Shown one piece after another: positions 1 to 54,057 of a stretch of 54,057 bases of DNA; positions within the stretch are counted from its first letter, which is position 1; each line of letters opens with the position of its first letter. Both the position numbers and the translations under genes were made by a program. The notes beneath the pieces are model-generated. The model searched no databases. It was not told the DNA's origin and saw only the letters and a list, made by a program, of their open reading frames with translations. Source of the DNA: Crocinitomicaceae bacterium (GTDB taxonomy: Bacteria; Bacteroidota; Bacteroidia; Flavobacteriales_D; Crocinitomicaceae); the NCBI GenBank assembly GCA_020832365.1, contig JAFIEX010000002.1:1-54057 (forward strand), written 5' to 3'.

Positions 1-211
1 ACAAAGCACCTTCAAATGAATTTCTAAATTGAATTTGAGATGTTTTCGTTGGTTTGAAAAGTACAGCATATTTATCAAAGCCATACATTTTGGAGATAAA
101 ATTACGGGTGTATTCCTCACATTTCACCCGGTCATCTTTCAGTTCTCCTATTATAAGAATACCATTTAACCACTCTTTTTGTGCTGCTTCAACTTTATCT
201 TTTGTAATCAT
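1..211 (-). CDS. 5' part of a small unrecognised protein (possibly SnoaL/NTF2-like)
   Basis: An open frame starts with ATG at 211-209 on the minus strand and runs off the left edge after 70 codons. The protein begins MITKDKVEAAQKEWLNGILI and continues with charged residues, then a segment containing YGF, VLFKPTKTS and QFR. This arrangement (helical start, then YG..VLFKPTK and a later FR) recalls small SnoaL/NTF2-fold proteins that are often given the unreliable label phosphoribosyl-AMP cyclohydrolase; that is recollection, not a search. A perfect TAnnTTTG promoter element lies 29 bases upstream, after the stop of the LysR gene, so it probably has its own transcript although it shares the strand. 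The C-terminal part lies outside the window, so the function stays open. Confidence 0.6.
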   Translation of the reverse strand, partial: MITKDKVEAAQKEWLNGILIIGELKDDRVKCEEYTRNFISKMYGFDKYAVLFKPTKTSQIQFRNSFEGAL

Positions 212-239
212 AATTGTCTATTTAATACATTTATTTTTG

Positions 240-247
240 CAAATGTA
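240..247 (-). promoter_or_regulatory. -7 promoter element for the partial small gene
   Basis: The minus strand reads TACATTTG, a perfect match to the Bacteroidota -7 consensus TAnnTTTG, 29 bases before the ATG at 211. No clear -33 TTG is seen at the usual distance, so strength is uncertain. Confidence 0.5.
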
Positions 248-267
248 TTAAAACAATTAAAGTACAC

Positions 268-1182
268 CTATTTTGGAGTGATGATTGATGAGATCATTCG
301 GTTTTTTTGACTTTGAATGTAACTTAAGTAACGCTCGGCAACAGGACTAAGATTTTTTCCTTTTAGCCAAACGATGTTCCAAGAAGTTACGATAGGCAAT
401 CCTTCTACCTCAATTATTTTCAGGGATTTATTTTCAAGTTCATTAACTATTCCGATTTGTGGCATGATGGAGTAGCCAAGGCCAGCCATTACCGCCTGCT
501 TAATTGCTTCATTCGAAGTTAATTCGATTTTTACATCTACTTTAGTCTTGCTTTCTTTGAAAAAACGTTCCATGTTATTTCTGGTAGCAGAACCTTGTTC
601 TCTAAAAATTATTTGATTGTTATTCATAAACGATTCTAAATCATTTATTTTGTTTATCTCACTATGTTTTCCACCTATCATAAATAATCTGTTGTCCATC
701 AAAGTTTCAAACGCTAGGTTCATTTTTTCCGGTATTTCAGAAACTAGCGCAAAATCGATTTCATTCTTTTCTAAGGCTCGTTCAACTTGCTGCTTGTTTT
801 TTACATCTAGTTTAAGTTCAATAGTTGGATGCTGTTTTATAAAATCGGTAAGCAAATAAGGTATAATGTATTTCCCCGTAGAAACACTCATTATTTTGAG
901 TTTACCTGATAAAAGATTTTTATATAAGTCTGCTTTCGAAGAAAGGTTTTTGTATTCATCAAGAATGGTTTTTGCTGACTGTGCCACTTCCTCTCCAAAC
1001 TCGGTTATGTTTATGCCTCTTCCAATGTAATCAAACAAAGGAATATCAAATTGTTCTTGCAATTTTTTTAATTGAATTGACACGGCTGGTTGGCTCAAAT
1101 GTAAATTCTTAGAGGCTTGTGTGATGCTTTGGTGTTCGTAAACTTTTAAGAATATTTCTAATTGGTGTATGGTGCAATGCAT
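268..1182 (-). CDS. LysR-family transcriptional regulator
   Basis: A 304-residue protein of normal LysR length. Residues 1-60 form the winged helix-turn-helix, visible as HQLEIFLKVYEHQSITQASK followed by LHLSQPAVSIQLKKLQEQF and then the typical turn to ITEFGEEV. Residues from about 90 to the end form the two-lobed periplasmic-binding-like effector domain, with GKLKIMSVSTGKYIIPYLL near its start. The ATG at 1182 gives the normal family N-terminus. It is divergent from isocitrate dehydrogenase with an 83-base gap that holds promoter elements for both genes and an imperfect inverted repeat. LysR proteins often control the divergent neighbour and themselves, so icd is the natural candidate target, but the effector cannot be read from the sequence. 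Confidence 0.93.
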   Translation of the reverse strand: MHCTIHQLEIFLKVYEHQSITQASKNLHLSQPAVSIQLKKLQEQFDIPLFDYIGRGINITEFGEEVAQSAKTILDEYKNLSSKADLYKNLLSGKLKIMSVSTGKYIIPYLLTDFIKQHPTIELKLDVKNKQQVERALEKNEIDFALVSEIPEKMNLAFETLMDNRLFMIGGKHSEINKINDLESFMNNNQIIFREQGSATRNNMERFFKESKTKVDVKIELTSNEAIKQAVMAGLGYSIMPQIGIVNELENKSLKIIEVEGLPIVTSWNIVWLKGKNLSPVAERYLSYIQSQKNRMISSIITPK

Positions 1183-1219
1183 AGCTTTTAGTTAATGTAA
1201 TGGTTTTAAAATATAAATG

Positions 1220-1227
1220 CAAATATA
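1220..1227 (-). promoter_or_regulatory. -7 element of the LysR gene, inside a divergent inverted repeat
   Basis: The minus strand reads TATATTTG, a perfect TAnnTTTG element 38 bases before the LysR ATG. On the plus strand, positions 1241-1248 read CATATTTG, one base off the consensus, 18 bases before the icd ATG. The two copies are arranged back to back, so CAAATAT (1220-1226) and ATATTTG (1242-1248) form a 7-bp inverted repeat. The region is a plausible site for a LysR dimer or tetramer. Confidence 0.5.
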
Positions 1228-1265
1228 TTGATATTTTTTGCATATTTGTAGGTAAAATTCTAGGT

Positions 1266-2699
1266 ATGACAAAAATTACAATTGCAAAAGGAGATGGTAT
1301 TGGTCCTGAGATCATGGACGCCACGCTTAAGATTTTATTTGCCGCTGGCGCAAAAATTGAATTAGATGAAATTCAAGTTGGTGAGAAAGTTTATTTGTCA
1401 GGGAATACTTCTGGTATTTCACAAGATGCTTGGGGAAGCATTCTGACCAACAAGGTTTTTTTGAAAGCGCCAATTACAACGCCACAAGGTGGGGGGTATA
1501 AGAGTTTGAATGTGACCATGCGTAAAACTTTGGGCTTGTATGCGAATGTTCGTCCTTGTAAGAGCTTGCACCCTTACGTAAAAACAAAACATCCAGTAAT
1601 GGATACCGTAATTGTGCGCGAGAATGAAGAGGATTTATACGCTGGAATTGAACACCAACAGACCAATGATGTGATTCAGTGTTTAAAATTGATTTCAAAA
1701 CAAGGTTCTGAAAAAATTATTCGATATGCTTTTGAATATGCGAGAGTCTATGGAAGAAAAAAGGTGACTTGTTTCACAAAAGACAATATAATGAAACAAA
1801 CGGATGGTGCATTTCACCGCATTTTTGATGAGGTAGCGAAGGAATATCCGGATATCGAGAACGAGCATTGGATCATTGATATCGGAGCAGCTAAACTTGC
1901 AGATACACCAGAGCATTTTGATGTTATTGTGATGCAAAATCTTTATGGAGATATATTGTCAGATGTGGCTGCTCAAATAACAGGTTCTGTTGGTATGGCT
2001 GGTTCCTCTAATATTGGGGCATCTTGTGCGATGTTTGAGGCAATTCATGGTTCAGCTCCAGATATTGCAGGAAAAGATATTGCGAACCCTTCAGGTTTAC
2101 TTCAGGGTGCTATACTCATGTTGAAACACATTGGTGAAAGGGAAGCTGCTGAGAAAATTCAAAATGCATGGTTACGCACCATCGAAGAAGGTATCCATAC
2201 CGCAGACATTTATGATGAAAAAATCAGCACCAAGAAGGTTGGAACACAGGCTTTTGCTGATGCTGTTATAGCTAATTTAGGTAAGGAGCCAAGAAAGTTC
2301 CCGGTTGCGAATTATGCAGGTGACGCAACATTTAAACTGCCAGAAGTATCGTTGCTAAAGCCTTCCATTAAAGAATTAGTGGGGGTAGATGTATTTGTTG
2401 ATGCGGAATGCAGTGCGGATAGCTTAGCGGAGAAATTAAATGCTGCTCAAGTGGATGATTTGAAATTGATAATGATTACCAACCGGGGTGTAAAAGTTTG
2501 GCCAGGAGGCTTTAAAGAAACTTTTTGTACCAATCATTGGAGATGCAGATATCAAATAGAGGGGGGAGCTGTTGTTGATAAAAAGCAAATTATTTCGCTT
2601 TTAACTTCCCTAAATGAGCATCAAATAGATGTGATTAAAACAGAAAACCTTTACAATTTTGACGGTAAAGCAGGTTATTCTTTAGGGCAAGGTCAATAA
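1266..2699 (+). CDS. icd: isocitrate dehydrogenase, NADP-type, Thermus-like long form
   Basis: Catalyses oxidative decarboxylation of isocitrate to 2-oxoglutarate in the cytoplasmic TCA cycle. The ATG at 1266 gives 477 residues beginning MTKITIAKGDGIGPEIMDAT, the canonical nucleotide-fold start; an upstream in-frame ATG at 1200 would add 22 hydrophobic residues and overlap the promoter, so it was not used. Substrate and cofactor motifs are visible: SLNVTMRKTLGLYANVRP, VRENEEDLYAGIE, QNLYGDILSD, and HGSAPDIAGKDIANP. The roughly 140-residue tail after the dehydrogenase core, which includes a WPGG motif, matches the long homodimeric type known from Thermus and Rickettsia rather than the E. coli type. 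NADP preference is inferred from the family. The gene stands alone, divergent from a LysR regulator and closed by a hairpin terminator. Confidence 0.93.
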   Translation: MTKITIAKGDGIGPEIMDATLKILFAAGAKIELDEIQVGEKVYLSGNTSGISQDAWGSILTNKVFLKAPITTPQGGGYKSLNVTMRKTLGLYANVRPCKSLHPYVKTKHPVMDTVIVRENEEDLYAGIEHQQTNDVIQCLKLISKQGSEKIIRYAFEYARVYGRKKVTCFTKDNIMKQTDGAFHRIFDEVAKEYPDIENEHWIIDIGAAKLADTPEHFDVIVMQNLYGDILSDVAAQITGSVGMAGSSNIGASCAMFEAIHGSAPDIAGKDIANPSGLLQGAILMLKHIGEREAAEKIQNAWLRTIEEGIHTADIYDEKISTKKVGTQAFADAVIANLGKEPRKFPVANYAGDATFKLPEVSLLKPSIKELVGVDVFVDAECSADSLAEKLNAAQVDDLKLIMITNRGVKVWPGGFKETFCTNHWRCRYQIEGGAVVDKKQIISLLTSLNEHQIDVIKTENLYNFDGKAGYSLGQGQ

Positions 2700-2720
2700 G
2701 TCCATATTTTATTAGTTTGA

Positions 2721-2755
2721 ATGGCTGCTGAATTGATTCAGCGGCCATTTTTTTT
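2721..2755 (+). terminator. Rho-independent terminator of icd
   Basis: Arms TGGCTGCTGAA and TTCAGCGGCCA (one G-U pair) with a 4-base loop are followed by eight T residues, 22 bases after the icd stop codon. Confidence 0.85.
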
Positions 2756-2864
2756 AGACTTGAAAGAATAGCGAAAATTTAATTTTTATAAGTTAGGCAG
2801 CTAATTACATTTACAATCGTTAATATTACACTATTCAAGTCGACGCTACTGAGCTAAAAAAAAC

Positions 2865-5800
2865 ATGATGAAGACTATTAATGTGTTACTCTTTACTGGT
2901 TTGTTTGCTTACCAGAGTGCTTTTTCACAACATGCAGCTTGGCATGATCAAATGCAGGATAACAAGGTGAATTTTTATGAAGTTCAAGAAAATTTTGAGC
3001 TTTATTGGGGCAATCGTGTTTATGAGCGTGGAAAAGGATTTAGACAATATAAAAGATGGGAGTGGTTTGCAGCGCCTAGGGTTTTCCCTTCAGGAGAAAG
3101 ACCGGTTTATTCTCATGCTTGGCAAGAAAGAAAGCTATTCGACCAAAATTATCCTTCAGGTGAATTAAGGAATCAAACTTGGCAGCCATTAGGACCAACC
3201 AGTTGGAGTGCAATTTCATCAGGTTATAATCCAGGGATTGGTAGGGTTAACTTCATTGTAGAAGACCCAAATAATAGCCAAATCGTATACATTGGTGCAC
3301 CAGCTGGTGGTCTGTGGAAAACAACCAACGGAGGAAATTCTTGGCAACCATTAACGGATGATTTTATGTCGCTTGGTGTTACGGGGATAGCTATAAATCC
3401 TTCTAACAGTCAAGAAATTTACATTGCCACTGGTGATGGTTTTGCAAGTGATAGCTACAGTGTAGGTGTATTTAAATCATTGGATGGTGGAGAAACTTGG
3501 CAACCAACAGGAATGAGTCAGCAAATAACTGATTTTGTTCGTTCTCGGAGATTGGTAATGCATCCAACTGATTTCAACACCCTGTTATTAGCTACAAATA
3601 CTGGATTGTTTAAAACGGTAGACGGTGGGTCGAATTGGCAACAAGTTCGCACGGGAAATTTTCGTGATGTTGTTTATCATCCTACTGATCATAATATTGT
3701 TTATGCTTCTACAAATAGGTTGTTTCGTTCCACGGATGGGGGAGATAATTTCAATGCCATAACAGGTGGACTTCCTTCTCCAACGCAATTGAACAGAATG
3801 GAAATAGCTGTTTCACCAGACGCACCAGATAGGGTGTATGTTGTTGCTGGCAAGTCATCTGATCACGGATTACATGGTGTTTACAGGTCAGACGATGCAG
3901 GGTTATCTTTTCCAACAGTATTTAATAGTAAGAATCTTTTTGGCTACAGTGAACTGGGAGATGATCAAGGCGGACAAAGTTGGTTTGATATGGCCATTGC
4001 TGTCAATCCAAATAATGCAGACCATATATTCATTGGTGGGGTAAATGTTTGGGAAAGTACAAATGGTGCACAGGACTTTACGATTAACTCTCATTGGGTT
4101 TTTCCAACGACTTTTAATTATACCCATGCCGACATTCATGCATTGGTTTTTTATGGTAATCGATTGTACTGTGGAAGTGATGGTGGCGTTTTTGTTTCTC
4201 ACGACGAAGGATCAAGTTTTTTAGATTTATCAGAAGGGCTTCAAATAGGTCAGTTTTATAGTATTGATGGAGCTAGTTATGATGCCAATCGCATTATTGG
4301 TGGCACACAAGATAATGGCTCAAAGTTAAAACTTTCACCGAATGACTGGGTTCATATAATGGGAGCCGATGGCATGCAGGCAAAATTTCATCCTACTAAT
4401 CCAAATGTAATGTATTGTACCCAACAGTTTGGTAATTTGCATCGCTCTACCAATGGCGGAAATAACTGGGAGTATATTTTTAATGGAGATTTTGAAGATG
4501 GTAATTGGGTAACTCCTTTTGAAATGAAATCAAATGGTGATTTGCTCATTGGATACGAAAGTATTTGGCTTAGCCAAAACAATGGTGCCAGTTTTAATGT
4601 GCATTCTGCTCCTTTGGTTTCAGGTAGCTCAATTAACTGTATTGAGATCTCAAAAAGTAATGAAAATACCATTTACGCCAGCGTGGAAAATCAAGTTTTT
4701 AGAACATCGAATGACGGCGTTGATTGGTCCAATATTACGAATAATTTACCCAATCTTTTTGTGACAGATATTGAGGTACATCCTCATAATCCAAATGTGG
4801 TTTATGTTGCTTTCTCGGGTTATTCAGCGACTGAAAAACTTTTTGTAAGTACTGATGGAGGTCAAAATTGGATGAATATTTCTAATAACCTACCAAATTT
4901 ACCAGCAAACGCATTGGCTTTTCAAGCAAATAGCAATGGTGGTCTTTATGTCGGAATGGATGTTGGTATTTATTATATTGATAGCACTTTATCAAGTTTT
5001 GTGGCTTATGATGAAGACTTGCCCAATGCACCAATTAGTGACTTGGTAATTCATGAAGGGACCAGCCATATTAAGGCAGCTACCTTTGGTCGTGGTGTCT
5101 GGGTAGCTGATTTGTTTACTGTTCCAGAAGTGCCACCCGTAGCGAGTTTTATTACTTCTAGCTTGTCCAATGTGTGCATGAATGACAGTGTATCCTTTTT
5201 TGACCAGTCACAATATGGTGGGAATAGATTTTGGTCTTTTCCTGGAGGTTTTCCAACCACAAGTGCCTTACAAAATCCAAAAGTTTACTTCCCTAGCTCG
5301 GGAGTTTATCACGTTATGCTGATTAGTACTAATGCATTTGGCACAGATACTTTGATTCAATCTATTGAAATCAATATGGGAGAAGGAGCTTTGTCAATTG
5401 CGTTACAAACGGATAATTATCCTTCTGAAACTTCTTGGGAAATATTGGATGATCAAGGAAATAGCGTTCTTCAGGGTGGTAATTACAACAGTGCTAACAC
5501 TTTATTTACTCAGAATGTCTGCTTAGATACTGGCTGTTATGTTTTTCATATTTATGATGAATGGGGAGATGGTATTTGCTGCGGGGAAGGAGAAGGGTTT
5601 TACGAGCTAACGCTTAACGGAGACGTTATTATTCTTGGAGGTGAATTTACATTTCAACAATCATATCCATTTTGTGTAGAATCATCATTAAGCCTTTCAG
5701 AACACAATATGATAAGTTTTATAGATGTGCTACTTTACCCAAATCCAACAACCAATATTTTAAATATAGAACCATCTGAAGAAACCTTAGAATATGATTG

Positions 5801-5957
5801 TGTGCTTTTTGATGCGATGGGTAAATTGGTTCAAAACTACCAAGGCATGAAAGGGAAACAAACTATTTCTTTAAGCAACTTAAGCTTAGGAACTTATTTC
5901 ATCAATATTGATTTTGGAAGCAGTGTAGTTCGAAAGAAAGTTGAAGTAATGCGTTAA
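2865..5957 (+). CDS. secreted Asp-box (BNR/VPS10-like) propeller protein with PKD and T9SS type A sorting domain
   Basis: A 1030-residue exported protein. A Sec signal peptide covers about residues 1-21 (hydrophobic core LLFTGLFAYQSAFSQ). Residues ~105-755 carry at least eight Asp-box or Asp-box-like motifs, for example FKSLDGGETW, FKTVDGGSNW, FRSTDGGDNF, HRSTNGGNNW and FVSTDGGQNW, as in sialidase and VPS10/sortilin propellers. A PKD-like domain follows (~765-845; core VCMNDSVSFFDQS), then a Cys-rich beta domain with DEWGDGICCGEGEGFYEL. The last ~75 residues are a T9SS type A domain with YPNPTTN and a KKVEV end. No sialidase catalytic residues could be identified, so it may be a binding or structural propeller rather than a glycosidase. 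The product should be handled by the PorU/PorV system encoded at 21-27 kb. No obvious operon partner. It converges on the lipoprotein gene after only 22 bases. Confidence 0.85.
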   Translation: MMKTINVLLFTGLFAYQSAFSQHAAWHDQMQDNKVNFYEVQENFELYWGNRVYERGKGFRQYKRWEWFAAPRVFPSGERPVYSHAWQERKLFDQNYPSGELRNQTWQPLGPTSWSAISSGYNPGIGRVNFIVEDPNNSQIVYIGAPAGGLWKTTNGGNSWQPLTDDFMSLGVTGIAINPSNSQEIYIATGDGFASDSYSVGVFKSLDGGETWQPTGMSQQITDFVRSRRLVMHPTDFNTLLLATNTGLFKTVDGGSNWQQVRTGNFRDVVYHPTDHNIVYASTNRLFRSTDGGDNFNAITGGLPSPTQLNRMEIAVSPDAPDRVYVVAGKSSDHGLHGVYRSDDAGLSFPTVFNSKNLFGYSELGDDQGGQSWFDMAIAVNPNNADHIFIGGVNVWESTNGAQDFTINSHWVFPTTFNYTHADIHALVFYGNRLYCGSDGGVFVSHDEGSSFLDLSEGLQIGQFYSIDGASYDANRIIGGTQDNGSKLKLSPNDWVHIMGADGMQAKFHPTNPNVMYCTQQFGNLHRSTNGGNNWEYIFNGDFEDGNWVTPFEMKSNGDLLIGYESIWLSQNNGASFNVHSAPLVSGSSINCIEISKSNENTIYASVENQVFRTSNDGVDWSNITNNLPNLFVTDIEVHPHNPNVVYVAFSGYSATEKLFVSTDGGQNWMNISNNLPNLPANALAFQANSNGGLYVGMDVGIYYIDSTLSSFVAYDEDLPNAPISDLVIHEGTSHIKAATFGRGVWVADLFTVPEVPPVASFITSSLSNVCMNDSVSFFDQSQYGGNRFWSFPGGFPTTSALQNPKVYFPSSGVYHVMLISTNAFGTDTLIQSIEINMGEGALSIALQTDNYPSETSWEILDDQGNSVLQGGNYNSANTLFTQNVCLDTGCYVFHIYDEWGDGICCGEGEGFYELTLNGDVIILGGEFTFQQSYPFCVESSLSLSEHNMISFIDVLLYPNPTTNILNIEPSEETLEYDCVLFDAMGKLVQNYQGMKGKQTISLSNLSLGTYFINIDFGSSVVRKKVEVMR

Positions 5958-5979
5958 ATCAGGTATTTATTCATACAAA

Positions 5980-6543
5980 TTACTTTCTGCCAGGAGGTAA
6001 GTTTCCTATGTATCGTGCACATGGATAAGTGTTCCAGCTGCAAGGAATAACCTTATTGATTTCGAAATTTTCAACGCTTCCCTTTTTGACCTCAAAAATA
6101 GCATCAGGTTGGTCGAAATAACGTATTAAACAGTCCTCTTTAAAACCTGTAAGTTGAACATTGTTAAGAATGTCTAACTTCAACTTTTCAAAGATTAGGG
6201 TGTCTTTTTTGTACTCGAAAACAATAGCGTAAGTTCCTTCTTTGAGGCGTGTAGTGATGACACCTTGAGAATCGGCTTGAAATACCATGGGATTTGGAGA
6301 TTGCCAAAGGTTTTTATCTCCTTCGTGAATAATTATTTTAGCGAAAGAAAAGATAGTTTTTTGTTGATGTTTTTCAAGGATTTCTGGAGTTGGTTTTGCT
6401 CCGCCACAATACGCTTTTGAAGTTGTGAGTGTAATTTGTAAAGGCACTAAGTCTTCTGTTTGTTTTCCTTTTTGAACAATTGAACAACCACCAAAAATGA
6501 CACTCGTAAAGATGAATATCCTAAAGCTTAAAAATGTATTCAT
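5980..6543 (-). CDS. predicted lipoprotein, Bacteroidota, unknown function
   Basis: The ATG at 6543 gives 187 residues beginning MNTFLSFRIFIFTSVIFGGC, a lipoprotein signal with lipobox FGGC (Cys 20). The longer frame from 6579 would put 12 basic residues in front of the signal and overlap the upstream uup gene, so the internal start was chosen. The mature part contains several cysteines, a short segment like a carboxypeptidase-regulatory loop (GVITTRLKEGTYAIVFEYKK, residues ~97-116) and an end rich in Cys and Pro. I do not recognise the family. It lies 16 bases after uup on the same strand and probably forms an operon with DUF4293 and uup. No hairpin follows it; the convergent secreted-protein gene ends 22 bases away. 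Confidence 0.75.
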   Translation of the reverse strand: MNTFLSFRIFIFTSVIFGGCSIVQKGKQTEDLVPLQITLTTSKAYCGGAKPTPEILEKHQQKTIFSFAKIIIHEGDKNLWQSPNPMVFQADSQGVITTRLKEGTYAIVFEYKKDTLIFEKLKLDILNNVQLTGFKEDCLIRYFDQPDAIFEVKKGSVENFEINKVIPCSWNTYPCARYIGNLPPGRK

Positions 6544-6559
6544 AATCCTTAGCTTATTC

Positions 6560-8437
6560 TTAATCAACAAACTCCGCAAGCTCCATCCAACGGTCAGATT
6601 TCTGCTCTATCGTTAGCATAACATTTGCCAAGTCTTTACTGAGCGCTGACAGTTTTTCCCCCGGTAAATTAGAGTCGGAAAGCTGATGAGTGAGTTCTTC
6701 TTTCATCTTTTCTAACTCCATAATTTCCTTGTCTAATTGTTCAAACTCCTGTTTCTCCTTAAAGGAAAGTTTTTTCTTCAGTTCTGGCGTATCTACTGTA
6801 GTAGTAACAGATTCACTTTTAGTTGTTTCTTTTTTCTGAATAGTGTTTGCGGAAATTTTTTCTTCTTTTTGAATTGCCCTGTACTGTGTATAATTTCCGA
6901 TGATATCCTTAATTTGTCCCTCACCTTCAAATACAAAAAGATGATCCACCATCTTATCCATGAAGTAACGGTCATGTGAAACAACGATCAAACAGCCTTG
7001 AAACTGTCTTAGATAATCCTCAAGCACGCTCATTACAAAAATATCTAAGTCGTTGGTTGGTTCATCTAAAATGAGAAAGTTGGGATTTTGCATCAGGACT
7101 TTCATCAGCTTCAAACGACGTTTTTCTCCTCCGCTTAATTTGTGGACAAAATTATAGTGCATGCTGCGGGGAAAGAGAAACTTTTCTAAAAACTGCGCTG
7201 CAGACATTTCCTTTCCTTTTTCTAGAGGAATAAATTCTGCCACCTCTCGAATGACATCAATTACTTTCATGTCCTCATCAACTGTAATGTTTTCCTGAGA
7301 ATAGTAACCAAAAACAACAGTATCGCCTACAACAACTTTTCCAGCATCAGGGGTTTCTTTACCCATGATAATATTTAAAAAAGTAGATTTTCCCACACCA
7401 TTAGGACCAACAATTCCGAGGCGTTCTTGACGTTTGAAATTGTAGCTGAGTTGATCCAGAATAACTTTATCGGTATAGGCCTTGCTGATTTTATGTAGCT
7501 CCAGTATTTTAGAACCTAAACGTTCCATTTTGGTGCCAAGTTCTAATTCGTCTTTCTGAGTGTTTTGTTGTGCTATTTTTTTGGTTTCATGAAAAGCATC
7601 TACTCTAGCTTTTTGTTTAGTCCCCCTTGCCTTAGGTTGTCGACGTATCCATTCTAGCTCTTTTTTGAATTGCTGTTGTGCTTTCCCAATTGTAGTTGCT
7701 TGTAATTCCTCTCTTTCAGCCTTTTTTTCTAAGTAATAGGAAAAGTTTCCTTTATAGCGATATAAGGTGGCATCGTCTAATTCTAATATTGTATCAGCAA
7801 CTACTTCTAAGAAATATCTATCGTGGGTTACCATTAAAATGGTGGATTTAGATGATGACAAGTAGTTTTCCAGCCATTCAATCATGTCTAAATCCAAGTG
7901 GTTTGTTGGTTCATCTAAAATTAAGAAGTCAGGTTCTGTAATTAACACTTTTGCCAGCGCTACTCTTTTTTTTTGACCACCGGATAATTGCCCAATTAAT
8001 AAATCGCTGTTATCTAGCTTTAATTTGGATAATATTTGCTCTATTTTAACATCAAAATCCCACGCATTAAGCTCAGAAATAGCCTCAAACAAACCGGCCA
8101 TTTTTTCTTCGTCTCCTTCTTTGAGCGCTAGCCGATACTGCTGAATTGTGCGTAATTCAGGTAAGTCATGGTCAAATATGGCTTCTAAAATCGTTTGATT
8201 TTCAGGAAGCGTTTCCGCTTGTTCGAGGTAAGCAACGCTAATATCTTTTCTAAAAACGGCTTTTCCAGCATCTATTGATTCAATGCCGAGGATACATTTT
8301 AACAAGGTAGATTTTCCACTACCATTTTTAGCGACTAATGCTACTTTTTGACCTTGGTCAATACCGAAAGTGATATCTTCGAATATAGTTCTGTCTGCGT
8401 AGGTCTTTTTCAGACCCTCAATGGATAAATAATTCAT
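6560..8437 (-). CDS. uup: ABC-F family ATPase, Uup type
   Basis: A 625-residue soluble protein with two ABC domains and no membrane segments. Domain 1 has Walker A AKNGSGKST and signature LSGGQKKRVALAK with FLILDEPTNHLD. A charged linker (WIRRQPKARGTKQKARVDAF, the P-site-tRNA interaction motif region of ABC-F proteins) leads to domain 2, with GPNGVGKST, LSGGEKRRLKLMK and LDEPTNDLD. Residues from ~550 form a charged C-terminal coiled coil, as in Uup. ABC-F proteins bind the ribosomal E site; Uup has also been linked to DNA structure processing in E. coli. Its start codon shares one base with the stop of the DUF4293 gene (TAATG), which suggests translational coupling. Alternative: another ABC-F subgroup, but the C-terminal coiled coil favours Uup. 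Confidence 0.92.
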   Translation of the reverse strand: MNYLSIEGLKKTYADRTIFEDITFGIDQGQKVALVAKNGSGKSTLLKCILGIESIDAGKAVFRKDISVAYLEQAETLPENQTILEAIFDHDLPELRTIQQYRLALKEGDEEKMAGLFEAISELNAWDFDVKIEQILSKLKLDNSDLLIGQLSGGQKKRVALAKVLITEPDFLILDEPTNHLDLDMIEWLENYLSSSKSTILMVTHDRYFLEVVADTILELDDATLYRYKGNFSYYLEKKAEREELQATTIGKAQQQFKKELEWIRRQPKARGTKQKARVDAFHETKKIAQQNTQKDELELGTKMERLGSKILELHKISKAYTDKVILDQLSYNFKRQERLGIVGPNGVGKSTFLNIIMGKETPDAGKVVVGDTVVFGYYSQENITVDEDMKVIDVIREVAEFIPLEKGKEMSAAQFLEKFLFPRSMHYNFVHKLSGGEKRRLKLMKVLMQNPNFLILDEPTNDLDIFVMSVLEDYLRQFQGCLIVVSHDRYFMDKMVDHLFVFEGEGQIKDIIGNYTQYRAIQKEEKISANTIQKKETTKSESVTTTVDTPELKKKLSFKEKQEFEQLDKEIMELEKMKEELTHQLSDSNLPGEKLSALSKDLANVMLTIEQKSDRWMELAEFVD

Positions 8438-9012
8438 TATCTTATTCTGTCTATCGACTTAATTAATTGTAAGTCGCGTTTGATGCCTATCAAGGCTAAA
8501 AAGGAGAAGGCAGTAGAAAATACTAAGCAATAGAACCCCAAGCCTAAACGTGCTTTGAGTTCGGCTCCGTCTACTGCAAAACCACTCGCTTGATTTTTAC
8601 CTAAATAATAAATTAACAAGACGAATAGGAATGCGACAAGGTTTAAAACGAAATTCAGTCGTGCTATTTTTTGTTGTGTGGCTAATTTTTTGAAGGAAAG
8701 TAAGGTTGCGCCAGCTAATAGCGTGAGAAATATAGAGAATAAATAATAAGGAAAGCTTACTACTGGCTGTCTTTGAACTTGATTTGTTTTTTCTTTTATT
8801 TGGAGTAGTTTTGAAATGTTTTCGTTTTTTGCTTGGTCAAATTGAGATCCGAACTCAGCATCAGCCTGCGAACCAAAAACATTAACGGTCAAGGTTAAGT
8901 CTATTACGTCTTCTTGCTGGATATTGTAAAAGAAAACATTACTGCCCAAGGTCAGTGCAATTAGTGCAACAATAACTAGAGCTAAATAAATAGATTGAAC
9001 ACGTTGTATCAT
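8437..9012 (-). CDS. DUF4293-family integral membrane protein
   Basis: The ATG at 9012 gives 191 residues starting MIQRVQSIYLALVIVALIAL, the family's characteristic N-terminus; a further-upstream start at 9042 would add ten residues not expected in this family. Four hydrophobic segments can be seen: residues ~8-28, ~88-106, ~115-135 and ~157-175, with a periplasmic loop between the first two. This arrangement (MIQR..QS.YL start, four helices) is typical of a small family confined to Bacteroidota. No biochemical role is known to me. It is the first gene of an operon with uup, coupled through a TAATG overlap. Confidence 0.8.
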   Translation of the reverse strand: MIQRVQSIYLALVIVALIALTLGSNVFFYNIQQEDVIDLTLTVNVFGSQADAEFGSQFDQAKNENISKLLQIKEKTNQVQRQPVVSFPYYLFSIFLTLLAGATLLSFKKLATQQKIARLNFVLNLVAFLFVLLIYYLGKNQASGFAVDGAELKARLGLGFYCLVFSTAFSFLALIGIKRDLQLIKSIDRIR

Positions 9013-9073
9013 AACTTTTATTTTGTCTGCGAATATAGGCAATTCAGCGCTTTAGACTTTAAATTGCAGTAAA

Positions 9074-9106
9074 TAAAAAAGGCTATTTCACATGAAACAG
9101 CCTTTC
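9074..9106 (-). terminator. Rho-independent terminator of the Bax-inhibitor-1 gene
   Basis: Read on the minus strand, AGGCTGTTTCA and TGAAATAGCCT form a hairpin with one mismatch and a short loop, followed by a run of six T, 21 bases after the BI-1 stop. It separates that gene from the DUF4293-uup operon downstream. Confidence 0.8.
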
Positions 9107-9126
9107 ATTAAGCAATATAAATTCAA

Positions 9127-9846
9127 TTAATCTCTTCCACCCAACAAATGTAATAAGCTCAAGAACAAGTTAACAAAGAGGATGTATAACATCAAACCTC
9201 CCATTAATGCGCGTTTGTTTCTTTCTTCTCCTTCGATTTCTGGTGATGTTGCAACAGCTTTTAATTTTTGCATTTCCCAAGCGGTTAAACCAGTAAATAC
9301 AAATACCCCAATAATGGATATCAAATAAGCTAGCGGTTCTGAACCTAAAAACATGTTAACAATTGCTGCGATGAAAATACCAATAAAAGCCATGTACAAT
9401 AAACTACCCATTTTCGATAAATCAACAGATGTTGTGTAGCCCAATAAGGCCATTGCTCCGAAAGCACCTGCTGTTACTAGAAAAGTTGTTGCTAATTCGC
9501 CCATGCTGTAGGCAAAGAAAATGGTAGTGAGCGATGCGCCTAATAAAACTGCATACAGTACGTATAATAATAACAAATTAGTCATCGAAAATTTGTGGTA
9601 CCTACTTTGTATTAATAAAACCAATGCTAACGGAGAAAAGACTACCACATAAAACATTGGAGAAATGCCTCCTGTTACTGGATTTACAAACCATTTGAAA
9701 AATAAACCAGAACTGGCCATGTACCAAGAAACTAAACCAGTTATAGACAATGCCATAAACATATAGGCGTAAACATTGGAAAAGAATGCTTTTACATCAG
9801 CTGCAGACCTGCTTTGTTGCAATGGGCTATCGATAAACTCTCTCAT
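9127..9846 (-). CDS. Bax inhibitor-1/YccA-family membrane protein
   Basis: A 239-residue protein with seven hydrophobic segments: FFSNVYAYMFMALSITGLVS near residue 25 is the family entry motif, and LTAWEMQKLK (~191-200) and the final helix with LFLSLLHLLGG match BI-1/YccA members. Bacterial homologues include YccA, which modulates FtsH protease in E. coli, and BsYetJ, a pH-sensitive calcium channel; which role applies here cannot be told. An ftsH gene is present at 41 kb but not adjacent. The ATG at 9846 is 18 bases after a perfect -7 box, and the gene is closed by its own terminator, so it is monocistronic and divergent from the exonuclease gene. Confidence 0.9.
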   Translation of the reverse strand: MREFIDSPLQQSRSAADVKAFFSNVYAYMFMALSITGLVSWYMASSGLFFKWFVNPVTGGISPMFYVVVFSPLALVLLIQSRYHKFSMTNLLLLYVLYAVLLGASLTTIFFAYSMGELATTFLVTAGAFGAMALLGYTTSVDLSKMGSLLYMAFIGIFIAAIVNMFLGSEPLAYLISIIGVFVFTGLTAWEMQKLKAVATSPEIEGEERNKRALMGGLMLYILFVNLFLSLLHLLGGRD

Positions 9847-9864
9847 GATCTTAAAATTTTATTA

Positions 9865-9872
9865 CAAATTTA
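9865..9872 (-). promoter_or_regulatory. -7 element of the Bax-inhibitor-1 gene
   Basis: The minus strand reads TAAATTTG, a perfect TAnnTTTG match, 18 bases before the ATG, implying a leader of only about 10-15 bases. Confidence 0.5.
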
Positions 9873-9988
9873 GCGATTTCTTTTAAAGTTGCTTTAAATC
9901 ATTTGTCATAGCAAATAACTGTTTAATAAAAATTAGGAAATTTAACCCCAAATGTCACCTTTTAAATAAGAGACTCAGTCATATTTTC

Positions 9989-9996
9989 TAAATTTG
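9989..9996 (+). promoter_or_regulatory. -7 element abutting the exonuclease start codon
   Basis: The sequence is TAAATTTG, a perfect TAnnTTTG match, and only four bases separate it from the ATG at 10001. Since this element normally ends 3-6 bases before the start of transcription, the mRNA would be leaderless or nearly so. No -33 TTG is obvious. Confidence 0.45.
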
Positions 9997-10000
9997 AAAA

Positions 10001-11377
10001 ATGAAGCAAATCTTCGCTATAACGGATGTTGAAACTACGGGAGGTACTATTAAACAGACTAAAATCACGGAGATTGCTATTGTTTTGCACGATGGAAAAA
10101 GAGAAATTGAGCGGTTTAGTTCGCTGATAAATCCAGAGTGCCCCATTCCAATATTTATTCAAAGGTTAACAGGAATCAATGATAAAATGGTCGCGGATGC
10201 ACCTAAATTTTATGAAATAGCCAAAGAAATTGTTGAACTTTATCAAGATACTATTTTTGTTGCACACAATGTTGGTTTCGACTATAAGGTAATTAGACAG
10301 GAGTTTGCAGCATTGGGTTATGATTTTAAAATGCACCACCTTTGCACTGTTCGCGCTGCTCGTAAAATTTTCCCTGGACATGCCTCTTACAGCCTGGGGA
10401 ATATCTGCACGGATATGGGGATAGAGATTGAAGCACGTCATCGCGCTTTAGGAGACGCAGAGGCTACTGCGCTACTTTTCCAAAAAATGTTTGAGCAAGA
10501 TAAAAATCAATTAGATACACTAATAAAAAAAGAAGTTTTACCATCAATGGTACACCCTGGTTTATCGTTGAATAAGCTAGATGGCTTACCGAATAGCACA
10601 GGGGTATATTTATTAAAGAACGATCATGGGAAAACCATTTACATTGGTAAAAGTAACAACATCAAACAAAGAGTGCTGCAACATTTAAAAAATAACAGCT
10701 CCAGACGAGCCATTCAATTAAGAGAAGCCATTGCAGATGTGGAATTCATTCTTACGGGATCTGAATTAGCAGCTTTATTGCTGGAATCTGAATTAGTTAA
10801 GGAACATCAACCAATTTACAACAGGCAGCTGAGAAAAAGTAAATTCCATTTTGGTTTGTATGCTTACACAGATCAAAATGGTTATATCCGACTTTTTTCA
10901 GATAGCATTAGCAATCAAAATGTGCCACCTTACACTACCTTTGAAACAAAGGCGGAAGCCAATAAATACCTGAGTCAACAAAATGATTTTTATGGTCTTT
11001 GTCAGAAATTAAATGGTTTGTATCCAACGCAAAATGCTTGTTTTGCTTACCATACTAAACAGTGCAAAGGTGCTTGTGTTGGAAAAGAAGATGCCTCTCA
11101 TTATAATGAAAGGGTGAATGAGTTGCTTAAAAGGCTTTCCTTCAATTGCAAAAACGCCTATATCATCGATAAAGGGAGAAACCCAAAAGAAGTTAGTGTT
11201 TTCCTAATTGAAAATGGCTGTTTTGTTGGTTTTGGTTATATGCCAATTTTTACGCAAAGAAAACATCCTGAAACATGGAGGGAGTTTATATCAGTTCAAA
11301 AGGAGAATAAAGACGCTAGAAGAATTGTACAGTCTTATGTTCGAAATAACAAAAGCATTCAGTTACGGGAGTTTTGA
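10001..11377 (+). CDS. DEDDh exonuclease fused to a UvrC-like GIY-YIG nuclease
   Basis: A 458-residue two-domain nuclease. Residues 1-165 are a DnaQ-type 3'-5' exonuclease: TDVETTGG carries the first acidic pair (Asp 9, Glu 11), HNVGFDYKVI the middle Asp, and HRALGDAEAT the final His/Asp. Residues ~200-285 are a GIY-YIG domain: TGVYLLKND, IYIGKSNNIKQRVLQH and the catalytic Glu in ALLLESELVKEHQPIYNRQL. The remaining ~170 residues contain clustered Cys (YPTQNACF, KQCKGACVGK) like the Cys-rich region of UvrC/Cho-type enzymes. The order matches known bacterial DnaQ-Cho fusions; a DNA-repair role (nucleotide excision with 3' trimming) is inferred. It stands alone, divergent from the BI-1 gene. Confidence 0.88.
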   Translation: MKQIFAITDVETTGGTIKQTKITEIAIVLHDGKREIERFSSLINPECPIPIFIQRLTGINDKMVADAPKFYEIAKEIVELYQDTIFVAHNVGFDYKVIRQEFAALGYDFKMHHLCTVRAARKIFPGHASYSLGNICTDMGIEIEARHRALGDAEATALLFQKMFEQDKNQLDTLIKKEVLPSMVHPGLSLNKLDGLPNSTGVYLLKNDHGKTIYIGKSNNIKQRVLQHLKNNSSRRAIQLREAIADVEFILTGSELAALLLESELVKEHQPIYNRQLRKSKFHFGLYAYTDQNGYIRLFSDSISNQNVPPYTTFETKAEANKYLSQQNDFYGLCQKLNGLYPTQNACFAYHTKQCKGACVGKEDASHYNERVNELLKRLSFNCKNAYIIDKGRNPKEVSVFLIENGCFVGFGYMPIFTQRKHPETWREFISVQKENKDARRIVQSYVRNNKSIQLREF

Positions 11378-11515
11378 ATCAGGCATTAATGTTTAGTTAA
11401 CATTAAAAAGGACTTCTTAACACACAGGATAACTAGCTTTCACAAACACTTATTTTTAATAACCAGTTCAATTAACATCATTGCTCCAACTTTGCACCAT
11501 AATTATAAATTAGTC

Positions 11516-12937
11516 ATGAAAAAAACAACTATTGGAGTTATGATGATGGCCGCACTAGCAGTTAGTGCTGTATCATGTAGAAAAGAGGGATGTACAGATC
11601 CTAATGCAATCAATTACAATGAAGATGCAAAAAAGGACGATGGTTCTTGTACTTTCGCAACTGAAGGTCTTGTAGAGCTTTCTGGAGATTTATCTACACA
11701 AACATTAACCAAAGACAAAAAATATTTGTTAAGAGGTCAAGTATTTGTAAGAAATGGTCGAACCTTAACAATTGAGCCAGGTACAATCATTTTAGGTGAC
11801 AAAGCAACAAAAGGAACCTTAATTATCGATAGAGGTGGTAAAATGATAGCAGATGGAACAAAAGCGGAGCCAATCGTGTTTACTTCTGCTTTGCCAGCTG
11901 GACAAAGAGATAAAGGTGACTGGGGAGGTTTAATCATTCTTGGTTTTGCAAATCAGAACCAGCCTGACCCTGCAGTAGAAGGTATTACACCAAATGTGTT
12001 TTTCGGTGGAAACGATGATAACGATAATTCAGGTGTTTTAAGATATGTTCGTGTGGAGTTTGGAGGGATTGAATTAACACCAAATAACGAAACAAACTCG
12101 ATTACGATGGGTGCTGTTGGTAGAGGTACAGTAATGGAATACGCAATGGTGTCTTTCGGTGGTGATGATGGATTTGAGTGGTTTGGTGGTGCAAACGACG
12201 GTAAATATTTGATTTCTTACGGTATGTGGGATGACGATTTCGACGTTGATTACGGTTACTCTGGTAAAAACCAATTTGGTTTGGCAGTGCGTTACCCTAG
12301 CTTCGCTGACCAGTCAGGATCTAATATTTTTGAGTGTGACAATGGACCAAACGATGATGTTACTTCATTGTTGACAACTGGTACATTTACTAACTTTACA
12401 GGTATCGGACCAAGATTGGAAAACGGACAAACAATTAGTGGTAATAATCAACATGCTTTAGATCTTAGAAGAAGAACCGCAGTAACTATTGCTAACTCTG
12501 TATTTATTGGTATGCCAAGAGGTTTAAGAATGAACCAAACTTCAGTGTTTGAAAACTACGACAATGGAACTGGTGTATTGGCAAATAACATTCTATGCGC
12601 ACCAAGTAATATTTTCTTATCTGGAGGTACACATTCTGCTCAGGACGTTGAGAATTATTGGTTGGCTAATGGAAATACTGTGGAAGATGGAACTGATTTC
12701 GCTGCAATCATTGCTAGCTTAGGTTTAAACCAAAATATTTTCTTCGGTAACAACTTAAATACAAACTATAGTTCTAATCCAACATTTACAGTGACTTCTG
12801 GACAGTTGGCTTCTGGTGCTGATTTCTCACACAGCAAGTTAGCTGGCTTTGAAACAGTTTCTTTTAGAGGAGCTTTCGGTTCAACAGATTGGACGGAAGG
12901 ATGGGTAGAATGGAATCCTATTATGGCAGATTACTAG
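11516..12937 (+). CDS. surface-type lipoprotein, right-handed beta-helix
   Basis: The ATG at 11516 gives 473 residues with a lipoprotein signal ending AVSAVSC (Cys 21); the in-frame ATG at 11492 only adds MHHNYKLV and was rejected. After the lipid anchor comes a small Cys/Asp module, GCTDPNAINYNEDAKKDDGS, of a kind common in secreted flavobacterial proteins and possibly Ca-binding. The body from ~70 is Gly/Asn/Asp-rich with repeating turns such as TIEPGTIILGD, DWGGLIILG, VRYVRVEFGGIE-like strands and DDGFEWFGG, as in parallel beta-helix proteins. No T9SS sorting domain is present. The gene is followed by a strong terminator and then by a lipoprotein and a TonB-dependent receptor; such pairs commonly act in substrate capture and uptake. 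The substrate is unknown. CAACTTTG at 11487-11494 is a near-consensus -7 box. Confidence 0.82.
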   Translation: MKKTTIGVMMMAALAVSAVSCRKEGCTDPNAINYNEDAKKDDGSCTFATEGLVELSGDLSTQTLTKDKKYLLRGQVFVRNGRTLTIEPGTIILGDKATKGTLIIDRGGKMIADGTKAEPIVFTSALPAGQRDKGDWGGLIILGFANQNQPDPAVEGITPNVFFGGNDDNDNSGVLRYVRVEFGGIELTPNNETNSITMGAVGRGTVMEYAMVSFGGDDGFEWFGGANDGKYLISYGMWDDDFDVDYGYSGKNQFGLAVRYPSFADQSGSNIFECDNGPNDDVTSLLTTGTFTNFTGIGPRLENGQTISGNNQHALDLRRRTAVTIANSVFIGMPRGLRMNQTSVFENYDNGTGVLANNILCAPSNIFLSGGTHSAQDVENYWLANGNTVEDGTDFAAIIASLGLNQNIFFGNNLNTNYSSNPTFTVTSGQLASGADFSHSKLAGFETVSFRGAFGSTDWTEGWVEWNPIMADY

Positions 12938-12960
12938 TCACCAATTAAACCGATTATTTT

Positions 12961-13007
12961 AACACCTAAATGAGGATTCCTGTTCGGAACCTCATTTAGG
13001 TGTTTTT
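12961..13007 (+). terminator. strong intra-cluster terminator hairpin
   Basis: Arms AACACCTAAATGAGG and CCTCATTTAGGTGTT pair perfectly over 15 bp, followed by TTT. It sits between the beta-helix lipoprotein gene and the downstream lipoprotein/receptor genes, so it probably gives the first gene more transcript than the other two. Confidence 0.85.
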
Positions 13008-13028
13008 AACATTAAAGTTCTAAACATA

Positions 13029-13712
13029 ATGCATCGCTTTTTTTTCGCTACAATTTTTATCTCGACTTTTTTGCTTTTCCAAAGCTGTAATGTGCAGTCG
13101 GAAGATATTGAACAAATAACCACCAACCAAATTGATGAGTTGGATAGCCTTTTTATTCAGCAATTTACTGCAAACTTGATTCGTTATGTCGGTCGTAAAC
13201 CTGAGGACGCATCCAACGAAAATAAGTTTCATGCTTATTTTGATGACCATTACAGCAAACAAATCAACCATCATGAATTAACCCATTACCGCATGAAAGA
13301 TGACAAGGAGTATTTCATTTTCACTAGAATAGCCCCAAGCTTAAAATTAAAAAAAGTGGCAATTGGTGGATGGGTGAGAAGAGATACCGCTGGTAATGTA
13401 CTCGAATTGGAAGAAATATTCAGAACTTGGAAATTCGAGCCTGAAACGCTCTCAGAAAAATCCGACTTTTTATTTGTAAAAGCAATTAATGGAGAATCCT
13501 TAGAAGCCTATCAGACCAATATTTCAGGTAACACAGATTATATTGAATTTCCAAGTGATGTAGTCTATTACAACAAAGAATCCAAGCAATGGACATCTAC
13601 CCAAGAAGATGTCTTGGCGGAATTCGTAGACCTTAAAATTGAAAGAACCAAAGCAAGAATTTTAGCTTTTGAAGAAGAGCAGAGAGAAGCTAAAAACGAT
13701 TCGCTTAAATAA
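13029..13712 (+). CDS. predicted lipoprotein upstream of a TonB-dependent receptor
   Basis: A 227-residue protein with a lipoprotein signal, MHRFFFATIFISTFLLFQSC (lipobox FQSC, Cys 20). The mature part is charged, with few Gly and Pro. It holds FTRIAPSLKLKKVAIGGWVR, probably a beta hairpin, and ends in a helix rich in Arg, Glu and Lys (DLKIERTKARILAFEEEQRE). I do not recognise a family. The stop lies seven bases before the receptor's ATG, so the two are almost certainly cotranscribed and perhaps translationally coupled. A role as an accessory lipoprotein of that receptor is inferred only from position; a SusD-like fold is not supported because the protein is too short and lacks SusD features. 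Confidence 0.75.
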   Translation: MHRFFFATIFISTFLLFQSCNVQSEDIEQITTNQIDELDSLFIQQFTANLIRYVGRKPEDASNENKFHAYFDDHYSKQINHHELTHYRMKDDKEYFIFTRIAPSLKLKKVAIGGWVRRDTAGNVLELEEIFRTWKFEPETLSEKSDFLFVKAINGESLEAYQTNISGNTDYIEFPSDVVYYNKESKQWTSTQEDVLAEFVDLKIERTKARILAFEEEQREAKNDSLK

Positions 13713-13719
13713 TATTAAA

Positions 13720-16545
13720 ATGAAGATAAAATTAGTTCATACATTTTTTGCGCTGGCCTGCGTATTTTTTGGCATGGCTCAAACTGGAAACATTTCTGGA
13801 AGCATTATAGATGAGGTGACCAAAGATGAAATGGTAAGTGCCAAAATCTTTTTAAAAGACACCCCTTTTAGAACAATGGCAGATATCTACGGAACTTTTC
13901 AATTGACAAATGTGCCAGCTGGAACTTACCAATTGGAAGTGACTTATGCAGGGTATAAGACAGTGGAAAAAACGATACAGGTATTAGCAGGACAAACAAC
14001 AACTGTTGATATTCAAATGTCAGAAGATGTTACGGAAGTAGATGGTGTGAATGTTGTCGCTACGAGGAAAACAAATACAGATAACGCCATTGTGTTGGAA
14101 ATCAAAGAAGCAAAGGCAGTTGTTTCTGGTATTTCTAGTGAGCAAATAGCGCGTTCTACTGACAAAACTGCTGCTGAAGCAATGCAGCGTATTCCAGGGA
14201 TAACTATTGTTGAAAATAAATTTGCCATTGTCCGAGGTGTTAACACACGTTATAATCAAGTGATGATCAACAATGTTGTTGCTCCCAGTACAGAGGTAGA
14301 TAGAAGGACGTTTTCCTTTGATATGATAGCAAGTGGCGCCTTGGATAGAATGATGATCTATAAAACAGCTTCCCCTGAATATCCAGGTGATTATGCTGGA
14401 GGATTAATTAAATTATACACGAAAAACAACCTGACAGAGGATGTCTTTCAAGTGCGTTATGGCGTTGGTGTAAGACAAAATACAACATTTTTGCCTTATA
14501 GCCAATCCGAAGGTTCGGCAACTGATCTTTTTGGATTTGATAATTCTTTAAGGCCTCTGCCAGATGCTTTTCCAATAAGAAATGTACTGATGGCAGAAGG
14601 ACCAACATCTGAGCTTCGACAAGATGCAGCTAGAATGCTGCCAAATAATTTTGAACCCATTGAAAGCATTGCAATGCCAGATATGTCTATAGGTGTGGAT
14701 TATGGAAAACGATTTCAAATGTTTGGACGTCCTGCAACAACCTACAACTCAGTTACGATTTCACAATCTTACAAATCCTACCAAAGAGAATTTAACAGGT
14801 ATCAAATTTGGACCAATTTTGACAGCCCCATTGAGGAATGGTTTGCATTTGTTGACAATGTTTACGAAAAAGATAATAAGGTCAACGTAATGTCCAACTG
14901 GAGCTTACAATTAAACAATCGTTCAAGAATTACTTTCTCTAATCTATTTAACCAGTTAGGAGAAAATGAAACAATTATTCGAAATGGTGAGAACTTTTTC
15001 GTTCGACCAGGTGAAGATTTGCAAAACTATTTGTTGGGCTATACCAGCAGAACTATTTATTCCGGTCAGCTTGAAGGGACTCACAAAAAGGGTGAGCAAG
15101 ACAAAGATGAATTACGATGGGTTTTTGGTGGTAGCTACCTCGGAGAGCAAGAGCCAGATTTAAGACGCTTTAGAAGATTTAAGGATAGGGATTCCGCTGT
15201 TTACTTAGCGCAGTTTTCTCCGTCTTCCAATCTTTTTGATAACTCACGTTACTATGGAGAATTAGCCGAATTCTCTGTAAATCACGGGTTAAATTATAAA
15301 CTGGACCTAAATAAATCGGGGACAGCGGAAAGAATCATCAAAGTGGGTTATTATACAGATTACAGAGAGCGCGCTTTTTCTTCAAGATATTTTTCTTACA
15401 CCTACCCAGGCTTTTTTGATCCAAATGTTTTCGAAAGAATTCAGCGTATGCCTTTAGGAGAGATTTTTGCTCATGAAAATTTTCAAACCCAAGATGGGTT
15501 GATTCTGCAAGAGGGTACGCGTCCGATTGATGCTTATACTGCAAGCAACTTTCTAAATGCGGCTTATGCATCGACTAATTATGATTTAGGAAGATTCAAT
15601 TTTAACGGGGGAGTAAGATTAGAACACAATACACTGAGGATGCAGTCCCAAGATGATTTTGGGCCAATTAATGTAAATAATCCTATACTATCGGTTCTTC
15701 CATCATTGAATGTTTCTTACAAGCTCAATGAGAAAAACCTTATCCGAACAGGTTATGGAAGAACGGTGAACAGACCAGAATTTAGAGAGTTAGCGCCATT
15801 CCTATTTTATGATTATCAGTTAGAGTCTTCAAGAGTAGGTAACCCTGAATTGCAGACAGCGATTATTGATAACATTGATTTGCGTTTTGAAAATTACGCA
15901 AGACCGGGAGAGACATTCAGTGTCGGCCTGTTCTATAAACAATTTACCAATCCAATTGAAGACCGATTGATATTGACTACAGAGCAATCTTCCTTGACAT
16001 ATATCAATGCTGATTTTGCTGTAGCCTATGGGGCAGAGATTGAATATAAAAAATCACTGAAGGGTTTAACAGCTGTTCCTTTTATTGACAAGCTTTCTTT
16101 GAACCTTAATGCCTCTATCATTCATTCAGAAGTTGATTTAGGGTCAACGGCTACAGCTCAAGATCAGGTGCGCGCTTTACAGGGGCAGGCTCCATACATC
16201 GTAAATGCAGCTCTATACTACAATAACAATAAGGCTAAATTAAATGCGAGTATCATATACAATATATATGGCAGGAATATCTTTGCTGTTGGTGATGTTT
16301 CATTCCCAACGATTTACGAGATAGAGCGACATGCTTTAGACATAACTTTTGGTAAGCAGTTCGATAATGGCGTGGGTATGAAATTTGCTATTCGCAATAT
16401 TTTAAATGCGCCATTCAGATTCTATCAAGATTCCACAAGAGATGGACAAATTACAGATATGGATCACCCAATAATCGTTTTTAGAACAGGTGCACTTTGC
16501 ACATTTAGCATAACGTATAACTTGCTACATAAAAAAGAAAGGTAA
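13720..16545 (+). CDS. TonB-dependent outer-membrane receptor with carboxypeptidase-regulatory N-domain
   Basis: The ATG at 13720 gives 941 residues with a Sec signal (KLVHTFFALACVFFGMAQ); a frame start at 13669 would precede the signal with basic residues and overlap the upstream gene. Residues ~22-108 form a CarboxypepD_reg/CNA-like domain (NISGSIIDEVTKDEMVSAKI). The plug domain follows, with AAEAMQRIPGITIVENKFAI and VRGVNTRYNQVMINNV, then a long beta-barrel containing the conserved RTGYGRTVNRPEFRELAPF segment. The barrel ends in AICTFSITYNLLHKK-like strand sequence. Residues ~200-225 include SFDMIASGALDRMMIYKTAS and PEYPGDYAGGLI, typical of this receptor subtype. The substrate is unknown. 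It is the last gene of the 11.5-16.5 kb module. Confidence 0.92.
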   Translation: MKIKLVHTFFALACVFFGMAQTGNISGSIIDEVTKDEMVSAKIFLKDTPFRTMADIYGTFQLTNVPAGTYQLEVTYAGYKTVEKTIQVLAGQTTTVDIQMSEDVTEVDGVNVVATRKTNTDNAIVLEIKEAKAVVSGISSEQIARSTDKTAAEAMQRIPGITIVENKFAIVRGVNTRYNQVMINNVVAPSTEVDRRTFSFDMIASGALDRMMIYKTASPEYPGDYAGGLIKLYTKNNLTEDVFQVRYGVGVRQNTTFLPYSQSEGSATDLFGFDNSLRPLPDAFPIRNVLMAEGPTSELRQDAARMLPNNFEPIESIAMPDMSIGVDYGKRFQMFGRPATTYNSVTISQSYKSYQREFNRYQIWTNFDSPIEEWFAFVDNVYEKDNKVNVMSNWSLQLNNRSRITFSNLFNQLGENETIIRNGENFFVRPGEDLQNYLLGYTSRTIYSGQLEGTHKKGEQDKDELRWVFGGSYLGEQEPDLRRFRRFKDRDSAVYLAQFSPSSNLFDNSRYYGELAEFSVNHGLNYKLDLNKSGTAERIIKVGYYTDYRERAFSSRYFSYTYPGFFDPNVFERIQRMPLGEIFAHENFQTQDGLILQEGTRPIDAYTASNFLNAAYASTNYDLGRFNFNGGVRLEHNTLRMQSQDDFGPINVNNPILSVLPSLNVSYKLNEKNLIRTGYGRTVNRPEFRELAPFLFYDYQLESSRVGNPELQTAIIDNIDLRFENYARPGETFSVGLFYKQFTNPIEDRLILTTEQSSLTYINADFAVAYGAEIEYKKSLKGLTAVPFIDKLSLNLNASIIHSEVDLGSTATAQDQVRALQGQAPYIVNAALYYNNNKAKLNASIIYNIYGRNIFAVGDVSFPTIYEIERHALDITFGKQFDNGVGMKFAIRNILNAPFRFYQDSTRDGQITDMDHPIIVFRTGALCTFSITYNLLHKKER

Positions 16546-16690
16546 AGTTTTTAGTGGGTGGAAGCTCGCGGTCAGGATTTAATGTGAACTGTCCAGTATT
16601 ATTTAATTTATTGCGATATACTCAGTTCATAATGTTCAGCTTGCAAATATTTAAAAGGCTATTTTTATTAATGTAAATAAGTGAAAAATT

Positions 16691-16730
16691 TGGATTATTT
16701 AAAAAAAATAGTCTAATTTTTATTTTTTTT
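16691..16730 (+). terminator. probable terminator of the receptor transcript
   Basis: TGGATTATTT and AAATAGTCTA pair over 10 bp (two G-U pairs) around a 5-base A loop, followed by ATTTTTATTTTTTTT. It lies 146 bases after the receptor stop and before the porE promoter. Confidence 0.6.
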
Positions 16731-16742
16731 CAAAGTAATCAT

Positions 16743-16750
16743 TACTTTTG
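16743..16750 (+). promoter_or_regulatory. -7 element of the porE-like gene
   Basis: TACTTTTG matches TAnnTTTG exactly, 52 bases before the ATG at 16802. The -33 region is a T-rich stretch without a clean TTG. Confidence 0.5.
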
Positions 16751-16801
16751 CTTGTCATCCATAAAAGATGATGGTGGATTTATACCGTAACATTTAGTCT
16801 T

Positions 16802-18925
16802 ATGAAATTAAAAACGTTATTAGTTGTTACCTTTTTTATTGGAAGTTGGATTGCGCTAGCTCAGCCCTCTTATGTGGTTAATGCGAAATCAGCCTTTACC
16901 AACGGTGAATATTTTGAAGCAGCAGAGCAACTAACATCAGCTTATCAAAAAGTATCACCAAGAAATGCAAGGGCAAGAGATTTGAAAGCAGAATTGGCCT
17001 TTAAAGCAGGTTATTCTTATGAGATGATTTTCAACGATGCTGAAGCGGAAAATTGGTACCAGAGGGCTATTGATTTGCGCTATTACAAGCAAGAGCCTGA
17101 TGTGCACTTTAGAATTGCCAATGTACAAAGAAGGATGGGGAATTATGAAAAGGCTAAAGAGAATTATCAGCGCTTTTTAGAGCTGGTTCCTGAAGATCCT
17201 AAAGCAGAAAGAGCTATAGAGGCTATGCAAAAAGCAGGATTTTTTAAAGATAATAGAACTAGATACACTGTTCGAAATGAAAGAAAAATTAATACTGAGA
17301 ACTTTGAAATGTCACCTGTAATTGCAGACAGAAGAGGTAATGTCGTGGCTTTCGGTTCTACGAGAAAAGCAAAAACAAGTTCTGGGAAAGATCCGATTAT
17401 TGGTGAGCCCTATTTTAATATTTGGCAGGCGGAAAAAGATAGAAGTGGAAATTGGACAGAGCCTGTGCTTTTTATGGATGCAGATTCATTAAACACTGAA
17501 TACAATGAAGGAACTGTTGCTTTTGATGAAGGATATAGAAAAATGTTTATTACGCGATGTCCACACCAAAAGAAACAAAATTTAGGTTGTCAAATATGGA
17601 TCTCTGAAAGAAGAGGACGGAATTGGGGTGTGCCGCAAAGAGTAATGCTTCAACCGCATGATTCAATTTCTATAGGACATCCATGTCCTATGCCTGATGG
17701 CAACTCAATGGTTTTTGCAAGTGATTTGCCAGGTGGTCAAGGTGGTATGGATTTATGGTACAGCACCTTTGATAGAAGGTCTAGTACTTGGTCTGAACCG
17801 GTTAATTTAGGCCCAGAAGTTAATACACCAGGTGATGAACTTTTTCCTACATTAGCTTTAAATGGTGATTTGTTTTTTGCTTCTAACGGACACATCGGAT
17901 TAGGTGGTTTGGATATTTTTAAAGCGATAAGACAAGGAGACAATATGAGGTGGATTGAACCTGAGAATATGGGTACACCAATAAACTCAGATGCAGACGA
18001 TTATCATCTTACTGAGGTAGATAAGAGAAATGGTTATTTTACTTCCACAAGAAAAGGTTCTTTAGGTACTAGAGGTCTAGGAGATATTTGGTCCTATGAA
18101 TTACCCCCAAACTTATTTACCTTAAAAGTGTATGTTAATGAAATAGGCTCGCCAGATCGAATTCCTGGCGCAACTATTCAAGTTAATGGAGGTGGTGAAA
18201 CCTTTACTGGTGTAACTAACGCAGAAGGGGTGTTCTTCTGGGATAAAAAAGTAGATGGTAATAGATTCATTAATGAAGAAACAAGCTACGAAGTTCGTAT
18301 ACTTCCTTTGGAAGGATATCACGAAAGTAGTGATGTTGGTAAATTCTCCACTATTGGACTAGAGTATGATCAAGACTTTATCATCGAAATACCATTATTA
18401 GCCAAAACTCCTATTGTATTGCCTGAGGTGCGTTATGCGCTTGCAAGATGGGAGTTGCTAATTGATGAGACTATTAACTCAAAAGACTCATTAAACTTTG
18501 TTGTGGACTTATTAGAAGAATATCCTGGAATGAAGTTGAAGTTGATGTCGCACACGGATTCAAGAGGTACTGCTCAGTCCAATAAAGTATTAGCTGAGAA
18601 AAGGGCTCAGTCTTGTGTGGACTATTTAGTGAAAGAAAGAGGAGTTGATCCTAGAAGATTGGTTGCTGAGGGTCGAGGAGAAGATGACCCAAGAACAATT
18701 TTTAAGGTAGAGGGTGATTATAGAGTTAAACGACCAACGGACGGAACACCTTATGAGGAGATACTTCTGTCAGAAGCATACATTAATCAATATAAAGGAA
18801 AAGATAACAACATAATGTTTGAGCGCCTGCATCAGTATAATCGTAGAACTGAAGCGGAAGTGCTAAGGATGGATTGGGAGCCAGAAGAAGGAGAAGATCA
18901 ATCTGAGGATGTTGAAATAGAATAG
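16802..18925 (+). CDS. porE: T9SS component PorE-like: TPR, PD40 propeller, regulatory-like and OmpA domains
   Basis: A 707-residue envelope protein. After a signal peptide (KTLLVVTFFIGSWIALAQ) come TPR-like helices (residues ~28-155; YEKAKENYQRFLELVPEDPK). A PD40/WD40-like propeller follows (~160-430; MVFASDLPGGQGGMDLWYST, GDLFFASNGHIGLGGLDIFK). A carboxypeptidase-regulatory-like domain covers ~435-530, and the OmpA C-terminal peptidoglycan-binding domain ~545-650 (LKLMSHTDSRGTAQSNKVLA, EKRAQSCVDYLVKERGV). This order is that of P. gingivalis PorE (PG1058), which tethers the T9SS to peptidoglycan. P. gingivalis PorE is a lipoprotein, but here no lipobox Cys is visible, an unusual point. An acidic tail (EEGEDQSEDVEIE) ends the protein. 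The closeness of porV and the PorU-type gene (2-6 kb downstream) supports the call; other PD40/OmpA paralogues of unknown role remain possible. Confidence 0.72.
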   Translation: MKLKTLLVVTFFIGSWIALAQPSYVVNAKSAFTNGEYFEAAEQLTSAYQKVSPRNARARDLKAELAFKAGYSYEMIFNDAEAENWYQRAIDLRYYKQEPDVHFRIANVQRRMGNYEKAKENYQRFLELVPEDPKAERAIEAMQKAGFFKDNRTRYTVRNERKINTENFEMSPVIADRRGNVVAFGSTRKAKTSSGKDPIIGEPYFNIWQAEKDRSGNWTEPVLFMDADSLNTEYNEGTVAFDEGYRKMFITRCPHQKKQNLGCQIWISERRGRNWGVPQRVMLQPHDSISIGHPCPMPDGNSMVFASDLPGGQGGMDLWYSTFDRRSSTWSEPVNLGPEVNTPGDELFPTLALNGDLFFASNGHIGLGGLDIFKAIRQGDNMRWIEPENMGTPINSDADDYHLTEVDKRNGYFTSTRKGSLGTRGLGDIWSYELPPNLFTLKVYVNEIGSPDRIPGATIQVNGGGETFTGVTNAEGVFFWDKKVDGNRFINEETSYEVRILPLEGYHESSDVGKFSTIGLEYDQDFIIEIPLLAKTPIVLPEVRYALARWELLIDETINSKDSLNFVVDLLEEYPGMKLKLMSHTDSRGTAQSNKVLAEKRAQSCVDYLVKERGVDPRRLVAEGRGEDDPRTIFKVEGDYRVKRPTDGTPYEEILLSEAYINQYKGKDNNIMFERLHQYNRRTEAEVLRMDWEPEEGEDQSEDVEIE

Positions 18926-18936
18926 GGATTATTTTT

Positions 18937-18963
18937 AAAGCGGCTATCAGCCGCTTTTTTTTT
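18937..18963 (+). terminator. Rho-independent terminator of the porE-like gene
   Basis: AAAGCGGCT and AGCCGCTTT form a perfect 9-bp stem with a 3-base loop and continue into nine T in total, 12 bases after the stop. Confidence 0.93.
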
Positions 18964-18981
18964 AAAAAAATTTAAAGATGT

Positions 18982-19012
18982 TTGGTGAAAAGAAAAAGCT
19001 GTAATATATTTG
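18982..19012 (+). promoter_or_regulatory. complete promoter of a short transcription unit
   Basis: TTG at 18982-18984 and TATATTTG at 19005-19012 are separated by 20 bases, the best -33/-7 pair in the window. The element CACAAA-gttT-TTTGTG that follows (19013-19027) is a small palindrome at the expected start of transcription. Confidence 0.6.
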
Positions 19013-19018
19013 CACAAA

Positions 19019-19107
19019 GTTTTTGTGGTTGAGACTTTTGGGTTTTATAGTTTAACATGGTTTAGAAAAGAATGGACAAGTGTAATGCATTTGTCCATTC
19101 TTTTTTT
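19019..19107 (+). ncRNA. candidate small RNA (or terminated leader) between porE and aspS
   Basis: An about 90-base unit lies between a good promoter (18982-19012) and a strong terminator hairpin (GAATGGACAA / TTGTCCATTC, then seven T). It has no plausible open frame: the one ATG near the middle meets a stop after one further sense codon. It does not show the GGAA tetraloop of SRP RNA or the pairing of tmRNA or RNase P. aspS has its own promoter downstream, so the unit looks independent rather than a simple leader. The exact start is estimated from the -7 position. No known RNA family is recognised. Confidence 0.4.
19068..19107 (+). terminator. terminator ending the short transcription unit
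   Basis: GAATGGACAA (19070-19079) pairs with TTGTCCATTC (19091-19100), with an 11-base loop and then seven T. It lies 110 bases before the aspS start codon, so it does not belong to a neighbouring coding gene. Confidence 0.85.
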
Positions 19108-19175
19108 GTCTGTATTTATCGTATAGCCTAACTCTTAATTTTAGTTACTTTAGGAAATTCATTTAAAAAAGTGTA

Positions 19176-19201
19176 TTGAATATTCCTTATTTATATTTTT
19201 G
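19176..19201 (+). promoter_or_regulatory. promoter of aspS
   Basis: TTG at 19176-19178 and TATTTTTG at 19194-19201 (perfect -7) are separated by 15 bases, a little short. The ATG is 17 bases downstream of the -7 element. Confidence 0.45.
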
Positions 19202-19217
19202 TCTAAAAATCAATAGT

Positions 19218-20972
19218 ATGTATAGATCACATAGTTGTGGAGAATTAAGAATAGAACATCAAGGACAAGTGGTTGTTTTGGCTGGTTGGGTGCAACGTGT
19301 TCGTGAAATGGGAGGGATGACATTCGTAGATGTAAGAGACCGATATGGTATCACACAACTTGCTTTTAATAACCAGCAAAATGAAGGTTTGAATAAGGCT
19401 GCTCGTCAGCTAGGCAGGGAGTTTGTCATACAAGTTAAGGGTACTGTTATAGAAAGAACAAGTAAAAACAAACAATTACCGACTGGAGATATTGAAATAG
19501 AAGTAAATGAACTTCAGGTATTGAATGCCGCAAAAACACCTCCTTTTACCATAGAAAACGATACGGATGGAGGAGATGAATTACGCATGCAATATAGGTA
19601 TTTGGACATTCGTAGAAATGTGATTCAAGATAAATTAAGACTTAGAAATAAAGTAGCGCTTGAAACACGAAAATATTTGGATAGTTTGAACTTCATGGAT
19701 GTAGAAACGCCTTATTTGATTAAATCAACGCCTGAAGGTGCGCGTGATTTCGTTGTGCCAAGTAGAATGAATCAAGGAGAGTTTTATGCATTGCCGCAAT
19801 CACCTCAGACATTCAAACAGTTGTTGATGGTAGCCGGAATAGATCGTTACTATCAGATTGTAAAATGTTTTCGAGATGAAGATTTGCGTTCAGATAGACA
19901 GCCAGAATTTACGCAGATTGATTGTGAGATGGCCTTCGTTGATCAAGAGGATATTTTAAATACTTTTGAAGGGCTCATTAAACACTTGTTTAAAGCGTGC
20001 CGTGGAGTCGAATTTGAAGGTGAGTTCCCTCGAATGACCTATTCCGAAGCTATGGAAAAATATGGTTCGGACAAGCCAGATATCCGTTTTGGAATGGAGT
20101 TCCACAATATGAATGCCTTGACCAAAGATAAAGGCTTCAAGATCTTTGATGAGGCTGAAAGTGTGATTGCTATCGTCGCTGAAGGCTGTGCGGCTTACAC
20201 TCGAAAACAAATAGATGCGCTCGTAGATTGGGTGAAGCGACCTCAAATTGGAGCAAGTGGAATGGTGTACTTGAAATACAATGAAGATGGCACGCTGAAA
20301 AGTTCTGTAGATAAATTTTACAGCACTGATGATTTAAAAGAATGGACGAATTATACGGAGGCTAAACCTGGGGACTTGTTATTAATATTAAGCGGTACAA
20401 CAGAAAAAGTGCGTAAACAAATGAATGAATTGCGATTACATTTAGGCGATGAGCTTGGCTTGCGTAATCCAAATGTCTTCAAGCCGCTTTGGGTATTAGA
20501 TTTTCCTCTTTTGGAATGGGATGAGGATTCCAATCGATATCATGCTATGCATCATCCCTTTACTTCGCCCAAAGCAGAGGATTTTAATTTGTTAGCATCT
20601 GATCCTACTGCTGTAAGAGCCAACGCTTACGATTTAGCCATGAATGGCGTAGAATTAGGAGGCGGTTCAATTAGAATTCACGATAAAAAAATTCAAGCAC
20701 AAATGTTTGAATTACTTGGTTTTTCAGAAGAACAAGCCCAAGAACAATTTGGTTTTTTAATGAATGCTTTTGAGTATGGAGCACCCCCACACGGTGGAAT
20801 TGCTTTTGGTTTAGATAGGTTGGTGGCAACAATGGGCGGAGCTGATTCCATTCGTGATTTCATTGCATTCCCTAAAAATAATGCGGGTAGAGATGTTATG
20901 ATCAATGCGCCATCCAGCATTGATGAAGAACAATTAAATGAATTAGGTATAGCCGTTAATACTAAGGTTTAA
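19218..20972 (+). CDS. aspS: aspartate--tRNA ligase
   Basis: Charges tRNA-Asp. The ATG at 19218 gives 584 residues beginning [20 protein letters not shown], the canonical start with the N-terminal OB-fold anticodon-binding domain (~1-105). An upstream in-frame start at 19176 would fall within the promoter. Class II motifs are visible: RYLDIRR with the flipping-loop region, [20 protein letters not shown] followed by [19 protein letters not shown] (motif 2), and [16 protein letters not shown] (motif 3). The bacterial-type insertion domain lies at about 285-415. The length matches bacterial AspRS. It lies between T9SS genes without an obvious functional link to them. Confidence 0.97.
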
Positions 20973-20989
20973 ATCTGTCTTGCGCTAAT

Positions 20990-20997
20990 TATTTTTG
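20990..20997 (+). promoter_or_regulatory. -7 element upstream of porV
   Basis: TATTTTTG matches TAnnTTTG 76 bases before the porV ATG. A one-mismatch alternative, GAATTTTG, lies nearer the gene, so the true start is uncertain. Confidence 0.35.
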
Positions 20998-21073
20998 TAA
21001 TTATCTGATAAAAAAATGATTGAATAAATAATTTTTTGCGAATTTTGATGTTATCTATGTTGTGAATGCCAAT

Positions 21074-22189
21074 ATGAAAAATAAAATTATCGTTGTTTTC
21101 TCTTGTCTATTGCTAATGCAGTCATTGGTAGCGCAACAAAACGAAAGTACTAACGCACCGAAATATTCGAACGAGTTTTTACAGATAGGAGTTGGGGCTC
21201 GTGCACTTGGTTTAGGTAACGCTTTGGTAGCAGGGGTAGATGACGTAACGGCAGGTTACTGGAATCCAGCTGGTTTAACCCATGTTACAAATAATTTGGA
21301 GTTTGCTTTAATGCATTCCGAATATTTCGCAGGAATCGCAAAATATGATTACATAGGAATTGCGCACAGTATAGATGATGAAAGTGCGATTGGTTTTACG
21401 GCGCTGCGCTTTGGAGTTGATGACATCCCAAATACAACGCAATTGATCAATAATGAAGGAAATATCGATTACGATCGAATTACCTTATTTACTGCCGCTG
21501 ATTATGCTTTTCTTCTATCTTATGCGCGCAAAGTAAGAAACATTGAAGGAATGTCTTATGGTGGCTCTTTTAAAGTTGTTCATAGGAGAGCTGGAGATTT
21601 TGCTAGAGCTTGGGGGTTTGGAATTGATGTTGGGATGCAATATCAGCCGAAATCTGGCTGGGAGTTTGGAGCAATTGTTAGGGATGCAACATCTACATTT
21701 AACGCATGGATATTTAATTTGGATGCGCAAATGCAAGAGGTATTTATTGATACAGGCAACGAAATTCCAGAAAACGGACTCGAAATTACCATGCCAAGGG
21801 TGATTTTGGCTGCAAGAAAAAAAATCGATATTGGACAAAAAGGTATTTTTATTGCGCCTGAAATCAATTCCGCTGTAACCACTGATGGTAGACGTAATAC
21901 CTTAGTGCAATCGAATATTTTTAGTATGGATCCAGTAATGGGCGTGGAAGTTGGTTATCAAGACTTGGTGAGGTTAAGAGGCGGAGTTAGTAATTTTCAA
22001 TATTTGAAAAATTTTGATGCAACCCAATATCTGACTTTTCAACCGAATATTGGTGTAGGTGTAACTTTGAAAGGTGTTACGTTGGACTATGCTTTTACGA
22101 ATATTGGGAATCAAGAAGAATCGCTTTTTTCTCATGTTATTTCTCTGAAATTTGGCTTCAGAGAGCCATTTAAGCGGGTTGGTGAATAG
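21074..22189 (+). CDS. porV: T9SS outer-membrane shuttle protein PorV (LptO)
   Basis: Outer-membrane FadL-like barrel that carries T9SS cargo from the translocon to the sortase complex. The ATG at 21074 gives 371 residues with a signal peptide (KNKIIVVFSCLLLMQSLVAQ); a GTG at 21062 would only add four residues. The family hallmark EFLQIGVGARALGLGNALVA and the downstream DDVTAGYWNPAGLTHV are clear, and the protein ends in a beta-strand GFREPFKRVGE. A UPF0164/PorV-type barrel of this length is expected. It is followed after 161 bases by the PorU-type sortase, the usual partner, so the pair is functionally linked although each seems to have its own promoter. PorQ paralogues are a less likely alternative. 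Confidence 0.9.
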   Translation: MKNKIIVVFSCLLLMQSLVAQQNESTNAPKYSNEFLQIGVGARALGLGNALVAGVDDVTAGYWNPAGLTHVTNNLEFALMHSEYFAGIAKYDYIGIAHSIDDESAIGFTALRFGVDDIPNTTQLINNEGNIDYDRITLFTAADYAFLLSYARKVRNIEGMSYGGSFKVVHRRAGDFARAWGFGIDVGMQYQPKSGWEFGAIVRDATSTFNAWIFNLDAQMQEVFIDTGNEIPENGLEITMPRVILAARKKIDIGQKGIFIAPEINSAVTTDGRRNTLVQSNIFSMDPVMGVEVGYQDLVRLRGGVSNFQYLKNFDATQYLTFQPNIGVGVTLKGVTLDYAFTNIGNQEESLFSHVISLKFGFREPFKRVGE

Positions 22190-22271
22190 CCGACAGAAAA
22201 CTTTCATTTTTGAAATTTTCATTTCCTTAAGTTCCGTATTTTCAATAGAATAATATAAAAAATACACTTTG

Positions 22272-22320
22272 ATTTTAACACTTAAACCAATTTATTTTTT
22301 ACTTTTGTTAGTGTTAAAAT
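22272..22320. promoter_or_regulatory. 11-bp inverted repeat flanking the porU promoter
   Basis: ATTTTAACACT (22272-22282) and AGTGTTAAAAT (22310-22320) are perfect inverted copies separated by 27 bases. The perfect -7 element TACTTTTG (22300-22307) lies between the arms, so the right arm covers the expected start of transcription. That geometry suits a repressor or other dimeric regulator. Confidence 0.55.
22300..22307 (+). promoter_or_regulatory. -7 element of the PorU-type gene
   Basis: TACTTTTG matches TAnnTTTG, 43 bases before the ATG at 22351. It sits inside the inverted repeat described for 22272-22320. Confidence 0.5.
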
Positions 22321-22350
22321 TCAAGAAATTAAATTGTTTGTTTCGATAGG

Positions 22351-25300
22351 ATGAAAAATATACCATCTTTTCTTTTGTTTTTACTGTCTTTGTGTTCATT
22401 GACTGTATTTGCACAGCCTTATGGAAATGAATGGATTAATTATAATCAGCAGTATTATACCATGAAAATTACCAGTACTGGTTTGTATAGGATAAGTTTT
22501 CAAACATTACAAAACGCTGGTATTAATCCTTCTTCAATAGCTCCTCAAGACTTTCAGGTTTTTGGAAAAGAGAGAGAACAGCCAATTCGCGTAGAAGACG
22601 GTGGTGATGGTGTTTTTGGTCCAGGCGATTTTATTGAGTTTTATGCACAAAGAAATGATGGTTGGTTAGATTCGCTGCTGTACAATGATCCTAATACGAT
22701 TTCCAATCCTGCTTATAGTTTATACAACGATACGCTAGTTTATTTCTTGACTTGGCGTTCTGGAAGTAATAAAAGATTTGTACAAGAGACAGATGTTAAT
22801 TTTGGGATTTACTCACCGGCAATTTTTTTTTGGCAACGCACTGCAATCAATTATAATTCAAATTATTACGGTGGAAATAATATCTTGAATGCTTTTTCTT
22901 CCTTTTTTGAACCAGGAGAAGGTTGGGGAGGCTCTAACAACAATGGGGCTAATGGATTTACATTAAATATTGCTGTCCCAACACCTAATGCTTTTACGGG
23001 TGCAGGTGCACCTCCAGTTGCCTTTCACGGTAAAAGTATGGCGAACTCTAATGCTAACTTTACCGGACAAGGAAATCATCACTTGCGCTGGGAAGTAGGT
23101 TCAACGAATCAAATGCTTTACAGCGAAATATTTATCGGGATAAGACAAACCATTGTTAATGAAACTTTTTCGCCTAATTTATTGTCTTCACCTAATACAA
23201 ATGTGGCTTTCAGAATAATTGGAGATCAAGGAGCCGCAACGGACTTTCAATCAGTACATTATTTACACTTGGATTATCCAAGACAACCCAATATTGGTAA
23301 TTTAACTTACAATGAGTTTTGGGTTGAAAACAACCCAACTCAAGCCAAGATTCGATTAGATTTAACCGCTACTAACCTTAATAATCCTGCTTGTTATGTG
23401 TTTGATGGTAATGTTCCCAGAAGAATACCAATGGTGAATAACGGTGGTGTTTGGCAGCTACTTATCCCCAATTCAACTGTTGGTACGCGACAAAGAGTAG
23501 TTATTGCAAGTCAGAATCAAATTCAAAATATTACTTCTTTAATGCCAGTAAATGGTAACGGTCAATTTACGAATTTCAATAATGTTAATTTTGAATCAGC
23601 TTTTATCATGGTGACCCATAAAAGCTTGCAATCGGCTTCGAACCAATATCGTAACTACAGATCCTCTGCTGCGGGAGGTGGACACAATAGCGTATTGTTG
23701 GATGTTGATGAACTTTATTTGCAATTTGGAGGTGGAGTGATGAAACACATCTTTGGCATAAGAAGAATGGCGAATTTTGCGTATAATGCTACCATCGATA
23801 AGCCAGTGGGACTCTTGCTAATGGGTAAAGGCATCCGTGAGGCTAATGAGCCTAATACTTTTACGGGGGCTGGTACACGAAAAAGCGCTGCCTCTTATGC
23901 TAATTCATTGGTGCCGAGTTATGGATATCCTTCCAGTGATAATATTATTACTGCACGATTTAACAATAGTAATTCTTGGGCGCCATTTATTCCTACAGGT
24001 CGCATTGCTGCAAGAAATAACGCTGATTTAGCAGCATATTTAGAGAAACTTCAAGTATATGAAAATGCGCAAAACCAGAATGATGTTTACAATAAACCCA
24101 ATAAAGAATGGCAAAAGCAAATTCTACATTTTGGAGGTGGTGCCAATGCCGGCGAGCAACAAACCTTTAGAACTTATTTGAACAACATGAAGCATACCAT
24201 TGAAAACCAATACTTTGGTGGTAATGTGACATCCTATTTTAAAGATAATTCTAATCCATTTAACCCTGTCTTGACAACAGAAGTTACAGCTCGTTTGCAA
24301 GAAGGTGTTTCTTTAATGACTTTTTTCGGTCACGCATCTGCTACTGGTTTTGATCAAAATGTTGATGATCCTGAAAATTGGGGTAATACAGGAAAATATC
24401 CTATATTACTTGGTAATTCCTGTTATACAGGTGATATTTTTCAACCTATTGGCCAGTCTGCTTCTGAGCGATTTGTTTTGATTCCAAACCTTGGAACAGT
24501 AGGATTTCTGTCCTCCACAAAATTGGGATTTGCTTCATTTTTGTATAATTTCTCTAGTGAATTGTATCGTCAAATCAGTCCTAAAAATTATGGGCTTCCT
24601 CTCGCTCAACAATTGAAAAAAACGATTGAAGCTATCGAAGGAAATAGCACGAACTTTATTCTTGAAACAACCGTTCAGCAAATGGCTTTGCATGGGGATC
24701 CATTAATGAAGTTAAATTGGCACTCGCTTCCTGAAATTGACCTTACTATTCAAGATGTTTTCTTTGAACCTACTTCCTTCGACTTAACAACTGACTCCAT
24801 TCAAATGAATGTAGTACTGACAAATTTAGGAAAGAGCATTCTAGATACTTTCAGCTTGGACATCCGCCGAATGTTCCCAAGTTCAGACATTGACTCTTTG
24901 TACAAGTTTGAAATCAAAGGATTGCATTACCGCGATACTTTTACTTTCAAGATGCCCTTACAGCCTCAAATTGGAATAGGATTAAATAGTTTTAATATTC
25001 AAGCAGATATTCCGTCTTTTGTTGATGAAATTTATGATGAATACGGAAATAATGAGGTTACGGTAGATTTATTCATTAACATTGACGGTATTATTCCTGT
25101 TTTACCTTATAACTATGCGGTCGTCCCCAATGATTCTGTAGTTTTAAAAGCCTCCACCATCAATCCAATTGCTGGCTTCAACACCTATCGTTTTGAAATT
25201 GACACAACGGATTTGTTTAACAGTCCGCAGCACAGATATGCAATGGTGAGTGGTTTAGGAGGGGTAAAGGAGGTGTTTCCAAATGACTGGAGATTTGTAT

Positions 25301-27501
25301 CCAACAATGCTAGTGCACCACTAATTTTAAAGGATAGTATGGCTTATTTTTGGAGGGTTGCTGTGGATAGTACAACCCCTTTTTGGATTGAACATTCTTT
25401 TCAATATATCAAAGGTAAAGAAGGATGGGGCCAAGACCATTTTTACCAGTTCAAAAATGGTGGTTTTAATGGTGTTAATTATGACAGACCTTCTAGGCAG
25501 CGGAAGTTTGAGCCAGCGTTTAGAGAACTCCAAGCGCAAGTCCATGATAATGCATCAAATGCCACTACATTGTCCCAGACACTTTGGATGATGAATGGCG
25601 AAATCGTTGAATATGCAGTATGTACAACTACCCCTTCTATTCATGTTGGTGTTGTGGACCCTGTAACTTTTGAGCCTTGGGGAACTTTTAATGGAGGACA
25701 AAATGTGAACAACCAATTTGGAAACGCCAATAATGGAGCAGCATGTAGAAATAGAGTAGAATTCTACTTTATTTTCCGTCAGAATAGCACTGCGCAATTG
25801 CAGAATTTAGAAAATATGCTGAATGCTATTCCAAATGGTCATCACATTGTGATCTACACCTCTCGATTTGCGCAATACGATAATTGGCAAAATCTACATC
25901 CAAGTCTTTTTCAAACTTTTCAAGCCCTAGGAGCTACAGGTATTGCGCCAGGACAGCCAAACCGAGCATTTGCTATGGTGATTACAAAGGGTGATCCGAC
26001 ATCAACTCAAATTATTCATGCTGAAAATGCCGGGGATTTTATTCAAGTAGCTAAAACAGTTGAAGGATCTGCTTTTAAAGGCACTGAGCGTTCTACTATT
26101 ATAGGACCCGCCTTAAAATGGCACACGGTTTATTGGAAACAAGATCCATTGGAGAATCCTAATTTTGATAAAACAAAGCTCTCGATTCGTGCATTAGACG
26201 CAAATCGTTCATTTCAATTTCAAATAGATACAACTTTTACACCAAATGACTCCATTATCAATTTTAATAATTTGATAGATGCCGCTCAATATCCTTACTT
26301 GCAATTGCAGGCCACTTATATTGATAGTATTGATCAAACTCCAGCACAAATTGATAGATGGCATGTACTTTACGAAACACTTCCGGAAGCAGCAATAGAT
26401 GGAACTTTGCAATATACTTTTAAACCGAATTCACCAGACTCTTTGCGTGAAGGTCAAGATATTTCCTTTGCAGTTGATGTCAAAAACATTAGTCATCTTC
26501 CTATGGATTCTCTACTTGTCAATTACTGGATTGTGGATCGCAACCAAAATATTCACCCAATCAGTTATCCGCGACAAGACTCTCTGCGAGTTGGGGAAAC
26601 TTTAAGAGACACGATTACGTTTCCTACCATTGGTCTTGTTGGTAACAATGTCCTATGGATGGAGGTAAATCCTTTTTTGAATGTTTCTGCTTCTTTGATA
26701 AAAGACCAGCCTGAATTAGCCCATTTTAATAATGTATTGCAATTGCCATTTCATATTGCTGAAGATGACATCAACCCTATTCTAGATGTTACATTTGATG
26801 GAATACATCTATTGAATGGTGATATTGTAAATCCTCGTTCTGAGATTGTTATTACCTTGAAAGATAATAACCCTTACCTAGTAATGGACTCTGATAAAGA
26901 TACGAGCTTATTTGGAATATTTTTAACTCCACCTTCAGGAGTTCAAAAAAAGATCCCTTTTTTAGATGGTAGTGGTAACCAAATTATGCAGTGGATACCA
27001 GCAGATGGTGATAATTTGAAATTTAAAATTATTTTCCCTGCTGAATTTGAGGAAGATGGTGAATACGAACTGCTCGTGCAGGGTGCCGACCGTTCAGGAA
27101 ATTTATCCGGAGATTTAGAATACCGAATTAAATTTGATGTAATTCTTGGCTCTTCCATTACCCATATGATGAATTATCCCAACCCTTTCTCAACCAAAAC
27201 GCGGTTTGTGTTTACGTTAACAGGAATGGAAGTGCCTGACGAGATACTCATTCGAATCATGACGGTTACAGGAAGGGTGGTAAGAGAAATTACACAAGAC
27301 GAGTTGGGACCAATTCGGATTGGAAGAAATATTACAGAGTATGCTTGGGATGGAAGAGATGAGTTTGGTGACCAATTGGCCAATGGGGTTTATCTATACC
27401 AAGTTACAGCGAGAATTAATGGAGAATCGATAGAGCATAGAAGTTCTGGAGCGGATCAACATTTTAAACGTAACTGGGGTAAAATGTACCTCATGCGTTA
27501 A
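22351..27501 (+). CDS. porU: T9SS sortase, PorU-type C25 cysteine peptidase, long form
   Basis: A 1716-residue cell-surface gingipain-fold peptidase that removes sorting domains from T9SS cargo and attaches the cargo to the surface. A signal peptide covers ~1-22. An N-terminal beta region starts GNEWINYNQQYYTMKITSTG. The C25 domain contains the catalytic His in MTFFGHASATGF (His 661) and Cys in LLGNSCYTGD (Cys 691). CARDB/Ig-like modules follow from ~785. Residues ~1085-1230 resemble an ILEI/FAM3 domain (SIHVGVVDPVTFEPWG, LNAIPNGHHIVIYTSRF, FQALGATGIAP, FAMVITKGDP). The C-terminus (~1610-1716) has a FlgD/T9SS-type module with MNYPNPFS and NGVYLYQV. P. gingivalis PorU is about 1160 residues, so this is the longer variant; the N-terminus recalls forms called long PorU or PorU2. 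Its position after porV favours the main sortase role. Confidence 0.85.
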   Translation: MKNIPSFLLFLLSLCSLTVFAQPYGNEWINYNQQYYTMKITSTGLYRISFQTLQNAGINPSSIAPQDFQVFGKEREQPIRVEDGGDGVFGPGDFIEFYAQRNDGWLDSLLYNDPNTISNPAYSLYNDTLVYFLTWRSGSNKRFVQETDVNFGIYSPAIFFWQRTAINYNSNYYGGNNILNAFSSFFEPGEGWGGSNNNGANGFTLNIAVPTPNAFTGAGAPPVAFHGKSMANSNANFTGQGNHHLRWEVGSTNQMLYSEIFIGIRQTIVNETFSPNLLSSPNTNVAFRIIGDQGAATDFQSVHYLHLDYPRQPNIGNLTYNEFWVENNPTQAKIRLDLTATNLNNPACYVFDGNVPRRIPMVNNGGVWQLLIPNSTVGTRQRVVIASQNQIQNITSLMPVNGNGQFTNFNNVNFESAFIMVTHKSLQSASNQYRNYRSSAAGGGHNSVLLDVDELYLQFGGGVMKHIFGIRRMANFAYNATIDKPVGLLLMGKGIREANEPNTFTGAGTRKSAASYANSLVPSYGYPSSDNIITARFNNSNSWAPFIPTGRIAARNNADLAAYLEKLQVYENAQNQNDVYNKPNKEWQKQILHFGGGANAGEQQTFRTYLNNMKHTIENQYFGGNVTSYFKDNSNPFNPVLTTEVTARLQEGVSLMTFFGHASATGFDQNVDDPENWGNTGKYPILLGNSCYTGDIFQPIGQSASERFVLIPNLGTVGFLSSTKLGFASFLYNFSSELYRQISPKNYGLPLAQQLKKTIEAIEGNSTNFILETTVQQMALHGDPLMKLNWHSLPEIDLTIQDVFFEPTSFDLTTDSIQMNVVLTNLGKSILDTFSLDIRRMFPSSDIDSLYKFEIKGLHYRDTFTFKMPLQPQIGIGLNSFNIQADIPSFVDEIYDEYGNNEVTVDLFINIDGIIPVLPYNYAVVPNDSVVLKASTINPIAGFNTYRFEIDTTDLFNSPQHRYAMVSGLGGVKEVFPNDWRFVSNNASAPLILKDSMAYFWRVAVDSTTPFWIEHSFQYIKGKEGWGQDHFYQFKNGGFNGVNYDRPSRQRKFEPAFRELQAQVHDNASNATTLSQTLWMMNGEIVEYAVCTTTPSIHVGVVDPVTFEPWGTFNGGQNVNNQFGNANNGAACRNRVEFYFIFRQNSTAQLQNLENMLNAIPNGHHIVIYTSRFAQYDNWQNLHPSLFQTFQALGATGIAPGQPNRAFAMVITKGDPTSTQIIHAENAGDFIQVAKTVEGSAFKGTERSTIIGPALKWHTVYWKQDPLENPNFDKTKLSIRALDANRSFQFQIDTTFTPNDSIINFNNLIDAAQYPYLQLQATYIDSIDQTPAQIDRWHVLYETLPEAAIDGTLQYTFKPNSPDSLREGQDISFAVDVKNISHLPMDSLLVNYWIVDRNQNIHPISYPRQDSLRVGETLRDTITFPTIGLVGNNVLWMEVNPFLNVSASLIKDQPELAHFNNVLQLPFHIAEDDINPILDVTFDGIHLLNGDIVNPRSEIVITLKDNNPYLVMDSDKDTSLFGIFLTPPSGVQKKIPFLDGSGNQIMQWIPADGDNLKFKIIFPAEFEEDGEYELLVQGADRSGNLSGDLEYRIKFDVILGSSITHMMNYPNPFSTKTRFVFTLTGMEVPDEILIRIMTVTGRVVREITQDELGPIRIGRNITEYAWDGRDEFGDQLANGVYLYQVTARINGESIEHRSSGADQHFKRNWGKMYLMR

Positions 27502-27585
27502 ATCAGCTGGTTGAAATTACGCTGACTTGATTAGGGAATTTTGTAAAAACTGATTTTCATCATTTTTTATCTAGATTGCACAATT

Positions 27586-27593
27586 TATTTTTG
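27586..27593 (+). promoter_or_regulatory. orphan -7 element between porU and the terminator
   Basis: TATTTTTG matches TAnnTTTG 60 bases before the terminator hairpin at 27653-27684. With no gene between, it could start an about 85-base RNA, or be chance in AT-rich DNA. No -33 TTG is at the right distance. Confidence 0.25.
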
Positions 27594-27652
27594 TTTCAAG
27601 TTTAAGTTCTTTTTAGGTTTTCGTCGATATGACGTATAGTTTTAGTTAGTGT

Positions 27653-27684
27653 AAAATGCCGCATGCTCAGTGTGGCATTTTTTT
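27653..27684 (+). terminator. terminator of the PorU-type gene, overlapping a convergent gene end
   Basis: AAAATGCC and GGCATTTT, extended by GCA/TGT, form a stem followed by a run of T to 27684. The stem includes the last codons and stop of the convergent acyltransferase gene (stop at 27669-27667). Confidence 0.75.
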
Positions 27685-28773
27685 ATGCATCAATTTTTTG
27701 GTCCATTTCTCTCGTTTTAACATAATTGGTTTTTCGTAAAATTTAAAAATCAAATGACCAATATATAAATTGATTATCCAATAGAAGATGTAAATAAAAG
27801 TCATTTCGGTAGTAGCAATCGACGGAAGAAAATAGTCGAAAATATGGATGATAGGAAGATGGATTAAATAAATCGCATAAGAGATTAAGCTCAGATGCGC
27901 TATACCAAATTTCAATGTTTTGGAATTTACTTTAAGGGAGATTAAAAAAGGTGCCCATAACATCAGGGATATGCCTTGTATATTGAAATAAAACGTTTTT
28001 TGGTAATAGTCATTTCCCGATAACCTGTTAAAGTAAAAAAAAGTAATAGTTCCAATCAGAAATAATATAAAATTGAAGGCTTTTGATTGAAATATCGCTT
28101 TGTTATAATGCATCAAATAGGCCATGAGTATGCCATATATACAGGCGTCAAATCTATTTATTGCCAATTTGCGAAAAAATAAATCCCTATCTAAATCAAC
28201 ATCGTAAGTATAAAGACGGAAAATAGTAGGAAGTATTAGAAAGCTTAGAATACAAAATAACATCACCTTTTGTCTAGACCATTTTTTCAGTAGTATTATC
28301 CCTATGAATAAGCTACTAGGAAATAAGAAATAAAACCACTCTTCCACACTAAGACTCCATGATTCCCAAAACAAAAAATCGTAAGGTTTAAAGAAGTTCT
28401 GCATGAAGAAGGGATAGGTAATTAGAAATTTATTGATGTACCCTGGAATCCAACCCAAAAAAATTAAGAGTACATTGATGGCTAAAAGTAAATAATAATT
28501 GGGAAGTGTTCGATACAAACGCCGCTGAACAAAGTTGGCTAGCACCCTCCAATTGACGGACGGCGCAACAATAAACTCTTGTATGATTAATCTTCCAATT
28601 AAATAGCCACTCAACATGAAAAATAGCTCCACACCATCTGGAATATGCTTTATGAAATCAGGGTTGAAATTCCTCCGAAGAAAAAACTCACTGTGAATAA
28701 GTAAAACAAATATGAGTGCCATGCATCGCATAACATCCAATCCGAAAATCCTATTTTCGTAGTTGTTTTTCAT
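27667..28773 (-). CDS. acyltransferase 3 family (OafA/NodX-type) membrane protein
   Basis: A 368-residue polytopic membrane protein with about ten hydrophobic segments. The family start RIFGLDVMRCMALIFVLLIH carries the conserved His of motif LIH, and GVELFFMLSGYLIGRLI follows, the typical second signature of Acyltransferase_3. SWSLSVEEWFYFLFP is a third conserved element (WSLSVEEWFY). These enzymes O-acylate sugars of lipopolysaccharide, exopolysaccharide or peptidoglycan at the membrane; the substrate cannot be told here. The gene is monocistronic, markedly AT-rich, and ends inside the terminator hairpin of the convergent porU-type gene. No glycan cluster surrounds it, so it may modify a core envelope polymer, or may be a later acquisition. 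Confidence 0.9.
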   Translation of the reverse strand: MKNNYENRIFGLDVMRCMALIFVLLIHSEFFLRRNFNPDFIKHIPDGVELFFMLSGYLIGRLIIQEFIVAPSVNWRVLANFVQRRLYRTLPNYYLLLAINVLLIFLGWIPGYINKFLITYPFFMQNFFKPYDFLFWESWSLSVEEWFYFLFPSSLFIGIILLKKWSRQKVMLFCILSFLILPTIFRLYTYDVDLDRDLFFRKLAINRFDACIYGILMAYLMHYNKAIFQSKAFNFILFLIGTITFFYFNRLSGNDYYQKTFYFNIQGISLMLWAPFLISLKVNSKTLKFGIAHLSLISYAIYLIHLPIIHIFDYFLPSIATTEMTFIYIFYWIINLYIGHLIFKFYEKPIMLKREKWTKKLMHKKMPH

Positions 28774-28884
28774 TGATATAGCAAAAGTGCAAAATTTTAT
28801 CCAGCTTTAAGAATATTGATTTTTCAATCATTTTATGCGAACTCCTTTTATTTATTCGGTATATTAGCCCAAACAAATTGCAAA

Positions 28885-29856
28885 ATGAACACCAATAGGC
28901 CGAGAAGAAACAGAAAGTCAGCAGCAATTAGGGATATGGTCGCAGAAACAGCGCTCACTGTAAACGATTTAATTTACCCACTGTTCATTACGGAGAAGGA
29001 AAATGAACAAACCGCTATTCCCTCCTTACCCAATATTTGTAGGTTAGGTAAAAATGACTTATTACGTGAGGTAGAGACTGCCCTTCAATTGGGTATTCAC
29101 ACTTTTGTTTTGTTTCCTGCGGTGGAAGAAAGCAAAAAAGACAGATTCGCAACTTATAGTTATGCTTCGGATAATTTTTATTTGAATTATGCTCGCTCAT
29201 TAAAAGAAGCATTTCCGCAAATTGTATTAATGAGTGACGTTGCAATGGATCCCTACAGTTCAGATGGGCATGATGGTTTGGTAGAGAATGGAGAGATATT
29301 AAATGATCAAACTTTGCCTATTTTAGCAAAAATGAGCCTAGCGCAAGCACAAGCAGGATATGACATTCTCGGTCCTTCAGATATGATGGATGGTAGAGTA
29401 GGTTATATTCGCCAAGCCTTGGATAAAGAAGGTTATACTGATGTTAGCATTATGTCCTATACTGCAAAGTATGCAAGTGCATTTTATGGTCCGTTCCGAG
29501 ATGCACTAGAGTCGGCACCAAAATCTGGTGATAAAAAAACTTATCAGATGAATCCTGCGAATAAAAGAGACGCTTTAATAGAAGCAGAGCTTGATGCAGC
29601 TGAAGGAGCAGATTTTTTGATGGTAAAGCCCGCTTTAGCCTACTTGGATATCATTCATTTATTGAAAGAAAAAACGAACTTGCCGATCACCGCTTACAAT
29701 GTTTCTGGTGAATATGCAATGATTCATGCAGCTGCGCAAAAAGGCTGGCTGGATTATGATAGCGTGATGATGGAAACATTGTTGAGTATCAAAAGAGCAG
29801 GGGCTGATGCCATTTTGACCTACTTTGCCAAAGATTGCGCAGCGATTTTAAAATAG
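28885..29856 (+). CDS. hemB: delta-aminolevulinic acid dehydratase (porphobilinogen synthase), Mg-type
   Basis: Condenses two 5-aminolevulinate molecules to porphobilinogen in heme biosynthesis. The ATG at 28885 gives 323 residues beginning MNTNRPRRNRKSAAIRDMVA, the normal family start; an upstream frame at 28816 lacks homology. The two Schiff-base lysines are in SYTAKYAS (Lys 195) and MVKPALAYLD (Lys 248). The metal site DVAMDPYSSDGHDG (118-131) carries Ala/Asp/Asp in place of the three zinc-binding Cys found in zinc-dependent enzymes, so it should belong to the Mg/K-dependent class. It is monocistronic and converges on the methyltransferase gene with a one-base gap between stops. Confidence 0.97.
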   Translation: MNTNRPRRNRKSAAIRDMVAETALTVNDLIYPLFITEKENEQTAIPSLPNICRLGKNDLLREVETALQLGIHTFVLFPAVEESKKDRFATYSYASDNFYLNYARSLKEAFPQIVLMSDVAMDPYSSDGHDGLVENGEILNDQTLPILAKMSLAQAQAGYDILGPSDMMDGRVGYIRQALDKEGYTDVSIMSYTAKYASAFYGPFRDALESAPKSGDKKTYQMNPANKRDALIEAELDAAEGADFLMVKPALAYLDIIHLLKEKTNLPITAYNVSGEYAMIHAAAQKGWLDYDSVMMETLLSIKRAGADAILTYFAKDCAAILK

Positions 29857-29857
29857 G

Positions 29858-30442
29858 CTACTCGTTACTTATGGTTATCCAAACCTCAGATCCTTGTCTT
29901 GCAGGGTGAGAATTCATACATGAAGCAATTTCAACCTTATTGAACCATTTTTGAAACAGTGCTTTGTATTCCTTTGTTGAGCCTCCAAATGGTGGGCCAT
30001 CTTCGAACGATCTATTGAACATTAAACCAACCAATTTCCCCGTTGGCTTAAGTAAGGATTTCATCTTTTGGGCGTAATCTTTTCTCTTATCTGGATGAAT
30101 AGCACAAAAGAATGTTTGTTCAATAATGAAATCATATTGACCTTCATGTTCAAAAAAATCGATACAATGCAGTTTTAGAGTTTTGTTAGGTAATTTTTCC
30201 TGAAGTTGGGCAATCAAGTCGGGTGCGAAATCAATTACATGCACATTTGTATAACCATTAGCCAGCATGTGTTTTGCCTCATAGGCTCTTCCAGCTCCTG
30301 GAATTAATACTGCGCTATCTTTTGGGATGTTACCTCCATCGATATATTGTTGGATTGCAGGAGAGACTTCACCTAAATTCCAACCTGTTTGGTCTCTTTC
30401 GTATCGATTATTCCAGTAATTGGCACTCAAAAAATCTTCCAT
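29858..30442 (-). CDS. TPMT-like SAM-dependent methyltransferase
   Basis: A 194-residue protein with the class I methyltransferase core and the thiopurine-methyltransferase-family signature: N-terminal FLSANYWNNRYERDQTGWNL, SAM-binding AVLIPGAGRAYEAKHML (motif I), VHVIDFAPDLIAQLQEKLP, and FIIEQTFFCAIHPDKRKDYA. TPMT-like enzymes in bacteria methylate thiols, tellurite or selenite, halides or thiocyanate; the last group includes plant-type thiol methyltransferases with similar E-Q-T-F-F motifs. The actual substrate is not determinable. The C-terminus PPFGGSTKEYKALFQKWF matches the family. The gene is alone and faces hemB end to end. Confidence 0.9.
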   Translation of the reverse strand: MEDFLSANYWNNRYERDQTGWNLGEVSPAIQQYIDGGNIPKDSAVLIPGAGRAYEAKHMLANGYTNVHVIDFAPDLIAQLQEKLPNKTLKLHCIDFFEHEGQYDFIIEQTFFCAIHPDKRKDYAQKMKSLLKPTGKLVGLMFNRSFEDGPPFGGSTKEYKALFQKWFNKVEIASCMNSHPARQGSEVWITISNE

Positions 30443-30707
30443 GAATTTGGTAATATTAATTTCAAGTGTAAAACTAAATAATCTTTTAATTGAGAAAAGT
30501 AAATGTTCTCTTATGTGTCAAAATGATTTTGATGAAACAAAAGTGCTTTTTTCAACTGAAAGCAGGTGCTTTAGACAAAAATGAATCTTTCAGGGCTTAA
30601 AATTGGCTGAATTTTCTGATAAGCGCGTGTACAATCAACTTTTTGTCAGGTATTGAGTGAACGAATTTTTAATAATAAGGTGTTCTTGGTTACAATACAG
30701 GGCGTTG

Positions 30708-30746
30708 TTAACTTGTTTTTAAATAATATTAATGTGAACAAGTTGA
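30708..30746. repeat. inverted repeat upstream of glnN
   Basis: TTAACTTGTT (30708-30717) and AACAAGTTGA (30737-30746) are inverted with one mismatch and a 19-base spacer. The spacer contains AATAATATTAAT. It is not followed by a T tract, so a protein site is more likely than a terminator. Confidence 0.5.
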
Positions 30747-30893
30747 CCATAAAATAAACATTTTTCTGTTTTGACCCTTTTCTAGACGGGGTCTGTTGGA
30801 GTAAAAGGTTGTGATTGTTGTGTTTTTGGCTTATATAATAGGGGGTGTTGATAAAAAAAGTGTTTTTTTTAATTAAACAGGGTGTTGTTTTCA

Positions 30894-30901
30894 TACATTT
30901 G
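30894..30901 (+). promoter_or_regulatory. -7 element of glnN
   Basis: TACATTTG is a perfect TAnnTTTG match, 15 bases before the ATG at 30917, giving a short leader. A GGGTGTTG-type element ends just upstream, at 30880-30888. Confidence 0.6.
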
Positions 30902-30916
30902 CAAAAAAAAGAAAAT

Positions 30917-33100
30917 ATGTCACATGTTCGTAAGCAGGCTTATCAGGATGTATTGCATCGCAAGCCGCAATCAATCAACAAAGTAACAAAGGTATCAACA
31001 CTCTTTGGGGAGAACGTTTTTCATTTGGAGGTAATGCGTGAGTATTTGCCAGATGAAGCCTATAAGTCTATTAAGCAGGCCATTGCGGATGGGTCGCGTA
31101 TTGATAGAAGAATTGCAGATATGGTAGCAACTGCAATGAAAGACTGGGCTTTGTCCAAGGGTGCCACGCACTACACGCATTGGTTTCAACCATTAACGGG
31201 TGCTACAGCAGAAAAACATGACGCTTTCTTTAAACCTGTTGGTCCTGGTAGAGCAATCGAACAGTTTAGTGGTGACTTGTTAGTGCAACAGGAGCCAGAT
31301 GCTTCTTCTTTTCCGCACGGTGGAATCAGAAATACCTTTGAAGCGAGAGGTTATACGGCTTGGGATCCTTCTTCTCCTGCTTTTGTAATTTCCAACACTT
31401 TATGTGTGCCTACTATCTTTATTGCTTATACTGGTGAGGCTTTGGATTATAAAATGCCATTATTGAAGGCATTGAACGAGGTGGATAAAGCAGCGGTTGA
31501 GGTTTGTAAATATTTTGATAAAAATGTGACTAAAGTTTCTGCAACGCTTGGCTGGGAGCAAGAATACTTTTTGATCGATAAGGCACTATTTAATGCCCGA
31601 CCTGACTTAATGATGACGGGCCGTGTGCTTTTTGGTCAGGCACCAGCAAAAGGTCAACAGTTAGATGACCATTACTTTGGTTCCATTCCAGAGCGCGTTA
31701 CAGCATTCATGCGTCATTTTGAAAATGAGGCCATTAAATTAGGTATTCCAGTTACAACCAGACATAATGAGGTTGCGCCTAATCAATTTGAATGTGCTCC
31801 TATTTTTGAAGAGTGTAATTTAGCGAACGATCACAATCTCTTGTTGATGGACTTGATGGAGAAAATTGCTAGACAGCATGACTTTAGAGTGATCTTACAT
31901 GAGAAACCTTTTGCTGGACTAAATGGTTCTGGAAAACACAATAACTGGTCATTGGCTACAGATACAGGTGTTAACTTATTGGCACCAGGAAAAAATCCAA
32001 AGAGTAACTTACAGTTCTTAACTTTCTTTGTAAATACGATTAAAGCAATTTATGACCACGCTGATTTGTTAAGAGCATCTATTGCAAGTGCATCAAACGA
32101 CCATAGACTTGGTGGTCACGAGGCACCACCAGCAATTATTTCTGTATTTATTGGTTCGCAGTTGACCAAAGCTTTAGATGACTTAGAGAAGAACATCAAA
32201 GCGGGTAAAATGACTCCGCAAGACAAGACAGAACTTAAACTAAATATCGGTAAAATCCCTCAGATTCTTCTAGATAATACAGATAGAAACAGAACTTCAC
32301 CATTCGCTTTCACAGGTAATAAGTTTGAATTCAGAGCAGTAGGTTCTTCTGCAAACTGTGCGCATCCAATGACAGTGTTAAATACCATTGTAGCACAACA
32401 ATTAAAAGAATTCAAAAAGAATGTTGATGCCAGAATAGCCAAAGGAAATGGTAAGGATGAAGCCATTTTAAAAGAACTTCAACAGTTAATCACAACATCA
32501 AAGCCTATTCGTTTTGAAGGCAATGGATACAGTGATGAGTGGGTAAAGGAAGCAACAAAGAGAGGGTTGAAAAACTTAAAAGATGCTGTTAGTGCTTTAA
32601 AGGTTTGGTCGGATAATAAAGTTCATGAATTATTTGAAAAAAATAATGTATTGACCAAAAGAGAAATCTTAGCTCGTCAGGAAATCGAATTTGAAAAATA
32701 CATTTTAAGAATTCAAATTGAAGCCAGATTGATTGAGGATTTAACGCAAAACCATATCATTCCTGCCGCTATTGAATATCAAAATAGATTAATTCAAAAT
32801 GTTAAAGGTTTGAAGGACGTTTTAGGTGGGTCAAGCACTGAGGCTTCTAAAGTTCAGACAAAATTAATCGAATTGATATCTTCGCACATATCAAAAATGC
32901 ATGCTGCTGCTGGGGTAATGTTGGATAATAGAAAGAAAGCCAATAAAATTGAAGCGATCGAAGAGCGTGCTGCGGCTTATCGCGATACAGTCAAAGCGCA
33001 ATTTGACATTATCGCTTACCACGCTAATAAATTAGAAAAATTGGTAGATGATGATTTATGGCCTTTCCCTAAATTGCGTGAAATGCTATTTACACGATAA
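30917..33100 (+). CDS. glnN: glutamine synthetase type III
   Basis: ATP-dependent synthesis of glutamine from glutamate and ammonium. The ATG at 30917 gives 727 residues, the size of GSIII, beginning MSHVRKQAYQDVLHRKPQSI. The GSIII-specific N-terminal domain has THWFQPLTGATAEKHDAFF and PSFPHGG-type segments. The core holds GWEQEYFLID (metal Glu), TTRHNEVAPNQFE, NGSGKHNNWSL (ATP-binding region) and NRTSPFAFTGNKFEFRAVGS. GSIII is a double-ring dodecamer common in Bacteroidota and lacks the Tyr adenylylation site of GSI. Control is therefore likely transcriptional and by feedback, and the complex 474-base upstream region fits this. The gene is monocistronic and closed by a strong hairpin. Confidence 0.96.
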   Translation: MSHVRKQAYQDVLHRKPQSINKVTKVSTLFGENVFHLEVMREYLPDEAYKSIKQAIADGSRIDRRIADMVATAMKDWALSKGATHYTHWFQPLTGATAEKHDAFFKPVGPGRAIEQFSGDLLVQQEPDASSFPHGGIRNTFEARGYTAWDPSSPAFVISNTLCVPTIFIAYTGEALDYKMPLLKALNEVDKAAVEVCKYFDKNVTKVSATLGWEQEYFLIDKALFNARPDLMMTGRVLFGQAPAKGQQLDDHYFGSIPERVTAFMRHFENEAIKLGIPVTTRHNEVAPNQFECAPIFEECNLANDHNLLLMDLMEKIARQHDFRVILHEKPFAGLNGSGKHNNWSLATDTGVNLLAPGKNPKSNLQFLTFFVNTIKAIYDHADLLRASIASASNDHRLGGHEAPPAIISVFIGSQLTKALDDLEKNIKAGKMTPQDKTELKLNIGKIPQILLDNTDRNRTSPFAFTGNKFEFRAVGSSANCAHPMTVLNTIVAQQLKEFKKNVDARIAKGNGKDEAILKELQQLITTSKPIRFEGNGYSDEWVKEATKRGLKNLKDAVSALKVWSDNKVHELFEKNNVLTKREILARQEIEFEKYILRIQIEARLIEDLTQNHIIPAAIEYQNRLIQNVKGLKDVLGGSSTEASKVQTKLIELISSHISKMHAAAGVMLDNRKKANKIEAIEERAAAYRDTVKAQFDIIAYHANKLEKLVDDDLWPFPKLREMLFTR

Positions 33101-33115
33101 TAATCTAAGACTGAT

Positions 33116-33146
33116 AAAAAAGCCATCCAAATCGGATGGCTTTTTT
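33116..33146. terminator. bidirectional terminator between glnN and a lipoprotein gene
   Basis: AAAAAGCCATCC and GGATGGCTTTTTT form a stem with A and T runs on the two sides, so it can work for glnN (plus) and the lipoprotein (minus). Confidence 0.9.
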
Positions 33147-33173
33147 AATCCAGTTAATTAATCACGGTGAAAG

Positions 33174-33572
33174 TTAATTTACGATTATCTGACTGGGACC
33201 ACCAAGCTTTCGAATGTGGCACCCATCATTATGGAATACGAATTTTCCATTAACTTGTTTGGTACTATCTATTATAATTGCTAATGAAAATTTTGTTGCA
33301 GTGCTTGCTGTATAATATATTTCATTATCGGTTAAGACAATAATTTGGTTGAAATAGTCGGTTTCAAAAGGGTAGCTTTGTTCTGTAATTACGGTGTCTC
33401 CTGTTGCTTCAAGAATAACAGCGTAACTTTCATAAGCTACTTTCTCACCGAATGCATCAACCAATTCTGTGCTGTGCATTACAAACTCTTCCGTACAATA
33501 ATAATTATGTTTGTTGCATTGAAAAGACATTAGTCCGACAAGAACAAATGGTAAAATAACTTGGATCTTCAT
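33174..33572 (-). CDS. small predicted lipoprotein, unknown function
   Basis: A 132-residue protein with a lipoprotein signal MKIQVILPFVLVGLMSFQC (lipobox SFQC, Cys 19). The mature part has about 112 residues with three more Cys (NYYCTE, GCHIRK) and a beta-rich composition with many Tyr, Thr and Val. No family is recognised. It carries its own -7 box upstream (TACATTTG on the minus strand, 33593-33600) and shares a bidirectional terminator with glnN, so it is a single-gene unit between glnN and the MBL/rhodanese gene. Confidence 0.75.
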   Translation of the reverse strand: MKIQVILPFVLVGLMSFQCNKHNYYCTEEFVMHSTELVDAFGEKVAYESYAVILEATGDTVITEQSYPFETDYFNQIIVLTDNEIYYTASTATKFSLAIIIDSTKQVNGKFVFHNDGCHIRKLGGPSQIIVN

Positions 33573-33592
33573 GGCTGCTTGTTTTATATGAA

Positions 33593-33600
33593 CAAATGTA
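33593..33600 (-). promoter_or_regulatory. -7 element of the small lipoprotein gene
   Basis: The minus strand reads TACATTTG, a perfect match to TAnnTTTG, 20 bases before the ATG at 33572. Confidence 0.5.
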
Positions 33601-33660
33601 AATCAAAATACACTCAGTTGTATTCATCAATGAATTTTATATATACTGAAATATCCAGTA

Positions 33661-33694
33661 AAAAAAAGGAGGCTTCTGATGAAGCCTCCTTTTT
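33661..33694 (-). terminator. terminator of the MBL/rhodanese gene
   Basis: AAAAAGGAGGCTTC and GAAGCCTCCTTTTT form a 14-bp stem with a 4-base loop; on the minus strand the stem runs into seven T. It lies 29 bases after the stop. Confidence 0.9.
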
Positions 33695-33723
33695 ATAACT
33701 ATAACTAACTTAAATCGAGTGCT

Positions 33724-35136
33724 TTACAAGAGTGTTGTTGGGCAAACATATTCAGAAACAGGAACATTTGTTGCTTCAATAGCTTTAAAACCACCGACAA
33801 CATCTACAAAATTATCCCAACCTCTAGCTTTTAGAATTGAAGAAGCAATCATACTTCTGTATCCTCCAGCACAATGCAAGATAAATTTTTCTTCTTTAGG
33901 AAATTCTGCCAAGTAATCATTGATGTTGCCAAGCGGTGTGTTGTTGGCTCCTATCACATGTTGAGAATCGAATTCACTTGCTTTTCTAACATCAAAAACT
34001 TTTGTTCCAGTAGCTATTTCCTTAGCAAATTCTTCAGCAGAAATGCGATTAATCTGATCAACTTCTTTTCCTGCTTTTTCCCAAGCTTCGAATCCTCCTT
34101 CTAGGTAGCCAATAGCATGGTCGTAGCCAACTCGCGATAATCGAATGATGCTTTCTTCTTCTTTGCCAGTTTCTGTTACCAAAAGTATCTCTTGCTTAAT
34201 ATCTGGAATCAATTCTCCAACCCACATAGCAAAATTGCTATCTAGGCCAATGTTAATGGAATTAGGAATAAATCCTTTGTGGAAATCATCCGCTGGTCTT
34301 GTATCTAAAATTAGTGGTCTAGATTCATTGGCGACTAATTCAAATGTAGCAGCATCCATTGGTTTTTTAGCACGATCCATTACCTTATCAAGACTTTCAT
34401 AACCTTGAATGTTCATTAAGACATTCTTAGGGAAATATCCTGGAGGAGTTGTTAAGCCTGTTAATAGTTCCTTGATAAACTCCTCTTTGGTCATATCAGG
34501 TCTTAAGGCATAATTAGTTTTTTTCTGATTGCCTAAAGTGTCCGTTGTTTCTGTGCTCATTTTCTTTCCGCATGCAGATCCAGCGCCATGATTTGGATAA
34601 ACGATTAAATCGTCACTTAAAGGCATGATTTTGTTACGCAGCGAATCAAATAAGTGTGCTGCCAGTTTTTCTTCTGTTAAATCAGCAATCACGTGTTGTG
34701 CCAAATCTGGACGGCCTACATCACCAATGAATAAAGTGTCGCCAGTAATGATACCGTGTTCTTTTCCATTTTCATCTATCAATAAATAAGTTGTCGATTC
34801 CATGGTGTGTCCAGGTGTATGGATGGTCTTAATCGTGTAATCTCCAACTTTAAATTCTTGGTTGTCCGTTGCAACAATAGCCTCAAAGCCAGGTTTTGCT
34901 GTAGGACCAAAAACTATGTCAGCACCTGTTTTTTTAGCTAAATCTAAATGTCCAGATACAAAATCAGCGTGGAAATGCGTTTCAAAAACATACTTCATTT
35001 TAGCTCCATCTTTTTCGGCTCTGTCGATGTAAGGCTGCACTTCTCTTAAAGGATCAAAAACTGCTGCCTCTCCTTTACTTTCAATGTAGTATGCCGCGTG
35101 TGCGATACATCCTGTATAAATTTGTTCTACTTTCAT
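33724..35136 (-). CDS. MBL-fold hydrolase with two rhodanese domains (persulfide dioxygenase-sulfurtransferase type)
   Basis: A 470-residue cytoplasmic protein. Residues ~1-245 are a metallo-beta-lactamase fold with THFHADFVSGH (His 54, His 56, Asp 58, His 63), HTPGHT (His 110) and GDTLFIGDVGRPDL, as in ETHE1-type persulfide dioxygenases. Two rhodanese domains follow. In the second, LHCAGGYRS carries the catalytic Cys 422. In the first, the equivalent loop reads LVTETGKEEE and has no Cys, so that domain is inactive or structural. This architecture is widespread in Bacteroidota and is thought to oxidise glutathione- or other persulfides and pass on sulfane sulfur. Upstream, CAAAGGAA on the plus strand at 35166-35173 is a near-match to a minus-strand -7 box. 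It is monocistronic. Confidence 0.9.
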   Translation of the reverse strand: MKVEQIYTGCIAHAAYYIESKGEAAVFDPLREVQPYIDRAEKDGAKMKYVFETHFHADFVSGHLDLAKKTGADIVFGPTAKPGFEAIVATDNQEFKVGDYTIKTIHTPGHTMESTTYLLIDENGKEHGIITGDTLFIGDVGRPDLAQHVIADLTEEKLAAHLFDSLRNKIMPLSDDLIVYPNHGAGSACGKKMSTETTDTLGNQKKTNYALRPDMTKEEFIKELLTGLTTPPGYFPKNVLMNIQGYESLDKVMDRAKKPMDAATFELVANESRPLILDTRPADDFHKGFIPNSINIGLDSNFAMWVGELIPDIKQEILLVTETGKEEESIIRLSRVGYDHAIGYLEGGFEAWEKAGKEVDQINRISAEEFAKEIATGTKVFDVRKASEFDSQHVIGANNTPLGNINDYLAEFPKEEKFILHCAGGYRSMIASSILKARGWDNFVDVVGGFKAIEATNVPVSEYVCPTTLL

Positions 35137-35244
35137 GATATTTAGTTTTTAATTATTAACTGGTACAAAGGAACGTTGTTTGTCCGTTTAAAAAAAGAAC
35201 TTTTGTTACACCGAAACATGACGTTTGTCAGTTTTTAAACAAAC

Positions 35245-35278
35245 AAAAAAGAGGCTATCCTAAAGGATAACCTCTTTA
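35245..35278 (-). terminator. terminator of mdh
   Basis: On the minus strand AAAGAGGTTATCC and GGATAGCCTCTTT form a 13-bp stem (one G-U pair) with a 4-base loop, followed by six T. It lies 21 bases after the mdh stop. Confidence 0.88.
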
Positions 35279-35298
35279 AATGAGATCTCATTTTAGTA

Positions 35299-36237
35299 TT
35301 ATGCTACTACATTCATATCGTCAAGTACTTTCATAACGCTTTTTACAGCATTAGCAGACTCTTCTAATAATGCTTTCTCTTCTGCATTCAAATCTAATTC
35401 AATGATTTTTTCAATTCCGTTTTTACCAAGTACAACAGGTACACCTAGATAGATGTCTTTCATGTTGTATTCACCTTGTAGCCAAGCACAAACTGGGAAG
35501 ATTCTTTTTTGGTCTCTAACAATTGCTTCAACCATTTGTGCAGCAGCAGCTCCAGGTGCATACCAAGCAGAAGTGCCAAGTAATTTAACGATTTCACCGC
35601 CACCAAATTTGGTTCTTTCGATGATTTCATTCAATTTATCTGAATCGATTAGTTCAGTTACTGGAATTCCAGCAACAGTTGTATATCTTGGAAGTGGCAC
35701 CATTGTGTCACCGTGACCACCCATTAATACTGCTTGAATATCTTTAGGAGAAACGTTTAATTCCATAGCTAAGAAAGAGCGGTATCTTGCTGTGTCTAAA
35801 ACTCCGGCCATACCAAAAACTTTCGAAGAGTCTACTTTTGCAGTCAAATAAGTGCAATAAGTCATTACGTCCAATGGATTAGAAACGCAAATGATTTTGG
35901 CATTTGGTGAATACTTAATAATTTGCTCCGTTACTGATTTAACAATTCCAGCATTTGTTGCGATTAAATCGTCTCTTGACATACCAGGTTTTCTTGGTAA
36001 TCCTGACGTAATAACTACAACTTCTGAGTCAGCAGTCATGGCATAATCATTAGTAGATCCAATAGTTCTAGAATCATACAAATTAATTGGGGAAGTTTCC
36101 CAAATATCCAAAGCCTTACCTTCTGCAAAACCTTCTTTAATATCCAACAAAACGATTTCATTGGCAATTTCTCTGTGAGCTAATACATTGGCGCAAGTTG
36201 CTCCAACATTTCCAGCTCCAACTACAGTAACTTTCAT
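35299..36237 (-). CDS. mdh: malate dehydrogenase, LDH-like
   Basis: NAD-dependent interconversion of malate and oxaloacetate in the TCA cycle. 312 residues. The Rossmann start VTVVGAGNVGATCANVLA carries the GxGxxG motif. LLDIKEGFAEGKALDI supplies the Asp that prefers NAD. Substrate Arg are in GLPRKPGMSR and DTARYRSFLAM, and the catalytic His is in GGHGDTMVPLPRYTTVAG. This is the LDH-like [MDH III] type typical of Bacteroidota, not the E. coli type; the Arg-rich mobile loop (LPRKPGMSR) supports malate rather than lactate specificity. It is monocistronic with a terminator. The upstream gap to the next gene is 147 bases. Confidence 0.96.
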   Translation of the reverse strand: MKVTVVGAGNVGATCANVLAHREIANEIVLLDIKEGFAEGKALDIWETSPINLYDSRTIGSTNDYAMTADSEVVVITSGLPRKPGMSRDDLIATNAGIVKSVTEQIIKYSPNAKIICVSNPLDVMTYCTYLTAKVDSSKVFGMAGVLDTARYRSFLAMELNVSPKDIQAVLMGGHGDTMVPLPRYTTVAGIPVTELIDSDKLNEIIERTKFGGGEIVKLLGTSAWYAPGAAAAQMVEAIVRDQKRIFPVCAWLQGEYNMKDIYLGVPVVLGKNGIEKIIELDLNAEEKALLEESANAVKSVMKVLDDMNVVA

Positions 36238-36384
36238 GTTATTTCAGTTTTAATTTTTTTCTGCCGTAAATTTAAACGTTTTAACAGCATTCGCATCTAA
36301 AGAGTTCAGAAAATTTCTAAAATTAAATGATTTTTTTTCAATGTTCTTGATTGAAGTGGCTTCGCTTTTTGATATAAGCGCATT

Positions 36385-37035
36385 TCATTTAGAATGATTC
36401 ACAATAATTTCAAAGTACTCAGGGTCTAAAAATGTGGTTAAGTCATAAATGCCTGTTGTGTTTTCTTGAAACTGTTTTTCAAAAATATCTTTTCGCACTA
36501 CATCGGTGAAGATGTGGTAAAACAATTCTGTACAATACATTTCGTTAGAATCTTCTTTATCGAAAGCATGGTCGAATGGCACCTTTTTAGCGAGGTAATA
36601 GTTGGCTCTTTCAATTAATTGGTTTCCAATGTTGCTTGCTCCTTTGTACCTAGAAACTATTAAAGTTCTTGGAACACTTTCATTAAGGAATTTTTGAAGC
36701 GGTTCAATTTGTATACCATCTTTCTCCGAAACACTGCTGGATAAGGAGTGAATTACCCAAGGACGATTAAGTGAGTCCAACTGAATCATCCCGCAATGCG
36801 TAACGGGATAGTCACATTTTTGCAATTTTACAATTGTTCGGCTAAAGAACCCGTACCCTTGACGCATAATGATATCACCATTTTGCAGTAGCCCTTGTTC
36901 TTTTGATGGCATTGGGTAGTAGACTGACTTAGTGTTTTCGCTATCTAAAAATAAGAGGTAGTAAAAAATAGCAGCTAAAAGTATGATTACGAAGGTTAAA
37001 AAAAGAAAAGAGCGGATAATGATTTTTTTTGTCAT
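36385..37035 (-). CDS. YiiX/YebB-like NlpC/P60-superfamily cysteine hydrolase, membrane anchored
   Basis: The ATG at 37035 gives 216 residues; a TTG at 37056 would only add seven. A single membrane anchor (IIIRSFLFLTFVIILLAAIF) is followed by a papain-like permuted NlpC/P60 domain: LQNGDIIMRQG at the start, DYPVTHCGMI with the likely catalytic His 80, and NEMYCTELFYHIF with the likely Cys 168. YiiX-like hydrolases act on amide or ester bonds of unknown physiological substrates, possibly lipids or peptides of the envelope. It lies 34 bases downstream of the acidic lipoprotein gene on the same strand and probably forms an operon with it. No terminator follows it. Confidence 0.82.
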   Translation of the reverse strand: MTKKIIIRSFLFLTFVIILLAAIFYYLLFLDSENTKSVYYPMPSKEQGLLQNGDIIMRQGYGFFSRTIVKLQKCDYPVTHCGMIQLDSLNRPWVIHSLSSSVSEKDGIQIEPLQKFLNESVPRTLIVSRYKGASNIGNQLIERANYYLAKKVPFDHAFDKEDSNEMYCTELFYHIFTDVVRKDIFEKQFQENTTGIYDLTTFLDPEYFEIIVNHSK

Positions 37036-37069
37036 TGTTCCGCTCTTTACAGTCAATAGCTAAAAATTA

Positions 37070-37534
37070 TTACTCTTCGCCTTCGATTAATTCATTTAAC
37101 CCCTCAATTTCCTCCTCTAAGTCCATATCCATGTCGAAGTCCATGTCAAAGTCCATATCGTCGAAATTTGGTGTTTCTTTTTTCATATCGACTAACCACT
37201 TTCCATCAACTTTTTTCATGTCAATTTTATCGCTTTCACCTTCTTCTGTGCAACAATAAGTGCAAGTTGCAGTCTCACCATCTTCAGAAACTTCACATTT
37301 TACGTCTTTTACTTCGTTTGGATTTTCTGGTTTTTCATCACCCATGAAGCTTTTTAATAACCCTAAAAGTTGCTTAGTGTCTTCCGTTCCCAATTCTGCT
37401 GCTTTATCAAGCTCGCCAGCAGCTAAAAATTTCAGATATTGTTCTGCTGTTTTTTCAGGTCCTGCACTACCTGAACATGCTACCATAGATAATCCAATTA
37501 CCAAGGCAGCAAAGAATTTAATAGTTTTTTTCAT
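37070..37534 (-). CDS. DUF4878-like lipoprotein with an acidic Asp/Met repeat tail
   Basis: A 154-residue protein with a lipoprotein signal ending LSMVAC (Cys 20). The following region has KTAEQYLKFLAAGELDKAAEL and ends VDGKWLVDMKKE, the compact NTF2-like/DUF4878 pattern of small bacterial lipoproteins. A Cys-rich strand TCTYCCTEEG precedes it. The tail contains DDMDFDMDFDMDMDLEEE, a short Asp-Phe-Asp-Met repeat, then a Glu-rich end; this could bind metal or positively charged surfaces. The DUF4878 assignment is from pattern memory. It is first in a two-gene unit with the YiiX-like hydrolase and has a perfect upstream -7 box. Confidence 0.75.
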   Translation of the reverse strand: MKKTIKFFAALVIGLSMVACSGSAGPEKTAEQYLKFLAAGELDKAAELGTEDTKQLLGLLKSFMGDEKPENPNEVKDVKCEVSEDGETATCTYCCTEEGESDKIDMKKVDGKWLVDMKKETPNFDDMDFDMDFDMDMDLEEEIEGLNELIEGEE

Positions 37535-37559
37535 TGTTTTTGTGTTTAATTAATTTATA

Positions 37560-37567
37560 CAAATGTA
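37560..37567 (-). promoter_or_regulatory. -7 element of the acidic lipoprotein gene
   Basis: The minus strand reads TACATTTG, a perfect TAnnTTTG match, 25 bases before the ATG at 37534. Confidence 0.5.
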
Positions 37568-37684
37568 ATATAAGTTTTTTTCACAGTCTAATTTGTTAAA
37601 AAAATCATTTCAAGTATTGGAGTTTCTGAGAGAACAGTTGAAAAAACCATAGCGCTGAGATCCGTAAATAATCATGTTTAACTA

Positions 37685-37738
37685 ATTGATCAATAGTTCA
37701 AAAAAAACTTTAATATTTAGCGATAACAAATTTGTTAT
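37685..37738. promoter_or_regulatory. two palindromes upstream of the sigma factor gene
   Basis: ATTGATCAAT (37685-37694, flanked by AACT and AGTT) and ATAACAAATTTGTTAT (37723-37738, 16 bp, perfect) lie 30 bases apart. TATATTAG at 37736-37743 is one base off the -7 consensus and overlaps the second palindrome, so a dimeric regulator bound there could block transcription of the sigma operon. Confidence 0.5.
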
Positions 37739-37779
37739 ATTAGCTGAATAGAATTTATATTTCATTTTTCATTTAAAAT

Positions 37780-37857
37780 ATGGCAACCATAATTGAATTG
37801 GTGCGTTACTCAAACAACACTTGCTGTGGAGGAAGAACAATTAAAATTACTGATTAA
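37780..37857 (+). CDS. possible 25-codon leader ORF overlapping the sigma gene start
   Basis: ATG at 37780 opens a frame of 25 codons (MATIIELVRYSNNT start) ending TAA at 37855-37857, about 30 bases inside the sigma coding region in another frame. It is the only ATG before the sigma gene. It may be a translated leader whose ribosomes reinitiate at the sigma GTG, or the remnant of a one-base indel that separated the original start from the sigma frame. No family match. Confidence 0.25.
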   Translation: MATIIELVRYSNNTCCGGRTIKITD

Positions 37858-38401
37858 GCAATGTGCATTAGGAAAAAGACTTGCGCAGAAAAAATTGTTC
37901 GAGAAATTCTATGGAAAGTTGTTGGGGGTTTGTATGCGTTACATTAGTGACCATGACCAAGCTCAAGAGGTGGTGCAAGAGGGTTTTATTAAGATTTTTG
38001 ATAAGCTGGCAGACTTTGATTTCAAAGGGTCATTTGAAGGATGGATGAGGAGGATAATTGTGAATGCTGCGATTGATAAAATCCGCTACAATAAAAGGCA
38101 AGCAATTAGCACAGATAATGATTTTTTGTTGGGTGCAAATCAATATGAAGAAGATGATGCTTTTGCAAATGAGGTCTTGATTAAATTAAAAGCAGAGGAG
38201 GCGATGAAAGCAGTTCAATCTCTCTCCCCTGCATACAGAACAGTATTTAATTTGTACGTTATTGAAAACTATTCTCACAGTGAAATAGCAAAAATATTAG
38301 GGATTTCAGAAGGGACTTCAAAGTCTAACTTAGCAAAAGCCAAACAAAACCTTAGGAAACTCTTAGAAGAAAAATTTAGCCGATTAGACAACGAATTATG
38401 A
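37826..38401 (+). CDS. ECF sigma factor (RpoE-like)
   Basis: Regions are clear: sigma-2 at ~10-80 (QKKLFEKFYGKLLGVCMRYI, AQEVVQEGFIKIFDKLADFD, GWMRRIIVNAAIDKIRYNKR) and sigma-4 at ~125-185 (LSPAYRTVFNLYVIENYSHS, EIAKILGISEGTSKSNLAKA). The frame has no ATG start: it opens at TAA 37790-37792. GTG at 37826 gives 191 residues with the usual family start (MEEEQLKLLIKQCALGKRLA); TTG at 37793 would add 11 residues. The stop overlaps the ATG of the next gene by four bases (ATGA), the usual sigma/anti-sigma arrangement. Two palindromes and a near-consensus -7 element lie upstream. Confidence 0.92.
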   Translation: MEEEQLKLLIKQCALGKRLAQKKLFEKFYGKLLGVCMRYISDHDQAQEVVQEGFIKIFDKLADFDFKGSFEGWMRRIIVNAAIDKIRYNKRQAISTDNDFLLGANQYEEDDAFANEVLIKLKAEEAMKAVQSLSPAYRTVFNLYVIENYSHSEIAKILGISEGTSKSNLAKAKQNLRKLLEEKFSRLDNEL

Positions 38402-39702
38402 GTAAGTTATTAGAGAAAATATTTAAAGAAAAATTACAGGACTACGACGCTGGTCTTTCTAATGATGCATGGAGGTCTTTCGAAAAGAAGTTAGACACTG
38501 GTAATGGATTTAGCAACAATTTGAAATATGTGTTGTGGTCTGTGGCAATAGTTGCTATATTAGTTCCATTAATGTATTTCTCATTACAAACACCTGATAG
38601 TAAAAATCAATATTTTTCTGAAAACAATTCGCAGAATTTTACAGATGTATCAGAGGAAACCAATAGCTTAGAGGAGAAAATAATAAGTGATAATGCTAAA
38701 CGATTACCTGACGCTTATGAAAGTGAGAATTCCGAAAGTAGTGAAGTCACGCTAAAAACAAATGAGCCTAGGCAATTGCTTGGTAAATCAGATAATGAGT
38801 ATGAATATCAGGAGGACGTCGCTGATATGAATCAATCAGCTCCAAATGAAAAAACAACGGAAAAATTAAGTCATGCCTCACCAGCATATGAAAAACAAAT
38901 GTTCTCCAAAGAGGATAAAAAAGAAGTTCAGAAAACTTTCGTGCCGGGTGTGGTTACCAAAGACTTCCTTTGTAAAGGAGAAACCACTAAGGTTAAAAAT
39001 ACTTCAAGCTCTGAAAACGAATTGGTTCGTTTGGATGTAGATGGGGTTGTCATTGATTTACAGCCAGGTAAAGAGTTGGAGCTTAATCTTGCATCTTCCT
39101 CTCAAATCTTATTTCTCAACAAGAAAAACGAAGTAATTGACTCCAAACAAATTGAAGTATTGAAAAGTGATTTACCAGTACCTAATGTTGTCGCTAATGT
39201 ATTTGATGAAGGATTGCCAGTTGCTGAGGTAAATTTAATAGGTACTTTCAAAAGCGCCAATTGGTACTTTGACAATCGAATGATAGGCGAAGGGGCTCAG
39301 CAATCTATTCACACGTTTTATAAAGGGAATCATTTTGTATATGTGAGAGGTACAGATGAGAACGGTTGTGCTTTTAATCTGGAGATTCCAATTCATGTGG
39401 AAAATGACTATAATCTAATGGCTCCAAACAGCTTATCCCCTGAGGGTGGTGATGTTAGAAGAAGAACCTTTATTCCTTTTGCACTTAAGCAAAGAGAGAC
39501 GCCTTTCACGATGTTTATTATTGATCCTAGGGATAATGATGTGATTTACACCACTAGAGACGTTAATTCCCCATGGGATGGTGTAGATAGAAGAACAGGT
39601 AAATTGGTTTCTAAAGAAAGATCATTTGTTTGGAAAGTTCAATTAGAATCACCCGAGAAAGGGGAGAAAAATATATACATTGGTAACGTTATACATTTCT
39701 AA
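38398..39702 (+). CDS. single-pass membrane protein, probable anti-sigma factor with a T9SS type-B-like (CHU_C) distal domain
   Basis: A 434-residue protein in the position of an anti-sigma factor (ATGA overlap). The short N-terminus (~1-40), with LQDYDAGLSNDAWRSFEKKL, matches the cytoplasmic segment of Bacteroidota regulators encoded next to ECF sigma factors. One membrane helix lies at ~43-63 (YVLWSVAIVAILVPLMYFSL). A Ser/Glu-rich stalk reaches ~185; two Ig/PKD-like modules follow (FLCKGETTKVKNTSSSENEL, GTFKSANWYFDNRMIG). The last ~100 residues read APNSLSPEGGDVRRRTFIPF, FTMFIIDPRDNDVIYTTRDV and WDGVDRR, the pattern of T9SS type-B (CHU_C) domains (normally APN.FSPN.DG, IYDRWG.., GWDG..G). 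No signal peptide is seen, so the C-terminus should be periplasmic and tethered. A role as a sensor of T9SS state is inference. Confidence 0.75.
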   Translation: MSKLLEKIFKEKLQDYDAGLSNDAWRSFEKKLDTGNGFSNNLKYVLWSVAIVAILVPLMYFSLQTPDSKNQYFSENNSQNFTDVSEETNSLEEKIISDNAKRLPDAYESENSESSEVTLKTNEPRQLLGKSDNEYEYQEDVADMNQSAPNEKTTEKLSHASPAYEKQMFSKEDKKEVQKTFVPGVVTKDFLCKGETTKVKNTSSSENELVRLDVDGVVIDLQPGKELELNLASSSQILFLNKKNEVIDSKQIEVLKSDLPVPNVVANVFDEGLPVAEVNLIGTFKSANWYFDNRMIGEGAQQSIHTFYKGNHFVYVRGTDENGCAFNLEIPIHVENDYNLMAPNSLSPEGGDVRRRTFIPFALKQRETPFTMFIIDPRDNDVIYTTRDVNSPWDGVDRRTGKLVSKERSFVWKVQLESPEKGEKNIYIGNVIHF

Positions 39703-39755
39703 TTGTCAAAAGGGCGAGAAGTGAAAGAACCATTGTAAATTATTTTTTATATCTT

Positions 39756-40487
39756 TTACTGATCTCTTTCGATAAAATGAATTTCTCCATTTGCAAAGTA
39801 CCTTTCAGTTTGGTTGGTTTTAATGTTAATTTTCCCATCTCGGTTTACTTGTATAATTGCTCCTTCGAAACATTCTCCGTCAATTGATTTAAATTGGCTG
39901 ATTTTGTTTTTTAACCAGAGTAATTCATGGTATTTCTCCTCCAATACTTCAAATGGTTGCGTTACCCAAAAGTTGAATTGTGCTATAAATTGCAGTAATA
40001 CTTCCTTTGGAGCATAAATGCAACCTGTTTCATTGAATAAACTTGTTGCGTTTTTCACAGAAAAGTGTTTTTGATTAATGTTTAGCCCAATACCGACAAC
40101 CGCATTTACCTTATTGGAGCTATAATATTGCTTTTCAATTAGAATGCCTGCTATCTTTCTGTTTGCAACAACTATGTCATTTGGCCATTTGATAGCAGCA
40201 TCATCGCAATGCGATCGAACCAATAAACAAAGCGCTATACTGGTAACGAAATTGATAGCGATGGGTTCGGTTAAGAGCTTTGACTTTAGACTTAAAGGGA
40301 AAGAGAATGTTAAATTTTCATAAGGCGTACTATGCCATTTGTTCCCTCTTTGACCTTTACCAGCGGTTTGAATAGCTGCCAAAATTACAGTTCCTTCAGC
40401 CAAACTACCTGACATGAACTCCTTGGCAACATAATTGTTAGTACTATCAATGGAAGGTAATTCGATTATTTTATTTCCGATTTTCAC
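39756..40487 (-). CDS. birA: biotin--[acetyl-CoA-carboxylase] ligase, monofunctional
   Basis: Attaches biotin to carboxylase/BCCP lysine via biotinyl-5'-AMP. 243 residues with no N-terminal DNA-binding domain, so it is the class I enzyme without a repressor function. Motifs are SIDSTNNYVAK at the start of the catalytic core, TAGKGQRGNKWHS (biotinyl-AMP-binding loop, usual GRGRRG), IKWPNDIVVANRKIAGIL (KWPND) and VVGIGLNINQ. A small C-terminal SH3-like domain ends the protein. The frame starts with GTG at 40487, the first plausible start; no ATG lies upstream in frame. It is divergent from rsfS with 81 bases between start codons, an arrangement seen in other Flavobacteriia. It converges on the sigma-operon membrane gene. 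Confidence 0.93.
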   Translation of the reverse strand: MKIGNKIIELPSIDSTNNYVAKEFMSGSLAEGTVILAAIQTAGKGQRGNKWHSTPYENLTFSFPLSLKSKLLTEPIAINFVTSIALCLLVRSHCDDAAIKWPNDIVVANRKIAGILIEKQYYSSNKVNAVVGIGLNINQKHFSVKNATSLFNETGCIYAPKEVLLQFIAQFNFWVTQPFEVLEEKYHELLWLKNKISQFKSIDGECFEGAIIQVNRDGKINIKTNQTERYFANGEIHFIERDQ

Positions 40488-40541
40488 TGGTCTAAATTGT
40501 TCCTTGTTCAGATTAATGTATGCGGTAAAAATAAAATTAAT

Positions 40542-40549
40542 TAGCTTTG
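40542..40549 (+). promoter_or_regulatory. -7 element of the rsfS-ftsH operon
   Basis: TAGCTTTG is a perfect TAnnTTTG match, 19 bases before the rsfS ATG at 40569. Confidence 0.55.
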
Positions 40550-40568
40550 TATCACTTTAAAATATTGA

Positions 40569-40946
40569 ATGCGAAAAAAAATTGAGAGTAAAAATGCTAC
40601 TTTGTTGACAGAGGTTGTAATAGAAGGCATGAAAAACAACAAAGCAGAGGATATTGTGTTATTAGATTTAGGAGGTATAGAAAATGCTGTGTGCAAATAC
40701 TTTGTTATCTGCACTGGTAAGTCATCTACACAAATTGAAGGTATTGCGAATTCTGTTGTAAGAACTACAAGAGATGAGTTAAAAGAGCGTCCTTGGCACC
40801 AAGAAGGTAAAGGGACAAGTGAGTGGATTCTATTAGATTATGTGGATGTTGTTATTCATATATTTTCAAAGGAATTAAGAGCGTATTACGAGCTAGAAGA
40901 GCTCTGGGCAGATGCGGAGAGGACAGAAATAGAAACAGTTTATTAA
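40569..40946 (+). CDS. rsfS: ribosome silencing factor RsfS
   Basis: A 125-residue protein that binds ribosomal protein uL14 and blocks subunit joining in starvation. Features: AEDIVLLDLGGIENAVCKYF, VICTGKSSTQIEGIANSVV, PWHQEGKGTSEWILLDYVDV and VVIHIFSKELRAYYELEELW, all typical of the family, and the usual length. First gene of the operon rsfS-ftsH-DUF2007-cdsA-psd, 11 bases upstream of ftsH. The grouping of ribosome silencing with membrane proteolysis and lipid synthesis is conserved in Bacteroidota. Confidence 0.95.
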   Translation: MRKKIESKNATLLTEVVIEGMKNNKAEDIVLLDLGGIENAVCKYFVICTGKSSTQIEGIANSVVRTTRDELKERPWHQEGKGTSEWILLDYVDVVIHIFSKELRAYYELEELWADAERTEIETVY

Positions 40947-40957
40947 GTTATTCTTGA

Positions 40958-43111
40958 ATGAAAAAGCCAAATAATAATGATACTCCGAATGGAGGTAATA
41001 AAAAAAATCCATATACCATTTACTGGATTTATGCTGCGATTGGTTTAGCAATCATTGGTGTGCAACTTTTTATGAGTTCTAGCACAACTAGAGAATTAAG
41101 ATCCAAAGAAACATTCAAAACGTTAATGGAAAATGGTTACGTAGAGGATGTAACGCTTTGGCGTAATGTTGGTCGTGTAGATTTCCGTGTAACAATTGAA
41201 GGTATCAAGGCTATTGAGCAAGGAAACTTTTCAGGCGCGGATTTTGAAAATATAAAAAGAGGATTAACCCAACAAAATAACCGAGGTGTTAATACTAACA
41301 TTACCCCTAAATTTAGTTTTGATATTGCCAGTGTAGATGTGTTTCTAAATGAATTTGACGAAATCAATAATCTTTTACGAGAACAAGGCAAAAATAGAAT
41401 CGATTATAAAGTGGACGAAGAACACAATTACATTGGTCAAATTTTCAGTTTTTTGCTTCCCATAATAATTATTGTTGCGATATGGCTATTCATCATGCGA
41501 AGAATGGCAGGAGGTGGAGGTGGACCAGGTGGTCAGATTTTTAATATTGGTAAATCTCGTGCGAAAGTTTTTGAAAAAGGGAAGCAAGTAAACGTAACAT
41601 TTAAAGATGTTGCTGGTTTGGAAGGCGCTAAAGAGGAAATTGAAGAGATTGTGGCGTTCCTTAAAAATCCGAAAAAATATACAGAATTAGGGGCTAAAAT
41701 CCCTAAGGGAGCTTTGTTAGTTGGCCCTCCAGGTACAGGTAAAACCTTATTAGCAAAGGCAGTAGCTGGTGAAGCAGATGTGCCATTTTTCTCGCTTTCT
41801 GGATCTGATTTTGTTGAAATGTTTGTTGGTGTTGGCGCATCTCGGGTAAGAGATTTGTTTAAACAAGCCAAAGAAAAGTCACCTTCCATCATTTTTATCG
41901 ATGAGATTGATGCTATAGGAAGAGCAAGAGGCAAACACAATAGTGTTGGATCAAATGACGAACGTGAAAACACACTGAACCAGCTATTAACAGAGATGGA
42001 TGGCTTTGGCACGAATTCAGGTGTGATCATTTTGGCTGCGACTAACCGTGCGGATGTTCTTGATAAGGCCTTGATGAGAGCAGGTCGTTTTGATAGACAG
42101 ATTTATGTGGATATGCCTGATGTAAACGAGCGAAAAGAGATTTTTCAAGTACATTTAAAGCCGCTCAAATTGGACAAAGAAATGGATGTCGATTTCCTTG
42201 CTAAACAAACTCCAGGTTTTTCTGGTGCTGACATAGCCAACTTGTGTAATGAGGCCGCTTTAATTGCAGCAAGAAAAAATAAAAAAGCCGTTGAAAAACA
42301 AGATTTCTTGGATGCTGTTGACAGAATAGTAGGGGGATTGGAGAAGAAAAATAAAATCATTACAAAGGAAGAAAAGCAAGCCATTGCTTATCATGAGGCC
42401 GGTCACGCTACTATTTCTTGGTTGGCACAATATGCTCACCCCCTAGTTAAGGTAACAATTGTTCCCCGCGGAAGATCTTTGGGTGCAGCATGGTATTTAC
42501 CTGAAGAGCGTTCCATAACAAGAACGGAGCAATTGTTGGATGAAATGTGCTCGGCATTAGGTGGAAGGGCAGCAGAGGAGCTGATTTTTGGTAAAATTTC
42601 TACTGGAGCTTTAAGTGATTTAGAAAAAGTCACCAAACAAGCTTATGCCATGGTTTCAATGTATGGTTTAAATAAAGCGGTGGGTAATATTTCTTTTTAT
42701 GACTCACAAGGTCAAAGTAGTTTTACAAAGCCTTATTCTGAGGAAACAGCAAGACTTATTGACAAGGAGGTAAGTGCTATGATTGAGGAGCAATACCAAA
42801 GAGCTTTAAAAATTCTTGGAGAAAACAAAGATAAATTAACGCTATTAGCAGAAAAATTATTGGAGAAAGAGGTGATTTTCAAGGAGGACTTGGTGGAAAT
42901 TTTTGGAATCAGACCTTGGGATAAAGACAAGGAAGAGGAAGTAAAAGAGAAGGAAAGTTCAGTTGCACCAACTTCAAATGATACTGACGTTCCTTTAACA
43001 GAGGACGCTAATGCGCAAGCAAGTAATAATGTCGAGGATGCTGAAAAAAGTAGTGCAGATGATTCAACGTTGGATTCAACTTCTGAAACCGACGAAAACA
43101 GAGCTGGATGA
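40958..43111 (+). CDS. ftsH: ATP-dependent zinc metalloprotease FtsH
   Basis: Membrane-bound AAA+ protease that degrades misfolded membrane proteins and some cytoplasmic regulators. 717 residues. Two membrane helices (~22-39 and ~162-180) flank a periplasmic domain. AAA+ domain: Walker A GPPGTGKT (256-263), [11 protein letters not shown] Walker B, and second region of homology with [20 protein letters not shown]. Zinc site HEAGH at 479-483, with the third ligand in the later [12 protein letters not shown] region. The C-terminal tail after ~645 is acidic and Ser/Asn-rich ([20 protein letters not shown]), a disordered extension. It follows rsfS and its 3' end overlaps the DUF2007 gene. Confidence 0.97.
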
Positions 43112-43307
43112 TTACATCTGTGTGTATCGCAGTCCGCAAGAACATTTAGTTTTTTTGCAAGAAGCGAAGCTAAAAACAGAAGATATCCCTACATTTGTCA
43201 TTAATAAGAAGGATTCGTCTTACAATAACTTTGGACATGTCGAGCTCTATGTAAAACGAGAGCATGTTGTACAGGCGCAGTACTTGATAAATAAAACCTA
43301 TGAATGA
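43059..43307 (+). CDS. DUF2007-like small signal-transducing protein overlapping ftsH
   Basis: A frame in another register runs from inside ftsH to 43307. The likely family part is [20 protein letters not shown] followed by IPTFVINKKDSSYNNFGHVE and LYVKREHVVQAQYLINKTYE, which recalls DUF2007 proteins (small alpha-beta fold with a KQDSSY-like loop). The start is uncertain: ATG at 43059 gives 82 residues, an ATG at 43041 gives 88. It thus overlaps ftsH by about 53 bases and overlaps cdsA by eight bases, so it is tightly coupled to both. Function unknown; PII-like nucleotide-binding behaviour has been proposed for relatives but is not shown here. Confidence 0.75.
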   Translation: MIQRWIQLLKPTKTELDDYICVYRSPQEHLVFLQEAKLKTEDIPTFVINKKDSSYNNFGHVELYVKREHVVQAQYLINKTYE

Positions 43308-44118
43308 CATCATCGTTCGAAGTCTTTCTGGCGCTCTCTTCGTGCTGTTAATGTTAGGCTCCTTTCTTTTAGGAACCCACTATTTCACACCTGTTTTGTT
43401 TATTCTATTTACGCTTGGTTTAAATGAATATTATCGCTTGTTTCGCAGTGATCTTTTAGATAAAGTATTGAAAAGTTATGCTTTACTGGCTGGTGTTTTA
43501 ATGTTCTTATTTTTAATATTACCAGAGCTAGGACTACTTCCATTGGCTATGAAATGGATGATTTTCCCGATTGCTTTTTTGGCTTTTTCTTTGGTGTTGT
43601 TCTCCAAAAAAATATCACCAATAATGCAATTAGCAACATTGTCTTTTGGTTGGGTTTATCTAATTGTACCGTTCTATTTTTTATTTCAAATTGCTGATTT
43701 TTCACCGAATATCGAATTTAGCTGGCGCTTCATTGTAGGGCTATTTATTTTAGTTTGGACCAACGATACTTTCGCGTATTTATCTGGTAGGTTATTTGGT
43801 AAAACTAAACTTTTCGAAAGGATATCGCCTAAAAAAACATGGGAGGGTACGATAGGAGGCTTTATTTTTACAGTTTTTGCTGGACTTATATATGCTTATG
43901 CCCTAGGAGACGATTATGTTTTCTGGGCTATTTCTGCTGTAATTATTTCGCCATGTGCCGTTTTTGGTGATTTATTTGAGTCACTATTAAAACGTACGGT
44001 AGGTGTTAAAGATTCAGGCAAATTAATGCCAGGACATGGTGGTGTGCTAGACCGTTTTGATGCTGTGATGTATGCTGCGCCATTTTTTTTCGTTTGGATG
44101 CTCAATTATTATGCTTAA
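43300..44118 (+). CDS. cdsA: phosphatidate cytidylyltransferase
   Basis: Converts phosphatidate and CTP to CDP-diacylglycerol, the precursor of phosphatidylethanolamine. 272 residues, an integral membrane protein with about eight hydrophobic segments. The family signature is clear near the C-terminus: SPKKTWEGTIGGF (Ser and Lys of the conserved start), GDLFESLLKRTVGVKDSGKL and PGHGGVLDRFDAVMYAAP. ATG at 43300 overlaps the DUF2007 gene by eight bases. Its product feeds phosphatidylserine synthase and then the psd product encoded 33 bases downstream. Confidence 0.96.
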   Translation: MNDIIVRSLSGALFVLLMLGSFLLGTHYFTPVLFILFTLGLNEYYRLFRSDLLDKVLKSYALLAGVLMFLFLILPELGLLPLAMKWMIFPIAFLAFSLVLFSKKISPIMQLATLSFGWVYLIVPFYFLFQIADFSPNIEFSWRFIVGLFILVWTNDTFAYLSGRLFGKTKLFERISPKKTWEGTIGGFIFTVFAGLIYAYALGDDYVFWAISAVIISPCAVFGDLFESLLKRTVGVKDSGKLMPGHGGVLDRFDAVMYAAPFFFVWMLNYYA

Positions 44119-44151
44119 ATGGCCTATTTTCGCCGAAAAAATAAATAAACA

Positions 44152-44817
44152 ATGAAGATTCATAGAGAGGGATATAGTATTATAGCAACAGCATTAATCA
44201 TTATTGCTGGATTAGCATTAGCCAATTATTACTTATACACGGTCATAGAGATCACATGGTTATTTTGGTTGATGAATGCTGTTTTATTCGTTTTTTTGGT
44301 TTTGGTGTTGCAATTTTTCCGCGTTCCAAATATTCAAGTTAATGCAGATACCGATACAGTGCTTTGCCCAGCAGATGGTAAAGTTGTTGCCATCGAAAAG
44401 GTTGTGGAGTCTGAATATTTCCAAGATGAACGCATTCAGGTTTCTGTTTTTATGTCGCCTTTGAATGTGCACGCGAATTTTAATCCAATTGCTGGTATTG
44501 TAAAATACGCAAAATACCATGCTGGCTTGTTTTTAGTAGCATGGCACCCGAAAAGCTCTACGGAAAACGAAAGAACTACTATTGTAATTGAACACGCAAA
44601 TGGCCAAGAGGTTTTGTTTCGCCAAATTGCTGGTGCGGTTGCACGCCGTATTTGTTATTATGTTGAAGAAGGGCAGACTGTAAAAGTAGGAGAAGAATTT
44701 GGCTTCATTAAGTTTGGTTCTCGAGTAGATATTTTACTACCAGTTTCTACTCAAATTGATGTGAAAATTGGTGATGTCGTGAAAGGAAGAATTACAAAAT
44801 TAGGTAGTTTAAAATAA
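44152..44817 (+). CDS. psd: phosphatidylserine decarboxylase, short form
   Basis: Decarboxylates phosphatidylserine to phosphatidylethanolamine. 221 residues, the short archaeal/alpha-proteobacterial-like type. Two N-terminal membrane helices (~9-28 and ~36-54) are followed by the core with VLCPADGKVVAIEKV, VFMSPLNVHANFNPIAG (the conserved His/Asn region) and EEFGFIKFGSRVDILLP. The self-cleavage site is Gly 189-Ser 190 in KFGS, with Ser becoming the pyruvoyl group of the smaller subunit. It ends the rsfS-ftsH-DUF2007-cdsA-psd operon; no phosphatidylserine synthase gene is in the window. Confidence 0.95.
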   Translation: MKIHREGYSIIATALIIIAGLALANYYLYTVIEITWLFWLMNAVLFVFLVLVLQFFRVPNIQVNADTDTVLCPADGKVVAIEKVVESEYFQDERIQVSVFMSPLNVHANFNPIAGIVKYAKYHAGLFLVAWHPKSSTENERTTIVIEHANGQEVLFRQIAGAVARRICYYVEEGQTVKVGEEFGFIKFGSRVDILLPVSTQIDVKIGDVVKGRITKLGSLK

Positions 44818-44820
44818 GCT

Positions 44821-44858
44821 TTTAAGTCGTACGAGTAAATGCACTTGTACGACTTAAA
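44821..44858. repeat. 12-bp inverted repeat between convergent genes
   Basis: TTTAAGTCGTAC (44821-44832) and GTACGACTTAAA (44847-44858) are perfect inverted copies with a 14-base loop. The stem ends in A/T, but no T tract follows the stem on either strand, so it may act as an mRNA-end stabiliser or as an unusual terminator between psd and the convergent secreted-protein gene. Confidence 0.8.
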
Positions 44859-44866
44859 AAACGCTA

Positions 44867-47800
44867 TTATTGCTTCACAACTCTTTTTACTGCCACCTGT
44901 TCACCTTTCCCGATTTTTACAAGGTAAACACCTGGTGACCAGCTGGAACTGCTTATCGTTTTGGTTTTACTCGGTTTGTCTGAAATTCGGTAAAGCAGCC
45001 TACCAGTTAAATCAACTACCTCAATGTGGTCAAACGTTGTTGTGGATTTAATCTCAAACGTTGTTTGGAATGGATTCGGATATACAACAATATCATTTTC
45101 AGTCCATTCATTTATACCTAATGGCATTGGGTCTCCTTTTAGAGTGATATTATCAATTCTGTTATTGCCATTTGACTGGTTGGTGTTTCCATTAAAGGTA
45201 ATTTGAACGGTGAAATTAGGATTGTTGTTTACTACACTGATGCTTGAAAAATCTATGCTTACGAGTTCGTAGTTTTCTTGAATAGCGACAGTTGTAAATG
45301 GTAAGTCAGTTTGGATGAAGTTTACGCCATCTATACTATAGGCAATTTGATGAAATAACATTCCTTGACCAGATCGATGAACAGCATATTCAAACACTAA
45401 ATTTTCATAACCGTCACTAGCAACGTTAAACGTTAATGATCTATTCACAGCGGGGTTTCGAATTCGTGCAGCTTTTCCATCGGACTGTAATAAGTGTAAA
45501 TTAAGCAGTGAACCAGGATTAAATTCATCCATGTCCCTACCTCCAACTCCGGTGTATGTCATATCTGGAATGAAATTGGGAAATATGGAATAGTCCGCTG
45601 CAATATATTTAACATCACCTGATGAGGTGCTTAAATCATTAAAGTGCCAATAGTAAATCAAATCTTGTCCAGAATCATTAGGGTCATAAAAGACCGCTTT
45701 AATTGTAGCGTTTTGATTAATTTCGAGGAAAGTGTTGAGTGAATCACTGTGCGGTAAAATGTTGTGATTAGTTACTTCCCAATGACTAAAGAGGTATTGT
45801 CCGTTTCCTTCCGCTGTTAGCAACGTTGAAATATTCCCATAAACAAAAGCTTCAAATGGATAATTGGGTAACCATTCGGAGTTCATTTTTATTTTCCCAG
45901 CACCTGCGGGCTCAACTTCAAATGTTACGTCGTATGGTCCTGTTAAATCATAACAAGTTAACATGCTCTGTTTAACTACTTCGCATCGGTCTTCAATCCA
46001 CTGTTTTAAATCATCTACGTTTTGCTGCCACTCTTGCATGGTTCCACCCCATCGATCTAATTGTTTAGGCATTTCCGGTTCAATCACGCCAATCATACTG
46101 TCTAGCACATGAATTAAATTATTGCAATGGAATTTCGTATTCAATAAATCAGCATACCTTGTAATATAGCGCTGTCTTACTTCAGGGTTTTCATCCATGA
46201 ATTTATTCAAAATTGCAATGTGACCATCCCCAACATTTAAACTTTCAATTTGACAAATCGGTGCGTTTACACTAGCGTCAGGCAATCCTGTCCAATTGAT
46301 GTAATGACCGAAAGCGGCTTCTGTGTCCCATAAAATATAACGCCATTTTCTGGCATCGCCACTGGCATTCAGTCCTCTCCACCAACCGGTATTATAATTT
46401 AACCAGTCTCTAGAAACAATAAAAGAGTTGACCACTTTATGGTCTATCATACTCGTTATGTCGAATAAACTGTCTGCAATAGCGAAATTAGCGGGATCTC
46501 CCATATTGTTATTGAGAATAAAGTTTCTCGTTGTGCCCCAATCTTGAATCGCTTTTGCTTCGCCATATTTTGGGACGGTATTTCCCCATGTTTTGATGAA
46601 TTGAACATATTCCTCGCTGCCTTTGTATTTTCTTCTTTGGTTATAGTAAAACCTTGTAAAATCTTTGTCATCTACTTTTTCACGAAGGTCATAAACACCC
46701 CAGTACTGACCATTCACAAAAACAATGCAATTGGTCGAGGACCTTTCGTCCATTTCTAAATCGGTAAGTTGTGACAAAGATTGAACATATGAATCTCGAA
46801 TATGCGCTCCACCTTGTTCGAAGGGATAGTTGTCGTTGGCTGCGGCTTTAACCATCAATCGTTGAAAGTTTTCTCTATTTTTTGTTTCAAAAAACTTGGA
46901 TGAAAGCTCAGCATTGTATCCATATTCATCCCTTGAAACGAAATCTACGCCTCGTTGCGGATATTGCCAAGAATCATTTCCATGTTTATCAAATTCGCAG
47001 TAAGACTCATCAATTAAGTCACCATTTTCATCAAAAAACTCAACCCCGCCTAAAGGCTCAATTTGTGTTCCATTGAATAAGGTTAAGAGTTGATCTCCAC
47101 TAAATGAAAAAACGGGTAATGAGAAGGATTCATTAATAAAATAGGTATTCGTTTCCATGAACCCAGGGAGTTTCTGTCCACTATTGTCGAAGCACCTTGC
47201 TCTCACCACAGTAGTTTGGCTAATGCTAATAGGGGAAACGTAAAGTGTTGATTGCGCGTTGGGTTCAGAACCGTCTAGTGTATATCTAATTACTTCTCCA
47301 GCACCTGCGCCACTTAACGCGACTAGAACAGGGCTATTGTAAAAGCCTGGTGCAATTGAAAAAGTAGGTTTTTCAGTATAACCTAAAAATGCATTCATGT
47401 TAGTAGCTCCCGGGGTTGGATTGGCAAAAACACCCCAATCAGGCCCTCCATTTGATGTTCTGCCGTAGGAATGCCCATTTTGTGTTACCCAAAGTTGGTA
47501 GGATTCCAATAAAGTTCCGTTTGGCTCTGACAATAAAATGTGTTCAGGTTGAAGTTGAGAAAGCCGAAAGTTGGCATGTGGTATGCCTCCTGCAAGCGTG
47601 TCTCTTCCTGAACAAATCACCTTAAGAAACTGATCTGGACCTATGAAAACTGGCGGCATTTGCCATTTTGTTGGGTTGTTCGGATTGTCACTCAAATAAT
47701 ACCCTGTTAAATCCACAAAATTATTCGAAGTGTTGTATAATTCAACCCAGTCTTCAAAGTTGCCAAAAGCATCTAAAACCTGTCGATTAGAAGCAGAATA

Positions 47801-49186
47801 CTCGTTGATGACAATCAATCCAGGACCAAAGTTGATTGCGTCAAAATGCGTCACTTCAATGTATCTTCTATTGATAAAATTAAAGGTGGCGTTACAACCG
47901 CTTCCACCCCATACTCTTGATGCGTGAAAGTCAAATGAAACACTGCCTGTTGAGTTTCCATTGGCAATATTTGTACTTGTGGTATAAGTTTGAACACCTT
48001 CCGTGGCTCCTGTTCCAATAAATACAGGTGTAGAACCATTCGTGCTGCTAACAAAAGAACGCTGGTCTTCTGTCCATGCACCCGAATTGTTGACAGCGGT
48101 AAATTCCCAAAGCAAAAATGTTTCCGTAATTGTGTCATTTACAGGGATATTTACATTAAGGTTTCCAGTTTCATAGTTGGGAAAAAAACAGGAAGGTAAG
48201 GCATTAAGATTTTCTACTATGACAATAGGGTCAATAACCACGGGAAAAATTCGATTTGAACTTTGTAACCAGTCATTTGCAACGGCAATCGCTAGTCTAT
48301 AATTGTTTTCAGATAATTTTGTAAGTTGATAATAGCCATCAGTTTGAGCTCTTTTTCTGTCTTCGGTAGCATATTTAGGCGCAGGTCTTTGTACACCGTT
48401 CATTTCAATTATTGGATTTGCTGGAGTGCTCCCATCCGTTATTGAAGGAAGCGTGAAAACTTGCTGAACTTGTCCATTCTCATCCAGCAGCGCAATAGGC
48501 TGATTGATTAGTTTTTTATCTTGAATCTTGTTGCCATTAATAGTTTGAAAATACCACCCGACGGGTATCGTTAAGTCTTCTTCAATAAAAAACCATTTTG
48601 TATCATTTAGGTCAGGTGACGAATTCAAAATATAATCAGTTTTCAAATAACTTGCATTGAACGTTATCTCCTTAGATATACCATTTACAAGGTTGTTCAG
48701 CACTAGTAGTGTTTCGTCTTTTTGATGGGTTGAAGCGTTGTTATTTTCTGCATGTCGTATTTTTTTATCTCCAGTTACTGTTATTACGCCCATGGTAATA
48801 TTTCCTCCAAGCTGGATAAAATTGTTTTTGGATAATGTCAAACTTTTATTATTGGCTTCGAAAGAGACCCAAGGAGCGTTTACTGGAAAAACGTATTGAT
48901 TTTCACTTTTCCCTAATCGGTAATCATAGCTTATCCATTCTTCTTTTTCATTCTTAAAATGCAATGGAACATCAGAAAAGCCTGAAATTTTACCACCATC
49001 AGGCAATACAAATAATCTCGAATGGGCTGTTCGAGCTGTAATTTCTTCCTCAGCATTTTGGTATTTTGAGTGCATTGGATGATAAAGCCCGATTTCTGGA
49101 TGTCTCTCTGTAGGAGGGTTGTTATATTGTGCTTTAAAAGAAAAACAAACGAAACAAACGCTCAATAGTAGTATTAATTCCTTCAT
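44867..49186 (-). CDS. very large secreted CotH/lamin-tail protein with T9SS type A sorting domain
   Basis: A 1439-residue exported protein. Signal peptide ~1-19. A long N-terminal region (~20-440) has beta-rich, Asn/Thr-rich sequence without a recognised family. A lamin-tail domain follows (~455-560; LIVINEYSASNRQVLDAFGN, DWVELYNTSN, VDLTGYYLSDN). A chitobiase/HEX C-terminal-like Ig module comes at ~605-675 (PVLVALSGAGAGEVIRYTLD). A CotH-kinase domain spans ~690-1040, with WGVYDLREKVDDKDFTRFYY and YILWDTEAAFGHYINW. A T9SS type A domain ends the protein (VYPNPFQTTF, SWSPGVYLVKIGKGEQ). CotH kinases in eukaryotes and Bacillus phosphorylate coat proteins; here the substrate is unknown. It lies downstream of a GT4 gene on the same strand. 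Confidence 0.87.
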   Translation of the reverse strand: MKELILLLSVCFVCFSFKAQYNNPPTERHPEIGLYHPMHSKYQNAEEEITARTAHSRLFVLPDGGKISGFSDVPLHFKNEKEEWISYDYRLGKSENQYVFPVNAPWVSFEANNKSLTLSKNNFIQLGGNITMGVITVTGDKKIRHAENNNASTHQKDETLLVLNNLVNGISKEITFNASYLKTDYILNSSPDLNDTKWFFIEEDLTIPVGWYFQTINGNKIQDKKLINQPIALLDENGQVQQVFTLPSITDGSTPANPIIEMNGVQRPAPKYATEDRKRAQTDGYYQLTKLSENNYRLAIAVANDWLQSSNRIFPVVIDPIVIVENLNALPSCFFPNYETGNLNVNIPVNDTITETFLLWEFTAVNNSGAWTEDQRSFVSSTNGSTPVFIGTGATEGVQTYTTSTNIANGNSTGSVSFDFHASRVWGGSGCNATFNFINRRYIEVTHFDAINFGPGLIVINEYSASNRQVLDAFGNFEDWVELYNTSNNFVDLTGYYLSDNPNNPTKWQMPPVFIGPDQFLKVICSGRDTLAGGIPHANFRLSQLQPEHILLSEPNGTLLESYQLWVTQNGHSYGRTSNGGPDWGVFANPTPGATNMNAFLGYTEKPTFSIAPGFYNSPVLVALSGAGAGEVIRYTLDGSEPNAQSTLYVSPISISQTTVVRARCFDNSGQKLPGFMETNTYFINESFSLPVFSFSGDQLLTLFNGTQIEPLGGVEFFDENGDLIDESYCEFDKHGNDSWQYPQRGVDFVSRDEYGYNAELSSKFFETKNRENFQRLMVKAAANDNYPFEQGGAHIRDSYVQSLSQLTDLEMDERSSTNCIVFVNGQYWGVYDLREKVDDKDFTRFYYNQRRKYKGSEEYVQFIKTWGNTVPKYGEAKAIQDWGTTRNFILNNNMGDPANFAIADSLFDITSMIDHKVVNSFIVSRDWLNYNTGWWRGLNASGDARKWRYILWDTEAAFGHYINWTGLPDASVNAPICQIESLNVGDGHIAILNKFMDENPEVRQRYITRYADLLNTKFHCNNLIHVLDSMIGVIEPEMPKQLDRWGGTMQEWQQNVDDLKQWIEDRCEVVKQSMLTCYDLTGPYDVTFEVEPAGAGKIKMNSEWLPNYPFEAFVYGNISTLLTAEGNGQYLFSHWEVTNHNILPHSDSLNTFLEINQNATIKAVFYDPNDSGQDLIYYWHFNDLSTSSGDVKYIAADYSIFPNFIPDMTYTGVGGRDMDEFNPGSLLNLHLLQSDGKAARIRNPAVNRSLTFNVASDGYENLVFEYAVHRSGQGMLFHQIAYSIDGVNFIQTDLPFTTVAIQENYELVSIDFSSISVVNNNPNFTVQITFNGNTNQSNGNNRIDNITLKGDPMPLGINEWTENDIVVYPNPFQTTFEIKSTTTFDHIEVVDLTGRLLYRISDKPSKTKTISSSSWSPGVYLVKIGKGEQVAVKRVVKQ

Positions 49187-49250
49187 AGTTAAATGATATA
49201 TGAAGGTAATATTACGAAAGATTAGTTGTTAAAACAAATACTTTAATGAA

Positions 49251-50534
49251 TTAATTGATGCATTCTTGGATGCTTAATATTACTTTCTTTGCAGCGGCTT
49301 CACGTGTAAAGTTTTCAAGCTCTTTTGTTCTGTCAATAACGGTTTTAGCTTTATGTAGGGCATAAATTTCATGCAAAGCTTGCTCGATACCTGCTTGGTC
49401 GTGAAAAGCTGTTCCGTAGGTTGCTGAAAATGATTTGGCTAATGCAATTAAATCAGAACCTAAGTCTCCTATGATAAGTACCGGAACATTGGCGGCTAAG
49501 TATTCGAAGAATTTCATCGGAATACGTCCTTTGCTATTGGCGGGCACATTGTTTTGAATAAGTACTAATAAGCTCGCACTTTTCATTGCTAAAATGGCGT
49601 TATGGTGCGAAACGATACCAGTGCTTTTAATGGTAAAGTTGAAGCTGTCAGCACCTTTGTCAGTGAAAATTTGATTGTTGACGTTCCCAATAAGTTTTAG
49701 CACAGTATTTGGGTGTGTTGCAGCAAATTTATTCAATACAGGTATGAAATCATTTTCGTTGCGGTCTTCTTGCAAGGTACCTGCATGCAGTAAAGTAAAG
49801 TCTTTGTCTTTGTCAATATTTTGTTTCCAGACAGCCTGTAAATGATTGTAGCCATTAAAAATGGTTGCAGTTTTTTTAGCACCTTTATTTTTAAAAAGAT
49901 CGGACCAAGAAGGAGATACCGTTAAAACGAGATCGGCGTTTGCTAGCACTTTTCTCTCTAATTCAGCATGTTTATTTTTACTGCGTTGATTCAGTTTTAA
50001 CTTATCGAAATACTCTACTTCAAGCCAAGGGTCTCTAAAGTCTGCAATCCAAGGTTTTTTAAATCTGTTTTTCAAGATCATTGCAGCAAGATGCAGACTG
50101 TGAGGAGGACCAGATGAAAGCACAACATCGAAATTAATTTTCTTTTGTATGAGTGTTTTGGCTACTGCACGCGCCCATAAAATGCGTGCATCTGGAATAA
50201 AATAATTACCTCGAATATAAACCATTAACTTCTTCTTCCAACTAACTTGATTTTTTTCTTCCAGTGCATTGTCGAAGTTAGTCGTATCTTTTTTTGCAAT
50301 TTTTTTTAAGAGGTTTCTAGGTTCAAATCCCCCAATTTTAATGATTTGTATATCCTGATGTACTAGCGTTTTTAATTGTTCATCAATGATGGGGTAATCA
50401 GGATTTTTGGGGACAACAACAGTCACATCAAATCCATTAGCTTGCAAATAATTGCTCATAGTCAACCACCTTTGTACTCCAGCACCGCCACTTGGCGGCC
50501 AGTAATAGGAGATTAAAAGTAGTTTGACACGCAT
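49251..50534 (-). CDS. glycosyltransferase family 4
   Basis: A 427-residue GT-B enzyme. The N-terminal half begins VKLLLISYYWPPSGGAGVQR, the Gly-rich loop of GT4 enzymes, with YLQANGFDVTVVVPKNPDYP. The C-terminal half has FTLLHAGTLQEDRNENDFIP, FTIKSTGIVSHHNAILAMKS and GRIPMKFFEYLAANVPVLII, the usual sugar-nucleotide-binding segment ending in the EYLAA region. GT4 enzymes in Bacteroidota add sugars to lipopolysaccharide, exopolysaccharide or protein; donor and acceptor are unknown. It sits ten bases downstream of alaS and probably shares its transcript. Its place upstream of a T9SS cargo gene could mean glycan attachment, but that is only position. Confidence 0.9.
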   Translation of the reverse strand: MRVKLLLISYYWPPSGGAGVQRWLTMSNYLQANGFDVTVVVPKNPDYPIIDEQLKTLVHQDIQIIKIGGFEPRNLLKKIAKKDTTNFDNALEEKNQVSWKKKLMVYIRGNYFIPDARILWARAVAKTLIQKKINFDVVLSSGPPHSLHLAAMILKNRFKKPWIADFRDPWLEVEYFDKLKLNQRSKNKHAELERKVLANADLVLTVSPSWSDLFKNKGAKKTATIFNGYNHLQAVWKQNIDKDKDFTLLHAGTLQEDRNENDFIPVLNKFAATHPNTVLKLIGNVNNQIFTDKGADSFNFTIKSTGIVSHHNAILAMKSASLLVLIQNNVPANSKGRIPMKFFEYLAANVPVLIIGDLGSDLIALAKSFSATYGTAFHDQAGIEQALHEIYALHKAKTVIDRTKELENFTREAAAKKVILSIQECIN

Positions 50535-50543
50535 GATTTGAAC

Positions 50544-53177
50544 TTATTTTTCTGATATTGCTTTCTGAAATCGCTCTGTTACCATGGCAATTGCAGCGGG
50601 AATACCGTTCGGGTTTTTCCCGCCAGCTGTTGCGAAGAAAGGCTGGCCACCTCCGCCGCCATTGATGAGTTTGGATGCTTCACGAATTAAATTGCCAGCA
50701 TGCAATTGATGCTCTTCTACTAAGTTGTCAGCGATGATAATACTCAAAGTGCATTTATCTTCATGCACAGCTCCAATTACTGCAAATAGGCTCTCATACT
50801 CTGCTTTTAGTTGAAACAAAATATCTTTAACACTTCCTCCATCTAGTGGCACTTCAGCAGATAAGAAATGGATACCATCTATATTTTTTATTTCTGACTT
50901 AAGGGCATTTTTTTGATTTTGCGCCTTTTCTTTATTGAATTGTTCTATTTGCTTTTGCAGTGCACTATTTCGCTCCAATAAATCAGTCAGCGCTTTGTGA
51001 AGATCCTTTGGATTCTTTAGCAGTGACTGTACTTCTGATAATTTTTGGAGCTGTTCTTGAATATAACGTTCTGCGCTAACATTTGTAATGGCTTCTATTC
51101 TTCGAACACCTGCTGCAACGGCACTTTCTGAAGTGATTTTGAATAAGCCAATGCTTGCAGTATTCTCTACATGTGTTCCGCCACAAAGCTCCACAGAGTC
51201 TCCAAATTTGATAACTCGAACAACTTCACCATATTTTTCACCAAATAATGCCATTGCACCCATCTCCATTGCTTTCGACATAGGCACATTTCTATGTTCT
51301 TCCAAGCCAATATTTGCACGGATGTTGGCCGCCACTTTCTCTTCAATAAGTTGAAGCTCCTCATTGGTTACCTTGGAGAAATGACTGAAATCGAAGCGCA
51401 AATATCCATCATTGACTAAAGATCCCTTTTGTGCAACATGGTCGCCTAATACTTCCCGAAGTGCATGGTGGAGTAGGTGAGTGGCGCTGTGGTTGGCTGT
51501 GGTTAACTTTCTTTTTTCAAGATCAACAACTGCCTTAAAGCGACCGTTCAAGTTGCTTGGTAAATTTTTGACGAGGTGAACAATTAAATTGTTTTCTTTT
51601 TTTGTATCAAAGATGATGGTTTTTTCATCTCCAAATTGAATGTAACCAGTATCTCCAACTTGGCCACCACCCTCAGGATAGAATGGGGTAAAGTTAAATA
51701 CCAACTGATAGAATGTTTTGTTCTTTTGAGTGACTTTTCGGTACTTCACTAACATCACATCAGCGCTTGTCGCATCATAACCAATGAATTCTTCTACATC
51801 ATCGTCTTGTAAAATCATCCAATCATCTGTAGTGATTCCTGTGGCAGCTCTAGAACGCTCTTTTTGTTCTTGTAATGCTTTTTGAAATCCAGTTTCATCC
51901 ACAGTTAAGCCTTCTTCTCTAGCAATCAAAGCCGTTAGGTCTATGGGGAAGCCATAAGTATCATACAATTCAAATGCTGCGTTGCCGTCTATGATTTTGG
52001 ATTGCGCTTCTTTGCATGATTCCACTATCGTAAGCATTCGTTTTATTCCTTGTTCTAATGTTCGGAAAAAACTGGTTTCCTCTTCTCGAATGACGTTTTC
52101 TATTAAAGAAGTTTGTTCTTTTAATTCAGGAAACGCATCCCCCATTTCTTTAGTAAGTATTTGGCTTAAATCGGCCAAAAAAGGCTCTCTAAAAGATAAA
52201 GTTTGGTAGCCATAACGAATGGCACGTCTCAAAATTCTGCGAATGACATAGCCAGCTCCTGTATTAGCAGGCAGTTGTCCGTCTGCAATCGCAAAGGCAA
52301 TCGCTCGAATGTGATCGGTGATTACGCGCAGTGCAATATCTGTTGTTTCTGTTTTGCCGTATTCAACATTTGCTGCTTTAGCAACATGCTGAATAAGCAC
52401 TTGAAATAAATCAGCGTCGTAATTGGATTGTTTTTTTTGCAATACCATAGCCAATCTTTCTAGTCCCATTCCAGTGTCAACATGTGTTTCTGGTAATTTT
52501 TCTAAACTACCGTCTGCTTTGCGATTGAACTGCATGAAAACTAAATTCCAAATTTCAATAACATGTGGGTGGTCGGCATTAACTAAAGTTTTACCGTCCA
52601 CTTTTCGCCTTTCTTCAGCTGATCGAATATCTACATGAATTTCAGAGCAAGGGCCACAAGGACCAACTTCGCCCATTTCCCAGAAGTTATCCTTCTTGTT
52701 AGCCAATAATATGCGGTCTTCTGCGATATATTTTTTCCAAATGTTTATGGCTTCTTCATCTTGTGGTACGCCATCCTCTGGATCGCCTTCAAAGACGGTG
52801 ACATAAAGCCTATCCTTTTCAATTTGATATACCTCTGTTAGCAGTTCCCATGCCCACTGGATTGCTTCTGCTTTAAAGTAATCACCAAAGGACCAATTAC
52901 CTAACATTTCAAACATGGTGTGATGATAGGTATCAACTCCTACTTCCTCTAAGTCATTGTGTTTTCCAGATACACGAAGGCATTTTTGGGTATTTGCAAT
53001 CCTCGTGTCCTTGGCTTTTTCGTGTCCTAAGAAGTAATCTTTGAACTGATTCATGCCTGCATTGGTGAACATCAATGTTGGATCATTTTTTACCACCATT
53101 GGCGCAGAACTAACTATTTTGTGTCCTTTATTTTCGAAAAAATCTAAGAACTGTTTTCTAATATCGCTAACTTTCAT
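50544..53177 (-). CDS. alaS: alanine--tRNA ligase
   Basis: Charges tRNA-Ala and edits Ser/Gly errors. 877 residues, the normal bacterial size. Catalytic domain starts [20 protein letters not shown] with [20 protein letters not shown] (motif 1), then [20 protein letters not shown] (motif 2 region) and [20 protein letters not shown] (motif 3). The editing domain has [13 protein letters not shown] (HxxxH zinc-type) and [20 protein letters not shown]. The C-Ala domain ends with [23 protein letters not shown] at 53177 lies 50 bases downstream of a perfect minus -7 box at 53227-53234. It is the first gene of a probable operon with the GT4 gene, divergent from an M23 peptidase, an order common in Flavobacteriia. 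Confidence 0.98.
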
Positions 53178-53226
53178 CGATCCTAAAATAAATTTGCTTT
53201 GCTGTTAAGCAATGTTAATCGGCGAA

Positions 53227-53234
53227 CAAAGTTA
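53227..53234 (-). promoter_or_regulatory. -7 element of alaS, mirror copy of the M23 promoter
   Basis: The minus strand reads TAACTTTG, a perfect TAnnTTTG element 50 bases before the alaS ATG. It is the exact reverse complement of the M23 gene's -7 box at 53246-53253, so the two divergent promoters form an 8-bp inverted repeat with an 11-base spacer. Confidence 0.55.
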
Positions 53235-53245
53235 GATGATTTGCT

Positions 53246-53253
53246 TAACTTTG
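53246..53253 (+). promoter_or_regulatory. -7 element of the M23 peptidase gene
   Basis: TAACTTTG matches TAnnTTTG, 22 bases before the ATG at 53276, and mirrors the alaS element at 53227-53234. Confidence 0.55.
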
Positions 53254-53275
53254 CAGAAATTCTCTTAAATAAATA

Positions 53276-54057
53276 ATGGGAAAAGCAAAATTTAGATACA
53301 ACCCGGAGACATTATCTTATGAAAAAGTTGAAAGGTCTGCATTAGAAAAACTACTACGAGGCTTAATATTTATTGCACCAACTTTTACATTAAGTATTGT
53401 TTTTGGTTTTTTTCTTGCCAATAGATTAGACTCTCCAAAGGAGAAAAGATTAAAAGCGGAGCTTGGCGAAATGCATCTTATTGTGGAAGAGTTTAGTAAA
53501 AGACTGAGCAATATTGATTTAGCTGTTGAGCAAATAAAACAGAGAGACGAAGAATTGTATCGTTCCGCTTTTGGTGCTAAAGCATTTCCCGAGGAATTAC
53601 GAAAAATGGGGATTGGTGGTAGTGATAGGTATAAAGAGCTGCGTAAAAAGTCAAATGCTGATTTATTGATTGCTACGGCGAAAAAGCTTGATGAGATTGA
53701 AGGTAAACTATATGCGCAGAGTATCTCTTTTACTGATTTAGTCAACCTTGCAAAAGAACGCGAGGTTTATTTAGCCAATTTACCTGCAATACAACCAGTT
53801 AGAAATAAAGATCTTAAAAGAATTGCCTCAGGATTTGGATGGAGAATAGACCCCGTTTATGGTACAAAACAGATGCATTGGGGATTAGACTTTACGGCAG
53901 ATGTCGGTACAGAAATTTATGCAACTGGAGGTGGAGTTGTGGAATTAGTAAAAAAGATTGCCTTGGGTTATGGCAAAGAGGTTGTCATAAACCATTGTTT
54001 TGTTTTGAAAACGAGATATTCCCACTTACATGAGTTTAAAGTAAAAGAATGGGATAA
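53276..54057 (+). CDS. M23 family metallopeptidase (5' part)
   Basis: ATG at 53276 opens a frame of 260 codons that continues past the window's right edge. Residues 1-55 hold a short cytoplasmic start and one membrane helix (LIFIAPTFTLSIVFGFFLAN). A charged coiled-coil-like region follows (~57-150; EEFSKRLSNIDLAVEQIKQR). The M23/LytM domain starts at ~180 with IASGFGWRIDPVYGTKQMHW, then HWGLDFTADVGTEIYATGGG with the HxxxD zinc ligands, and SHLH near the end as the HxH ligands. It is probably a membrane-anchored cell-wall endopeptidase that cuts peptidoglycan cross-links. In related genomes a MerR-type regulator often follows; that lies outside the window. Divergent from alaS. Confidence 0.93.
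   Translation, partial: MGKAKFRYNPETLSYEKVERSALEKLLRGLIFIAPTFTLSIVFGFFLANRLDSPKEKRLKAELGEMHLIVEEFSKRLSNIDLAVEQIKQRDEELYRSAFGAKAFPEELRKMGIGGSDRYKELRKKSNADLLIATAKKLDEIEGKLYAQSISFTDLVNLAKEREVYLANLPAIQPVRNKDLKRIASGFGWRIDPVYGTKQMHWGLDFTADVGTEIYATGGGVVELVKKIALGYGKEVVINHCFVLKTRYSHLHEFKVKEWD

Follow-up and report, generated by a model that had tools for sequence, protein, structure and literature searches.

The window, as the whole 54 057-nt stretch of Crocinitomicaceae bacterium DNA analysed here is called, carries a short predicted transcription unit on its forward strand between two protein genes. The upstream gene encodes a protein with TPR, PD40 and OmpA domains, and is called porE here after the initial annotation; the downstream gene encodes aspartyl-tRNA synthetase domains (aspS). 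The porE terminator detected by scanning (18937-18957, plus strand) would insulate the unit. Beyond it, on the same strand, lies a promoter of Bacteroidota type, composed of a -33 element (TTTG, 18981-18984) and, at a spacing of 20 nt, a -7 element TATATTTG (19005-19012) of the TAnnTTTG type, which is also found 5' of the core in relatives. The predicted small RNA of about 92 nt spans 19016-19107 on the plus strand, with a 5' end deduced from the promoter, and the prediction is backed by its fold and by a match to the covariance model R1 (see below). It would start with a hairpin of 8 pairs and a 7-nt loop (19016-19038), weak in this copy and of a structure strongly conserved across its relatives, followed by an exposed linker GGGTTTTATAGTTTAACATGGTTT (19040-19063), a variant of the family consensus GGGTTTTATAGTTTTAGCATGGTTTAGC, and by an intrinsic terminator with a 20-pair stem and then U's (19064-19107, hairpin at 19064-19106), which was detected by scanning and shows compensatory changes in relatives. 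A promoter-like sequence TATTTTTG, read by eye at 19194-19201 on the plus strand, precedes the ATG of aspS (19218) and is consistent with separate transcription of this gene. The initial annotation had described a promoter, about 90 non-coding bases, a strong terminator and an aspS promoter beyond them, and this arrangement was confirmed at 18981-19107, with about 92 bases for the RNA.

Taken individually, the signals of the unit were not exceptional. The pattern TTTG-N19-21-TAnnTTTG had four exact matches in the window compared to 2.39 expected, and four or more were found in 22 of 100 shuffles; the promoter taken by itself could thus be due to chance. In the same way, the terminator scan of the window yielded 15 terminators compared to 12.3 expected from shuffles. 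The 93 nt from position 19016 folded with -28.6 kcal/mol (z -5.57), a value reached by none of 200 shuffles, but nearly all of this score was contributed by the terminator hairpin at 19064-19106. The 5' hairpin of the window copy was not significant alone (z -1.3, with 12 of 100 shuffles as good). As promoter and terminator are each near chance, it is homology that lifts the observation above it.

When 59 relatives were searched at the DNA level, the same stretch was matched in several genomes of the same family, with a best E value of 2.4e-11 outside its own genome. The loci that were read shared one architecture, consisting of a TAnnTTTG box, a hairpin, the conserved GGGTTTTATAGTTTTAGCATGGTTTAGC and a terminator. 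The box was located by regular expression 25-38 nt 5' of the core in 17 of 19 sequences, and was likewise present upstream in L018 and L020. The initial annotation had asked for a covariance search, which was carried out with a model (R1) built from 19 sequences. R1 matched the window copy at 19008-19104 (E 5.8e-13) and, within Crocinitomicaceae, 151 of 200 genomes at E ≤ 0.01, covering 21 of 24 genera and leaving 49 genomes without a match. In a sample of the order, 71 of 249 genomes were matched, only one of them outside Crocinitomicaceae; this match (G227) corresponded to the 3' end of an aspS gene plus its terminator and was discarded as a homologue. In a sample of the class, 15 of 296 genomes were matched, of which seven belong to the family and eight, all with E ≥ 6.5e-5, do not; these eight matches were ordinary gene ends with terminators and had no linker, so that the class sample contained no credible R1 match beyond Crocinitomicaceae.

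A pattern made from the linker only retrieved 75 stretches from the genome_contigs collection (84,980 species), of which 71 were judged by eye to be such units, a few of them cut by contig ends, and four were not (L096, L123, L126 and L129). The linker pattern by itself is thus nearly specific for these units. Named carriers were Brumimicrobium, Fluviicola, Lishizhenia, Taishania and Crocinitomicaceae bacterium, and it is by such names that the family was recognised as Crocinitomicaceae. Five records (L080, L095, L106, L107 and L114) bear the titles Chryseobacterium gleum, Chitinophaga pinensis, Glaciecola amylolytica or Candidatus Kuenenia; both the small RNA and its neighbours match Crocinitomicaceae in them, and the records are probably mislabelled. 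Copy number was determined in 14 genomes, in a search where many candidates were scored: seven had one copy per genome, and two to four copies were found only in the seven genomes of genus g9. Some of the multi-copy counts of the R1 survey were partly artefacts of the palindromic terminators, as in G026, where five copies were reduced to one on recount. In L292 (C8) a tandem duplication of about 459 nt was observed that includes a gene end and its terminator. Overall, the unit very probably represents a real small-RNA family of Crocinitomicaceae, which appears to be undescribed so far.

For the structure of the family, 82 copies were used in which a -7 box and a T-run could be recognised; copies that lacked a recognised box or were truncated at a contig end were left out. 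Once identical RNAs had been removed, 74 members remained. The segment from the start to the linker had a mean z of -3.44 over the 74 members, and 65 of these were within the best 5 of 100 shuffles. All 74 members had a 5' hairpin of 6-14 pairs. Their 5' arms came in 61 versions, and each position of the stem was occupied by several pair types, up to six, showing that pairing is kept while the stem sequence changes. Double compensatory changes were detected at 10 of the 18 pairs of the terminator stem.

In the linker it was the sequence that was kept. Its identity reached 0.90 over 24 nt compared to 0.41 for the hairpin and 0.40 upstream, a value that is inflated because the members were gathered by a pattern on that same linker; divergent members vary in the linker yet keep much of it. 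The mean unpaired probability of the linker was 0.755 compared to 0.378 for the whole RNA (family means), and its exposed consensus is GGGUUUUAUAGUUUUAGCAUGGUUUAGC. The linker is about 28 nt long in the family and one U shorter in the window copy. The hairpin loop UUUCAUAG was present as TTCATAG in 41 of the 74 members. The window copy is divergent, without the UUUCAUAG loop and with a shortened linker and a weak hairpin. In the paralogues of genus g9 the loop UUCAUAGUUGUAG was kept and the linker varied; some g9 copies lie in tandem 184-285 nt apart (G109:C656, about 240 nt; G080:C3; G008:C63), and these share the UUCAUAGUUGUAG loop, their linkers having diverged. Peptide coding was ruled out by the absence of a long ORF, as closed ORFs had a median of 5.5 and a maximum of 20 codons per RNA and no reading frame was kept.

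The gene neighbourhood was tabulated for 79 loci, 73 of them with an upstream gene and 75 with a downstream gene. The upstream gene encoded a metal importer in 42 of the 73 loci (25 ZIP transporters and 17 ABC-3 permeases), on the same strand as the small RNA and about 100 nt away; both domains were confirmed by Pfam in one representative each. A DUF5723 gene lay downstream in 39 of the 75 loci, following the ZIP arrangement in 22 loci and the ABC arrangement in 7, so the importer type differs at what is apparently one locus. A palindrome GTTAGATTTGTCTAAC, or a near variant, covers the -7 box of the ZIP gene in L073, L074, L081, L084, L092, L105 and L128, and resembles an operator of the DtxR/MntR type; inspection by eye did not reveal such a palindrome over the small-RNA promoters. 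In L090 and other loci with an ABC-3 pair, one permease is fused to the C-terminal metal-binding domain of iron-dependent repressors (PF02742). L076 and L091 carry an apparently decayed ZIP gene, of which only a C-terminal remnant is left, beside a small RNA that is intact. The tie to metal uptake is suggestive only, a possible lead to the role of the RNA rather than a demonstration of it.

Counting strand, 20 types of downstream and 18 types of upstream neighbour were found, and the downstream gene was on the opposite strand in 17 of the 75 loci, which is not the fixed same-strand position of a cis-acting leader or riboswitch. The unit has what is expected of a trans-acting small RNA, namely its own promoter and terminator, no conserved ORF and a position untied to one gene. 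The porE/aspS neighbourhood was seen in the window and in no other of the 79 loci. This observation, with the downstream genes on the opposite strand, excludes the aspS leader that the initial annotation had named as the alternative, and the stand-alone small RNA that it preferred is supported by the promoter, hairpin, linker and terminator predicted family-wide in varied neighbourhoods. It had also left open whether a position between T9SS genes was coincidence or regulatory; as porE/aspS is private to the window genome, coincidence held and the regulatory link to T9SS was dropped.

Several searches were made for targets and partners. The complement of a 17-mer of the linker, with up to two mismatches, had 24 non-self sites in 10 genomes compared to 35 for the reversed control, and two further searches for extended complementary sites likewise gave no excess over controls; a search for CTA(n)CAACTATGAA returned mostly self matches plus scattered sites. 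No long antisense target stood out above the reversed control. Against 236 start regions the linker showed no enrichment (49 of 100 shuffles as good). The loop region paired with these better than 99 of 100 shuffles, in a set that contains many orthologues of one neighbour gene and where any CAU-bearing sequence gains from start codons; this pairing is a hint only. In an 8-mer test the loop matched AUGAAA starts, and CU before AUG was not clearly start-specific (11 of 100 ATGAAA starts vs. 168 of 1970 in all DNA). The adjacent metal and DUF5723 mRNAs gave no signal as targets, with median ranks of 23 and 17.5 among 50 shuffles. Regarding proteins, the window genome has a gene for an RRM protein (L291, C82:6587-6796, open frame of 137 aa), which may correspond to the RbpB-type RNA-binding proteins of Bacteroides, and no match to Hfq was found in this genome.

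The above results are best explained by a regulatory small RNA that is about 92 nt long, stands alone, acts in trans and belongs to a Crocinitomicaceae-wide family, a reading to which we assign a probability of roughly 0.6, with base pairing as its likeliest mechanism. The RNA would be transcribed by the primary sigma factor and act post-transcriptionally, with the linker, and in most relatives also the loop UUUCAUAG, contacting short sites in several mRNAs. Such sites would probably lie near start codons, and translation of these mRNAs would be lowered. Assistance by the RRM protein may be proposed because Hfq was not found in the window genome. The terminator would insulate the small RNA from the next gene.

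Binding of the linker by a protein is the main rival to base pairing. The RNA would then be a decoy or a cofactor, whose linker, with three GUUUA-like repeats, binds an RRM or cold-shock protein that is titrated or guided by it. The repeats (GUUUUA, GUUUUA and GUUUA) are seen directly in a linker that is kept both in sequence and single-stranded, the window genome does encode an RRM protein, and both the lack of excess complementarity between linker and start regions and that of any long antisense site agree with such a role. However, many base-pairing seeds are equally conserved, and the g9 paralogues, with their varying linkers and constant UUCAUAGUUGUAG loop, fit two base-pairing seeds better, so that protein binding as the function of the linker appears rather unlikely.

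The same-strand ZIP or ABC-3 genes in 42 of 73 loci and the DUF5723 genes in 39 of 75 could suggest that the unit acts in cis, as a leader or attenuator of the gene that follows, or that it is a 3' end processed from the mRNA of the upstream metal importer. Against this rival are the diversity of neighbours and the opposite downstream genes described above, the promoter box of the unit itself, its persistence beside the apparently decayed ZIP genes of L076 and L091 and, in the window, a preceding terminator with no metal gene adjoining, which make it very improbable. The small size, plain promoter, usually single copy and family-wide presence would also suit a disguised form of SRP, 6S, tmRNA or RNase P RNA, or a relative of these housekeeping RNAs. 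The initial annotation had recognised no features of these four RNAs, which was borne out: their Rfam models had no match in the window at gathering or permissive thresholds, and no tmRNA was detected there by ARAGORN. Moreover, no Rfam family reached its gathering score in the window, permissive Rfam scans of the window stretch and of members gave nothing credible, the variable sequence of the 5' stem fits none of the four RNAs as they are known, and no credible match was found beyond one bacterial family in the order and class samples, so that a housekeeping RNA is hardly tenable. Lastly, the near-chance counts of promoters and terminators in the window would allow a chance pair of both signals or a functionless remnant of a mobile element, but the covarying hairpin and conserved linker in 21 genera already refute this reading; copy number, single in 7 of 14 genomes and two to four only in the seven g9 genomes, also speaks against it.

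To our knowledge, post-transcriptional control in Bacteroidota is almost unmapped beyond Bacteroides and a few pathogens. A small RNA kept in at least 21 genera of a widespread aquatic family, with an exposed linker so conserved that it suffices to identify the unit, offers a strong entry to targets and RNA-binding partners in the apparent absence of Hfq, and the covariance model R1 can be used directly for annotation. Should the frequent metal-importer genes upstream have a functional meaning, the unit would provide the phylum with a small-RNA circuit linked to metals that is open to testing.

Three groups of known small RNAs may be compared with the Crocinitomicaceae family. RyhB-type small RNAs are metal small RNAs, and the frequent metal-importer neighbourhood, with its possible tie to metal supply, is the likeness to them; as a difference, the DtxR/MntR-like palindrome that covers the ZIP -7 box was not noticed over the small-RNA promoter on inspection by eye. 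The Rfp small RNAs of Flavobacterium psychrophilum are also independent RNAs in Flavobacteriales, and they regulate mRNAs; however, Rfp18, conserved in its genus, is set apart by the at least three stem-loops described for it (PMC9723704), and the class sample outside Crocinitomicaceae gave only gene terminators.

FopS/GibS of Bacteroides (RF04319) are the third group. Their seed opens with UUUCAUAGUnnUAG, they bind the RRM protein RbpB, and susC start regions are blocked by them (PMC11697453). Homology to FopS was suggestive but not significant. The RF04319 model does match Bacteroides loci, and at permissive settings it had no match in the window stretch or in L012, L013, L014, L021, L078, L084, L116 and L117. 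With regard to the R1' seed sequence at the FopS 5' end, TTTCATAGTnnTAG is common to many relatives and absent from the window copy, and the mean alignment score was equalled by 12 of 200 shuffles. In a pattern scan of the phylum, promoter-borne TTTCATAGTnnTAG was found only in Bacteroidaceae-like genomes, and the remaining matches resembled coding strands or start-codon complements.

The Crocinitomicaceae and FopS/GibS groups (PMC11697453) are both short RNAs that start directly after a TAnnTTTG promoter, expose a 5' segment and end in a terminator. Both occur as paralogues in certain genera, and in both a U-rich seed, putative in the Crocinitomicaceae RNAs, contains UUUCAUAGUnnUAG and is complementary to the start-codon context CUAUGAAA; the window genome, like the Bacteroides system, encodes an RRM protein, with Hfq not found there. 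In contrast, the putative seed of the Crocinitomicaceae RNAs lies in a hairpin loop, an extra conserved linker is present, and there are 1-4 copies instead of about 14 (PMC11697453). A bolder proposal, which we put forward as a speculation and consider distinctly unlikely, is that both groups branched from one strategy specific to Bacteroidota or arrived at it by convergence. A promoter-proximal UUUCAUAG seed would mask the start and lysine codons (CUAUGAAA) of mRNAs for secreted and envelope proteins, in the Crocinitomicaceae this seed would be combined with a second, invariant linker and coupled to metal uptake by genome position, and an RRM-assisted, start-codon-masking network would take the place of Hfq networks in this phylum.

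Follow-up and report, generated by a model that had tools for sequence, protein, structure and literature searches.

A conserved ECF sigma factor/anti-sigma-like pair whose tethered partner ends in a modified T9SS type-B-like sorting domain

The window analyzed here, a 54,057-nucleotide stretch of a Crocinitomicaceae genome (contig JAFIEX010000002.1), contains a two-gene operon that pairs an ECF sigma factor with a predicted membrane-tethered anti-sigma factor ending in a type-B-like sorting domain of the type IX secretion system (T9SS). The best explanation, advanced tentatively and with somewhat less than even confidence, is that a tether resembling those of the Dma factors carries a modified cargo tag and couples T9SS cargo transcription to the secretion state; the same joint estimate covers the reading of the two genes, from their sequences, as an autoregulated sigma/anti-sigma pair. 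The computed support consists of (i) gene order, (ii) protein architecture, (iii) domain homology, (iv) a conserved promoter, and (v) predicted targets that encode T9SS cargo. New here is the promoter GGCAACC-N15-CGT[CT], which lies on the operon and, in relatives, often just upstream of secreted-protein genes.

Table 1. Features of the operon and of its tethered product, in window coordinates
Feature	Coordinates	Strand	Remarks
ECF-type promoter GGCAACC-N15-CGTT	37782..37807	+	-35 at 37782-37788, -10 at 37804-37807; 18 bp before sigma start
ECF sigma factor	37826..38401	+	191 aa, GTG start
Anti-sigma-like tethered protein with T9SS type-B-like C-terminus	38398..39702	+	ORF, 434 aa, ATG start
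Probable sigma-binding domain, two-helix cytoplasmic segment, residues 1-35	38398..38502	+	Invariant W25; putative
Transmembrane helix (N-in), residues 43-62	38524..38583	+	AlphaFold helix; hydrophobic stretch aligned in orthologs; topology inferred
Disordered periplasmic tether, residues 64-175	38587..38922	+	pLDDT <50 over 64-161
Cargo-like Ig/PKD-type beta region, residues 181-335	38938..39402	+	pLDDT mostly 84-97
Modified T9SS type-B sorting domain, residues 336-434	39403..39699	+	WDG and W/V strand features kept; NRWG absent; FTPNGDG degenerate

The upstream gene encodes a clear ECF sigma factor, with Pfam matches to Sigma70_r2 (4.5e-16) and Sigma70_r4_2 (9.6e-16). It likely starts at the GTG at 37826 rather than the TTG at 37793, and its product shares 42-67% identity with its orthologs. 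The sigma stop and the partner start overlap in the sequence ATGA. The coordinates and four-base overlap that the original prediction gave for the partner gene are exact, and the strings it quoted (APNSLSPEGGD, IIDPRDNDVIYTTR, and WDGVDRR) are all found in the 434-residue protein. Its sigma/anti-sigma operon plan is likewise supported.

The pair is strongly conserved. Across 59 genomes, comprising the window's own and its relatives, the tethered protein has a match in 58, most of them full-length orthologs of about 400-520 residues. Comparison of 40 loci around the best match, one of which begins inside the gene at a contig end, places an ECF sigma gene directly upstream in all 39 checkable relatives. 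The next gene upstream is a divergent mdh in 34 of 39 loci; at the window locus, two small genes lie between mdh and the sigma gene. On the 3′ side, many genomes outside the window's family carry a gene for a large secreted protein, and the order sigma factor, anti-sigma factor, type-B cargo gene recurs in several families.

The promoter is the sole GGCAACC-N15-CGTT site within the window. Ahead of the sigma gene, 34 of 40 operons have the motif, or a variant with one or two changed bases in the -35 element, at a spacing of 14-16, which is exactly 15 in 32 of those 34. The other six have an over-extended start call, and at least four of them carry the strict motif. The operon promoter is near-invariant and appears to be of an autoregulatory type. 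Total motif counts across the 59 genomes are near background and not clearly above a reversed-pattern control; raw counts were therefore rejected as evidence, and motif position was used instead.

The tethered protein opens with predicted helices at residues 2-15 and 22-33 (AlphaFold) and shares with the other sequences of a 39-member set the A1 consensus IKxxLExxExPYDxxAWxxxxxxL, in which W25 is invariant. A Pfam and NCBIfam scan matched no curated anti-sigma family to this N-terminus. The putative sigma-binding motif is duplicated in the orthologs at loci L065-L068, L071, and L072, and triplicated in L067. No cleavable signal peptide was seen. The distance from the end of the transmembrane helix to the first conserved cysteine, C192, is 86-155 residues (median 121) among 39 orthologs; C192 (CxGE) is near-invariant and C324 (NGC) is invariant in the 39 sequences. 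AlphaFold confidence is high from about residue 180 on, with a dip to the mid-80s near 251-270, and 13 of 39 orthologs have PKD-type matches in this region. Matches of orthologs to TIGR00864 (polycystin) were read as PKD-type repeats and not as channel homology.

The original prediction also likened the C-terminus to the CHU_C/T9SS type-B domain, a claim that did not survive as a single-sequence profile test and stands on family evidence. In direct NCBIfam and Pfam scans, the window protein matches neither TIGR04131/CHU_C nor any other family at E<=10, and a single-sequence scan of the genome's contigs found nothing; since such scans miss CHU_C, the resemblance was tested via relatives. TIGR04131 is matched at E<=0.01 by 15 of 39 orthologs, with scores reaching 35.6-41.9 bits, above the curated 35-bit cut-off. 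Aligned by hhalign with 8 type-B domains from the window's own genome, 26 ortholog C-termini reach 99.1% (E 1.8e-18), and residues ~255-432 match giant secreted proteins in relatives. The AlphaFold model of the last 102 residues (pLDDT 91) sets four strands against a less ordered portion, which is the predicted shape of type-B C-terminal domains (CTDs) (PMC12618676), and a Foldseek search with the CTD alone places PorZ on top as a weak match (E 0.028, probability 0.97). The predicted family-level homology of the C-terminal region to T9SS type-B (TIGR04131-like) domains thus holds, and the original proposal of such a distal domain on a membrane-tethered protein is upheld by the transmembrane helix, the tether, and the ortholog and hhalign comparisons.

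The domain is nevertheless modified. FTPNGDG-like loops are canonical in distant orthologs and lost in the window's clade, and the best whole-model Foldseek matches are unspecific, comprising filament/adhesin and Ig-like proteins. This erosion of CTD motifs and the unspecific Ig-like matches would fit a beta region that came from a cargo gene and serves just as an Ig-like sensor in the periplasm, without touching the T9SS, a reading made quite improbable by the canonical loops of distant orthologs, by W and G positions that are kept across the order, and by a predicted regulon of cargo. The NRWG motif of cargo domains is found in 0 of 39 orthologs, and its N, R, and G are invariant in the 8 type-B domains compared from this genome. 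In the SprB CTD each of five conserved motifs is needed, and mutation of any one stops secretion (PMC12618676); on the assumption that NRWG belongs to one of the five, its absence suggests that the domain of the tethered protein may bind without undergoing export, or may make no contact with the T9SS. A decoy role for the CTD, as originally proposed, is possible given that all 39 orthologs lack NRWG.

The genome has a T9SS: it encodes SprA and 10 PorP/SprF-like proteins over cut-off. Elsewhere in the window are adjacent genes for T9SS-related PorV2-like (NF052325, 495 bits) and PorU2-like (NF052324, 737 bits) proteins at 21062-27501; two type-A T9SS sorting-domain proteins at 2865-5957 and 44867-49186 (-), the second with a CotH domain; and, at 16802-18925, a PorE/CHU_0125-like TPR-propeller-OmpA protein that falls short of the curated cut-offs.

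Genes behind the promoter indicate what the sigma factor may control. In an unselected set (the first motif match per genome, with the operon's own site dropped), 12 of 19 sites lie 5-80 bp before an ORF called as signal-peptide-bearing by a simple hydropathy rule. With a control spacing of 10 the count is 1 of 30; for the unaltered motif in other genomes of the same class or phylum it is 0 of 30 (Fisher 5e-7 vs 12/19), the latter sites coming from 23 of 30 comparison genomes that were selected as having no close ortholog of the pair, although most carry related sigma factors. A larger set, partly picked by eye and hence biased, yields 27 of 62. The one further strict site in the window's own genome lies 19 bp ahead of a signal-peptide ORF that is cut off by the contig end and is related to a gene behind the same promoter in genome G045. 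All 10 scanned downstream C-termini exceed the cut-off, 7 for TIGR04131 (type B) and 3 for TIGR04183 (type A); these were taken from complete ORFs, leaving out L286 (unclear by eye) and L288 (type-A-like by eye). The predicted targets, several of which are very large repeat proteins, comprise type A and B cargo together with a handful of PorP/SprF-like genes and small secreted proteins. Small secreted proteins of 115-142 residues lie directly behind the motif at L117, L128, L131, L137, L140, L141, L156, and L162, and some recur across genera. Thus, the sigma factor appears, from promoter position, to control T9SS cargo genes behind GGCAACC-N15-CGTY, and with exported proteins as its predicted targets it may keep cargo synthesis in step with export.

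These targets support the link to the T9SS drawn in the original prediction, as do the conserved pair and the autoregulatory-type promoter; they do not support its stress-sensing circuit, since a set of this kind is not a repair regulon. A response of opposite sign, which comes near the original proposal and in which a non-exportable decoy CTD is held by a T9SS part and jamming, congestion, or envelope damage frees the sigma factor, is consistent with the absence of NRWG from all 39 CTDs (binding without export), the membrane tethering of the CTD protein, and the few PorP/SprF-like genes behind the promoter. It is considered unlikely because extra cargo, the main predicted target, would worsen a jam, and because no chaperone, protease, or T9SS-core genes were recognized behind the promoter in the set read.

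In Bacteroidota more widely, the counterpart of the tethered-protein gene frequently has a barrel-like end, reminiscent of Dma anti-sigma factors. In named loci (Fluviicola, Crocinitomix, Vicingaceae, and others), the closest sigma relatives show the CTD type together with the promoter, and more distant ones have tails that are short or barrel-like; barrels were called solely from length and an aromatic last residue, and CTD calls as weak as 20-40 bits were accepted. Behind the same promoter motif, the partner at L232 has a barrel-like tail, and those at L226 and L227 end at 226-244 residues without a CTD. A quick sigma tree, weakly supported at some points, requires four switches between CTD and barrel tails, and the N-termini of CTD-type and barrel-ended partners align with an hhalign score of 94.7% (E 6e-8). 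Similar N-termini combined with tail changes suggest that the outer-membrane end of these predicted partner proteins is exchangeable, as in the Dma factors (PMC13088901). Type-B CTD proteins bind, and stay bound to, PorP/SprF-type outer-membrane proteins at the surface (PMC9143113). Together with the barrel-like tails of sister partner genes and the very large repeat proteins among the predicted targets, this would be compatible with a CTD that serves only as an outer-membrane anchor in place of the Dma barrel and reports an external signal (surface contact, a polymer, or a ligand) rather than secretion load. Such an anchor seems improbable, in that it leaves the T9SS-cargo identity of the targets unexplained by itself and the cargo-like region has no recognized ligand-binding domain.

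A cargo-like tethered end and a sigma factor predicted to act on cargo genes point to the preferred reading, that cargo synthesis is coupled to export. The anti-sigma factor probably spans the periplasm: its N-terminus would hold the sigma factor in the cytoplasm, a flexible tether of ~110 residues would cross the periplasm, and the modified type-B domain would engage the outer-membrane export route (the SprA translocon or a PorP/SprF-type shuttle). When the route is free for the cargo-like end, a pull or changed state would lead to loss of the anti-sigma factor, probably by proteolysis, and the freed sigma factor would transcribe its own operon and the T9SS cargo genes behind GGCAACC-N15-CGTY. 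With the route saturated or missing, the anti-sigma factor would persist unbroken and cargo synthesis would be kept low. We infer sigma binding, contact with T9SS parts, the response sign, and proteolysis; the direction of the response is taken from the cargo identity of the targets, and its sign is a guess.

FlgM is a flagellar anti-sigma factor that is itself a substrate of the flagellar secretion system. Under the best explanation, the tethered protein would be analogous, in that it would carry an export signal for the very system whose cargo genes are under its control; unlike FlgM, it is an unrelated and membrane-tethered protein that belongs to a different export system, and its export is putative. 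By this analogy, a FlgM-like T9SS checkpoint can be envisaged in which the modified cargo tag reads free export capacity and switches cargo genes on, with the secretion signal taking the place of the outer-membrane barrel of Dma-type anti-sigma factors; this joint reading is possible, though doubtful. A literature search for FlgM with type IX secretion gave nothing relevant.

Three other known systems bear comparison. Dma is a dual membrane-spanning anti-sigma family of Bacteroides thetaiotaomicron (PMC13088901), and the window protein shares its plan: an N-terminal sigma-binding segment (putative here, and compared with barrel-ended partners, not with Dma1/Dma2 themselves), one transmembrane helix, a long disordered tether, a C-terminal outer-membrane-type module, and a gene next to an ECF sigma factor. 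The outer end is type-B-like instead of a C-terminal beta-barrel, and the predicted targets are T9SS cargo instead of vesiculation/PUL genes. As in the PorA/PorXY-SigP route of Porphyromonas gingivalis (PMC7712824), a T9SS-CTD protein would act upstream of an ECF sigma factor that controls T9SS genes; PorA, however, is a separate surface protein working via a two-component system, whereas the CTD here lies on the presumed anti-sigma factor itself. Type-B cargo (SprB, PG1035; TIGR04131) has a homologous CTD after a PKD/Ig-like region, but differs from the window protein in lacking its transmembrane tether, in its cleavable signal peptide, and in its NRWG motif; nor was a porP/sprF gene recognized adjoining the pair in the window.

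No matching report of such an anti-sigma factor was found in the literature searched, whose coverage leaves out most subscription journals, and the PorXY-SigP route is the only one known there that matches T9SS cargo synthesis to export capacity. If the present reading is true, a conserved, cargo-tagged anti-sigma factor over cargo genes would provide a direct feedback link between the two, and the outer-membrane end of such anti-sigma factors would be shown to be exchangeable.
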